Below, in pieces: positions 1 through 64,000 of a stretch of DNA of 64,000 nucleotides (its first letter is position 1; each line of letters starts with the position of its first letter). The position numbers and the translations under genes were made by a program. Origin of the DNA: Owenia fusiformis (Eukaryota > Annelida > Polychaeta > Sabellida > Oweniidae); NCBI GenBank assembly GCA_903813345.2, contig CAIIXF020000001.1, forward strand, positions 21,905,915-21,969,914, given 5' to 3'. Below the pieces are notes generated by a model that saw nothing but the letters and a program-made list of their open reading frames with translations, was not told the DNA's origin and did no database searches.

Positions 1-173
1 TACAGTCTGACACACATGACAAGAAAAAAAACAAAAAATGAGGAAAGTCACAATATTTCAATCGCTCTCAATCAATTTTTCAAGTTTTTATGAAGGCATC
101 AAAATTAATAGTGAAGTTATTTTAGGCATTATTTTTCATGAGTAGTTTTGTTTCAGTATAAATACATATTCAC

Positions 174-1476
174 CTAATTTGTTGACAGAGGCAATTGCAT
201 CAAACTTCACAGTAGTACAGTTAGAACCTGATATCATCTCTATCCCTGTATGGTCTTCAAACCTAACAAACAATTGTATTTTAAAATCATGATACAAAAA
301 AATTAATCGTTTGCTGGGTTGGTGTACTACATGGTTTATTGGGGTTTAGGATGATGCCCTTTGAGCTCTCAGAGTCCTACTTATTAACTGTGCCTAACTG
401 TGTAAGATGTTACAGGAATTTAATTTAATTTAATTTAATTAACAATTAATTAATTCAATTAACACAATTTAATGACTTACATGATGTTATCCCATGTACT
501 TCTGCTGTCATATGTGAGAGAAGGAGGTTCTCCATTGGAAAGTCCTCTGCATATTTCTAATATTTTACTTTCAATCTTCCCAAGGGTGTTATCCCTGGAA
601 TGTCAAATGTTATTACTGTAAATTGAATATTTTTAATAACAGCATTTTGGTCATAAGTAAATATACAAATGTTAATTGGTAGTCTAATTGTTTTTCAAAG
701 CAGAAAGGCAGAAAACAGAAAATACATGTTCATAAAAAATGGTGATGTCATGATGGGAGCTCTGTTAGCACCAGGCCAGAAGCAAGAGGCAAGGGTTCTT
801 TCAAAGTCAGTTTTTCCTGAGCTCTTTACAAGTGATTTTTGGGCAAAATTTTAAACCTCCCAGAAGTCCCACCTCCATACCACAGGAACATGTGGCAACA
901 AGTAGCGACATCTATTAAATTACTGTTCTGAGTCTGAAAGTCTCTAATATGGTGACTCAGATTATGAGATAGAGTCAGAACCCCGGGGTTAGAACAGTAC
1001 ATGTCATTGTGGTCCATACTTCCAAAACAAAGCTTACCTTTTCAGATTTAGATATTCCATTGATATTGGTCTAGTTGAAAGCCCATGGTTTTATTCATTT
1101 GACCTGAAGGTGGGGGGGGGGGGGTGAATGACTTTTGTCTGTGTGTGGTGGGGGGGAGGATGGGCTCTGGATTACTTTCATCATCCAATACATCGATGAA
1201 TTGGTCCTTTCCATCAAATCAAGGAAGAAGAAGAAGAATGTAGATTTGAATATTTGAAAATCTTAGATTATTTGAAAGTTTGAATTTTGGCTTAAAAATT
1301 TCGAAATTTTTCTAATTCGCGATTATTTCACTCTACCTGGTCGCTGATTCGGTCAAAATCACGGCCTCATCGTTTATCAGGGTAGTTGGGGTGGCGACAA
1401 GCTTATTAATTCGATCATCATCTTCAAGTTTTCTCCTTAATTCATCAACAAAACTCCACATGTGGTCTGTTGACAT
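174..1476 (-). CDS. SPO11: SPO11 meiotic topoisomerase-like protein, 5' part (three exons, runs off left edge)
   Basis: SPO11 makes the programmed double-strand breaks that start meiotic recombination and is related to the A subunit of topoisomerase VI. Three coding exons are visible on the minus strand: 1337-1476 (ATG at 1474-1476), 481-594 and 174-262. All have GT-AG borders, and the phases agree (AG|G, AT|G, and a final G before the donor). The translation reads IESKILEICRGLSNGEPPSL, then YDSRSTWDNIMFEDHTGIEM, then a Cys-Thr-Thr stretch. This matches the vertebrate N-terminal segment (IENIIQDI, NRSSWENIKFED, HCTTRK) exon by exon. The first exon (residues 1-46, starting MSTDHMWSFVDELRRKL) is less conserved, and I chose its ATG because the reading frame and donor fit. 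The catalytic Tyr and Toprim domain lie beyond position 1. The gene is divergent with the EGF-CFC gene at 2725. Confidence 0.8.
418..470. repeat. (TTTAA)n low-complexity tract
   Basis: Runs of taattt/attaa repeat units sit in SPO11 intron 2, just 3' of the exon 2 donor. Nothing else is seen here. Confidence 0.6.
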
Positions 1477-2724
1477 TTTTGTCGTCTGAAAATTCTACCA
1501 GATTACGCCGGAGATTGCGTTTTCTCAACTTTGGTTGCGCCAGCCGAACCATCATCCCATTTCGAGTCATTTTCAAGCCCCGGGGTTTCAAGCTGCTTTG
1601 AATTACTCTAAATTTAAATCTCAACAGTTTGACCAGGGTTACTCGGGGGATTGATCCGACCAAGCTAACCTTACGCAGTTCACAATATTGTGTTTTGTAT
1701 GTTGCTCTTTTTCTCGCGCCATGAGCACAGCAGGCAACGAACAACAGAGCAAGATAATAGAAAACACATCTAACATAAGTCATAAACCAGAGTAAACATG
1801 CAACTGTTTCATCAACAAAGATCATCTGTCAAAATCAACACGGTAAAGCCAAACAATGCCCCCGCTGATGTAGCTGATGATGATTGGTTGGATCAACCAA
1901 ACATAGCCAATTACGTAACCCTAGTTGGAGGGTAATGTTTTCATTAGTATTTACCCCACTTCATTCCTAAGCCAATAACTGCTAATCAATGGAACATACA
2001 AGACGCAATACATTAACAGAAAGAAAACTGTGAAAACTTACTAGGAATAAAAATATAAAATGCTTGCACTATGGAAGAAGAGAAAAGATAAGAACAAGAA
2101 CTGACAAGATGAGGACATCTAACATGATAAGGTAAAAACTATTCAAGTTCTATACTATTATGTTGTTTCAAGGGGTTCTGTTCATTATTTCTTGAAGCCA
2201 AGAAGTTGTTTTACTGAAAAACAACACTGTCATATTTTAAATGAGGTTCAGTATTTAACGATCTAAGATGATTGTGTTCCCAGATAACGACTGCCATCGA
2301 CCTGATTGTGACAAGTTTTTTAAGGGGTGGGGGAGAACGACTTTGATATGCTTTTGAGGTGCACATTTTATTTTTCTATGAGGTAATAGATATAAGCATC
2401 AACAGAAGAAATTGAAGAGTAGTCTATTTTGATCATTGGCAGGAAAGATCAAAGCAAAGGATCAAAGAATTTAATTAGATAAAGAAGCCATATCTCTGGT
2501 TGTTAATTGAAGTATCTGTCTCATCATGATAGCTAATTATATATTAATATAATATGATCGTAAATATAAGGAATTTTGGCTTCTTATATTTGAAATACCT
2601 GTTTTTAATATTCAGTCATCATTGAGAAATTACAAAACGATTTGGAGGCATTTGGTACAAAAGCACAATTTTAGCACAATCACGTTCTTATAATTGTTGA
2701 AGTGCATTTGACAACACAGAATCC
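1477..2724. other. Intergenic region between divergent SPO11 and EGF-CFC genes
   Basis: This stretch of about 1.25 kb separates the two divergent start codons, so it probably holds both promoters. The open frame covering 1445-1825 on the minus strand overlaps the SPO11 first exon in another frame and shows no recognisable protein. I see no clear TATA box or conserved motif. Confidence 0.5.
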
Positions 2725-5700
2725 ATGAGACTGATGGTTGTGTTTTGGTGTTTCAGTAGTGTGCTTTGGTTGGTGTTTATTACTGGAGTCTCAGGACATT
2801 CCATAGAGTCTGGAAAGAGGGGACAACATAAGAACCACCCAGAGAAACGTAAGTTTACAAATTTTATTAAGGTACAATGTAGTTACAAACAATTACAAAA
2901 GTTGAAAAAATGAGGAAAAGTCACTGTAACATTAGATCAAAAAATGTAATTTTGAACTAGGTCTCTTACTATAAAAGGTAAATTTATTTTGATGAAAATT
3001 ACACTTTCTCACTACACACTGGGCTACCAAAAGTTCTTATGCTGTGAAAAATGCAAGATATCTCAACACATACATGTATACCCTAGGTTGGGCCCTAGGT
3101 ATACCCAATACTGCAATAGGCTGTAACTTGTATTGAACGCCTCAAGGGCCTCATGGGTGAGTCAATAAGTAAAGTCAATGGCTATTTACACTTTATTAAG
3201 ATGTTCTTGTTCATCAAGTATTTGAGTCAACCTAACTATTTTATTTTAATTATTACGTTATTTAAAAGTCTGATTGCTAATGAATGCAGCTGGTCCACGC
3301 GACAACATATTTATAGCGGTACTCATCACCCACTCGAAATGTCACATACCCCTGATCAAACACTCCATGGTCCTCAACGATGTTTAGCTCTGTAACAACA
3401 CTAATTGCTATTGTATTTCAAAGTGTGTCTTTAATGGACAGTTTCACAGAAATTTCTAGTATTTAAACTGCTACTCGAGGACCTTTAATTATTTACATTA
3501 TAGGTGACAAAACTTGCTTAAAATATTTCAAACAGACTTTCTTGTTTATGGGATTTAGAATTCAAACTGGGTTGATTCAAACTTAGATGGGCCACCGTGG
3601 ATATGGATGTCCTAATGCAAACCATATGGTTAAACTATTTGTGTTCTAAGTCACATCTCTATAACTGGAATGAAAGCTTGCTTACATTAACGGATTATCT
3701 GATTAATAAGTTAATTCCATATTTGCAAATTGAAGAAATGTAACCATAGCAACTTTGGAAATGTTCCCATAATCCAAGCTGTAATTATCCCGTTACCGGC
3801 TTAGCGCTTTATATTTCATGAGAAGTTTAACTTTATTCAACTCACTTTCCATTTCATATTGTTCCATACTGTTAATGTTGCTCTATATATGCAACAATTT
3901 TCCACAAAAGGCCAATTTCTATTAACCAAACCTGTAGTCTTAAACCAATGATGAGCAATTATCACAGTTGTGTTTCTCTTTATAATAATAAACTATTGTA
4001 ACATGCAATCATAAGGTTGTAATAGTTGTGCTAATTCTCAGTATCAACGCTTTCATCATTAGTTCAGAAACGTGAAAAATAATAAATTGTCATGCAATGA
4101 TTTTACACAAGGAGTGTGGTTTGGGGAATCCTGTAGGCTTGTAAAATGGATATATATTTTTTAATTTACCGCCATCAAAATTTTTATTACACTGTACAAC
4201 TTCAAGTGGTGCAACTGAAACTATAGATATATTATGATTTTAATGCATTTCCAGTAATTTATCATATTGTATGTAACAAAATCATAAATATTTTGCCATT
4301 AATTTCAGGTGATCGTGTAAACGAAGAGATCACGAATGAAATCAGCACCAATCCAGGGAGAAAGCACCATAACCGTGCAAATGGAGGGACGTCAAAGAAA
4401 GTGAAAATAACAAAGAAATCCAAAAAGGATTGCTGCAACGGTAACGGCATCTGTTACCTTGGAAACTTTTGCCATTGTGATCAGTGAGTACACATTTTTC
4501 AATTATATCTCAGATGAAGATATATATTTCGTTTCTTCATCCTAGATTATACTGTATCAAGCTAAAACTAGGTACAGATCGTATCGGCGAAATTGATTTC
4601 TAAAATAGATATCGTTCACACTGGAGAAAATGAGTTCCAGATGAAACCCCGCTGATCAACATTTCGATTTAATTTTGAATCATCGTACTCAGTAGTAACT
4701 ACATTGCAAATTAAGTTTTATTTGTAAAATTAGTTGTCTTCTATTTTTCTCATTATATCTCTTATTTTTAAGACAGAAGAATCATTCCGAATTTTCGCTA
4801 TTCCGAATAATTATCTTGAATTCAAACAAAGTTATTCAGTTACTAATTGTAAAGTGTACAAATTGGTGAAATTAACTATTTTAAGATAATGATTGAATAT
4901 GATACATAGGGGTAGCAAAATTTTAGAAGTAATTTTGAAATATATATATTTCTCAAATATTCAAAGTTACTAGGAGTAGCCATATTTATTATCTTGAAAT
5001 GATACACACTGGTGAGAAACAACGCATACACATTTCGTAGATTATTCATCAGTCCACTCATTTATTTCCAGTCGCTACTATGGGCGTTATTGCGAGTACT
5101 ACCTAGAGCATGAGTTCTGCGGCCCTGAGATAGAACATGGTACCTGGCACCCAACAGGCTGCTTCATGTGCTTCTGTTTCAACGGGGAGATGGACTGCAT
5201 GAGACAGAAACGATTCGATACATGCAGTAAGTACAATTAGAAAACAGTTGATTGGTATTTACTACTTGTTGATTTTTTCTTAATCTATAAAAGTTTGAAT
5301 TTTCGTGACAAGGATGCAGTCATTTTGTCCGGGTAGACTTCAAATGGGATGGATGATACTAATAATAGACAATTGTGCGAGGGAGTTTTCTTTGGTTCAA
5401 TCTGTTTTACACACTGATAAAAATCTAGTTCTGATACCACCTTATAAATGTTTCAACTAATTATACTCAATTGTCCAATATATAATTTCATAATAAAAAA
5501 GAAAGGAAATGGGGGCTCACTCTGAACTCGTACTGCAAGGTTGAGTCCAGTTAACTTACTTGTCTTGTTTTAAGAGCAGTTAACTTATATGACTGTCTAA
5601 ATAACTCTTAAGACACCATGATGCATCATCCAATACCTTTGTAAATAGAATTTCAATTTATTTTTAAGCTATGGAAGAACCTTTCCCCGTGTTTCCATGG

Positions 5701-5910
5701 GAGCAAAACTCAGTACAAGACACTGACACAGTGACACATGCCAACAAGAAGACACATCACCATATCAAGAAGACAAATCACCATAACAAGAAGACACATC
5801 ACCATAACAAAGAGACAACTGAATACAACACAGGGACACAACATAGGACACACCATGCGTTGTTTATCACACTCAGTCTCATGGTGATACAATTGCTGTA
5901 TATATTTTAA
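2725..5910 (+). CDS. EGF-CFC family co-receptor (Cripto/Cryptic/one-eyed-pinhead-like)
   Basis: EGF-CFC proteins are GPI-anchored co-receptors that let Nodal-type TGF-beta ligands bind activin receptors. There are four exons: 2725-2848, 4309-4483, 5072-5226 and 5669-5910. They give 696 nt (231 aa) with consistent phases and GT-AG borders. Residues 1-24 form a signal peptide. Residues 83-107 form the compact EGF module (Cys 83, 84, 90, 96, 98, 107), with the adjacent CC pair and YYGRYCE typical of the family. Residues 116-151 form the CFC module (Cys 116, 130, 133, 135, 142, 151), including HGTW, where His122 and Trp125 match the residues known to contact ALK4. A Lys/His-rich linker (about 166-210) precedes a hydrophobic C-terminus (HALFITLSLMVIQLLYIF), as expected of a GPI signal. 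The O-fucosylation Thr of vertebrate Cripto (GGTC) is Ile89 here (NGIC). The introns hold no other recognisable gene. Confidence 0.9.
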
Positions 5911-5975
5911 GTGCAATTTTAAATAATAGAAGATGCCATGAACATTAATGGAACTATTTTTAGTATCAATATAAA

Positions 5976-5981
5976 AATAAA
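5976..5981 (+). terminator. AATAAA poly(A) signal of the EGF-CFC gene
   Basis: A canonical AATAAA hexamer lies 66 nt after the stop codon at 5910, in an AT-rich stretch. Confidence 0.5.
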
Positions 5982-6268
5982 TGAGGGTCATATTGGTCCT
6001 GGAATATGCAATACCAGAATTGACTGACTAAATATTGGATATAGATGTACAATTTTAAAGACGAGGAGGATGGGGTATCGTTAAGAGGAATTTTAGTACT
6101 TGCACTTCATGACTCCACTGAAAGTAAACGTAGTCTGAAATGATAACAAATATGATATATCTATGAATAGACATTACTTTATTTTTACAAGAATACTAAT
6201 TGTCCTGTAAACCAGTTAGAATGACTGATTTACATTATATTGCTTTTAGACTACAAGATATTTTCATA

Positions 6269-6450
6269 CAGTAAAACCTGTAACCCCAAAAGCCTCTGGG
6301 ACTGGTAAAAAGTGTTTGGATTGGCAGGTGTTCACATATCAAGGTTTTTGACACTGACGCCTATGGCTGATTGAATAAAAAATTGTATAAAAAAGTGATC
6401 ACATCGTGAGGTGATCAGATAAGAGTTGTTCTAATATACAGGTTTTACTG
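6269..6450. mobile_element. 182-bp MITE with CAGTAAAACCTG ends and TA target duplication
   Basis: The element begins CAGTAAAACCTGTA and ends with the inverse TACAGGTTTTACTG. Both ends are flanked by TA (6267-6268 and 6451-6452). There is no coding capacity. The ends and TA flanks suggest a non-autonomous Tc1/mariner-type element. Confidence 0.6.
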
Positions 6451-6756
6451 TACATGAAAAGGACCAGTCATATTCAAGTTAACGTACACAATGTTCTATC
6501 TCATATCATGTAAATAATGGAAGAATCAAATTCTCCTTGTATATACACTCAGACATTAAATGTATTTCTGTATTTTTATACAATAAATTTCAGTTTAGCT
6601 GCCATAATTCTTTTATTACTTCTCAGTATCTACATATACATAGAGTGTATATTACACTATACAACTCTCAAATTCTCATACGCTTTCAGATAATGCTTAA
6701 AATGAATTGCTGCTTACATCAATTTTATAAAGACCAAGTATAACAAGTAATCTGGA

Positions 6757-6988
6757 GGCTGTTTCTCGAAAGTTTCGTTATTTACAAATTGTTAATTCAA
6801 TTGTTATAACGATTTTTTCCATTTCTCGAAAGTTAATGATTCACAATTACATCATAATTTTTCTCAATTATTGATTTTACGACTACGAATGGGGGTCTCG
6901 TTATTCCATTAACGATGCAGTGTCCATAGAAACGAATCCATGATTTGCTATTAACGATTTGTTAATAAGATAAGTTTCGAGAAACGGC
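6757..6988. mobile_element. Foldback/MITE with GGC(C)GTTTCTCGAAA ends
   Basis: The left end GGCTGTTTCTCGAAAGTTTC is repeated in inverse orientation at the right end (GATAAGTTTCGAGAAACGGCC). Several internal AACGATT/AATCGTT words mirror each other across the element. It is non-coding and lies between the EGF-CFC and DBT genes. Confidence 0.5.
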
Positions 6989-7830
6989 CCCCTGGCTACA
7001 TGACTTTAACTTTAACAAGTACCAGGTATACTAGATACAATATCCCAAAATCATTCTACTCAGCCTGGCTTATTGCTCAATTCTTCAATATGTTGGTGAG
7101 TAAGCATTATGTCAGATCTAGCTATTAAGATAATACATATTGCAAGGTCATTACATTAATATTAACAGTTTTAAATACTGCAAGTGTTCTATGCCCACAA
7201 CCAGGTGGAAAATCGATAAAGCAATACCGAGTGAAGCATTCTCGAAGTTTGGTTTTCTCCATTTTTAAGTGTTGCCAAATATTAAGAGTATCACAATCTC
7301 TTACAGGTTTCCCAATTAACCTCACAGTGGAGGTGTTTTAAAATATATTTTAAGATGGCAACAACATAGCATTTATGAAATGGCCAATACAATAACTCCG
7401 ATTCATTCGGTTACAACAATGTCTCATAATGCTATAGCTTGGTCCTGAGATTACATGATCATAAACTCTTGATACAAAATGTATCAGATTTGTTCTTACA
7501 AGGTTATGAATATCCATTCCAACATTTTAAACATTTGATTTTCCAAGCTCTTCATCAATTCCCCCTGCCTACAGGTATCATGATTAGGCAATAAAAAACA
7601 CTGTTCTTCAATTTCTTAAACAGAGAGAGAATCTATATGATTTATATAAAGAGTTGGAAAACATTCATGTTAGCTCCTAAAGGATGGTGATTAAATTTTG
7701 GGAGGGTCTGTCCATTTGTTGAAATCAGAAAACGTTGGGACTTAAATTCCCTATGAAACCCAAAATGTTAATTTTCCCATCAAGCATTTTCAGTGTATAA
7801 GGATTACCAGACACAGCATACCTATTCTAC
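6989..7830. other. Intergenic, nothing recognised
   Basis: This is AT-rich sequence between the MITE and the 3' end of DBT. Short open frames are present on both strands (for example 7125-7325, minus) with no recognisable motif or splice-linked partner. Confidence 0.4.
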
Positions 7831-7836
7831 TTTATT
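7831..7836 (-). terminator. AATAAA poly(A) signal of DBT
   Basis: On the minus strand an AATAAA hexamer lies about 95 nt downstream of the DBT stop codon at 7931-7933. Confidence 0.5.
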
Positions 7837-7930
7837 GAATTCAAGCCCAACATATCCTGAAAAGGTGGGGTCCCCAAGATTTAACAGTCAGTCCCCTAAC
7901 CTAGTATAAATAGTCCTAAATACACTCTAC

Positions 7931-10900
7931 TTATTTTAAATCAAGAATCATTGATGCAGGGTTTTCTAAATAGGATTTCCATAGATTTGAGTAACGACAC
8001 ATGGTAGCGCCATCTATGACTCTGTGATCAGCTGACCAGCTGACTTGCATTATGTGAGCCTTCGCAACATTCCCAGCATCAAATCTTGGCAGAGTCTGCA
8101 ATAAAATATGAAGTTGGAGTTTTGAATTGCTACTCAATTAAAATTCACCCTCAATCCATTTAGCCATTCATTCTATGTTAATTTAGAATTTCTTATGCCA
8201 TCTTGTCATTGCGAACAGCTATTGATCGTTTTCTATCATTTTGTAAATGGTACAATTACAATGTCATGATAAAACAAAAGTTCTAATACTTATTGTTTCA
8301 TGATGAATAGACTGAACAAAATTGTGAGCCATTTATAAACACTCCACTAGGATTTTGTTAAAAAACACTATCGATCTGGAATCTTCACTGTGAAATTATT
8401 CACTTTGTTATATGTAACATTAAACTTAGACATTTTCACCAATCCAACACTGGTTCATCATACAGTGATTATACTATTACTCACATGTATTCATGTACAG
8501 GTATTAAATATAACTCACCTGTATTTTGCCTATTGCACCTATGGCCACCTCAGGAGGTAGCAAGACTGGGGAGGCATATGTTCCTCCAATCTACAAGCAA
8601 ATTTTTACAAACATTATATTACCACTTCTTCTTCTCATACTTTAAGAAACATATAGTGACTATGCCAGCAATAACTTTCTGCTTTTTCACCACCAGATGC
8701 AATGATGGCACCAACTGAACAAATATCAAAAAAATATTAATTTTAAAAATTAATCCATCTTTGAAAAAGTGTACAAATCATACTCCATGGTTTTAATGGC
8801 ATCGCAATAACTGCCCGCCTTTGTCTTGTATTGTTCTTTCGCAATTGACAGATAAGAGGGGGTCTGGTGAACAAGAAATTTCCCAATGGCATTAGTCACA
8901 GATTTAACTTTTAACTTCAACTTTTAAGGTTTAACTTACTGATCCTATATTAGATATACTGAAGGTGCCTCCAGTTAAATCACTGGGGCCAAGTTTTCCC
9001 TTAGTTCCTAGGTCCACAAGTCTTGTTAATTCTGAAGCCACTTCAAATATACTCAGTGCCTGGACATTCTTAATGTTAGGGACCATCAAACCATCTGGAG
9101 TGTCCATTGCTAGACCTATGTTGTGGCTTGCCTAGAAAAAAATAATAAACACAATATACTTTATCACTTTCATTCAATATCATCTCAAAAGCTCACAGAT
9201 AGGTGCATGTATCTCCTCTAAACAAAATGACCTATCATTAGATACAATTATTTCCTCTGAGGATTTTGAAGTCTGCAAAGTGATTGAGGTCTTTGGCAAA
9301 GAACACATCTTCTTGATGACGGCATGGAATGTAAAAGTTTGATATTTGTTTAACATAAATGAACTTGGATGTTGTTTACTTGGAATGTATCTGTCACAAT
9401 ATAAGTTTGTACATGTAAATGGTTAGTTCAAATATTAGAGATGTTTCTCTCATTAGTGTAACTTGTTTTTGTTTATGGTTATAGTTGTACAAAGCATATA
9501 TTTTATGTTCCGCATATACATATAGATTATTAGATTTTATCAATCAATTCTAATATATCATTCTCATCGGAAACATACCTTATAAGTAATGTTCTCACAC
9601 TTGTCATCTACATGTGCATTAAGTGTTGGGTACTGGCCTAGTGCAAGTGAAGCTGCCTGCAAGAGTACATGTAACAGAACATTATGTAATTCACCATATA
9701 AGTCAGTTCAATAAGGTATATCTTGACTTAAGTGTTGGGTACTGGCATAGTGCAAGTGAAGCTGCCTGAAAGAGTACATGTAACAGAACATTATGTAATT
9801 CACCATATAAGTCAGTTTAAAAAGGTACATCTTGACTTAAGTGTTGGGTACTGGCCTAGTGCAAGTGAAGCTGCCTGCAAGAGTACATGTAATAGAACAT
9901 TATGTAATTCACCATATACACAGCCAATATAATTCGACGCCGTTTCGGCATCAAACAAATTCGGCACTGTTCCAGCACCGTTTCGACACCGTTCCGGCAC
10001 CGAAACCTTTCGACACCAAAATTTGCTACCGGACTAGTCAGTCCATTTGGTGCCGAAACGGCACCGAAATTTGGCACCGAAACGGCGTCGAAAATCAGAT
10101 TGCATTTTGGGGGTGTAAGTCAGTTTAATAAGGTACATCTTGACCTAAGTGTTGGGTACTGGCCTAGTGCAAGTGAAGCTGCCTGCAAGAGTACATGTAA
10201 TAGAACATTATGTAATTCACCATATAAGTCAGTTTAATAAGGTACATCCTGACCTAAGTGTTGGGTACTGGCCTAGTGCAAGTGAAGCTGCCTGCAAGAG
10301 TACATGTAATAGAACATTATGTAATTCACCATATAAGTCAGTTTAATAAGGTACATCTTGACCTAAGTGTTGGGTACTGGCCTAGTGCAAGTGAAGCTGC
10401 CTGCAAGAGTACATGTAATAGAACATTATGTAATTCACCATATAAGTCAGTTTAATAAGGTACATCTTGACCTAAGTGTTGGGTACTGGCCTAGTGCAAG
10501 TGAAGCTGCCTGCAAGAGTACATGTAACAGAACATTATGTAATTCACCATTAAAGTCAAGTAAATATTACTACAAGGTACATATTGACCCATCAAGGTAT
10601 TGAGAAAAATTGAAATTTCTTTTGCTCATTGTGTCAATAATTCTACACGATTCATTGAATTTTAATGAATGACCGCATAATAGCGAAGATATAAAATCAA
10701 CTACTTTGGAAAGACTCATTATAAAGTGGCTAATTAATTGGAAAGATGTGAATTTCAAAAGCCAAGTTTTTTTATTGTGTACCAAAACTGAGACAGACAA
10801 ACATTTGTTTGACTGAAGGATACATTGATAGAAGAGTATGAATTAACAGGGGCTTTTATATGATGCGTAATCAATCCTTAAATCCAGTCACATGTCAACA

Positions 10901-13794
10901 AGTATTATGTTTTATTTCAAATGAAGACACTCACCTTTAAAATAACAGGCATATATGAGAAATTGATTCCTCGCTCAGCTGCCATCTTTCTCAAACTGTC
11001 CCTAAGGTTAACAAGTGCTGTCATGTCAATTTCATCACAGTAGCCAAAGTGAGGAATGGCATTAGCAATAGTCATAGTTTTCACCATAGCTTTACGCACT
11101 CCCTTTAGAGGTTCAGTTTTGTCTTTACCAAGGACTACTGGTGCTGGCCTCTTCAGTGGGGGTGGTGGTTTAGCTGCAGAGGGGGTAGGGGCGGTGGATG
11201 GAACAGCAGGTTGAGGTGGAGCACTAGGTTGTACGGCTGGAGTTTCTTGAATTTAAAATGAGAATATTGATCTCGTGGTAAATTATCATTGATGCATCAA
11301 ATAAATCATTTACATTTACAAAGTTATTATTAATAAATCATATGAATTCAATCATACTGTATGGTATTTAAATCCGGTTAACTTTAATTCTTCTTTTAAA
11401 CATTACTATTTTGCATGTATTAACATTACTACATAACATTTACCTTTAGGTGTATCTTCTCCTTGCATAAATCTGAGAATATCCTCCTTTAAGACACGTC
11501 CATCTTTCCCAGTACCAGACACCTCACTTAGTCTTATCTACAATTAAATACGTATTGGTATTGAAATCAAACAATTGTATGCAGTACACATGTATTATTG
11601 TGAAACATTTATCAGTCACAAATTATGGGAGCACCTTAGATTTCATACAAAGCATTATCATGCAAAATGTCACAACCTTAAATTTGTTACATTTGTTACA
11701 GACGTCAAACTCCAACATCCGACAAAAAAGTTGGAGACTTCAACAATATGTGGTGGTGACATAATAAGGGTTGTTGGAGGATTTTAAATTAATATGCATC
11801 TTGCATGTACGCAAAACCATTTCAAATTGAAATCCATTGTGAATATGATAAACTGATCCCATATCCTCCCTGAATATCAGATACCAGTATATCTTACTTT
11901 ATTTTCCATGGCCAATCTCCTGACAGCTGGTGTAGCGAGCACCTTGTGTCCTTTCACCATTTGCATAGAGTGATCAGTACTGGATATGGTCATCTCACCC
12001 TCTTCTGGGGGGTCATAGGTAGGTGTGTCTGTACTGGATGCTGGAAAGAATTTTAGAAGTCAGTTAGAATTATTACAGAGTTAAGTATTTGCACTTCTGT
12101 ACCACCAGACACTTTATTAGTTTATAAATTCAAAATTTATCTCGATGTGATATTTCATTTGGCACATGTGTTCATTTTTCCACACCGTTGCCTGAAACTT
12201 TGTGTTGGTGTTTTGAGATTTTTGAAATTATTTTGCTTCATAAATCCTATGTGCTCTTACAATCTTCACTCACTTAAACTCATGGAGGAATTGTATTTCA
12301 ACCATCTGTTATAAATGTGCATGAATATATTTTACTCAAGTAAAGTGTGAACTCTCTAGAAATATTGATGTAAAAACATGTTTTCCTCATGTATTTAAAA
12401 TGCAACAGCAATGGAATTTCAAAAACCAAGTAACAACAAAAATCACAATATCCAAACAGCCCTTAATAGTAAATTATTGTAAATAATATATTATTGTAAT
12501 CCCTGATGTAATAATCCTTACATGGAGAGTCTTCATCTGTCTCTATGTCAACTAAAGGGTCCCCAACTAGAGCTAAATCATCTATTTCATAATAGAGCTT
12601 TTTAACCTTTCCATCATAGCGACTAGTGATGGTAACTGAAGCTTTGTCACTTTGGACCTCACATAAACTGTCAAACTGACTAACAGTGTCACCTTCTTTC
12701 ACAAACCTGAAATGCAAATGTAGCAATTTGACTTAGTTACAGTACAGACTTAAAATGGCGCAACATCAATTAAATAATGTCCAGTATATTTGACTTCAGA
12801 AAAGCTGATATTTTCAGAAAATAGGAAAATATGGCAATTGATTCAATTTGTAACAAAATACTTGAATAAGTTTATAGGGAACCAGTGTTTAGTTTCCAGT
12901 TTAATCTTTCAGGTAATTTGCATTTCCAAGTCAGTGTTAATGTTTTTTGTCAGATGGCAAAGGAACTTGTTTATTTAAATGATGGGCTTTCAACTAGATC
13001 TAATTGAAAGCCCATGAAAATACTCAGTTTTAAAAAGTGTTTTCAATACATCACTTAAATTGTGCATTGTGAAATTAATTTTATTAAAAATGTCCAAAAT
13101 TTGTTGACATAAAGGTATATCCACTTACCATTCTTTAACATGGACTTCTCGTATCCCCTCACCAATATCAGAAAGTTTAAAAGGAACAATTTTCCCCTGG
13201 CTCACTGAAAGAAAATATTCTACATAAATTTGATTGATAGGATAAAATCCAATAACAAATAAACACTGTACACAAACATTTAGTATTTATATGTAAATGT
13301 ATATAGCAAACTAAACGCAAATCTAAAATAATTGTGAAAAATGTAAAATCAATATCAATCCAGGTTTAAGAATGAATTAGAAATGATAGAATTTTTATGA
13401 CACATCATCTGGTAACATAATACTCCGCATAATACTTCTTAAATGGATAAATGATAATGATATATAAACACAAGTGCTTTAAGACCAAATAATACATTGA
13501 AAGATTAAATCTGCTATCATGGCTATGAGGACTTGAAATACAGAGATTATGCTTGCAATAAAGTCTACTGTTGGTGTATGTTACATATCACTATGAATTA
13601 AAAACAGTTTGGGTGATAAAGGATAAGAGCTACAGGTATTTCATCTTAAGAGAATAATCATTGCACATACCCAAAGATGCATGGAATGCCCTAGAGTGTA
13701 GATGATGGGTCCTTTGTTTCACTTTGAGAGGGCTGGGAACCTTTTGGACATTCTTCCTTTCATTGAATTTGCCAACTTCTGTGACTGCGGAGGA
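7931..13794 (-). CDS. DBT: Lipoamide acyltransferase (E2) of branched-chain alpha-ketoacid dehydrogenase
   Basis: DBT transfers branched-chain acyl groups from lipoyl-lysine to CoA in the mitochondrial matrix during Val/Leu/Ile breakdown. Ten exons fit with correct phases: 13671-13794, 13129-13204, 12522-12706, 11898-12040, 11444-11537, 10935-11245, 9579-9656, 8940-9131, 8519-8590 and 7931-8095. They encode 479 aa, and only the short first exon with the start Met is not found. In order one sees: a basic presequence-like stretch; a lipoyl domain (FKLSDIGEG, with the lipoylation site [11 protein letters not shown]); the subunit-binding domain ([28 protein letters not shown]); a Pro/Ala-rich linker; and the catalytic domain ([31 protein letters not shown]). 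It ends with [10 protein letters not shown], which carries the catalytic His and Asp, and [18 protein letters not shown]. The acceptor at 11245 has an in-frame alternative three codons downstream. The exon at 9579-9656 sits at the end of a 109-bp tandem repeat. Confidence 0.95.
9621..10582. repeat. 109-bp tandem repeat (seven copies) spanning a DBT intron-exon junction
   Basis: Copies begin at 9621, 9730, 9839, 10147, 10256, 10365 and 10474. Spacing is exactly 109 bp except for one 308-bp interval, explained by an inserted 197-bp element plus a 2-bp duplication. On the minus strand each unit holds the end of the intron, a CTTGCAG-type acceptor and the first 12 codons ([12 protein letters not shown]) of the DBT exon at 9579-9656. 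Only the copy nearest the exon continues into the rest of the exon and a donor. The other copies therefore carry complete but dead-end acceptors. Reading on from one of them soon hits a stop. Confidence 0.95.
9919..10115. mobile_element. 197-bp palindromic MITE inside repeat copy 3, TA duplication
   Basis: Comparison with the neighbouring 109-bp units shows an extra 199 bp: a 197-bp element plus a duplicated TA (9917-9918 and 10116-10117). The ends are CACAGCC... and ...GGGGGTG. Inside, TTCGACGCCGTTTCGG at the left mirrors CCGAAACGGCGTCGAA at the right, and GGCACCGAAA-type words recur. The GC content is clearly higher than in the surroundings. There is no coding capacity. Confidence 0.8.
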
Positions 13795-13903
13795 CTGGAA
13801 TGTATAATTGGGTACTATAAAACATATTTATCCATGCATATATTCATACATGCAAGTTTCAAGAATTCAGAATTTATAGTTACATGTACATCAAATATCC
13901 TTA

Positions 13904-14257
13904 TTGAATTTTTGACCTACCAGATGCTCGAAAATCAAGGATTCCGAGTCTCATACTACAACGTCTTTCTTCAAACTTATACCATTAAAAGCAAAACAAA
14001 ATTGCCTTTCTGTCTGTGCATTACTTTATTGTAAAGAGTCCCTCGTTCTAGCAGCGTTTTGGTCCCCAGCTGTTAGAAGGCCTTCTTACAGCTGGGGACC
14101 AAAATGCCGCTGGAAGTAGGGACTCTGTTTAAGAGAATAATGTACCAACAGAAAGGGATTTTTGTTATGCTTTGAATGGAACAAGTTTGAAGAAAAACGG
14201 TGCAGTATGAGACTCGTAATCCTTGATTTTCAAACATCTGGTAGGTCAAAAATTCAA
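13904..14257. mobile_element. Foldback element with arms of about 175 bp
   Basis: The left arm starts TTGAATTTTTGACCTACCAG and the right arm ends with its inverse. The whole 354 bp folds on itself, centred near the GGTCCCCAGCTGT/ACAGCTGGGGACC hairpin at 14062-14101. It is non-coding. It lies upstream of the first identified DBT exon, possibly in DBT intron 1. Confidence 0.75.
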
Positions 14258-15060
14258 ATTAACGGTCGAAGTTTGTACCGCGTGTTGATGTGTAAAATAA
14301 CAGATTAGGTTCTTTTACCCATTACGAGATTTATAAAACTAATAGCTAAGACACCTAAATGGTGAGGAACAGGGGTATCAGACTTGCTTTTTGGTGTGTT
14401 TTGAAATATTATTTGGTTTTCCCTTTTGGCACTTGTGGTTACATCTTCTCTATACTATTCAAATTAAAAGTTGCTACATGAGATAACCATGGATTTTGTT
14501 TAGTATTTTTTATTGTATATAAGGTCATACAATACCAACGTTCATTTTGACACTGTAGGTACCTGCCTATTTTCATTGTATTAGGCCACAATCTTAAGAA
14601 CTAACACAAACTAATTTTAACAATAAAGATTTGAAAGGGGGACCTAGACTATTTTATGTCCTTGAGAATGCATTTCATCAAAAGTATGATCAAGATGGAT
14701 AGTTATCTTAACCATAGTGGCAGCAGCAATATGTCCAGCCTGCCTTACACAGTTAATCTACAAAAACAAAACTATTTTATGATGTTTTTAAGTGTACATA
14801 TATTTATGTCTTTATGTTATAGATGTTATACATGTATATTTATGTCACCTTGCTTAAACTAAATGTAGACCGTGCATTTATTCCAGGGGATCCACACTTA
14901 TTTGACATTTCACTTTTATATGATGACATTTAAAGTTATATGGTAACATTTTAATGAACAAGCTCAATATCAAGGGAAATCAAACATCTGCAAGAAAGAA
15001 GGCATGATAGCACTGAATGAATTACTTAGAGCCTGAGTTGGGTACTCATGTTGGAACAGG
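14258..15060. other. Region expected to hold the DBT first exon and promoter; not resolved
   Basis: The missing DBT initiator exon should lie between 13795 and the TMEM26 3' end. No ATG-containing exon with a good donor could be assigned. AATAAA on the minus strand at 14877-14882 is a plausible poly(A) signal for TMEM26, about 200 nt after its stop. Confidence 0.4.
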
Positions 15061-15082
15061 AATTTGATGTTTCCTTATTTGA

Positions 15083-17130
15083 TTATCTGTAAATATACTG
15101 GTAGTCTGGCGTTGGTTCAGTATCATCCAATGGGTGGTAAACAGGTTGAGGAGATTGACGTTTTGTGATCGAAGAAACTCTTTTTGCAAGGTAGTTTTCA
15201 TATGCTCCCTGATTTCCTGATACTGTAGCTGCTTGTACTGGATGGTTATTATCATATGGCAGTTGAGGTCCCGAAACCATGGCAACTAGTTTTCGTTGGT
15301 TGTCATCAAATGTTAGTTGCGGAGGTCTTTGCATTTTAGGTATAGGTCTTCGAACTGGCAGTTTATGTCCTGTAGGGTTTGTTGGGGAACTCCAGACATC
15401 ATCATCTAAATATAATTCATTTGCAGGAAGTTTTGCTGTTCTATTTCTTGAAGTAATGACATTGGAATTTCCACGGAATTTTACATCAGGTATTATTTGC
15501 CTCCCAGATGTTGATTGTATAGCCTCTTCATTCATATGCTCAGTTGGCACATCTCCTTCATCAAGGTGCTCAGACTCTGGTACACATACTCCATAGAGTT
15601 TATATCCTTGTAGACTGATTATTAAAACATTCTTAGCTGCGAAAAATATGTTTGTGTATGTGACAATTCTGTAGTGAATGATAGTGACAAGTCGGACTAT
15701 GAGAAAAGGAGCATCATGCATAAATGTGGCGATTAATATACTAGCAACAGTGGCATTCCAGCATTTATGCGTTGTTGTCTGACTCTGAGTACTTGTGATA
15801 CTTGGTAATGCAAATGTGAACTGAAATAGACTAACACTATAGACAGCCAAAATAGCATAAACTACTCCATCTTGTCCTTGCTTCCAATCACTCGTGAAGA
15901 TATCCAACAGATCAATGATGTCCGCTGCTACGCCTACATATCCTATAAGTTGTTCTGAGAGTTGTTGGCGGGTCATTGCTTCATGGTGTGGTAATAACCA
16001 CTTGCCCAGTAGGATCAACAGCAACATGGATTGTACAATGGCAATTTCAAATGTTTCATCTGATACGGGTATATCTATATCCTGAAATAAAAGAAGAAAT
16101 ATTTTAAAATTTGTGAACATATATCATAGGGTGGCTTGATTCAATAATTTTGACATAACATCTTCATAAATCATATTTGCCAGAGATTTTAAACATCGCA
16201 ATAAGGGGTCAGAGATTTGGGTTTGGTTTCAGTTCTTGACTCACTCAGTTCTGTTTTGGTTCAGTTATTCTCCGTTCTCATTGCACTATTATATTCTGAT
16301 ATGATAAAGAATATAGAACAAAATTAGCCTGTATGATCACTGATCACTGTATTTTGCAATTTTTATAATGTCAAGACCATCATCAGCATTTTTTCAATCT
16401 AGGTTATTTTAGTAAACATGCATTTACGAACAGTAACTTTCCTAAAATTGATATTGTTACAAAAAAAACGATTTTAACAAATTTTCTGAAACAAATGAAC
16501 CATAGAGGCCAATAATGGTCTGACCCCTAATTACCATGTAAATTAACAATTACCTCATAAAAATAAGAAGATTTTGATGAATTGTTGGATGAGTCATAAT
16601 TTCCAGCACTGAAAAGAGTCGAAAGCTCTTCCTGGTTCATGCTGAGGCTATGCATCTTAATCATCCATACACAAGGCACTGTCATTATCAGGTAGAACAG
16701 TACTGTAGGGCATATGCTGAAAATATAAAAATGCATGATTAATATTTTCCATTTGAGGTCTGTAAGAGATTGAGACAAATGTTGGAATGTGTTTGGTAAA
16801 AAGCTGACAATTGATAATATATGTACTAAAAGGGCAAAACTGGATCACACAATATTTTCAACATAAGGTCAACAAAGGTCAATTGGTATATCATTTAATA
16901 GATATACAAGTATTTACAAAAAAGACTTACCTTTTGCTGATCTCAACTCCTCGTCTTTTGAAAATGACATATGCTCCTTCAACGAATATGCCTAGGGTTC
17001 CGATACAGAGAATCCATCCATAGACACCATAAAATACTGCTATTTTCCAAACTGCTACTAAGCCATGTATCATGAATAAGAACCTACTAAGGCAGGCAAA
17101 TGATGTACGAAAACACTCCGACAAAGCCAT
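15083..17130 (-). CDS. TMEM26: Transmembrane protein 26 (TMEM26) homologue
   Basis: TMEM26 is a multi-pass membrane protein of unknown molecular function; in mouse it marks beige adipocytes. There are three exons: 16931-17130 (ATG at 17130), 16554-16716 and 15083-16081. They encode 453 aa, with phases AG|C and a codon-boundary junction. Conserved landmarks line up with the human protein: LFMIHGLVAVWK near the N-terminus, FKRRG before the first junction, CPTVLFYLIMTVPCVWMIKM, LLLILLGKWLLP, MTRQQLSEQLIGYVGVAADI, VVYAILAVYS, FMHDAPFLIVRL and FFAAKN. Hydrophobic helices fill roughly residues 1-285. Residues from about 288 to 453 form a Pro/Asn/Gln-rich cytoplasmic-type tail, longer than in human TMEM26 (368 aa in total), with repeated VSGPQLPYDNN/VSGNQGAYEN-like phrases. 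NSS and NAT sequons lie in predicted loops. Confidence 0.9.
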
Positions 17131-20100
17131 TTTAGAATTACCAAAGTGTATAATATGTAATTATATAGTTTTAGTATAAATTATGTTTCATAAAGTACAG
17201 TGTATTAGAAAGTATTAGCCCCTATGCTAAAGCACAATTATATCTGATATTTCATATTTACTTTGAAGACTTACATAACAGAAAGGATGATGGTACAGGA
17301 TGGAGAAGCAGATGAATCTGTTTAATTATACCATGGTCAGAGAATTTGAGATCGGGACTGATATCGGGATATATTGGAATTAGTGGGATGATATTAGATT
17401 TGATATCCATATGATCCCACTGATTCTGATATTAACCCAGATATATATTCCCGGGGATATCCTTTGAGACTTCAACTGAGGTTGCATCAACATTAACATG
17501 GCAAAATCAACCAAGACCAAGAACTCGAAAAGACTAATTACTGAGTCTCCGTAGTAGTGAATCTAGTCAAGAACAGCGACAGTCAGAGACAGATAGTGTT
17601 ATTTCTATTATTCTGTTTTAATTACATGAAACACACTTCACGTTAATATTCTCATCCAACAGATGATTTTTGAGGTAGATGTTGCTCTTGAAAATGGTAT
17701 AAGGTCATTATTCACCTGTCAGGATGATATGGGGAATATCCCTCAGATGACATCTATGTTTCCCTCGGTCACTGAGTTATTAATCATTCTGATATACACG
17801 CATCTAAAAACCTGTCTGTGTTTAGTTTCTCTGATTTTCCATGCCAATCCCGCTGATCGAGTAGGCGGGGCTTCCCATACAATCTTAAAATTCCCGGGAA
17901 GTTTACCCTAGTGAAAAGTTGGCGAACTTTAAAAAAATTTCTTCATGTTTGCTACCGATAACAATCACCATATTTTATGAGATGTTTATTTCTAATGTTA
18001 CAAGAATTCATTTGTACAAAAAATATAAAATAATTCGTAGGAACTGTCAGAAATAACTGAATACTTAGGACTTTACAAGGACCTTTTGCGATCAGAAATA
18101 ATTGTTTATTACACAGTTGCTATACACACACCGGAATAGCCTGACAACGGTAAAGTCAGATATGGTTGTCGCAAATGGCGAACATAACCTTCGCTTCAAC
18201 TCTTCAATCACTTGGTCCTCGTTTCATGGGATTTTATTGTCGCTAATTCTGTGCATGTGTTAAGCTTGTGTGATGATGTATTATATGAAATCCCAATTAA
18301 ATGGGGTCGTGAATCGCCACAATATAGCATCTTCGTGGTCATTTATACAGTATCCATTGTCCTGTGTCATATTCTGATTGAAAAAATAAAAGCCTTTATT
18401 TCGATGGTAGAACATATTTAACTATATGATCAGTAGAAAAACACTTTGAGTGATTGCAGTACCAAAAGAATTTAATCTAGTTGCTCTTTTAAACATACAG
18501 TTCATGAAAATCAAATTGAAGCGACGGTTATATCCGCCATTTGTCATCATACAGGCTATTCCAGTATGATGCAGTTCGTTGAGAATTCCTTTTGAGATGT
18601 GACGTTTAATCACGTGTTTGTAAAAATGAATTTGATAACACCTTTTTAACACATTTTTATATAAAATTCAAGAGCATTCGGTCTTAAATGATATGGGACA
18701 GACAAAATGAAAACTCAAAGTCCATAAGGGTTATCAAAAAGTTACCATTGTTAATAAAACATACTGATACACAAAAGTCATTAAAAGTATACTTTAGTTG
18801 GTTTTTATCCATTTTCCGCAACCATTACATGCATAAACTGATCAAGAGTCACTACTCCCAGTTTTCATCTACATAACACAGACATAATTCGCAATGGCCC
18901 ACAAAATGAGAGGATCTTGAATTTTGATCAATTTCAGTATAATTTCCTGAGAAATTAACACAGTTCCTGAAAATATGATGAATAATCAGCCCTTTCTTAG
19001 TAATTGTATTTAGCAGTTCTACTACTTTTACTACTTGATAAGAATTCACTAGAAAATCTCCCAAAATATTTCTGGTTGCTTTTCTTAAATGTTTTATAGG
19101 CAAAAGACTGCAAAAGTACAGTATTTTTAGGAATGAAAATTTTCTTTTATAATATTTTTTGCTATATTACATGTATTAGCCTCATTTTTGGTCTTAAATA
19201 AAAAAGAGAAATCTTGCAAAATTCATGTGGAATCGGTCTTCTCCATTGTAGAATTGATTAGTTCACTTACAGAATTCATCATTTCAACTCGTAGAAAAAT
19301 GGAAGGTCAAGTTTCCTGTTTCTTTAACCACAATAATATTTAACTATGAAAACAAACTGGACAAAGAAAAAAAAGAAAAAAGAAATAAAGCGATAAGTTT
19401 GTTTACAAGATAACCAAATATCCACAAAATTAAATAAGTATTTCTGATCAGGCATTTTGATCATTGGAATCTTATGTTTTTTAACCTCAAAGCATTTTTC
19501 CTTGTATGATTTCTAAAAAAAGCTACTGAGATTATATATTTTTGTTTATCAATTAGTCTCAGAGATGATTGAAAGTGACAAATTAATGTGCAGGAAATCC
19601 AATAGAGACTAGCTATGATATAGTTGAAATCTGAAAACATTTGTTTACTTCAATGTCAAGATCGAATGCTGCAATGTCAAACTATGTATGTGGCCTGATG
19701 ATGGAAACAACAAACTGAATTGAGATACATATAATCAAAATGACAGATATATCAGAAAAGAAGATGATGGCACTCCTTAAAACTAAGATGAGGCCTGAGG
19801 GGTACCAGCGTCTGAGCGGGCGTCTGAGAAGACAGCACTTATACTCAACGATCAAGATTTATGAAAAGCTTAAATATCATCATAGAGATTAATCTATTTG
19901 TGTTAGAAGAGGCACTATGCAGAAAAAGTTAAAAAAATAATGGAAAAATGTCACATAATCAATAAGATACTGTACAAAGCTTGTTTTGTGTTAAAATTTA
20001 GTGGGAAAAATAACTCAAGTGAGAAAAATAACTCAAGTGGAAAACAGCATTAGAAGTTCAGAGATAGTAAGTGGAGCATGTACACTTTTTGCCATAGTGT

Positions 20101-20430
20101 TTTTAAATAACTTTTGATTGAAAAGATGATGTACATGGTTGACACTTTGATAAAATATTAATAAATCATGTGATACAAATAAATTTGCCATCTTTCCTTG
20201 ACACTGATAAACCAATGTCGTTGCATGAGAATAAATGACGATTTCCCTGCTTTATAGAGAGCTGGATAATGTTCATTATGTTCCAAACTGGCGCTAGATG
20301 TTTATATTTTAATCATGTAAGATCTTGCATTTGCGCGGCATTGATGTGTTGAAATAGATTGGGAAATATATGTGGCTCTGTCCATCCAGTATGATTGCAC
20401 ATGCAAAGAATTGCAATACCCTGCAGCATT
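17131..20430. other. Intergenic, no gene recognised
   Basis: This is AT-rich sequence upstream of TMEM26. A loose palindrome lies around 17350-17463 (GATATCGGG ... CCCGGGGATATC). Open frames up to 83 codons show no family resemblance and no splice partners. The TMEM26 promoter should lie just above 17130, but no clear element is visible. Confidence 0.4.
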
Positions 20431-20539
20431 ACAGTGCACAACAAACAATTTAGGTTCTCAGCGGGGCAGAAATGTATGCACATTGTTTATAAAAAGCACT
20501 TGCATATAGAACGTCAGGAGTAGATACTGGCTTAACTGG

Positions 20540-22560
20540 TCAGAATTACTCGAGTCTCTAACCAATTCTTGACTAGAAGTAATTCTATCTGGAACACCGT
20601 GAACTATTGTAAAATTTCTCGTCAGGGTCCAATAAATTTAAGTAACAATTCTAAAAACCGTCATGTTAATATTTCATGAATTGAAATTGAACTCAGCAGG
20701 AGATCCAAGACGTCATTTCCATTGTTCTTTCGGCAAAATCGCGTAGTAATCTACGGTGATCAGTCCATTTAAATTTCACGCTTTTGAACGTCATGGTGTA
20801 TACATGCATTTCTAATCGATCATATCTCAGTCAATATTTATCATTATATTATAAATTTGATAATTAATGAAAGCTTATAACCAGGGCATTACGTATGTGA
20901 ATTTATTATTTTGGTCAGATAAAATACCAACCAGTTACGGGTGCTAAAGTTTTGACATATTTTTCATTAAAAATGCAGAAATGTGTATCATTTTCGCGGG
21001 TTAAATAGGCTATTAAAACAAGTCGGGTTAAAAAATGTTTTTCACTCATCATTTAGCCCACATCGAGCTCTTTCCAATGGTATAATTGTTTTTTTCTGAA
21101 ACCCCTGAAGACAAATTTCTGCCAACTTTCTGTAACGACGAGTGAAAAATCATGGTTTTTCCCGCAAACCAATGACGTCGTATTTCTCGATTTTTATACC
21201 AAGATTAGATTTGATACGCGTATGATATTTGTTCACGGTCATATCTCGGTCAATATTCGTCATTGAATGATCATTTTTATAGTTAATGAAAGCTTATTAC
21301 AAGGGCAATGCGCATATGGATAAGTTATTTCGACCCGATTAAATACCACCCAGCTACGGGTACAAACGTGTAAAACATTTTTTCACAGAAATTCACTGAA
21401 AATGCACAAATGTGTATCACATTCGCGCGTTAATTGGGCTATTAAATCTCGTCGAGTTAAAAATGTTTTTCACTCTAAATTTAGCCCACAATGAGCTCTC
21501 TCCAATGGTACGATTGTTTTTTTCTGAAACCTCTGAAGACAAATTTCTGCCAACTTTCTGTAACGACGAGTGAAAAATCATGGTTTTTACCGCAAACCAA
21601 TGACGACGTCGTATTTCTCGATTTTTAAACCAAGATTAGATTTGATACGCCTATGTATTTGTTCATGGCCATATCTCGGTCAATATGCATTAATGATTCA
21701 GTATGAATCTAATACAACATAAACGAGTATCACAAGCACATCACATTGATGGACGTATTACATATGATCCGATGGAATGCAGCCAATAAAACCAGGTTAC
21801 GTGTTACCGTTCTTCACGCCAAATGCGTAAATGTGACTCGTTTTAGCGCATTAATTGAAGCATGGTTGGACATCAGTAAGAATTCTTTTCCAACTTTGAA
21901 CAATGAAAGTCAAAATACCCGGCTTTTAATTTTACGTTGTGAGGTCGGCGGCCGTCTCTATTTCTCGATTTGTCGAATTATTTCGAAGGCATGTTTTATT
22001 CGAAAATGATCAGCTCACGTATACATATTCATTCATAGCATAATGACCCCTGTTTAGTCTCGGATGAGCTGTGAATGCCTTCTATGCCCGGCTTCAATTC
22101 AACAATTCTGCCGACGCCCCTAAGTCAACATGCAATTAAAAATCATCTTATAAAACCGCTATCAGGCTATGCAGATATAAATTTTCGAAAACACTATCTC
22201 GACAGATTGGTAAAACATCGTACTGGTAATTTCAGCATTATGTTCCGAGGAGCCACTCACCTAATAGCCATAATTTGCAAATTGTGCATCCTCAGTCTGT
22301 CAGCCGCTTAGCGTATGGATCAGTGACGCTGACCGCATATTGCACCTTTTATAATTTGTAGCAGTTTGCACAACGTCGACGTGCAACTAGTTGGTGCAAG
22401 GAGGGTTGACTCCAAGAATTTCAGTTTTGGAATGTTTCGATAGGAAATAAGACCAAAATTCACGATCCAAATGTTGAAGTGAACAAATGGCGGCTGTTGG
22501 AATTCGAATTTTGAAGCACATTCCCATATGAGACAGAATATGGATATTCCTTGCCCTTAG
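20540..22560. repeat. Dispersed repeat with an internal ~425-bp tandem duplication
   Basis: A unit beginning TCATATCTCAGTCAATATTTAT at about 20818 recurs at about 21239 and, truncated, at about 21667. Shared blocks include TTAATGAAAGCTTAT, CAGCTACGGGT/CAGTTACGGGT, and CTGAAGACAAATTTCTGCCA. Blocks from its flanks (CTCGAGTCT..CCAATTCTTGACTAGA; GGAAATAAGACCAAAA) and core reappear at 34470-35650, so this is an interspersed family. No open frame typical of a transposase is seen. Confidence 0.65.
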
Positions 22561-22676
22561 GAAAATCAATAGTGCATCGACTTTATTTATTTAATAATTG
22601 AAAGGAAGTGAAGTTAACGAAATATTCGAATACAATACATACTGCCGAAAAAGCACATTTATTTCGTGGGTATTTA

Positions 22677-22907
22677 AAGGACCGCGAGTTGTTTGTAGAA
22701 TGAATCTAGGGAGCTTGTTCATGCATTCCACTTGTGTTTTTCATCTAAAAAACATCAATACACTTTAAAACACTATGTAACAATACTTGGGTGTTAATCC
22801 ATAAATAATATTTGAAAATGAGATATTTTTGTGGATTATATGGTGCAATCTTAAAGTCAATTAAATGCTTTAAAGTGTATCATTCTACAAACAACTCACG
22901 GTCCTTT
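22677..22907. mobile_element. 231-bp MITE with AAAGGACCG(C/T)GAGTTGTTTG ends
   Basis: The left end AAAGGACCGCGAGTTGTTTG and the right end CAAACAACTCACGGTCCTTT are near-perfect inverses of about 28 bp. The interior is non-coding and contains a second inverted pair (CACTTTAAA / CTTTAAAGTG). Confidence 0.65.
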
Positions 22908-23753
22908 ACCCTACAAAACTCCCCTACCCTTCCGTGTTTTCCTGACGTTTTCACGAACCTTCCCTGTTCCACCTAACAAGACTCTTTTCCCCCATTGCTA
23001 TACCCGTATACTGGTATACTGCCTATATTCTGTGCACAGGAGTTTCACACGGAAAATGAACTTATTTTAGGAAATATTGTGGAAAAAATTATACGTAGTA
23101 AATAATTTCTCAACAATATAGGCTGACCGTTGAATGCAATTATTCATTTATTTCATTTCATCAATACTAGTAATCATAAAATCATGACGCTGACATGCCA
23201 GCATGCTGACATGGTTTTAATTCTAAAAATTAAGATAAAGTGCAGTTATATAGTACCAAATAATATTCATTCATAATATGCTAGGCTATGGAACAAATAC
23301 TCAGTAATATGTCTTTTGTGGAGATCAATTCTGAAAAAGAGGGGTGGACCCCAAGAGCTTTAGCGATGACTGATGTATTAGTCTCCTGCCTACCACCTAC
23401 CATGAGTCTGGGTATCGACTTAGAAAATATTGAAAATTGTAATGTCTGATAAACCAACTCAATCACACATATTATTAAACTTCGATACCTTCTATTCTGA
23501 GATTACAAAAATATCAATTTGTATCACAATTGATGAAGAATATTGGCATCAAAGACAAATCAATGGCAAATATTAAATGAATTATTTATACAAAAACTTT
23601 GAAACATATCCTCCAAAATATTGCGTACTTTCTTTGTATAGACATTGAATGGTATTTCTGGATAAGTGAATTGGTGTTTATCTGGGTAATCAAGGGATCA
23701 TAGTCACTCAAAGTTACTGAGCATCCAGTTTTGAGACTTCAATTGTGTTAGTG

Positions 23754-24096
23754 AAGGATGATTCTCGGTTTGGAGAACAGTTTCTTGGGCTAATAATTTT
23801 TTTAATGAAAAATATAGAAATATTACCCAAATTAAACTATGAATATTCAAAAGAGGACATTTAAATCTACAAGATGTAAAAATAACAAATTGGTCTGAAG
23901 GGAAAGAAGTTCATCAGTGTACTGCGATAATATTTTTTTGCGAAAAATCTAGAAATTTTACCCAAATTAAAATATGACTGTTCAAAAGAGGACATTTAAA
24001 TCTATATTATGTAAAAAAAAATCAAATTTGTCCGAAGCAGGGATAATGCTCATTTAGATTGATGAACTTCGTTCTCCAAACTGAGAATCGTCCTTT
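23754..24096. mobile_element. MITE with AAGGATGATTCTCGGTTTGG ends and an internal direct repeat
   Basis: The terminal words AAGGATGATTCTCGGTTTGGAG and the inverse CTCCAAACTGAGAATCGTCC delimit 343 bp. Inside, a block of about 160 bp (AATATTTTTTT..GAAAAAT..TAGAAAT..TTACCCAAATTAAA..AAAAGAGGACATTTAAATCT) occurs twice in direct orientation. No coding capacity. Confidence 0.6.
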
Positions 24097-25831
24097 ACAC
24101 ATATTTCAGTCAAATTCATGCTGAGCACAACATTTTGGTTTCAATATTATAATCTCTATACATGACCCTGGTGATGAAGATTCAGAATCAGTCAAAAAAA
24201 CCTAAACCGGAAAACTGTGCTCATTGTGCAAAACTAAAAGTGAAGCAACTTTTTTTCTGATATTTCTTACATCAAATGGCAGCCATCTTGTTTTTCCCCC
24301 TTCAAATTAAACTGGCGGGAAATTCAAAAATTTGAAAAAAATTTTAATCCTAAAATACATTTCAAAAATATGATTTTCTTTTTAATTCTTCATGGGTCTT
24401 AAGTTATTTCTCCTTTGTATGTCATACATGTTGCCATTGGTGTTTTTTCTATGATAATGACCCTCTTTATTTGTTCAGATACTTATTCTGACTCTCAGCA
24501 GGGGGTTAATTTTGCATCAAAACTCGTGAAAAAGTAAATATACTTATCAAATATAACTAGGACAGTAATAAAAACCATATTTCACATACATTTGACTGAG
24601 GGACCAAAAGGGCATATATCCGGACACATCCTTCTCACGAGTTAGTTTTCTAATATTACACGTCGTCGTGATGTTTAAATGGATGTAAGCATATTCATTA
24701 CACTTTTCTTTATCTTGATGTGAAAATCCAAGCTACGATGTTATTAGAAAATTTGAATCCGCCATTTTTGTTTATCGATTTGGACCAATCAGAAGTGTAC
24801 CAACTGTACGTCATCTCAATACATGTTTACATTATAAATGTAGTCATCTTTGAACTCTGGGGTTAATCCCCCTCCCCCCCCCCCCCCGATTCTGAAATAT
24901 CTATGAATGAATACTCAGTAAACATGTGTATGGTAATATTTCTCAAATGTAAAGATTCTATTCTATGTTCTCTCAATGACAAATAATGATTTAGACATTC
25001 TTATCAGAAGCTTATTCCATGGCTCAAAGGTTCAAACTAGCAATTATGCTATTAGACAGTGTTGTGAATGTAGTACAGTATCACAGCAGTGTAGTATAGC
25101 AGACAGCTCCAAGAGATACCTCAATCTCCCAATTCTTGATGGGCCAAGATTTACTGCATAACATAACACAAATCATTGTAATTTGTTGAGCTACTCCAGA
25201 AGATCATACTACTGCACATATTATCCACTGTCTATTTAAATTTTTCATTGAAATGAATCAGGAAGACTGGCAGTGTCATTTGGAACTAATTCTCTTTAGT
25301 TCATGTTCATTATAGAATGAACTATATTCAGGTTTTGAATCCATGGAGGGAATTTTAGAACACATTCTGTAGCTTTCCTTCTTTTGTATCTGCAATTTTG
25401 CCGGATGTCAACTTCGTCAGCTTATCTTCAACTCCAGAGAATATGATGGCTACCTGTTCCTCTACTGCCATGGGGACTGCAAAGATATATCATAAACATA
25501 AAATTTCAAGGAAATGTGTGACAAATGAGTTGTCAAATTCACCTCTATTCTCTGCTCTGTTTGCCACTTCAATTTTAGTCCTTTTCTCAATGTTTTCGCC
25601 CACTGTGAGTTTTTGAAGTATCTTAAATGAATGCCCATGGGGTTTCACAAAGAGGGAAAAAACGTTTTCATACACCTTTTTCAGATAAACGCCCATGGGC
25701 CTAAACGTGAGAAACTCTGGTAAATATTTATAACACACATGTGCAATGTGAAATAAGAGCATGTGCAAAACATGAAGTAGGCCAATTAATATAATATTTT
25801 TGACCACTCTGTCGGACCAATCTTTTATCAA

Positions 25832-27211
25832 AACTACTAGTATGTGTCCTTAATATGTAAAATAATCATATACCATTTCAAATGTTGACCTTGACCTTAA
25901 GTTAAGAAAACATTAACTCAACAAGAAGCAAATCACAGTAAAGAAATTTTTTTTTGATAAATAGTGGTCGTCTTTCTCCTTGAACTGACCTTTTACCAGT
26001 TTACTGGTATTTCAATTTTCAAAAAACATGTTTTCTTGTAAAAAATAATGGCCATTTTGAAACTCAGCTGTCTTCTTGAACCTACCTATTTCATGGCTTA
26101 AATCTGATCCTACACATGATACAGACTTCAGGGACCCACATTGATGGAGGGATCTACTATAGAAGTCATTGATCTTAGGAATCTGGATATGTGAATGGAG
26201 CTCTGGAAATACCCAAAAAATGTGTAAATTAGTGTAGATTATAACTAGTCTTTGCATCAGGATGCAATAAAGCACATGTTATGGGGAAAATGTAAGTTTC
26301 AAAATGGACGTTCTTTTTGTTTTGTATTTTGTTTACCAGTAATGAGGGTTGGCAAAACCTGTTCTGTATATACAGCATGTCCCCCACCCCCCTAGGCAGT
26401 ATGGGCCCCCCATAAGCAGACATATACCAATGGTTCCATTGCATGTGTCATATATCATTTAAAGCTTTGCACAAGCTTTAAATGTTGTCATAACATGTTG
26501 TCATGGCTTTTTGTACCAGCTAACTACTAGTATGTGTCCTTAATATGTAAAATAATCATATACCATTTCAAATGTTGACCTTGACCTTAAGTTAAGAAAA
26601 CATTAACTCAACAAGAAGCAAATCACAGTAAAGAATTTTTTTTTTGATAAATAGTGGTCGTCTTTCTCCTTGAACTGACCTTTTACCAGTTTACTGGTAT
26701 TTCAATTTTCAAAAAACATGTTTTCCTGTAAAAAATAATGGCCATTTTGAAACTCAGCTGTCTTCTTGAACCTACCTATTTCATGGCTTAAATCTGATCC
26801 TACACATGATACAGACTTCAGGGACCCACATTGATGGAGGGATCTACTATAGAAGTCATTGATCTTAGGAATCTGGATATGTGAATGGAGCTCTGGAAAT
26901 ACCCAAAAAATGTGTAAATTAGTGTAGATTATAACTAGTCTTTGCATCAGGATGCAATAAAGCACATGTTATGGGGAAAATGTAAGTTTCAAAATGGACG
27001 TTCTTTTTGTTTTGTATTTTGTTTACCAGTAATGAGGGTTGGCAAAACCTGTTCTGTATATACAGCGTGTCCCCCACCCCCCTAGGCAGTATGGGCCCCC
27101 CATAAGCAGACATATACCAATGGTTCCATTGCATGTGTCATATATCATTTAAAGCTTTGCACAAGCTTTAAATGTTGTCATAACATGTTGTCATGGCTTT
27201 TTGTACCAGCT
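25832..27211. repeat. 690-bp near-identical tandem duplication
   Basis: Bases 25832-26521 and 26522-27211 match over the full 690 bp with only about three differences seen (t/c at 26035/26725, a/g at 26374/27064, and one a/t at the poly-T start). Each unit contains one copy of an ATP5F1A pseudogene exon. It is either a very recent duplication or two haplotypes joined in the assembly. Confidence 0.9.
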
Positions 27212-27605
27212 GTGGACCAACGATGCAGTCAAACACCTTGAAGTACTTTTTACAAACAAGCAAATTAAGGGACCCCTGAGCAACCACACACCTGCCCATT
27301 AAATTGATCACAATATAGCACCTACGGTGCGATAATAATATTGTACTCCCGGTAAGTTTTGCACGCTACTTTATTTTGGGCTTTTCGCAAAAATTGGAAA
27401 ATTCGTGAAATTATAAAAGGCGCGAAAATTCCAGCAGTTCTAATTCGGGGATTTCAATGTTGACAATATTTTAATCCAGAGCTGGGCTATAATAGGTAAA
27501 AAAAAGCGAATTAGCGAAATGTAATAGTTGTGAAACAAAATGCCAAAAACGCAAAATATAATTGTGTCAAATATTAGTGGGAGTACAGTATATCATGAAC
27601 ATGTG

Positions 27606-27820
27606 CAGGCCCGTATCCAGGATTTGCCAAGGGGGGGGGGGTTCAATTTTCAAAAATTTCCAGGGGGGGTTCACATTTGACAATTTTGGCCCAAATTAGG
27701 CTAAAATCACTAGAGAAGTGCTAAAAATGGTCAAAAACTGCATGATTTTGAAAGAATTTTTGGCCAGGGGGGGGGGGGTTCGCCCGAACCTGCGAACCCC
27801 CCCCCCTGGCTACGGGCCTG
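27606..27820. mobile_element. G-rich MITE with CAGG(C/A)CCGTA(T/G)CCAGG ends
   Basis: The element starts CAGGCCCGTATCCAGGATTT and ends CCTGGCTACGGGCCTG. Long G or C runs followed by GTTC (or the inverse) sit inside each arm. A partial copy starting CAGGACCGTATCCAGGATTT lies at 50856-50990, inside an intron of the EGF/ITIH-C gene. It is a multi-copy non-coding family. Confidence 0.7.
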
Positions 27821-28388
27821 ATGTATATCAGAATGTACCTTGACCTGCAAATTTATAATTTGAAAATGAACACTCAACTTAATTCATGAAACATACTGTA
27901 GATACAGTTAATTATCACACTTAAGAACTGAGATTAAGAACTGAGTTTTAAGTTTTATCATTGATCTGGAAATCAGCATTTCAAACTCAGGTGTATAGCA
28001 TACAGTAAGTCTTGGTATAGCAATGAAATCCAAATAGAAAGGCTTACACAAATGAAATCTTTCAGAGATTTGGAGATTTTCCAAAATACACCTGAAAATT
28101 GGTGGATTTTTGTTTGGCAGACCTTTTCAATCCGTCAAATTAAACAGTAGCCAAATTAAAGGTGCAACAATTAGTACATAGGGGGCATTAAATGATCATT
28201 GACCAGTGTCAAAATATATTTAAGTTTGTATATTTCATCAAGACCAAAATTATTTTTTATTATCTCCTAAGAAACCCCCTGGATGAACATTAGTTCAGCT
28301 GATATTCCTCTTGAAACGTTGTGAATCTTAAAATCTATGAATTGGGACACCCTTTATAGAAGCTTTGAACTGAATTTATACTGCTTAA

Positions 28389-31274
28389 AGGGAATGCGAA
28401 GTTTTGTCCCTTAAACTTGATAATAAGTTAGAATAAAGATATATCTTTCAATCCAACTTAGTTTTATTGTTCTATCATTATCCTTTTAATTGTTATTGAG
28501 CCCCGGGTTTTGCATATGAACTGGACCACGGAGCTGCCATTTCAACCGTAAAGTGGTTCTTTACGACAGTGTTATGACGTCATTGATGCCAGATTGATGC
28601 CTTGGCATTCCAAAAGTTTTGTGGCGCCATTTTTGAATCAAAAAATGAATGCCGAGTTGTTGCCATTCCAAAACCAAAGAAATCATTTCAAATGAACTAA
28701 AAGAATACGTTTATACCACCCATAATAAAGAACGATTTTAATAGAATATTAACGCCGGCATTTTTCGGAATTGCTTTTTACCTATCTAGACATGGAATGC
28801 AGGTTAGATTTATTCTTTATTTACACTTGAAACAATCTGGGATTCGTGACTTTTTAACTTTTATTAGGTCTAGCGCTAAATGCGAACAGAGAATGCTAAT
28901 TCTATCAGGCGAATGCAAACTATTTGAATAAAACATAACAAAATTAATTCAACCAACCCATCTTGAATTTCCAAGAATGCAATGGTTTAATTTGCTAGTC
29001 TCATTACAAAAATACGTGTTCGTACTTTAATATTCATTGCATTTCTGTTTATCTTTAACACAGGTATTCAAAGAAATTAAAATTTTAAAATTAGATTTTA
29101 AAACCGTATTCAATTACTATTATGGATTCTTAGCCTCACGTCACCATACGGTCTATCATTTCTGTGGTAAGTAGGATTTCTACGGTTGCCTAAGTATTTC
29201 TGCAGTCAGATAATTTAGCAGTCACATTTGCTAAGATAGCCGTATGGCGTATCTTGATTATGAGGAAAAACTACGATTTTCGTACGGCTGATAAATGATG
29301 ACGCACGATCAGCGTAGGGCGGCCCTACGACGTGCGTAGCTTTTCTTGAAGGCATCCAGAAGGGGTTCTATATATGGTTCGGAAAGGTCAATTGTAACCT
29401 ATGAAATCCAAGTAGCGCAACCGCAAGTCGACCGTGAACCCGACGTACGGTCGTCGTGAGACCTACGGTTTGGCTGCTGCTTGTTGATATCTAAGGTGAC
29501 CACAGGAAAGAAAAAGTTTGAACTCCGACTCTACGCCTTGTAAAAACTGGATATGTCGTGTACGTAGACAGCAAGGTGACCTTAAGTCGACTGTAGTTTT
29601 CCTGTGTTTGCCGCAGTTTACTGATTTCAGCGAAATACGATCGACGTGTGGTCGCATTGAACAAATGTGACTGAAGCTTTTGAAGTTCCACTTATTTTCC
29701 GATATAGAAAAAACAAAAGGTTGTATGCCATTAAATTTAAAATCATTATTTCGAAAATACTGTAGAACTGTACTTACCACGTTTGTTATATCATTAAATT
29801 CGAGCTCGAAATCAGGAATTGTTTTTAACAAAAAGTTATCAATACGGCAATTGCCTTATCGTCGTTGAAATGAAATATCATACTACAATCGACCCCATCG
29901 TCTCCCCGCATCACTGAATGTTATGAGCCTTTTCTTGTCATGATCCAAGGTGAAATACCATTGCATTTTGAAAAGCTTTTTTGTCATATCGAATGTCGCT
30001 ACGGTGATATGATGATTGAAATTGGTCGTTTAACAACTGAGAAACATTAGACATTACGTATTATTCTTTGAAAATATGACAGTGGCATGTCCTTGTAAAG
30101 CTATTGCGCATGCCAATCTTAATATTTAGGAGATTGACATTTACATACGTATCATTTAGACGACATCGATTTTTCGTTTTTTTTTGTTTGCGTTTTTCAT
30201 CAGAATTTAAATGGCTAAACACTTTAGGGAGTTACTGTTTCATTGGATTACTACTTTCTGTTTTATTTCTTTCATTCTCCAATATGCACCTATTCATGCA
30301 CCTATACATATTTGAATAGAATACTACAGATTGAAGAAATCTACCATTTATGATTAGGTAAGAAAGCAATTGCGACAGTATGCCTATTTGCCGACGTATA
30401 CCTTAAGGTTAATAATGATGTGCCGTAACTGCTCATCAGCGCATTAATGAACATTAGCATAGATTTTGATATTTGAAATGGTATGTCGTGTATTTACATA
30501 AATATGGTAAATGCAACTATTTGTTGGATGCGTTCAGCCGATGATACAACTTACTTATTTTCACCACAAATACGCCAACACATTAGCCACGTTAATCTTA
30601 GTTAAATAAATACCCATTGATGCACAGTAATGCATTTATGTGTAAATGCCATTTTGTATATTTTAATGCATTTACCTCATTTATTGGTTAAATATACAAG
30701 AAAGCATTTACAGGATTTGAACAGATTTATCCTTTTTAACCCAGTGTTATCATTATATAAAATAATTCTAGTGGATATTTTTCAAGTGGAATATTGCGAT
30801 GACTTCCGAATCGCGCAGCCGATAAGTTTAGTGATTTTTCTACCTAGCCTATACTATATCACATTGGAGAAAATAAATACAAACATTTGAAAAAATACAT
30901 TGCAACAATTCAATTTCTATGAAGAATATATTGAAACAACTTTTCCAAATATATGATATGATATGGACATGAACATGCAGCAACAATGTTAAGCGGACAG
31001 AAATAGTTATAAAATATCAGTGAAATGTGTTCTATTTCTGCGATCCGAGTATGACGTGATTATATAGCGATATTTCCCAGGCATCAATTTTAAGGCATCA
31101 ATGACGTCATTGATACATAACAATGGCGGCATCCGCAGCGATCCAGATATGGGTACTTTGAACTTGAATTATATGTTAGTTCAAACACGATATGTCCCAT
31201 GAGTGAGCTGAAGTGATAGATGATGGTTATAAGTAGCCAGCGTGTAAATTAGAACATGAAACTTCGCATTCCCT
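28389..31274. mobile_element. 2.9-kb DNA element with AGGGAATGCGAAGTTT ends and TTAA duplication
   Basis: The terminal inverted repeats AGGGAATGCGAAGTTT and AAACTTCGCATTCCCT are flanked on both sides by TTAA (28385-28388, 31275-31278). This is the target preference of the piggyBac superfamily. Subterminal ATGACGTCATTGAT words occur near both ends (28575 and 31100). The longest internal open frame (122 codons, 29463-29831, minus) shows no transposase motif, so the element appears non-autonomous. It sits within an intron of the ATP5F1A pseudogene. Confidence 0.75.
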
Positions 31275-31869
31275 TTAATGCTGAAATTGATAGTTTATCC
31301 ATACATTTCAAGAAAATAGATATGTCAAAGAAGATATAAAGCTAAATATTGACCTGATAGCTCAGAAAAAAATAAAAAATTTCGTTTCTCTCTACAGTCC
31401 TTGTTGCCCCTTTAAGTGTATCTACAGTACCCACATAATAGGACTTTCTCACCTGTTTTGCTTATCTCTGAAGTATTCTCACATGATGTCACAGCCAAAG
31501 TAAGGAGTCAGGTATTAGAGAGGAGCAGCATCAGAAGGCCGTGCCAGATACAACAATGATGATGTACTTTATGGCATCTAAAGAAATATTTAAACAAGTT
31601 GTTAGAGAAAATTAGTACATAGATGACAGGAAGGTTTATGGTTGTTTCAATACCTAGTATTACTCCAGTATCATCAAGGCAACAATAAATATTTTTGAAG
31701 CAATCTATAACAAAGCATTAAAATGACAAAATGTAGCCACCTGGATGCTACATCTAATCTGAACACTAATAGTTAAATTTTTTCAAGTTCTAAGAATTTG
31801 TTATAGATGCTGAATGCTAACTGCTGACAACTGGATGCTGTCCACAGAAAATGTGAAGGCTATATAACA

Positions 31870-31998
31870 TTCTAATATGATACGTGACGTCACAATAGCT
31901 AGACCAATTGATTAACTGGTCTATATTGCAGTATGCATGACTGCTAAAATTCACATATGCAAATAGTTGTGTTTCTTGTCTGTTTATCATATTAGAAT
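31870..31998. mobile_element. Small MITE with TTCTAATATGATA ends
   Basis: TTCTAATATGATA at the left and TATCATATTAGAA at the right bracket 129 bp of non-coding DNA within the ATP5F1A pseudogene. Confidence 0.5.
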
Positions 31999-32004
31999 CG
32001 TAAC

Positions 32005-32165
32005 AAAGACCTCGATTTTATGATATATGTCAAATATATGACCTCAAATTTTATTCTGGCCATTGCCAAAGACCTCAATCGCTTCGCAATTTCGGTCTTT
32101 TAACAATGAGCAGAATAAAATTTTCGGTCATATATTACGCCATAAATTATAAAATCTTGGTCTTT
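32005..32165. mobile_element. 161-bp foldback element, AAAGACCTCGATTTTATGAT ends
   Basis: The left arm AAAGACCTCGATTTTATGAT folds on the right arm (ATAAAATCTTGGTCTTT). The centre is GACCTCAATCGCTTCGCAATTTCGGTC. It is non-coding and directly adjacent to the preceding MITE. Confidence 0.6.
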
Positions 32166-32504
32166 ATTCCTTAAATATCTCACCATTTTAGTAGGTAGTG
32201 ACATAAAATCAATGTGTGTACAAAAGTGTAACATCTTGAAGTCTCTGACTGCCAACAGCCTAATTTTAGTAACAAAAATGCTTTTAGCAATATCAAACAT
32301 TCAGGTTTTTGATCATTTGAACCCACGTGAGCTAATATTATCATGACTTCAACTAATTTTAATGAACAAGGAAACAAACCTGCATCTTTGAGTTTCTTGA
32401 GGAACTGAGTAACCATAGATCATTTCTACTCAAGCAATCTGCATGGGTTCTTTCACTTCATGTTCATATAACACCCAGAGCTTTAGTACCCACTCTTTGC
32501 CTGC

Positions 32505-33950
32505 CTGAAAATCAAAGTGTGAAGAGCATTTAGTATACAGTCAGTTCTTGGATATGTTATGCATGGAAATAGTCCTTTTGCATCTGTAAAAAAGCATCTA
32601 ATATTGAAATTTAGATTCATTCAAATGCTAACTTACCATCCTATTTGGCCAATGCAGTTGTGCTCTCTGGCTAATGACATTTTCACTTCATTTTCCCCAT
32701 AGAATATAAAAAATACCCTTCTCAAAAGTGAAATTGACTGAAAAGGCTATAAATATTGCCTATACCTAACATTAATAAGACAATACATTAAATGCAATGG
32801 TGCAAAGATAAAGTGTTTTGCACTGTAAACGGTGAAGTGGACTATTTGATAATTAAAAAAATTCACCTTTTATTGAAAAATGGTTGGATATTTGAATATT
32901 TGAAAAACATTTCTAATATTTTTGCTTATGTCTGTTAATTTTGGACCTTTTGATAGTAAAGGCTTAAGAGATTTTTCTACAGTGATGCTTGATCAAAATA
33001 TGAAAATTTGAAAATGAATTCCACAGATCATCAAAAGCAAGGCTTTTTGGCCAGAGTTCAACTCAGTTCATAACACGAAAAAGTTTCACACCAACTGTTA
33101 AAATTATGAGAAAGCTGCTAGTAAAGGCTTAAGAAGATCTGGAGATATTTCATCAATGATGCTAGATCAAAATATGAAAATGAATTCCACAGATCAACTT
33201 GCTTTTATAAATGTCACTACATGAAAAAGTTTCACACCAACCGTTGAAATTATGTGAAAGCATACTCTGATGCTTTCGCTTGAAAGATTAAGTGTAGCTA
33301 AATTAAACTGGCTCTCTCTAAAGCTGGCCAGATATAAGTATTAGCAGTATTACCAGGAGCTTTTCTTGCATCAAAATGAGAAAAATATGCCCAATAAACA
33401 ATAACAATTTCAGTTGATCAAAATAATAAAGACAATACAGAGAAAGAAATGTCATGTCACCCTACACTTGAAGGAAATCACAGACCTCCGCCAGATTACC
33501 TGCTCTGTGTCTATGCTCAATAAATATTTTTTATCCTTTGAGCCTACTACCAATAGGAGCTGGATCTGGCTCTGGATATGTGGTTTAAACTGTCACTCGG
33601 TAGTTTTTCACAATGAAATTCCCAATAAAATTTCCCCGCTCGTCACCCTTATTTCCTGATTTTTGGAAATATGTTTGAGAAACGATAAGTCAATGAGGCA
33701 AATTAGAAGTCGGTGTCAAATTACTACACAAGTTGATTTTGAACTGTGAAATGCAGACATGACAGCAATCTTAGTTCAACTAGGCTTAATCATCCTGATG
33801 AAAAGTCAAAGAAAGAAAACTTGGTGAGCCTTAGTTATCGCAGTCCACAAGTTGTAGACCGTAATAATGCCTTGGCCCAGAGACATGAAAAACAGTTTTC
33901 AGGTCTCTGCTTGGCCCTTGGTCTAGATCGGGATTCATAAAAGTCTTAAG
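32505..33950. other. Repeat-poor intergenic stretch
   Basis: No gene is recognised. A block of about 120 bp (AAGGCTTAAGA..GATGCT..GATCAAAATATGAAAAT..GAATTCCACAGATCA) occurs twice in direct orientation (about 32960-33080 and 33124-33240). The N-terminal exons expected for the ATP5F1A pseudogene were not found here. Confidence 0.4.
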
Positions 33951-34459
33951 TTGATCAAGAATAAGGGTAATATCCCAGGGTAATATCGACCATCTAGTTA
34001 TACCCTAAAAGCACAATAATTCAGATTGGAATGGCAAAACTGGTCATTCAAAATTCAACTTAGAAAATTGGAAGCCATATCTTCTTGGAATAATTTTAGT
34101 GAACTTTTACGACTTGTTCCTTCACTTTTATCGATAGCACCTGTTATATACTTACTTCAATGTTATCTGTTTGTTCCCATATACTTTATACACCAGACAG
34201 CAATACCTCAGGGTCCAATTTATTGTTACTGTCGTCATATTCGGGCATATTCGACAGCAATTTGAAAACTTCCACCTCAAAACTTCTAAACCGGAATTTA
34301 CGTCATGAGGTCATGACTCGCCAAAAATACGATTTAGGGTGAAAAATGAGAGTGCACTTTCGATATCATTTTCTCCATGAACTACAGGTAGGTTAAAAAA
34401 GTTAAGCTGACAAAAAGATCAGAAATATCCAAAATAATCGAGAACACCTGAAGGTTAGT

Positions 34460-35640
34460 GCTGAAAACCCTGAAGACAAATTTCTGCCAACTTTTTAGCG
34501 GAAAAATTTTTTTTTTGGAAAATTCTTCCAAAAGTATTCAAGTCGGGCCTACACCAAATACACTATTTTATCCCTTATGAAACATAACGATGGCTTTATA
34601 TATCGCAACTCTCGTATCTGGCATCCTAAAAATTCAAACAGAATCAAAATTGATAATTTATGGGTTGAGTTATGGCCTCTTGATTTGAGGTGTCGTATTT
34701 TTCTACGAACTCGTGTACCGAGAAATCGGGATTATATCACGCCACGGCGGAGATAGAAATGTCGCTAACCGAAGCACAATTTGCCCTTTGGATCTCCTGC
34801 TGAACTGGCTGGGCTCCTTGATGAGATCTTGCATGATTTTGTCAGGATTTTGTCTAAAATAAAAACAAACGGCTCCAAGAAAAAAGGCGATATTCGAAAA
34901 CTGGACGAAATGTAGTTAACGTCTGACATTAGTAACTGGCTGTCAATTCTAAGTTGGCTATCCTTACTCGAGTCTTTAGCCAATACTTGGCTAGAGAGGA
35001 TTTCATCTGGAATACTGTGAACTCCATTTGAAAAAAGCTGGCCGTGGTGTCATAAATTTATTGAATATTTTAAAAATCACCAGATAAATAAATCATTAAT
35101 CAAAACGGACCCAGCTCGGCTCCTTGATGAGATATTACATGATTTCTTCAGGATTTCGTCTAAAATTAAAACAAAACGGCTCCAAAGAAAATGGCGATGT
35201 TCGAAAACTGGACGAAATGTCGTTAACAACTGACATTAGTAACTGGCTGTAAATTCTAAGTTAGCGATCCAGAAGATGTGAACTAATTCACTGATCACTT
35301 TATGTGTTTTGGAATTTTTGGTGAGGTAATAAGACCAAAACTTGCAATTCAAATTGTGATGTGGAAAAATGGCAGACATATGATTTCAAATTTTATGATT
35401 ACGACATGACCAGTTGTTCATGCAGGAATATATATTTACTGGAAGGCCACGAGACAGTGGCCTTAGAAGAAGGTAAGGCTATCCAGAAGATGTGAACTAA
35501 TACATTGATCACTTCATGTATGTTTTGGAATTTTTGGTGAGGTAAAAAGACCAAAACTCGTAATTCAAATTGTGATGCGAAAAATGGCGAACATTTGATT
35601 TCAAATTTTATGATTACAACATGACCCATATACAGCGACA
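34460..35640. repeat. Dispersed repeat cluster with two internal direct repeats
   Basis: CCTGAAGACAAATTTCTGCCA at about 34469 matches the family at 20.5-22.5 kb. CTCCTTGATGAGAT..GTCTAAAAT..GGCTCCAA..CGAAAACTGGACGAAATGT occurs at 34814 and 35120. A block of about 220 bp starting ATCCAGAAGATGTGAACTAA occurs at 35267 and 35488. The pieces look like fragments of one larger unclassified element. No transposase is seen. Confidence 0.6.
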
Positions 35641-35650
35641 TGACACACAT

Positions 35651-35993
35651 CAGGGGCCGTGAATTCGTACGATCCCCAATCCAATCCGGATAAATTTTAT
35701 CTTTTGGGATAAATCTTGGATTACTAATCCGATAAATATTTGGTGAATTCGTACGATCCGAGGATTAGGGGGAATCCCCAAGATTTATCCAAATTGCATT
35801 GGAATTCGGATAAAATTTATCCAAAAAGTAATCCACCTCAAGAGGTGGATTGATATTTATCCTGAGATTAATCCCAGGATCGTACGAATTCACCGATTTT
35901 TGGATTAATTCTTGGATTAATCCCACAATGCATCATTACCATGACGAAATTTATCCGGATCGGATCGCGGATCGTACGAATTCACCGGCCCTG
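35651..35993. mobile_element. 343-bp palindromic element built from GTGAATTCGTACGATCC words
   Basis: The element begins CAGGGGCCGTGAATTCGTAC and ends with the inverse (GTACGAATTCACCGGCCCTG). The word GAATTCGTACGATCC or its inverse occurs four times, twice in each half. GGATAAATTTTATC/GATAAAATTTATCC blocks are interspersed. It is non-coding. Confidence 0.75.
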
Positions 35994-36030
35994 GCAGAGT
36001 ATAAAACATGCAGGGATTTATCTTTGGACG

Positions 36031-37366
36031 AAGGCCACGATATAGTCACAGGGGCTTGTCTCGAGGCGTCGGGCAAGCCCTCCGATGAGTCTACTGCTTA
36101 TTAATAGTATTAAGGGTGGTCGGTTTTGATGCTACCTGAAATTTGTAGAAAATGATTGTTAGATATATCAAGTAAAAATATATGGAATCCTTTCAATAAT
36201 CGACATGCTGATTCAAACAACACTAAAGAGTAAACTTACCTAAAATGGTAGCAATCCATCCACTTGTTGCTGAGAAATCTGAATAATTTGTTAAGAAGTG
36301 ATTACACTGCAAGTACCGAATTTTTTTGCAGCCAAATTATTACCTCCAGAGTCGATTTCTTCCCCAAGACACGTCCACTGTTAAAAATTGGTAGTTCCTA
36401 GAGTTCTTTGTTTCCTTAGGTTCATTCCCGTATGTTATTTTTAACGAAGGAGAGCCTATAACGACTGCTATACGCAAAAAGATGCATGAAATTAAGTTTC
36501 GAAACTGAAAGTTGAAAAATGGCGACTTTCCCGTGTTCTATGCGCATGCGCAAAAATGAAAGTACTTCATTCCCACAATTCAGAAGGATTCGAATTACTT
36601 TTCGGCGGTTGGTTCGGTTATACTTAGATACCAAATGAAAGATTATTGCCAAGGAATGGAAAACGTATTTCGAAGATGAGAGTTATTTGTTTTATCACTA
36701 AAGGAAAAAATTTCAGCAATATTAGGTGCATCATGGGAAGGGATTGCTGTGAAATAATGAACGCAAGTGACATCTATCTAAAAATATATGTGTAGTTATT
36801 GCGCATGCGTTCATATAATATGAACTAATCAAATTGCTGGATTGAACGCACCTGCGCATAGAACACGGGAAAGTCGCCATTTTTCAACTTTCAGTTTCGA
36901 AACTTAATTTCATGCATCTTTTTGCGTATAGCAGTCGTTATAGGCTCTCCTTCGTTAAAAATAACATACGGGAATGAACCTAAGGAAACAAAGAACTCTA
37001 GGAACTACCAATTTTTAACAGTGGACGTGTCTTGGGGAAGAAATCGACTCTGGAGGTAATAATTTGGCTGCAAAAAAATTCGGTACTTGCAGTGTAATCA
37101 CTTCTTAACAAATTATTCAGATTTCTCAGCAACAAGTGGATGGATTGCTACCATTTTAGGTAAGTTTACTCTTTAGTGTTGTTTGAATCAGCATGTCGAT
37201 TATTGAAAGGATTCCATATATTTTTACTTGATATATCTAACAATCATTTTCTACAAATTTCAGGTAGCATCAAAACCGACCACCCTTAATACTATTAATA
37301 AGCAGTAGACTCATCGGAGGGCTTGCCCGACGCCTCGAGACAAGCCCCTGTGGATATAGTGGCCTT
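36031..37366. repeat. 1.34-kb inverted repeat: ~515-bp near-identical arms, ~306-bp spacer
   Basis: The left arm 36031-36546 and right arm 36853-37366 are almost base-for-base inverses. The spacer (36547-36852) contains ATGCGCATGCG-type words and a TGAAATAATGAACG block shared with 39480-39850. Each arm, read outward, carries intron-like signals: an acceptor TATAGCAG, a GAG|GTAATA donor, a small exon ending TTTTAG|GTAAGT, and an acceptor AATTTCAG. The last two exon-like pieces join to read FSATSGWIATILGSIKTDHP followed by a stop. I do not recognise this peptide. Confidence 0.85.
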
Positions 37367-37940
37367 AGAAGAAGGTAAGGTCAGAAGGTTTGGCTAGGAT
37401 TTCCAAAAAATCCAAAAAAAGTCTGATCATTGTCACAGGATCTTGTAGCACGTTGGGAAAATCAGACTTTACTAAAAATGCTTCCCAAATTTGACAGTCA
37501 TCCCCGTTTGCCATGGTTTTATGAGATATATCTCAAATTATGTATAGTTCAAAACATACTCACGTAAGCTCTTATATGAGTAAAAGTGCGAATTTTTGCC
37601 AAGAGGTTTTTTGAGATTTTTGCAGCCATGTTTGTTGCAGTAAAAGTCTAAACGTCACTACGGTTCATTTATAATCTTTAATTTTTCTATTCAATTTAGT
37701 CAGATTGACTAGCTTCCAACCAAAACAAAATAAAATTCTAACGAACAATTGGCTAAAATGTGCTATATTTATTCATTTCCTAAATCAAAAAGTATAAACT
37801 GTTTGTTGTTTGCTTTTGTAGTATTTGCAACTCAACTTCCGGTCGGTCAATATACGTTCGGTAATCTGATGCTTAGTTTCTGAAATGCGGGTGATTTGAC
37901 AAAAATTACTTGTTATTGCTGTTTTATTCAGATTTTGAGT
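37367..37940. other. Upstream region of ARMC7
   Basis: This is AT-rich sequence between the palindrome and the ARMC7 ATG. It presumably contains the promoter and 5'UTR. No distinct motif is seen. Confidence 0.4.
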
Positions 37941-40900
37941 ATGTTTAGCACGAAGGAATATCTCGATAAGAAAACCGGACCATATGGCATCGGACGATTG
38001 AGCTATCTGCAAGCCCTAGTGAACGAATTTCAAGAAACAAAGAGTGAAAGTAGATATGCATTTTCTTGTTTGTACAAAATTAAATAAATCATGGAATTAT
38101 TTCCTAGTACATCAAAAGCACTACTGAGTGAGTGAGGTATCTTTAGTATGTTTTAAAAATATTTATCTAGGATTAAAAAATCTTTAGTCTCTAGCAACGT
38201 TTATTACACATTTTACCGAAATGAGATGAAATGAAATACAATACAAAACGATACCTGATGCAGACTTGCCAACTTCCCGTTTTTTTACGGGAATCTCCCG
38301 TAAATTTTTGGTTTTTCCGTAAAAAATACCAAACTCCCGTACCGTTTTCTCCCGTAAAAACTCCCGTAAACTCCCGTACCGTATTTCTACTAAAAACCCT
38401 GTAATTTTTTTAAAAAATATGGCCGTAAAATCTCCCATATTTTTGCTGAAATCTCCCGTAAAATCTCCCGTATTCTGGTTTAACTCCCGTAAAATCTCCC
38501 GTATTCTTGGTATAACTCCTGTAAAATCTCCCGTTTTCTGGTATAGCTCCCGTAAAATCTCCCATATTCTTGGTATAACTCCCGTAAAATCTCCGTTTTT
38601 TTGCTGTCGAAATCTACCGTATTTAAAAGGAATTTGACAAAGGACCTTATACACCCGCCATTGGGATCTCCCCATGGGAAAAAAATAATTCATCTGATTT
38701 TTCAAAATAAGTATTCTGCTTCAATTATTACATTTATATGCACACTAGTATCTTGTTGACCTATATTCAGCACTGTATTGATGTATAGGCCACTTATTAG
38801 GGTCATAATTCAATCATGAAGTGTAGAGGCATAGATTCCAAACCAGGAAGTATTTTTGTGTCCGTCAAAATCCATTTACATCCTAGGCATCCCTGCATCT
38901 TATCCAAATATGTTACTACATAATGAAATATAATAGTATAATCTTTGGTTTTACAAACTTGTATGGTATGTGATAAGTGTAAAAGTTGTTTTTGGAGCAT
39001 TTTTCTATAGCCATTTTGTAGGGAAAAAAATGATGAAAAAATGTACAATCTTTTAATTTTAAGTATGACCTGAATCGATTGCAAACCTCATATTTGCACA
39101 TTTGATGAGATAAACCATTTGTGTCGTATTGTGAAATTATTAAGTTTGCAATCGATTCAGGTCATAGTGTATTTTTGGTATTTCTGTGATAATCAATTGA
39201 AACCAATGGCCTCTATTGGGATCTGCTGATATCCTCATGTTAAGTCAATGGTGCACAGCCCCATGTAAGTCAATACAACCTTACTGAACGAAATGATCCC
39301 TATCTCAGCTTATGTGTGTCCGAGCACTTTAATATTTTCCAAAGTATTATATGACATTTTATTCTTCATGTTACACCTACGAATGATTCATTTTGACCAT
39401 AGGGATATATGCCAATAATTGCACCTTGTCCTTTGCAGGCACGCTTCTTTCTTTTACTCCAAGAAGGATTGGCTCCCATGGTTCACTATCGATACTTTCA
39501 TAAATAACTTAAAAGTACTTCATTCCCATTGGATTCAAATTGCTTTTCTGCGATCAGTTCGGTATAAGTTTGCACACCAAATGTCCACAAACGGGGGCCA
39601 GTTCATATTCTGTCATACTTCTGTCGGGAGAATACATTTTGTTTTTATATGGCGCTAAACAAAATATTCCCGCAATATAAGGCGCATCTTGGGTAGGGAC
39701 TGCTGTGAAATAATGAACGTAAGTGAAATCTATCTTAGATTATAAGTTCTAATTTATTTATTAACTGCGCATGCGTCATAATAATTTCAACCAATTAAAT
39801 CGCTGGATTTAATGCTCATGCGCGAAAAACCGAACCTAAAAATGGAACCTCATGCAGATTGCCCTTAGCATAATAGTGAACGCCACATATACATTTTACT
39901 TAGCTTTGATCAATTCGTTTCTACCGTTTTTTCAGAAATCTACAGTAAAAACTCACGTTTTTTTCAAAATCTACCGTAAAAACACCCGTTTTTTCAGAAA
40001 CCTACCGTAAGATCTCCCGTTTTTCCGAAATCTACAGTAAAAACTCCCGTTCTTTCAAAATCTACCGTAAAAACTCCTGTTTTTTTCAAAATCTAAAGTA
40101 AAAACTCCCGTTTTTTTCAAAATCGAAAGTAAAAACTCCTGTTTTTCAGAAATCTACCGTAAAAACTCCAGTTTTCTCGAAATCTACCGTAAAAACACCA
40201 GTTTTTCAGAAATCTACAGTAAAAACTCCCGTTTTTTCAGAAATCTACCGTAAAAACTCCCGTTTTTTCAGAAATCTACCGTAAAAACTTCTGTTTTTTT
40301 TAAAAATCTACCGCAAAAACTCCCGTTTTTCAAAACCTACCGTAAAAACTCCCGTTTTTCAGAACCTACCGCAAAAACTCCCGTTTTTTCTGAAATCTTC
40401 CGTAAAAAAGTCACGTTTTTTTAATTTACCGCGAAAAATACCCTTTTTAAAAAATCTCCCGTAAAAACTCCAGTTTTTTCAAAATCTCCCCTAGAAACTC
40501 CTGTTTTTTTCAAAATTTACCGCAAAAGCTCCAATTTTTTTAAATCTCCCGTATTTCGAAAAATCTCCCGTAAAAACTCCCGCTTTTTCTCAAAAAACTC
40601 CCGCAAAAACTACCGGATTTTGAAAAAAACTCCCGTAAAAGTACAGCAATTTTTTTTAAATCTCCCGAAAAATTTTCATTTTAGGTTGGCAAGTCTGCCT
40701 GATGTAACCTCATTCGATCACGCTCTTAATGTACTTCAAAATAAACATGAAGTTGATGTTGGACATTTTGAAACACCTTGGCACTTCCATGGCACTTCTT
40801 AAAAAATGTAAGCCTTATTTTCTAAAAAGAGGATCTTGTTTTTCTCAATTTAAACATATAGAAAGTCTCCTCTACATTATATTAACAATTTCGTCCGTCC

Positions 40901-43900
40901 GGGCAATAACTCAAATACCATTGGCCCGATTTTGTTCATATTTTGTACACATATACCCAATAGGAGTAGAAGTTCTGCTCGAAAGCCGATTTTCAAAATG
41001 GCCACTTGTTTAAAAATGGCGGCCATTTTAGTGCCGATTTTACAGTAATTTAGGTACTGCATATAAAACTGTAATAGCGATATGTTTTAAATGTAAAAAA
41101 GTTATATAGGACATTGATTAAGCTAGAAATGTAAATATAGAAGAAATACATGGCAGCCATCTTGTAAAATGGCTGCCTTTGCACGTCATTTAACGATTTT
41201 TGCTGTAACTTCAAAAGTAGTGGAGCGATTTTGTTCATATTTGGTATGTGAATATTTTAAGCATGGCACAATGTCTAATGACATTTTGGGTAGTAGATGG
41301 CCGCCATTTTTACGTGTGTTATTTAACATTTTTTACTGTAACTCAAAAAGTAGTGGAGCGGTTTTGTTCAAATTTGGTATGTGAATACTTTAAGCATGGC
41401 ACAATGTCTAATCACATTTTGGGTACTAGGCAGCCATTTTGAAAAATGGCCGCCATTTTTACATGTGTTATTTTACATTTTTTACTATAACTCAAAAAGT
41501 AGTAGAGCGATTTTGTTAATATTTAATATGTGAATACTTTAAGCATGGCACATTGTCTAATAAAACTTTGGGGAGTAGTCGGCCGTTTTGAAAAACAACC
41601 ACCATTTTTATGTGTGTTATTTTACATTTTCAAAAAGTAGTAGAGCGATTTTGTTCATATTTGATATATGAATACTCATAAGCATTGCATACTGTCTAAT
41701 GACATTTTGGGTAGAAGGTGGCCATTTTAAAAAAATGGCGACCATTTACAAGTACATGTGTGTGATTTTTAAATTTTTTTTATAGGTGGCTACTTAAAAG
41801 CATATTACTTTTTCTGAATGGCAACTTGGCTAGTGAGCAACCATTTTGAAAATGGTGGCCTTTCTTATGTGTGTTGTTTTATGATATTTGCTATATATTT
41901 CGTTTGGAAAAAAGCCAGCCATTTCTGTTTGATGGGATTTGCTACTCTTTGGCGTTGCCGTTGTTCTGGTTTCCTCTTGCCCTCTTTTGTGGCTACCTGT
42001 TGAAAACATTGACCAGTTGGAGGGGTTGGTCTTTTTTGTAAACCATAGGTTTTTCCATATCTTGTTCCGTATCTTGGAATTGGCATTTGCAAGTTTTCAT
42101 ACCTATTAGGTCTTGGATAATCTATTGGACTGTGTCACTTATACACATGCATACTGAAAAAATCTTTCTGTTAATATCTTTGGTTATTATTTTAGGTGCA
42201 AAGGAAGAAGTTCTTGCTAATCTGGCTAATTTCTCATACGACCCCATCAACTATGATTTTCTGAGACGACTGGGAGTGATTGACCTATTTTTGGGTATGC
42301 ATCATCATAAATTTTGTGTAAATTGACATAGATGGATTCCCATATAAATATACCAGTACACGTAGTGGTTTCATTCAATGCAATTTCTAACAGCATAGGC
42401 AAAATGTTGAAAATCTTTTATCTACTCTCTTGAAAGCCCATGAGTAAAAGTAACAATAGATGTAAACACCTTAGTTTGTAATAATTTTGAAATATATGAA
42501 AGCATCTAGGCCTGGAACTGGAATGTCAGCCTATAAATTTCACATTTTATATATTTCATAGAATATTGTTATTTGAATATTTTCTTTCAGACAATCTCAC
42601 AGAGAACAATACAAAACTTGTGCAGTTTGCTGCTGGAGGTATATGTAATATTTGTCTTGGTAAGTTAGAGATGATTCCATTTGTCATTTGATTGATTATA
42701 TCAGATCAGTAAAGATTGACCATTTTGACATTTGGTTCCTCAGGTTGATTATATGTAACAATACCAACTGTGATAGTTCTGTGAAAAGATTAGCTGTAAA
42801 GGCTTCAGACTGCAGTTAGAGTCTCGCACTACTTTACAGGGAATCTGTAAAGAGCAAATAGCCTCAACTCATCCTGAAGAAAGTTTTGATATAATTCTCA
42901 TAATGTCAGCTGTTCCAGGGGTCTACCAATATCAGATATTCCCATCATGTAGTTATATTGTTACTGTATATAAGGCAGTAGTATTACAACTATATTTCCA
43001 GATAAAGAAAACAAAGAGTATATCTTAAAGAATGATGGAGTCCACCTTCTGAAGCAGTGTTTGGTCAGGTATTCATGTTCATAACAATATTTAATCTTAC
43101 TTTAGTTATGATGGCTTATATAAAGCTTTTGTGTAATATATGAAAGTTTAATATTATCAATAGTGTTGGAAAATAAAAGAAAGTGATCAGACTGTCAAAC
43201 ATACTAGAATTTTGGTTAGACAGAAATATTCTCAATATTTGATATGTTTCAGTGATGATGAAGATACAGTGATGTCAGCGATAACCTCCCTGATGTATCT
43301 CGTGACTCCACAATCAAAACCTGGTAAGACACAAATATTGCATGAAGTGGAGTTGGATATCTGTACATTTTGTAGTTCTCAGAGTAAGTTGAAAACATAA
43401 CTCAGGAGTATGTAAAGATACCCAGCATTCACTTTATTCAATATTTTCTTTAGAATTTCCATGTCCCCATTTAACACACTTTATGCTTTTTGTTCTTAAT
43501 CATAGTTTGAAGAAGGGAGTTACCCAGAATTCAAAGATGAACCTGTCTTCATGTAAAGATGAATCTCTACATTCATCTTTTCATACTGATAGGTTCACCT
43601 TTGAATTTTTGGTTATTTCCTCCTCTTCATAGTAGATACAGTATACTGTTGGACATTTTTTCTATTCTGAAAGGAAAAATATTCTATATTTATTCTATTG
43701 TTTTTCATTAATTTCTATGTTTTTCAGAAATCACAAGTCCTCCTGTAGTGGCTCACATGACTCAGCTATCCACAAGTCCAGATAAGCGCATCAGTAACCT
43801 AGCAACAGTCTTTCTTCAAGTAAGCCAACTCTTAAATGTCCAAAATGTATATGAAGATGCACTGTGTCTGTATCATACTTTAACTTTATGTATGTATGTG

Positions 43901-44488
43901 TTTGTAAGCATCAAATGCAAATGTCTAAAAAATGTTAACTCAAAAAAAGAAAAAAAGTCCATCATTGTTCATAGCTATAACAGTATGTGTACATGTATTA
44001 ATAAATCACATTTCTTATTCAACTCCATTGCGTTCTATTGGACCAACTTGTGGAAGAAATGGAGGTCAACTCAAAAATCATAATTACTCCAGGTTAAATA
44101 TCAACATTTGAGATAAACATTCATAAGTTTTGTCATCTATCGATACCTCACTCTCAATGATGACTCATCATCTGAAATGTGATAATTTGGTAGTACATGT
44201 AAGCTGAATTTGTTTTCATAGGTGCAGTATCATGTTTAGGTATTTTTCTATTTAGTCATGCATCAAGTCCTTGTGTGCCCCTTACTAATCTACTTTAAGG
44301 TCTTGTTTTGGTGGGTGTTACCATCTTGAAAAAAGAAATAGATTTTAGGAGTGGAGTGTAACCCGAGGCTCAATGTAAGAGTAATTTCTGTTTTCAACAT
44401 TGTATTTTTTGATTTTCTGTAGGATTATTGTAGTGAAGAGCAAAGAACTGAAGGACGTGAAGCTATTGGTCTCACAGGCCATGGCTGA
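37941..44488 (+). CDS. ARMC7: Armadillo repeat-containing protein 7
   Basis: ARMC7 is a small all-helical armadillo-repeat protein; in human cells it has been linked to the spliceosome. Seven exons fit with unbroken phase: 37941-38049, 42196-42294, 42591-42659, 43002-43068, 43253-43323, 43728-43819 and 44423-44488. They total 573 nt (190 aa; human about 198). Diagnostic segments are [91 protein letters not shown], and [17 protein letters not shown]. These follow the human order throughout. The start is the first in-frame Met before this conserved block. Intron 1 is 4.1 kb, mostly transposon and satellite. An AATAAA at 44575-44580 lies 87 nt past the stop. Confidence 0.95.
38275..38630. repeat. 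TCCCGTAAAA minisatellite (left block)
   Basis: Imperfect units of AAAATCTCCCGTA(TTCTTGGTATAACTCCCGT) repeat over about 350 bp. The 173-codon open frame on the minus strand (38184-38705) is a by-product of this repeat (recurring [18 protein letters not shown]) and is not a gene. Confidence 0.85.
39064..39166. repeat. Perfect 23-bp hairpin
   Basis: TATGACCTGAATCGATTGCA.. at 39064-39086 has an exact inverse at 39144-39166, with a 57-base loop. It lies inside the 2.4-kb element in ARMC7 intron 1. Confidence 0.8.
39480..39850. repeat. Block related to the spacer of the 36-37 kb palindrome
   Basis: Shared words with 36555-36850 include AAAGTACTTCATTCCCA, TGCTGTGAAATAATGAACG, GTGA(A/C)ATCTATCT, TGCGCATGCGT and ATT(A)AA..GCTGGATT(T/G)AA. 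The palindrome arms are absent here. Confidence 0.6.
39935..40680. repeat. ~30-bp minisatellite of CTACCGTAAAAACTCCCGTTTTT type (right block)
   Basis: Around 25 imperfect units vary mainly in the T-run length and in CTACCG/CTCCCG. It mirrors the left block within the same inserted element. Confidence 0.85.
40880..41790. repeat. ~150-bp tandem repeat (ATGGCCGCCATTTTTA..GTGTGTTATTT)
   Basis: Units contain AAAATGGC(C/G)GCCATTTTTA, TAACTCAAAAAGTAGT(G)GAGCG, TTTTGTTCATATTTG, GTGAATACTTTAAGCATGGC and ACAATGTCTAATGACATTTTGGGTA. Successive starts are near 41163, 41298, 41444, 41595 and 41733. A leader with CGTCCGTCCGGGCAATAACTC resembles the 47-kb repeat leader, suggesting related elements. Located in ARMC7 intron 1. 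Confidence 0.75.
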
Positions 44489-44677
44489 AATACTACATCA
44501 TGAAGCAGAGGTGCATGATAGATCAAAACATCAAGTATGAGGTAAGATCACTTCCATGTTTTATTTCAAATCTCAATAAAATGCAAGTTCTAACCCATTG
44601 AGTACAACTGAATATCTGCGGCTTTCAAATGACGATGAAAAGCAAATTACAGGTACCAGTATGTTTAATAGTGTATA

Positions 44678-45722
44678 CAGGGTGATCAATAAATAAGGTA
44701 AAAGTATCTGGCATTTCTTCAGATTTTACCCAATCCTCATAGAATTTGCACAGAATAATGTTCAAACATTATTGAATTGATATATTAAGTTACAGATCAA
44801 ATTGATGTGATAGTTTGAAGTTATAGTTGCCATAGCAACAGAAAGCATGAAGACCCGGGGCAACTATCAAAAAACTAAATTTTCAGTCGAAACACTTTTG
44901 ATAATATATTTCAAATCACAATTAAAATGGCATATCATATTCTTATTTCATACTTCATAACTGCTACTTAATGTCCTTTGTTTTTAACAATAGTTCATGT
45001 CTTCTACTCCAGTCTTTGAACACCTTTTTAACCCATTTCCCCATAGTCTGCACATTTTCAAGACAGCTGGCTTCAAGTCATCCCATGAGAAACTCTCTCA
45101 ACTCCCTCTTCAGCTCACCAAGACGGTAAAATCATAAGGGGACAAGTCAGGAGAGTATAGTACATTACCTAACAGTGGGAAACCAAGTGCTTCAATGGTT
45201 TGTACCGTGAGATTAGCATTGTGAGACAGAGCATTATCCCAGTGCAATGTGAAACGTTTTTCAGGCCTCTTAGTCTTAGCTTCTTCCTCTTTTCTCTCAT
45301 GAAATCTCTTGTGGGTATTGTTTTTCATCATTGACCTGTGTCATAGACTTTCTATGATCACATCAGTTTTCATTATATATTATTTTTTTCTGTGACATCA
45401 AAATTTGCAAGAAAATATGTAACAGCGTGTAAACAAAGTAGTAAAACAATTAATGCTGGCACCCACATTTATTTCTTTTAAGGTTGAAAAAGATGTGCTT
45501 TTTATCATTATTTGTTCAAATTGGACGCCATGAAATTGCCCCGGGTACCCCCGACTCCAGTTGCCATAGTAACTATAATATTAACAAATCAGATGGCAGA
45601 AGTTATGTATTTATATGTTTTTATTTAGAAATGTACAAGGTATATTCTGACCAAATTTCAGGATGTTTGGACCAATATTTACAAAATGCCAGATACTTTT
45701 ACCTTATTTATTGATCACCCTG
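44678..45722 (-). mobile_element. Mariner-like transposon, degraded, TA duplication
   Basis: Terminal inverted repeats of about 33 bp (CAGGGTGATCAATAAATAAG at the left, its inverse at the right) are flanked by TA (44676-44677, 45723-45724). On the minus strand 45110-45331 encodes a transposase remnant with HWDNALSHNANLTVQTIE and YSPDLSPYDF. These match the third-Asp region of Tc1/mariner DDE/D transposases (HDNA..H.A, YSPDL.P.D). Upstream catalytic motifs were not identifiable in frame, so the copy is presumably inactive. Confidence 0.85.
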
Positions 45723-45724
45723 TA

Positions 45725-46336
45725 AGTACTTTATTCATCAATATATTAAAATCTTCAACTTATAATAAAATCAGAACTTGAATTACTAAACCTTGAATTA
45801 CATGTATACTACTGAATGGTAAATTGTTGCATATCATTGTATTATTTTGACACTAAGAAGTCATCCATGTTAATGAAGCTTTTTCTTTGGCTGTATCCAA
45901 CTCTGAAGCATTTTGTTTGTTTGCCGACATTTACATTCTTCCCTGTACTCAGGTGTACGTACGTGTTTGGGTGTGGTTCTTGTGTTAATGTCTCTACATT
46001 GTTTGCCACCCATCCTGAAATATTTAAGCAACCATAGACATTCCGTAGGCTTATTGGCGAGTTAGATATGAGTCAGTTTTAGAATAGACCAGATGATAAT
46101 TTTTATTGTATCATACTGTATGTATATATAAGGTATATGTTATTTTGGTCAGCCTAGGAGGTAGGTGGGGGCAGGCTAATGGAAAGCAATGGTGTCTCTA
46201 TTTTTGTCTGTGCTCTACCGGCAAACTGTGTGATGGATTCATTTTGACTATTAGCAATAGTACAAGGGCAGACATTAAGCTACATATCTCTATTAAAGTT
46301 CAAAAAGATTGCATTGAGTTTGAGAGAGTTAATTGA
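45725..46336. other. Intergenic between the mariner element and the EGF/ITIH-C gene
   Basis: No gene is recognised. AATAAA on the minus strand at 46102-46107, about 230 nt after the stop codon at 46337, is a candidate poly(A) signal. Confidence 0.4.
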
Positions 46337-49300
46337 TCAAGCATCAAATAGTGTTTTCTTACCTAAAATACCATTTGTGTTTGCTGTTAACTCAATAGGC
46401 CATTTCAGGAAAAAATCCAAATGGTTATATTTCTTGGTAACTGCGACTTCAATTCGTTCATTGATTTGAACAACCATTGTTGTAAAAGTTGTTGTTATTT
46501 TAGTAGTTTCACTTCCTGTCCCAAATACTTCATCTTGCGTTTGCCACTGTAATTTCTTGTTGTTTATAGTAACATCGTCAAGGTTGACTTGTATTATAAC
46601 ATCATTTGTTGTGATATGAAGATGTGATATAAGTTTGCTCTCATTATCACCATCTGTTGTCTTCAATCTTGCATTAACTATCAAACCTGTAAATGAATAC
46701 AATACAGAAACATAGCAGAAATACATGACCAGTGCAATGTACTATCTTCCTTCTAAACACTAAACCTGCAAAGTCCTATTGACAAAGTCCTATTGAAAGC
46801 TAGCAGTTCTTTACAATTTATAGTTCAGTTTTTGCAGATGATATTATGATTGACTCCTTGATTCTGGACAATTGCTTAAAGGTGTGTCTGTAGATATGGT
46901 ACATTGCTTCACATGCTTTGTATAATTAATGACTTGAAAGAGATCTTCATCTTCAGTTTGGAGGAAGGATTAAGCAATTCATAGTTTGGGTGACGTGATG
47001 TGTCCCTACTTTTTCAGAAGGTTGAATGCAGTGGAATTCCAGCTAGCCTTGACTTTACTCGACTAGATATATCCATAAACAACTTTTTATGTCCCCACCA
47101 CATAGTGTTGGGCCATATTGTCGGCCTAGGCGCGTCCGTCTGTCTGTCCGTCTGTCTGTCCGTCTGTCTGTCCGTCTGTCCGTACGTCCGGCAGTTTTCT
47201 CCAAAACCGCTACAGATATCACCTTCAAATTTTCAGGGATAACTTATGAGTGCATACAGATGTGGATGAAAAAAAATTAACTCGATACCTACTTCCTGTC
47301 GGCCATTTTGAAGTCGAATGCTAAAATCCTTGTCTGCAAACTTTAAGAAAAACTGCTTCACAGTTGCTTTTAAAACTTTAACATCTTGTTCAGCTCACTT
47401 CATTCTAGATCTGATTAGGTTTTGGACCTGCTAGCTCAGTCATGTCAGCCATTTTGAATGTCTTAAGAAAAGTTAGAGCGCGATAATACTTTGTATCATA
47501 TTGAATGGTGTTTTTGAGTTTTCATACTTTAACTATTTAGTAGCTTTATAAATAATTTCAGATGTACTTTGCTGTAAAAGCCTACTTTATTGTTAACAGT
47601 AGTTATATGTGATAATTTTGTAAAAAGAAATCAGCAAAAACTCATAAGGACTTTTTTATTGTCGGCCATTTTGGATTTTTCGGTCCTAAAATCTTGTCTG
47701 TGAAGTCTTGTCTGCGCGTTTTCAGGTGAACCGTTTGGTGGATCAATTTCAAATTTTCAGGGATGATTCTTAGTATAAAAATCTAGATCTCATCAGTTTT
47801 TTGGCATTCTGGGTAAATGTCAAGGCAGCCATTTTGGATTTTCCGTCCTAAAATCTTGTCTGTAAAGTCTTGTCTACTCGTTTTCAGGTGAACTGTTTCG
47901 TAGATCAATTTCAAATTTTCAGGAATGATTCTTAGTATGAAAATCTAGAACTGATTAGTTTTTTTGCATTCTGGGTAAATGTCAAGGCAGCCATTTTGGA
48001 TTTTCCGTCTTAAAATCTTGCCTGTAAAGTCTTGTCTACGCGTTTTTAGGAGAACGGTTTGATAGATCAATTTCATATTTTCAGGGATGATTCTTAGTAT
48101 GAAAATCTACAAACAGATTAGTTTTTTGACATTCTTGGTAAATGTCAAGGCAGCCATTTTGGATTTTTCATCCTGAAATCTTGTCTGTAAAGTCTTGTTT
48201 ACATGTTTTCTGGTTTACTGTGTGACGGATCAATTTCAAATTTTCAGGGGTGGTTCTTAGTATGAAAATCTAGAACTGACTAAATTTTTGGCATTCTGGG
48301 TAAATTTTAAGGTGGCCACTTTGGATTTTCCGTCCTCAAATTGTGTTGGTAAAGTCTAAGTCTACTCATTTTCAGGATAACCATTTCACGGGATCACCAC
48401 TTGGTGGGGACATTTTGTACACATTTGTGTTCTTGTAATTCAGTTATTATTATTTCATATTAGGAAATCTTTTCAATTAAATGCAAACAGCATGCGCTGC
48501 TTGCATTTTTATGTCACCACCATATAGCCAATGTTTCTCACCAACAATCTTTTAGATTTGGCGTGACACTAAATTGTAACCATGTGGTGACATTTTGTCA
48601 TGTTTTAATGCCTTATGATTTTGATGATTCATTATTTTATTGAAAATATTTGAGAGTGTAAATATTGTTTTGCTTGATCTATGATTAATAGGCCACAAGA
48701 CTCACAAATTAGTTCAATTTGAGATGGTTTCATAACATGCATGCCTCAATGATACATAGGCATTTTAATAGCTGTGTATTACAGAATGAATAATGATTAG
48801 CAACATGAAGAAGGACTATTATCTAAATATGCTCTAAACCGGATGCCTCATTATCAACCTATCACATCTTCAAAATATATTTGAAAGTCAATTCGATACA
48901 GATGTTTCTAATATACTGTACTGTTCTTTTGTACTAAGCTCCTTGAATTTGAATTATGGAGAATTTACAACTGTGTCGCTTCACTTTACCATTTAATTGA
49001 AATCATTCATTTATTTTGTCTTGTGTAAGAGTCTGAACTGCAATGCAAGTATTGCTTTTTATTGCTGTTATTATGTGCTGTAGTTGTAATACAAATCCGT
49101 CCACTCATGCTTCAACCATAATCAAATACAGATCACTATGCAGCATTGAAAACATTCATATGATTATGTAGATATATATTTTTAAAAATGATGATGTCAC
49201 ACATGGGATACATACAAATCTCTTTATCATTTTATTTGGGCTTAGGTATAAGCGAGATTTAAAAGTCATCAAATGTACCTTAAAATGCTTCCAGCCTGTT

Positions 49301-52300
49301 CTGGTGCAATACTTTAAATATGTCTATGTTTAATATTTTCATTATCATCAATAATCGTATCAGATTGAAATATGACAGTTATGTGCTTTGAAGGTATTAA
49401 TTATTAGCTTATAAAAATGTACTACACTGAAATTATAATTGATCAGACATTAAATTTAATTGATTTTTTGATTTTTTACATTTGTATCTTCAAGTGAATC
49501 TTTTTCCCTCTCAAGTTGAATGAGTCATTCAGCTTCCTCTGGGACATTGTTTCTAACCAATAATGATGTAGGAATGCACGCCAAATTAAGAAATATATAG
49601 ATGGTCATAATATTTTTCATTTCCTTTCAAATCTGAACTTATCCAAGGCAATTTCTACCTGTCAAGTAATCCAAGGCCCAATTGAATCAATACTGAAGTA
49701 ATCACTGCTTAAGTTTAGGGATTGACCTCAAATATCAATACTAAAGCAGTTCAAAATGAAATAGAAAAAATGAATTTAGTGATAGCCATTTAAACTCTTC
49801 AATATTAGCCTCTAAAAGGGTTTGAAACCAGAGCGTTTTTCATTTTTGCCAGTTTTTTAAAAATTTACATCTAAATACACAATATTTGATTTTGATTTCA
49901 TAAGAATAGTAAACATATTAGACCCATTACATACATTTAAAACATAACATGTGTATATCATTAAAGATTGTCAGAATTAGAGCAGTTTTAGTGAGAAATT
50001 CTGTGACAAATTTATCTGTTGTCCTGGGTTCCCATTGAATTTTATTTGAGTTAAAAATATCCGTCTGTCATTCTGGGTATTCAAGAGGTTAAAGAGCAAA
50101 ACCCTCAAATCCACAAAATGTTTCCTCACCTATGTCTGGTTGAGAAAAGAACTTGTATTTCAATCCCCCCTGTCCATATGCATCATAACACAACTGCTCT
50201 TGGATGTTTGAAATGTACTGGATAACATGGGGGTCTCCCGTGATTGTTGCATTCACCTCTTAATAAACAATAAAGAAACAGTGAGACATAACCTCAAAAT
50301 TGGACAGAAGTTTTGCTGGACAGTAATGCATGTTAATCGAATACATTGAATATTAGTTTACAAGTAGAAAAACATGATTATATTACAAAAAATGGTTTGT
50401 TCTAACAGTCGCAAATGTGACAATGAACATTTGATAAAACAATAAATTATCATCAATAACAGCATTTAGGGAAATATTCCCTTTAATACTACCTGTGACA
50501 GCTGCACAGTCAATGCCTGTGTATCCCTCAGGGCATGTACAAAAGCCACAGGAAACATCTAATGTTCCACCATTCTTGCACATTATGCATGGACCTAGCA
50601 TTATACATATTACTTTATTCCATGTTTCAAGTTTATGTCATACATACGAGGTTGTTCAATAAGTTCACTCAAAATTGCTTGATTTTCAATTTTTCTCGTC
50701 GATACTCTCATAGCGTTTGAAAAAATACCTATGCATTGAGTAACTGTTGTCTGATTGGTCAAATGTTTTGGTCATAGGGGTATTTGGTTAAACGAAAGTG
50801 CATTTGCATATGTGGTACATGTCAGATAATCTTAGTATATTAACTACATACACTTCAGGACCGTATCCAGGATTTACCAAGGGGGGTTCACTTTTTGAAA
50901 AATTCCAGGGAGGGGTTCACTTTTGACAATTTTGGTCCAAAAATGGCCAAAATCACTTAAAAAGTGCTTAGAATGATGAAAAACTTTGCACTTCAAATGC
51001 AACGTGCAGAGATGTTTGACAAATACATGGAGTTTGCTGAACATATAATATTTACTTCCAAAACAGGCTTGCACTGAGATTTGAATGATTATGAACCTAT
51101 CTGCATGTTCATGCTATATAATATATAAATAAATAATATAGAGTGTAGTACTGACTATCTTCTATGAGGGATGGGGGTGGTTTACATGGCAGATCATCAC
51201 TATTACAGTCAACAGCGCAAGAGCTCACATCTTCATCTTTGTCACATATAAAATCATTGCAAACTTTGCCAAGGTCAGCCCTGAAATATAAATGACATAT
51301 TTCCTTGTGTATGAACCAAAATAGGTATATAAATATTAAGAAGGTCATCCTTGAAAATATTGCGGAATCATCTCTTTCTAGCATTAACATTTAATGTAAT
51401 CTTTGTACATTATGTAAGACTTTTTTTTATATCACCGCCATGAAATGGTGACATATTGACATTGCTATAGGCCCAATTTTTGTGACTTGTGTTTGGCATT
51501 GGTATAGACATCAGGATTTAATCTGTAACAATTGTTACACTTTTGTAATTGCATCTTAGTGGTATCTTATGCATGATTTATAATTGTATACTGTATATAA
51601 TATAGATGTAATTGTATTCAATGATTATGCTTACTCTGTTGAAGGTAGTTGGCCTCTTGCAATGAAACATGCTTTGTTCATACAGTCATAGAATATTTTG
51701 CTGCATTCAGGACTCTCTTGGGTATTGAACCTGCTGCATCTAAAGTACACTACTGTAGTTATTATACGAGGATTGACCCAAAAGTTAGAACATGAATTAT
51801 ATAGAAAAAGGAAACTAGATGTGCTGTATAGGTGATGACTCAGCCCATTTTATGAGAAATATTGATCAGATTTTTAGGGCAAATGTTGCAGAAGTTTTGG
51901 ATCAACCCTTGTATGTATTTACAATTATTGGAAACCAATTTTAATCTGATGGAATGAATGTAAGGTTATTCATTTTTATGTTTTGATATTATATACCTTT
52001 TTAAAGCTATTGTATAGCCCTGGCATCCATTGCACCCTGGGAAGAGTTTAGAATGACATGTAACTCCTGGTTGATTAGCTGCTCCACATTCTCCACAAAT
52101 ATCCTTATAACCAGTGACCGCAGAGAAAGGATGTACTGCCTTTGGATTACAGAGGAAGAAAATTATTTTCCACAGATTGAAATAAATGTATACAGGGTGT
52201 CCTATTAATATGTTCTCCCCCTTACAGGGCTGTCAACTTGGGACCGTCTAGCATGAGTGACTTCCAAATGTTGAACACCTTCCTTCAAACTTTGGACAGC

Positions 52301-53252
52301 TTCAGTGAACACATTTTGGACACCTGAATTTTTTCCAGCTCGTTAACGCTCGCTGTTCAAGGGGGGTAGGTGTAATTTTTTTCGAAACAAATGCGTGATA
52401 TAAACACATATTTTGTACAAAATGCATGACACAAACGGCAATCGCGTGCAAAGACCGAACGGAATAGGTTCGCATTTTTTCATCGTTCGGTATTTTACCG
52501 TGTCGGCATTTCACAAAAAACGATTTTTAAAAATATCAACAAAATGCGTGATTTGCGTGATATTTGATCATACACGCTAAATTGATGCGTGATTTCTATT
52601 TTTCCAGCAAATGCGTGAGGGTTGACAGGGCAGCCCTTAATTTCAAAAGTATGAACTTTTGTGCATAAAAGTGCATCTAGTTCAGCTAGTCATCTGAAAC
52701 CTCTTGTGGAGGTGCTCCATGAGGCCTAATTTTGATGTGCCAAGGAAAAAACAGATATCATGTAGACAAAAAAGTTATGTGGGGAGAACATATTTATTTG
52801 ACACCCTGTACAAACTTCTAAATTTCAAAATTAGGTAGAGATGCTGAGACTTTTGTCAATATTTACCAATGTTTCAGTTGTGAAGCATTTATCACTATCA
52901 GACTTCTCATAGCAGGCATTACAGCATAGAGCTATTTTGTTGTCTGCACTTGTGCATACATTGCAGTCATTTTTGTCAGGTATCCCTTTATAATACAAAT
53001 ATCAAGTTAAAATGTATGTAAAGCAATGGATATTGAAGCATCATCATGTTAAGTTATGCTTTGTAAAGGGTCTTAAATAGATATGATATTATCCGTCCCT
53101 ATATTCCTTATTTCTAGACAAAAATCCTTCAGGAAAAAGTCATAAAAATATTTTTTTGCATTTTATCAATAAGGGCCTAGAAGCCAGACTGACTTACCAT
53201 CTGTAGACTTGACTGCTGTAGCTAGTAAACAAATCCAAATTATAAACCGCAT
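46337..53252 (-). CDS. Secreted Cys-rich/EGF protein with ITIH-type C-terminal domain
   Basis: Eight exons splice cleanly: 53198-53252 (ATG at 53250-53252), 52867-52985, 51997-52139, 51635-51739, 51156-51280, 50493-50594, 50130-50258 and 46337-46686. They total 1128 nt, 375 aa. Residues 1-16 (MRFIIWICLLATAVKS) form a signal peptide. Residues 20-182 are Cys-rich in paired-Cys patterns (DCNVC, CCNAC, ICGEC, CNGC, CNDFICDKDEDVSSCAVDC). Residues 184-213 are one EGF module (CKNGGTL..CGFCTCPEGYTGIDC). From residue 217 on, GDPH (224-227), a Cys within QLCYDAYG, VIIQVNLDDVTIN, LQWQ, and a final NGILGK follow the order of the inter-alpha-trypsin inhibitor heavy-chain C-terminal domain (GDPHF.., CFNI.., HGLLGQ). 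VIT and VWA domains of ITIH proteins are absent. An acceptor-like CAATTTCAG just before the ATG suggests a spliced 5'UTR. The function is unknown; an extracellular role is inferred. Confidence 0.8.
47085..48420. repeat. Element with TTTATGTCCCCACCAC ends: (CCGTCTGT)n and 162-bp tandem repeats
   Basis: It starts TTTTTATGTCCCCACCACAT and ends TTGGTGGGGACATTTTGT, so the ends are imperfect inverses. A CCGTCTGTCTGT microsatellite occupies 47136-47180. Five units of about 162 bp start near 47688, 47851, 48013, 48176 and 48336, each containing AAATCTTGTCTGTAAAGTCTTG, TTTTCAGG, GATCAATTTCAAATTTTCAGG and CAGCCATTTTGGATTTTCCG. It lies in the last intron of the EGF/ITIH-C gene. Confidence 0.8.
48506..48600. 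mobile_element. Short element of the ATGTCACCACCAT...ATGTGGTGACATTTTG family
   Basis: The ends are inverse (TTTTTATGTCACCACCAT / CATGTGGTGACATTTTG). Related ends are at 51421-51461, 61131-61260 and 62584-62744, and more distantly at 47085-48420. It is non-coding. Confidence 0.6.
50856..50990. mobile_element. Partial copy of the G-rich CAGGnCCGTATCCAGG MITE
   Basis: It starts CAGGACCGTATCCAGGATTT and continues with GGGGGGTTCAC, ATTCCAGGGAGGGGTTCAC and GACAATTTTGG(C/T)CC as in the copy at 27606. The right end is missing. Confidence 0.65.
51767..51911. mobile_element. 145-bp MITE with CGAGGATTGACCCAAAAGTT ends, TA duplication
   Basis: The left CGAGGATTGACCCAAAAGTT pairs with the right AGAAGTTTTGGATCAACCCTTG. 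Both are flanked by TA. It is typical of a Tc1/mariner-derived MITE. Lies in an intron of the EGF/ITIH-C gene. Confidence 0.65.
52193..52808. mobile_element. 616-bp non-autonomous mariner-type element with nested insert
   Basis: The ends CAGGGTGTCCTATTAATATG and the inverse (CATATTTATTTGACACCCTG) are flanked by TA. Inside, AGGGCTGTCAAC (about 52225) and GTTGACAGGGCAGCCCT (about 52620) bracket a second insert rich in ATGCGTGAT words, so one element appears nested in another. Located in an intron of the EGF/ITIH-C gene. There is no transposase. Confidence 0.7.
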
Positions 53253-54071
53253 CCTGAACCTGAAATTGCTTAACTTGAAACCCAAATAGAGTGGTTGTGC
53301 TTATTTCACCATTGTTTGTTAAAGTGTCTTTGTATCAGTACTGATCGAGAGCCAAAGAGACACTTTACTTATTCCTGTGTTTGCTTATTCTATAATAGCA
53401 TTTTTGTGATGGTGTTCACATTTGTTCATCTATTATTAAAGTAATTTAACCTCCATTCTGTTTATTTTGTTTACTAAATACCTTATGTTATTGATGCAAC
53501 ATTGTCATGTCTACTGGTGATAATTTCGTATTGGACTCTTGCTTTTTCATTTGTATCTATGACTACAGGCTTTATGCAGATGTGCAGATGTTCGTTTAAA
53601 ATTCAGTTTGTCATATGTAATTGGAGAAGGAGTTTTGTATTTTGTATTTGATGTGCAATTTTTTCTGTTTTATCAATTTGTTCTTGTTTTTTGTTCGTAA
53701 AACTTTTTAACTACTAGAACATGAATTATATTCATGTTTCATGTATTTCATTTGATATACCTGACATTATCATCCATGAGTGATTAACAGGCAAAAATGC
53801 CTATAAATTGAATCTTACTTATTAGCTTATTGATATAATTAACAATTTATATATATATTTTAAGACCTTAAATAGTAAAGCTTCCGATTATTTGGCACAT
53901 TATTAAAGTTTCCATTATTCTAATCCCATTGAACAAAGGGGGGGGGGGGGTTCAGAGTCTTGAAACAAGACTCTGGTTGTTAGCATATAGAGAATAGACT
54001 TTAATCATACCAACTTATATAAAGTGCATAATAAGGTTGAATAGTTCTCACCCAGTCCACTTCCACTCTCC

Positions 54072-54582
54072 AAAAGTAATGGTACATCCCAGCCCTTTCA
54101 GTAGGTTCACTTAACCAGGATATTTATTACCTCATCATTATCAATACCAAAAAGTAATATTACATCCCAGCCCTTTCAGTAGGTTCACTTAGCCAGGATA
54201 TTTATTACCTCATCATTATCAATACCAAAAAGTAATGGTACATCCCAGCCCTTTCAGTAGGTTCACTTAACCAGGATATTTATTACCTCATCATTATCAA
54301 TACCAAAAAGTAATGGTACATCCCAGCCCTTTCAGTAGGTTCACTTAGCCAGGATATTTATTACCTCATCATTATCAATACCAAAAAGTAATGGTACATC
54401 CCAGCCCTTTCAGTAGGTTCACCTAACCAGGATATTTACTACCTCATCATTATCAATACCAAAAAGTAATGGTACATCCCAGCCCTTTCAGTAGGTTCAC
54501 TTAACCAGGATATTTATTACCTCATCATTATCAATACAAAAAAGCAATGATACATCCCAGCCCTTTCAGTAAGTTCTCTTAA
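54072..54582. repeat. 78-bp tandem array, seven units
   Basis: The word CCCTTTCAGTAGGTTCACTT recurs at 54093, 54171, 54249, 54327, 54405, 54483 and (as CCCTTTCAGTAAGTTCTCTT) 54561, a constant 78-bp period. Units differ by one to three bases. The remainder of the last unit (CCAGGATATTTATTACCTCA..) resumes at 55345 after an inserted element. Confidence 0.95.
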
Positions 54583-55340
54583 GGTGCTATGGAACTTAAC
54601 AGGAAATGACAAAACAGGAAGTGACACTTTTTTTTGCATTTTTAGATATTTTTTGAATAAAAATAACAGAGTTCTGGTTTGACCTCCAGTCAATTGAACT
54701 ATTTCCACATATCATTTACATGACCAGGATCACAATGTGCATGGTCAGAATGACCCTAAACATGATGAAATAACCTTTTTAGCCCTTTGAAAGTGTGACT
54801 GAAAAAAAGCTAAAAGTAGGAGCGTAGGGATAGTCACTGAGCAGAATCTTTTGAATTTTTCAGAAAATGTGCCCAATATAATGCTCTAACTAGTACAATC
54901 TTTGAAATTTTAGAAAATTGTCTTAAACAAAAATGGCAGTCATAAAAAGGAAAATAGATCGCTTTTCAAATCAGTTTTTTCATTTTTTTTTCTTTTTCTA
55001 TGAATGATATCAAATTTTCAAAGATTGTATCATTTAGAGCAATATATTGGGCACATTTTCTGAAAAATTCAAAAGATTTTGTTTAGTGACCTTCCCTACG
55101 CTCCTACTTTTAGCTTTTTTTCAGTCACACTTTCAAAGGGCTAAAAAGGTTATTTCATCATGTTTAGGGTCATTCTGACCATGCACATTGTGATCCTGGT
55201 CATGTAAATGATATGTGGAAATAGTTAAATTGACTGGAGGTCAAACCAGAACTCTGTTATCTTTATTCAAAAAATATCTAAAAATGCAAAAAAAATTGTC
55301 ACTTCCTGTTTTGTCATTTCCTGTTAAGTTCCATAGCACC
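54583..55340. mobile_element. 758-bp foldback element at TTAA, inserted into the 78-bp array
   Basis: The arms run nearly the whole length: GGTGCTATGGAACTTAACAG at the left, the inverse at the right. TTAA flanks both ends (54579-54582, 55341-55344), where an intact array unit has a single TTAA (TTCACTTAACCAGG). The centre is AT-rich (about 54940-55000). TTAA targeting suggests a piggyBac-type non-autonomous element. It has no coding capacity. Confidence 0.9.
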
Positions 55341-55379
55341 TTAACCAGGATATTTATTACCTCATCATTATCAATACTT

Positions 55380-56169
55380 AACCTTAAAGTTTTGATTTTC
55401 TAATGTAGATGCATCATACATTTAGTCTAATTTCTTTTTTCATCAGGATATCTATTGTTTGGACCGACGTTTTTTATCAGTAGTACAGTCATCTTGATCT
55501 CCTTCAAGGTTTGAGTACTAAGTTCAAGCGCTACTGTAAACCTAGAAATTTAAAGCAAAATATTCAGATTGAGTAATTGATCGATCCGGGTTACTAATTC
55601 AAGTTATATTTGAACATCTAATGAATCGTATATATTATAACACGTAAGACATACATACAATAATATCAGAGCAGTAAATGATTTTAATAATTCACAAAAC
55701 TAATTAATTCTTACTACACTACATAAAAATCATACATTATTGGCGTTTCGGCATGTTCAGAATTTTTATTCAACTTCCAGTTCTTGAGCATGAGCTCCCC
55801 ACAGTTGTTGCCGAAACATCAATAATGTAAGTTTTTTGGGTAGTGCAATTAATTAGTTTTGTGATTTATAGCCCCATTAGATGACCTACCCAATGAACCT
55901 CTTCAGTGAGATTTTAACAATAACTGAGACAATCAGAATGGCCAGAAACGTAAACATTTTTTTCATTGTGACATGTTTTTCAAAATATAGCACCATGAAC
56001 ACAATCCATTATTAAAATTCAGGAAGTACCAGAAGATCCCTCCTAAATTCACCATTTTTGACAAAAAATAGAAATTCAAAATATTCCATGCTTACAGTAC
56101 ACAAATATTATATATCATGCCAAGAAATTCTGTAGCATATTTAGTCCTTGTTAGTTTTGAAAAGTAATT
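55380..56169. other. Region upstream of the UGT-like gene
   Basis: AT-rich, no gene recognised. An inverted pair (ACTACATAAAAATCATACATTATTGGCGTTTCGGCA at 55718-55753 versus TTGCCGAAACATCAATAATGTAAG near 55808) marks a small MITE-like hairpin. The promoter of the UGT-like gene should lie in the last few hundred bases, but no motif is clear. Confidence 0.4.
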
Positions 56170-57762
56170 ATGGATTCAAAGGCATTGTTTCTATTTTTGT
56201 GTTCTTCTGTTATGAGTGTATCTTGCATTCATGGAGCAAAACTACTATTTGCACCCTTAGACTTAGGATATAATAGCAGGGTAACAAATATGTTAAAACT
56301 GTGCAATTTGATGTACAAACAAGGGCATGATATCAGTGTATTATGGTCTGAATTACTACAGAAACACGAGCTATATGAAATGAATGAGAAAAACAACTTG
56401 AAAATGATGGAACAGTATGATATCATTACATACAAAACTCCAGTCCTGAATGGAACAGGAAATCAAAATTGGTTGGATGATATGATTGGACTGCCTATGT
56501 CACAGCAAAATGAACCTACCAGACCTGTAATTCTCTCCAACTTAGAACTTACCTTAAAAGATCAAACTGCTTGGAAGAGATTAACTGAAGTGAAGTATGA
56601 TTTGATAATAACTGATGAATACGTATTCGTTACAAGAATCCTAGGAGCGCAGTTTGATATTCCTGTTATAGCCTATATAAATTGGGGACCATTTTCTATA
56701 CAAGGATCACTGCTGGCTCCAATTAACCCCTCCTATATACCAATAGACTTAAGTCAACCCTATAGCGATAGCATGACTTTCATGGAGAGACTATGGAACA
56801 CATGGGAGCATATCAAGTTGTACAAGTCTTCTATTACAACTTTTGGAAAAGCAAAGGAGATCTGTTTGAAGTACAGTCGGATCATCAAACCAAGTGCTTG
56901 TGAGAATTTGCCTGATTTCTACAAAACAGTTTCGTTGATTTTGATGAACAGGCACAATGTGTTACATTATCCAGCTCCATTTATGCCTCATGTGATCTCG
57001 ATTGCTGACTTTTTTCTAGATCCACCAAAGCAGTTGGATGCTTATTACAATGACATCGTAGAAAATAGTGGCTCTCATGGTGTTATACTGGTTAGCTTTG
57101 GTTCCCTATTTCGACGTCTTTCTGACACGAGAGCTGCAATGTTTGCCCGTGCATTCGCTGCAATGCCTCAAACTGTCATATGGAGTTATGATGGAGATAA
57201 ACCAGAAGGTCTAGGTGCCAATACTATCATTGACAAATGGATCCCACAAAAGGACCTCATGAGCCACCCGAACATAAAACTGGTGGTGCATCAATGTGGA
57301 ATGACAAGCACTTTTCAAACTATCCACTATGCCCAACCTACCGTTAACATACCATTTTTCCTGGATCAAGTCTACAACTGTGAAAAACTTGCGAATCGTG
57401 TGAAGTCAGGGGAGCTGTTACGAGTGGAGGGGTTAACAAGTGAAATTCTACTGAAGGCCATGAAGAATGTGATCAGCAATGCAACATATAAAGCTAATGC
57501 TGAGAAGGCCTCTAAGATTCTGTCAGATAATGACATGGATCCAAGCGACAAGGCAATATACTGGATTGAATATGTCCTTCGTCATAAAGGGGCCCATCAT
57601 CTGCGCTCTCAGGGGATGAATAATCTTAGCTTCTGTCAGTACTACCTGTTGGATATTATTGGACTTGTTTTACTCATTGTAATTTTCATTCTCTATGTTG
57701 TTGTTTCTCTTGTAAAGTTCTTAGGAAGGAAAATTTGGCCTTATAAGCAAAAGAGAGACTGA
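56170..57762 (+). CDS. UDP-glycosyltransferase (UGT)-like protein, intronless, catalytic His missing
   Basis: UGTs are ER membrane enzymes that transfer sugar from UDP-sugars to small lipophilic molecules. This uninterrupted 530-aa frame has the full layout: signal peptide (1-22), variable acceptor-binding half, WIPQKDLMSHP (357-367), the UGT signature ending in IPFFLDQ (394-400), an amphipathic lead-in, a C-terminal membrane helix (about 485-512) and a Lys/Arg-rich tail. The signature aligns without gaps to human UGT2B7, but the UDP-contacting His (T-H-G-G) is Gln375 within VHQCG. The N-terminal catalytic His (G-S-H) is Asn35 within LGYNSR. The Asp-Gln pair that binds the sugar is kept (399-400). 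It is therefore probably a pseudoenzyme or has altered chemistry. The lack of introns suggests a retrocopy or an intron-poor UGT lineage. It lies between two minus-strand secreted-protein genes. Confidence 0.85.
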   Translation: MDSKALFLFLCSSVMSVSCIHGAKLLFAPLDLGYNSRVTNMLKLCNLMYKQGHDISVLWSELLQKHELYEMNEKNNLKMMEQYDIITYKTPVLNGTGNQNWLDDMIGLPMSQQNEPTRPVILSNLELTLKDQTAWKRLTEVKYDLIITDEYVFVTRILGAQFDIPVIAYINWGPFSIQGSLLAPINPSYIPIDLSQPYSDSMTFMERLWNTWEHIKLYKSSITTFGKAKEICLKYSRIIKPSACENLPDFYKTVSLILMNRHNVLHYPAPFMPHVISIADFFLDPPKQLDAYYNDIVENSGSHGVILVSFGSLFRRLSDTRAAMFARAFAAMPQTVIWSYDGDKPEGLGANTIIDKWIPQKDLMSHPNIKLVVHQCGMTSTFQTIHYAQPTVNIPFFLDQVYNCEKLANRVKSGELLRVEGLTSEILLKAMKNVISNATYKANAEKASKILSDNDMDPSDKAIYWIEYVLRHKGAHHLRSQGMNNLSFCQYYLLDIIGLVLLIVIFILYVVVSLVKFLGRKIWPYKQKRD

Positions 57763-57805
57763 ATCAGGTATAAAGGGGTATGATGTGATCAAAATAACTA
57801 GAAAT

Positions 57806-58040
57806 GTATACAGAATATCAGATCATTTTGTGTGATATCATTTCGAGTGAGCAATGTAAATGAAGGGTTGATATTTGAGATCTACTTGGCTATAATATGA
57901 ATCTCAAAATGATCTGATATTATTGGGTTTATCATAATCAAAAATAAAATGATTTTTTGAAAAAGATCATATGGATCATCATAAAATCAGAAATATTACT
58001 GGCTGTTATTGAACAGATAAAACTATAATCATAGGACAAA
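57806..58040. repeat. Diverged copy of the GATATCA palindromic family
   Basis: ATACAGAATATCAGATCATTTTG, GATATCATTTCGAGTGAG and TGATCTGATATTATTGGGTTTATC follow the same order as the elements at 63114 and 63521. A possible poly(A) signal for the UGT-like gene (AATAAA, 57943-57948) lies within it. Confidence 0.6.
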
Positions 58041-58303
58041 TGAAAATATTAACTGTGACAACGAGAAGTCCTCAGTTTAATGAAACAAATCAAATGTAAT
58101 ATCACACCATAAGTTTTTATGTAAAAATGCATCATGTAACATGTTATATACAGTATTATATTACAACAAGCCTATTATATATTAAATAGTAAGAAAATAT
58201 TATCTACATGCATATTCATACATCAAAGTCATCTCAACAATTCACATTACATATAATATTTTTTCTACTTTTGATTTAGCCTAATTTGGCTTAAACAAAT
58301 ATG

Positions 58304-58511
58304 ACAGTGGTCTCCCCAGCATCAAAGCAAGTGAATGCAGCACCCACCTGAGATTTCAGAAACAGGCTTGCACCCATCTGAAAATCTATTTGCACCCACT
58401 TGAAAATGAGAAAAATTATGAAAAATTGGGATAATTTGACCAATTTTTGTCTAAATTGTGAAAATGAGAATTTTGCACCCACTTGAGAAAAAATCCTGTG
58501 GAGAACACTGT
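58304..58511. mobile_element. 208-bp MITE with ACAGTGGTCTCCCCA ends
   Basis: ACAGTGGTCTCCCCA at the left and TGTGGAGAACACTGT at the right are imperfect inverses. The interior repeats GCACCCA(C/T)(C/T)TGA(G/A)A words. It is non-coding. Confidence 0.55.
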
Positions 58512-58739
58512 ATGATAATGTTCATATCTCTTATTATTTGCACATACACATGTAATTGAATGTGAACACAAATAAACATAAGTTACACACTACCATTGAT
58601 TTCCATACATTGAACATATTTTCGTGAATATGATACTATAGTTTGATAAATTTAAGCCCAATCAAACACCGATGAATAAAAGTAAAAAAGCACTTTTCAC
58701 AATACAAGTGTCATTGGACATTTTCTGGTATTGCATCAG

Positions 58740-59490
58740 TGTCATTGCATCATTGATGATACATGTATTGCACAATTGCCATATGATAATGTATGTCACC
58801 ATTGTCATTGGAAGATACATGTATTTCACCATTGTCATTGGATGATACATGTACCATTACTACACAATTGTCATTAGATGATGCTTGTATTGCACAATTG
58901 CCATATGATAATGTATGTCACCATTGTCATTGGAAGATACATGTATTTCACCATTGTCATTGGATGATACATGTACCAGTACTACACAATTGTCATTAGA
59001 TGATGCTTGTATTGCACAATTGCCATATGATAATGTATGTCACCATTGTCATTGGAAGATACATGTATTTCACCATTGTCATTGGATGATACATGTACCA
59101 GTACTACACAATTGTCATTAGATGATGCTTGTATTGCACAATTGCCATTGGATGATACATGTATTTCACCATTGTCATTGGAAGATACATATGCCAGTAT
59201 TGCACAATTGTCATTGGATGATACTTGTATTGCACAATTGCCATTGGACGATGCATGTATTTCACCATTGTCATTGAAAGATACATGTGCCAGTATTGCA
59301 CAATTGTCTTTGGACGATACATGCATTTCACCATTGTCATTGGATGATACATATATTTCACCATTGTCATTGGAAGATACATGTGCCAGTATTGCACACT
59401 TGTCATCGGATGATACATGTATTTCACCATTGTCATTGGAAGATACATGTGTCAGTATTGCACCATTGTCATTGGAAGATACATGTCCAT
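58740..59490. repeat. ~30-bp minisatellite with a 122-bp higher-order unit
   Basis: The basic unit is ATTGTCATTGGATGATACATGTATTTCACC with variants (GAAGATAC, TAGATGATGC, CCATATGATAATG). At the left it is organised into 122-bp blocks (30+36+30+26) ending at 58800, 58922 and 59044. Further right, units are mostly 30 or 36 bp. Multiples of three keep long frames open on both strands (194 codons + at 59037-59621; 175 codons - at 58982-59509). These are repeat artefacts lacking splice or start context. The array lies just downstream of the sushi/EGF gene. Confidence 0.9.
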
Positions 59491-59676
59491 TTGTTATCTC
59501 TTCAGTCAAATTGTATCTCAGTCAAGTAGCTGTTCCCAGGCAGCGACAATTTGGCATATTATTGGCAAAGCATATCCTAGATACAAGTCCCTCTCAGCCA
59601 GTGTCTTACATATTTGTGTAGTCTTGCTATTTGTGTAGTGCTCTGTGTGTAACCATGTACTGCGGTTCTCGTTTCC

Positions 59677-63045
<3,369 letters not shown>

Positions 63046-63113
63046 CTGAAAATAAAGGCATATAATTCTAAACATTGATATTTCCCACAATTCAGACTTT
63101 AACACTAATGATA

Positions 63114-64000
63114 TATACAGAATATCACATCATTTTGAGTGATATCATTTTTATCGCCGAGTTGATATCAAATACCAACACGAGTGAGCGAAGCGAATGA
63201 GTGTTGATATTTGATATCTACGAGGCGATAAAATGATATCACGAGAAATTATGTGATATTGGGTTTATCCCATGATTACAATCACATTTTAATAATAAAA
63301 TATAATAAAATATAACAAGAGAATAAATTATCTGACCTAATTTCCAGCAATATTGTGGCGCGAAATGCAAATGTGATATCACACGGATATGCGTGAGATA
63401 AACGATATCACACGCATATGAGTTTGATAAACGATTTTCTGGAAAATATCACACGGATTTCAATAATATCAGAAATATCAATAGCTGTTATTGTACAGAT
63501 AACACATTAATCGTGGGATAAATACAGAACATCGCATCATTTTGAATGATATCATCTCTATCGCCGAGTTGATATCAAATATCAACACGAGTGAGCGAAG
63601 CGAATGAGTGTTGATATTTGATATCTACGAGGCGATAAAATGATATCACGAGAAATTATGTGATATTGGGTTTATCCCATGATTACAATCACCTTGTGAT
63701 GTTCTGATCCGATTTCCAGGACATTGGCAGACAATATAAACTAGAAATTAGACTATCAATTGAATATTTGAAACACTTTATTTTAACAATTAAAAGTAAG
63801 TAACATGATATAGTAATAGTAATTCAATACACCAATGAAACGTAAAGAGAATAAATTAACGGACCTATTTTCTCAAAAGAGAATAAAATATCTGACCTTA
63901 TTTCCAACAATATTGTGGCGCGAAATGCAAATGTGATATCACACGGATATGCGTGAGATAAACGATATCACACGCATATGAGTTTGATAAACGATTTTCT
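63114..64000. repeat. Two copies of a GATATCA-rich palindromic element
   Basis: The block ATACAGAATATCACATC..GTGTTGATATTTGATATCTACGAGGCGATAAAATGATATCACG starts at 63114 and again at 63521. Its centre GAGTGAGCGAAGCGAATGAGTG is itself palindromic in part. A second block (GGCGCGAAATGCAAATGTGATATCACACGG..) occurs at 63356 and 63917. The second copy is interrupted by about 150 bp of other sequence (63692-63845) and runs off the window. Confidence 0.8.
63693..63740 (-). CDS. Possible further exon of the sushi/EGF gene
   Basis: On the minus strand a 48-nt stretch with acceptor TTTCTAG and donor AAG|GTGATT has the same 2+n+1 phase as the neighbouring exons. It encodes YIVCQCPGNRIRTSQ, a plausible half of a Cys-rich module. 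It lies in the unique stretch that interrupts a repeat copy, and the donor falls in repeat sequence, so it may be fortuitous. Confidence 0.3.

Follow-up and report, generated by a model that had tools for sequence, protein, structure and literature searches.

A tandem array repeating the splice acceptor of a DBT exon resembles the mirage minisatellites of lancelets

A minus-strand gene, whose predicted product is DBT, the E2 subunit of the branched-chain keto-acid dehydrogenase, carries seven tandem copies of a 109-bp unit (9620..10558, minus strand) in which the end of an intron and the start of the following exon are repeated together. As far as this can be judged from sequence, the array belongs to an already described kind of structure, the mirage, since it shows every mirage feature that a sequence can reveal. 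We consider it quite probable that the array is a minisatellite of this type, in which the last copy, with its exon starting at 9656, is the one most likely spliced and the other copies act as decoys contributing a minor background. The array would most likely be harmless and probably makes no difference to DBT itself.

The gene occupies positions 7931..13794 of the window, that is, the whole stretch of 64,000 bases that was analyzed (GC content of about 0.345). Ten exons were found, all on the minus strand, at 13671-13794, 13129-13204, 12522-12706, 11898-12040, 11444-11537, 10935-11245, 9579-9656, 8940-9131, 8519-8590 and 7931-8095. Spliced together, they form a joined open frame of 479 codons with no internal stop, and a pseudogene can therefore be rejected; the exon with the first ATG was not located. 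Pfam recognizes lipoyl, E3-binding and 2-oxoacid_dh (acyltransferase) domains in the product, in that order, and its top PDB match is the BCKDH E2 (2ihw, E = 1.2e-109), followed by the PDH E2 (5.9e-74). The domain order and the closest match thus identify the gene, at the level of its predicted protein, as DBT. The exon bordering the array (9579-9656) is 78 nt long, in phase 0, and ends at the donor AAG/gtatgt; skipping it would keep the DBT frame. Once the six extra units and an insert within the array are subtracted, the array-bearing intron measures 425 nt, the other eight DBT introns ranging from 198 to 481 nt. A structured RNA was also considered and rejected, as Rfam gives no family at the gathering score in 7900-13900. 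Regarding the neighboring genes, Pfam detects a CFC domain (Cripto-like) at 5016-5237, TMEM26 at 15086-16123, a UDP-glucuronosyltransferase in one long ORF at 56161-57759, and EGF and sushi domains at 60318-62573.

The original prediction had placed a sevenfold 109-bp unit astride this intron-exon border, at 9579-10582, with a complete 3' splice site and the first 12 codons of the exon in each copy. Our analysis confirms this description. TRF reports the 109-bp unit at 9619-9918 (2.8 copies, 95% matches) and at 10116-10558 (4.1 copies, 98% matches), a repetition far beyond chance, and seven copies can be aligned in register. In transcript sense, each unit contains 72 nt from the end of the intron followed by 37 nt from the beginning of the exon, the latter amounting to 12 codons and one further nucleotide. 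Copy 1 (9620..9728) is the true border, with its acceptor before 9656. The six extra copies sit in the intron, upstream of this border and on the same minus strand, each with a decoy acceptor: copy 2 (9729..9837, acceptor before 9765), copy 3 (9838..10145, before 9874), copy 4 (10146..10254, before 10182), copy 5 (10255..10363, before 10291), copy 6 (10364..10472, before 10400) and the outermost copy 7 (10473..10581, before 10509). The array is thus real, but it is not continuous as had been assumed: an insert of 197 nt at 9919..10115 had been missed, which splits copy 3 into two pieces (9838-9918 and 10116-10145), and the gene lies on the minus strand. No further full copy of the unit is present elsewhere in the 64-kb window.

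The insert has a strong inverted-repeat fold and a TA duplication at its ends, and from its sequence it looks like a MITE, although no second copy was found in the 64-kb window. Because of it, the yUnAy motifs of copy 3 now lie about 200 nt away, whereas in the other six copies they are found at -41 to -47; as a test this carries little weight, since no such motif occurs within 80 nt of one of the nine other real DBT acceptors (8590). Searches of the unit and insert patterns against IMG/VR returned 0 matches each, which is uninformative for an animal.

In the block from -40 to +37, only 3 of 77 columns vary when all seven copies are compared. Among copies 4-6 there are 0-1 differences in 109 nt, copies 1 and 2 show four to six differences from them, and copy 7 departs from the others upstream of -41 (from about 10550), with an alignment gap of 8 nt. 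The acceptor reads tactcttgcag/GCAGCT, except in copy 2 (tctttcag), which has its own changes at -4 and +19, the second of which would read Gly to Cys. Over the 23-nt acceptor site, copy 7 is identical to the true one and copies 2, 4, 5 and 6 differ from it by 1 nt, the site of copy 3 being the same as in copies 4-6. Using a weight matrix built from the nine other acceptors of DBT and applied to the gene span, six of the seven array acceptors outrank each of the 303 other AGs, the exception being copy 2, which two of them surpass; both the acceptor and donor models draw on nine sites from a single gene. Since the acceptors are so alike in sequence, the context must pick the site. The copies had been predicted to be nearly equal, which holds for their sequence but not for their context, as only the last copy adjoins the rest of the exon and a strong donor.

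This donor, at 9579, scores 8.71 and, with the model built without it, ranks above each of the 326 other GTs. The unit itself contains a weaker candidate, ATG/gtgaat, which, at 5.94, ranks higher than four of the nine real donors, whose scores when excluded from the model are 5.23, 4.19, 5.72 and 4.71. One example lies at 10437..10439 on the minus strand (last exon-side base 10439); the same donor recurs at 10330, 10221, 9913, 9804 and 9695, in each case downstream of a decoy acceptor, and also at 10548. In addition, four of the six unit junctions present AG/GT (donor positions 10472, 10363, 10254 and 10145), and the copy 5 junction, TAG/gtcagg, scores 6.19 as a donor.

The consequences of decoy use agree with two further claims of the original prediction, namely that an intact DBT needs the last acceptor and that mis-splicing would extend the exon into a frame that soon stops. 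The full reading frame runs only through 9656, and when any of the six decoy acceptors is read through to the true donor, a TGA is reached 60 nt (20 codons) in. Splicing from a decoy acceptor to an in-unit donor could define six pseudo-exons, five of 71 nt and one of 270 nt, all with a stop 60 nt in. In all six cases only 38 nt separate the in-unit donor from the next acceptor, less than an ordinary intron requires, and the yUnAy motifs (-43/-47) are located upstream of this donor; this spacing, together with the upstream position of the motifs, should hamper the chaining of neighboring units. We infer that splicing most likely proceeds at the last copy, because it alone would be paired across the 78-nt exon with the strong donor, and decoy use would then amount to a minor, unproductive background. 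In the available part of a study of human splicing, introns over 250 nt are treated as an exon-defined class, in which the sites closest across the exon are favored and the upstream preference shown by competing acceptors is significantly reduced (PMC9225289). The introns on either side of the 78-nt exon (1278 and 447 nt) would fall in this class, which supports the last copy only mildly, the data being human. Our preferred reading is weakened by the human upstream preference among acceptors, which would favor copy 7 (PMC9225289, available part), and by the scores of the in-unit donor and of the copy 5 junction, with which pseudo-exons may form.

These pseudo-exons are central to a different reading, in which the decoys are used substantially and the resulting exon extensions or 71-nt poison exons send DBT mRNA to NMD, copy number or splicing factors setting the output of this splicing rheostat. 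The equal strength of the array acceptors, an in-unit donor on a par with four of the nine real ones, and the six possible pseudo-exons with their early stops are all consistent with it. Nevertheless, we regard it as decidedly unlikely, given that the two published analogs, Adh3 and globin, are spliced regularly according to the available part of PMC3087553, that the decoys show no sign of constraint (copy 2 is changed and copy 3 is cut off from its yUnAy motifs), and that neighboring units are not easily chained across 38 nt. The regulated or NMD-mediated loss of DBT suggested as possible in the original prediction finds no support here. It also seems very doubtful that the decoys and in-unit donors would provide up to six poison exons in such a way that the amount of productive DBT mRNA depends on the number of units, which unequal exchange can alter even within a single individual. 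If instead the copy 7 acceptor were taken first and the remainder removed by a second, recursive step, the joining of AAG to GCAGCT would recreate only a GC-type donor, which is a poor match to the donor consensus, and there is no strong donor within the unit. This upstream-first use appears highly improbable, even considering that the distance from the donor to copy 7 (425 nt) is that of other DBT introns and that competing human acceptors prefer upstream sites (PMC9225289, available part).

The number of units must also be interpreted cautiously, as tandem arrays are often misassembled. In the available parts of the sources, one lancelet mirage draft is said to have been aberrantly assembled (PMC3087553) and the repeat numbers of the lancelet PGBD5 differ between assemblies (PMC3902484); the outer end of copy 7, moreover, looks like another haplotype. 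The array could then be collapsed, expanded or haplotype-mixed, and the true number of units would not be seven but perhaps one or two. We consider this unlikely, since the copies differ at fixed places and one of them bears a unique insert, so that at least several are distinct, even if the unit number is not fixed thereby.

Our preferred reading, a mirage-type minisatellite, rests on the comparison with published cases, each cited here from the available part of its source. Ebner et al. 2010 (PMC3087553) described under this name a minisatellite over an intron-exon border in the lancelet globin BflGb6. Like the DBT array, it is made of tandem units of the intron 3' end and the 5' part of the next exon, its inner units are homogenized and its border units are not, and many units keep their splice signals. 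The DBT repeat covers its border with 72 + 37 nt in seven copies, and its 109-bp unit falls within the published minisatellite range of 10-160 bp. Copies 4-6 are near identical, copies 1-2 less so, and the outer end of copy 7 is diverged, which is the pattern described for lancelet mirages, although seven units make this a light test. In BflGb6 there are 6 or 3 units, depending on the haplotype. In contrast to the DBT array, which is described here from its sequence, BflGb6 is a different gene with a unit of 150-160 bp, and its splicing was tested by RT-PCR. An inserted element such as the 197-nt one found here is not mentioned in the available part of the BflGb6 account. In the lancelet PGBD5, tandem repeats of 60 bp and 108 bp, the latter close to our 109 bp, were called mirage-like by the authors, but they are imperfect, the gene model is uncertain and splicing was not shown (PMC3902484). 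Repeats over exon-intron borders also form the mirages of the lancelet Adh3 (Canestro et al. 2002) and troponin C (Yuasa et al. 1998), which are said to give no aberrant mRNA (both via PMC3087553 and PMC3902484); the Adh3 mirage has units of 10-72 bp instead of 109 bp, and its length is unstable, also in somatic cells (via PMC3087553/PMC3902484). Regular splicing despite the mirages was reported for both Adh3 and the globin (PMC3087553). The human DDX3Y minisatellite, by comparison, is an upstream promoter array and does not lie on a splice border (PMC3039753). No mirage outside lancelets was found in the literature searched, a weak result given its partial coverage, with few subscription papers.

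The anatomy of the array, the relations among its copies and the insert are observed, and from them we infer the exchange events and their order. A segment made of the intron end and the initial 37 nt of the DBT exon after it would have been tandemly duplicated, then expanded and homogenized by unequal exchange, and a small element would later have inserted at a TA. At the unit junctions, the exon sequence ...CACTTA passes to the intron sequence GGTCAA... or AGTCAA..., and the outer flank of copy 7 still shows the intron side. As the rest of the exon and the strong donor lie outside the unit, unequal exchange should always leave exactly one acceptor on a complete exon, so that, judging from this anatomy, the copy number could drift while the coding sequence stays unharmed. 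A conversion with copy 2 as its source could, for its part, introduce the Gly to Cys change. The models of intron gain by tandem genomic duplication (available part of the review PMC3443670) likewise start from a duplication that multiplies splice signals, and the AG/GT at four DBT unit junctions is the type of signal invoked there; in those models, however, an exonic AGGT segment becomes a new intron, whereas the DBT copies sit in an old one.

Arrays with a period of 50 or more occupy about 6% of the window. When seven such arrays were placed randomly, at least one of the 19 DBT splice edges was covered in 46% of 20,000 trials, and the coincidence of an array with a splice edge alone therefore needs no function. 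Among the other repeats of the window, the region 54072-55344 holds a 78-bp array (about 6.6 copies, 96%) and, adjoining it, a large inverted repeat whose arms of 333 nt (54579-54911 and 55012-55344, 96%) enclose a 100-nt loop. A direct repeat at 25832-26821 (690-bp spacing, 99% over the 300 nt compared) is accompanied by ORFs that repeat along with it (26015-26447 and 26705-27137). Long frames are open through a 96/122 bp minisatellite at 58750-59491 on both strands (58985-59521 minus, 59034-59618 plus), and more arrays are found at 39924-40653 and 47665-48386 (31/61-bp CCGTTTTTTC type and 162-bp type). The palindrome TACATGTA occurs 25 times in the window, against 2.1 expected from dinucleotides; such an excess is a trait of mollusks and, taken with the GC content of about 0.345, may hint at a molluscan host.

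The main value of the DBT array would lie in testing how the splicing machinery chooses between equivalent sites. If real, it offers a natural construct that combines one strong donor with seven acceptors equal in sequence, and RNA from it could tell if the acceptor is selected by pairing over the exon or by distance over the intron. Should the host be something other than a lancelet, mirage repeats would be more widely spread than the literature found here shows, and the host would be the new part of the finding. Such a wider spread, if true, would bear on the proposal of mirages as a source of new introns.
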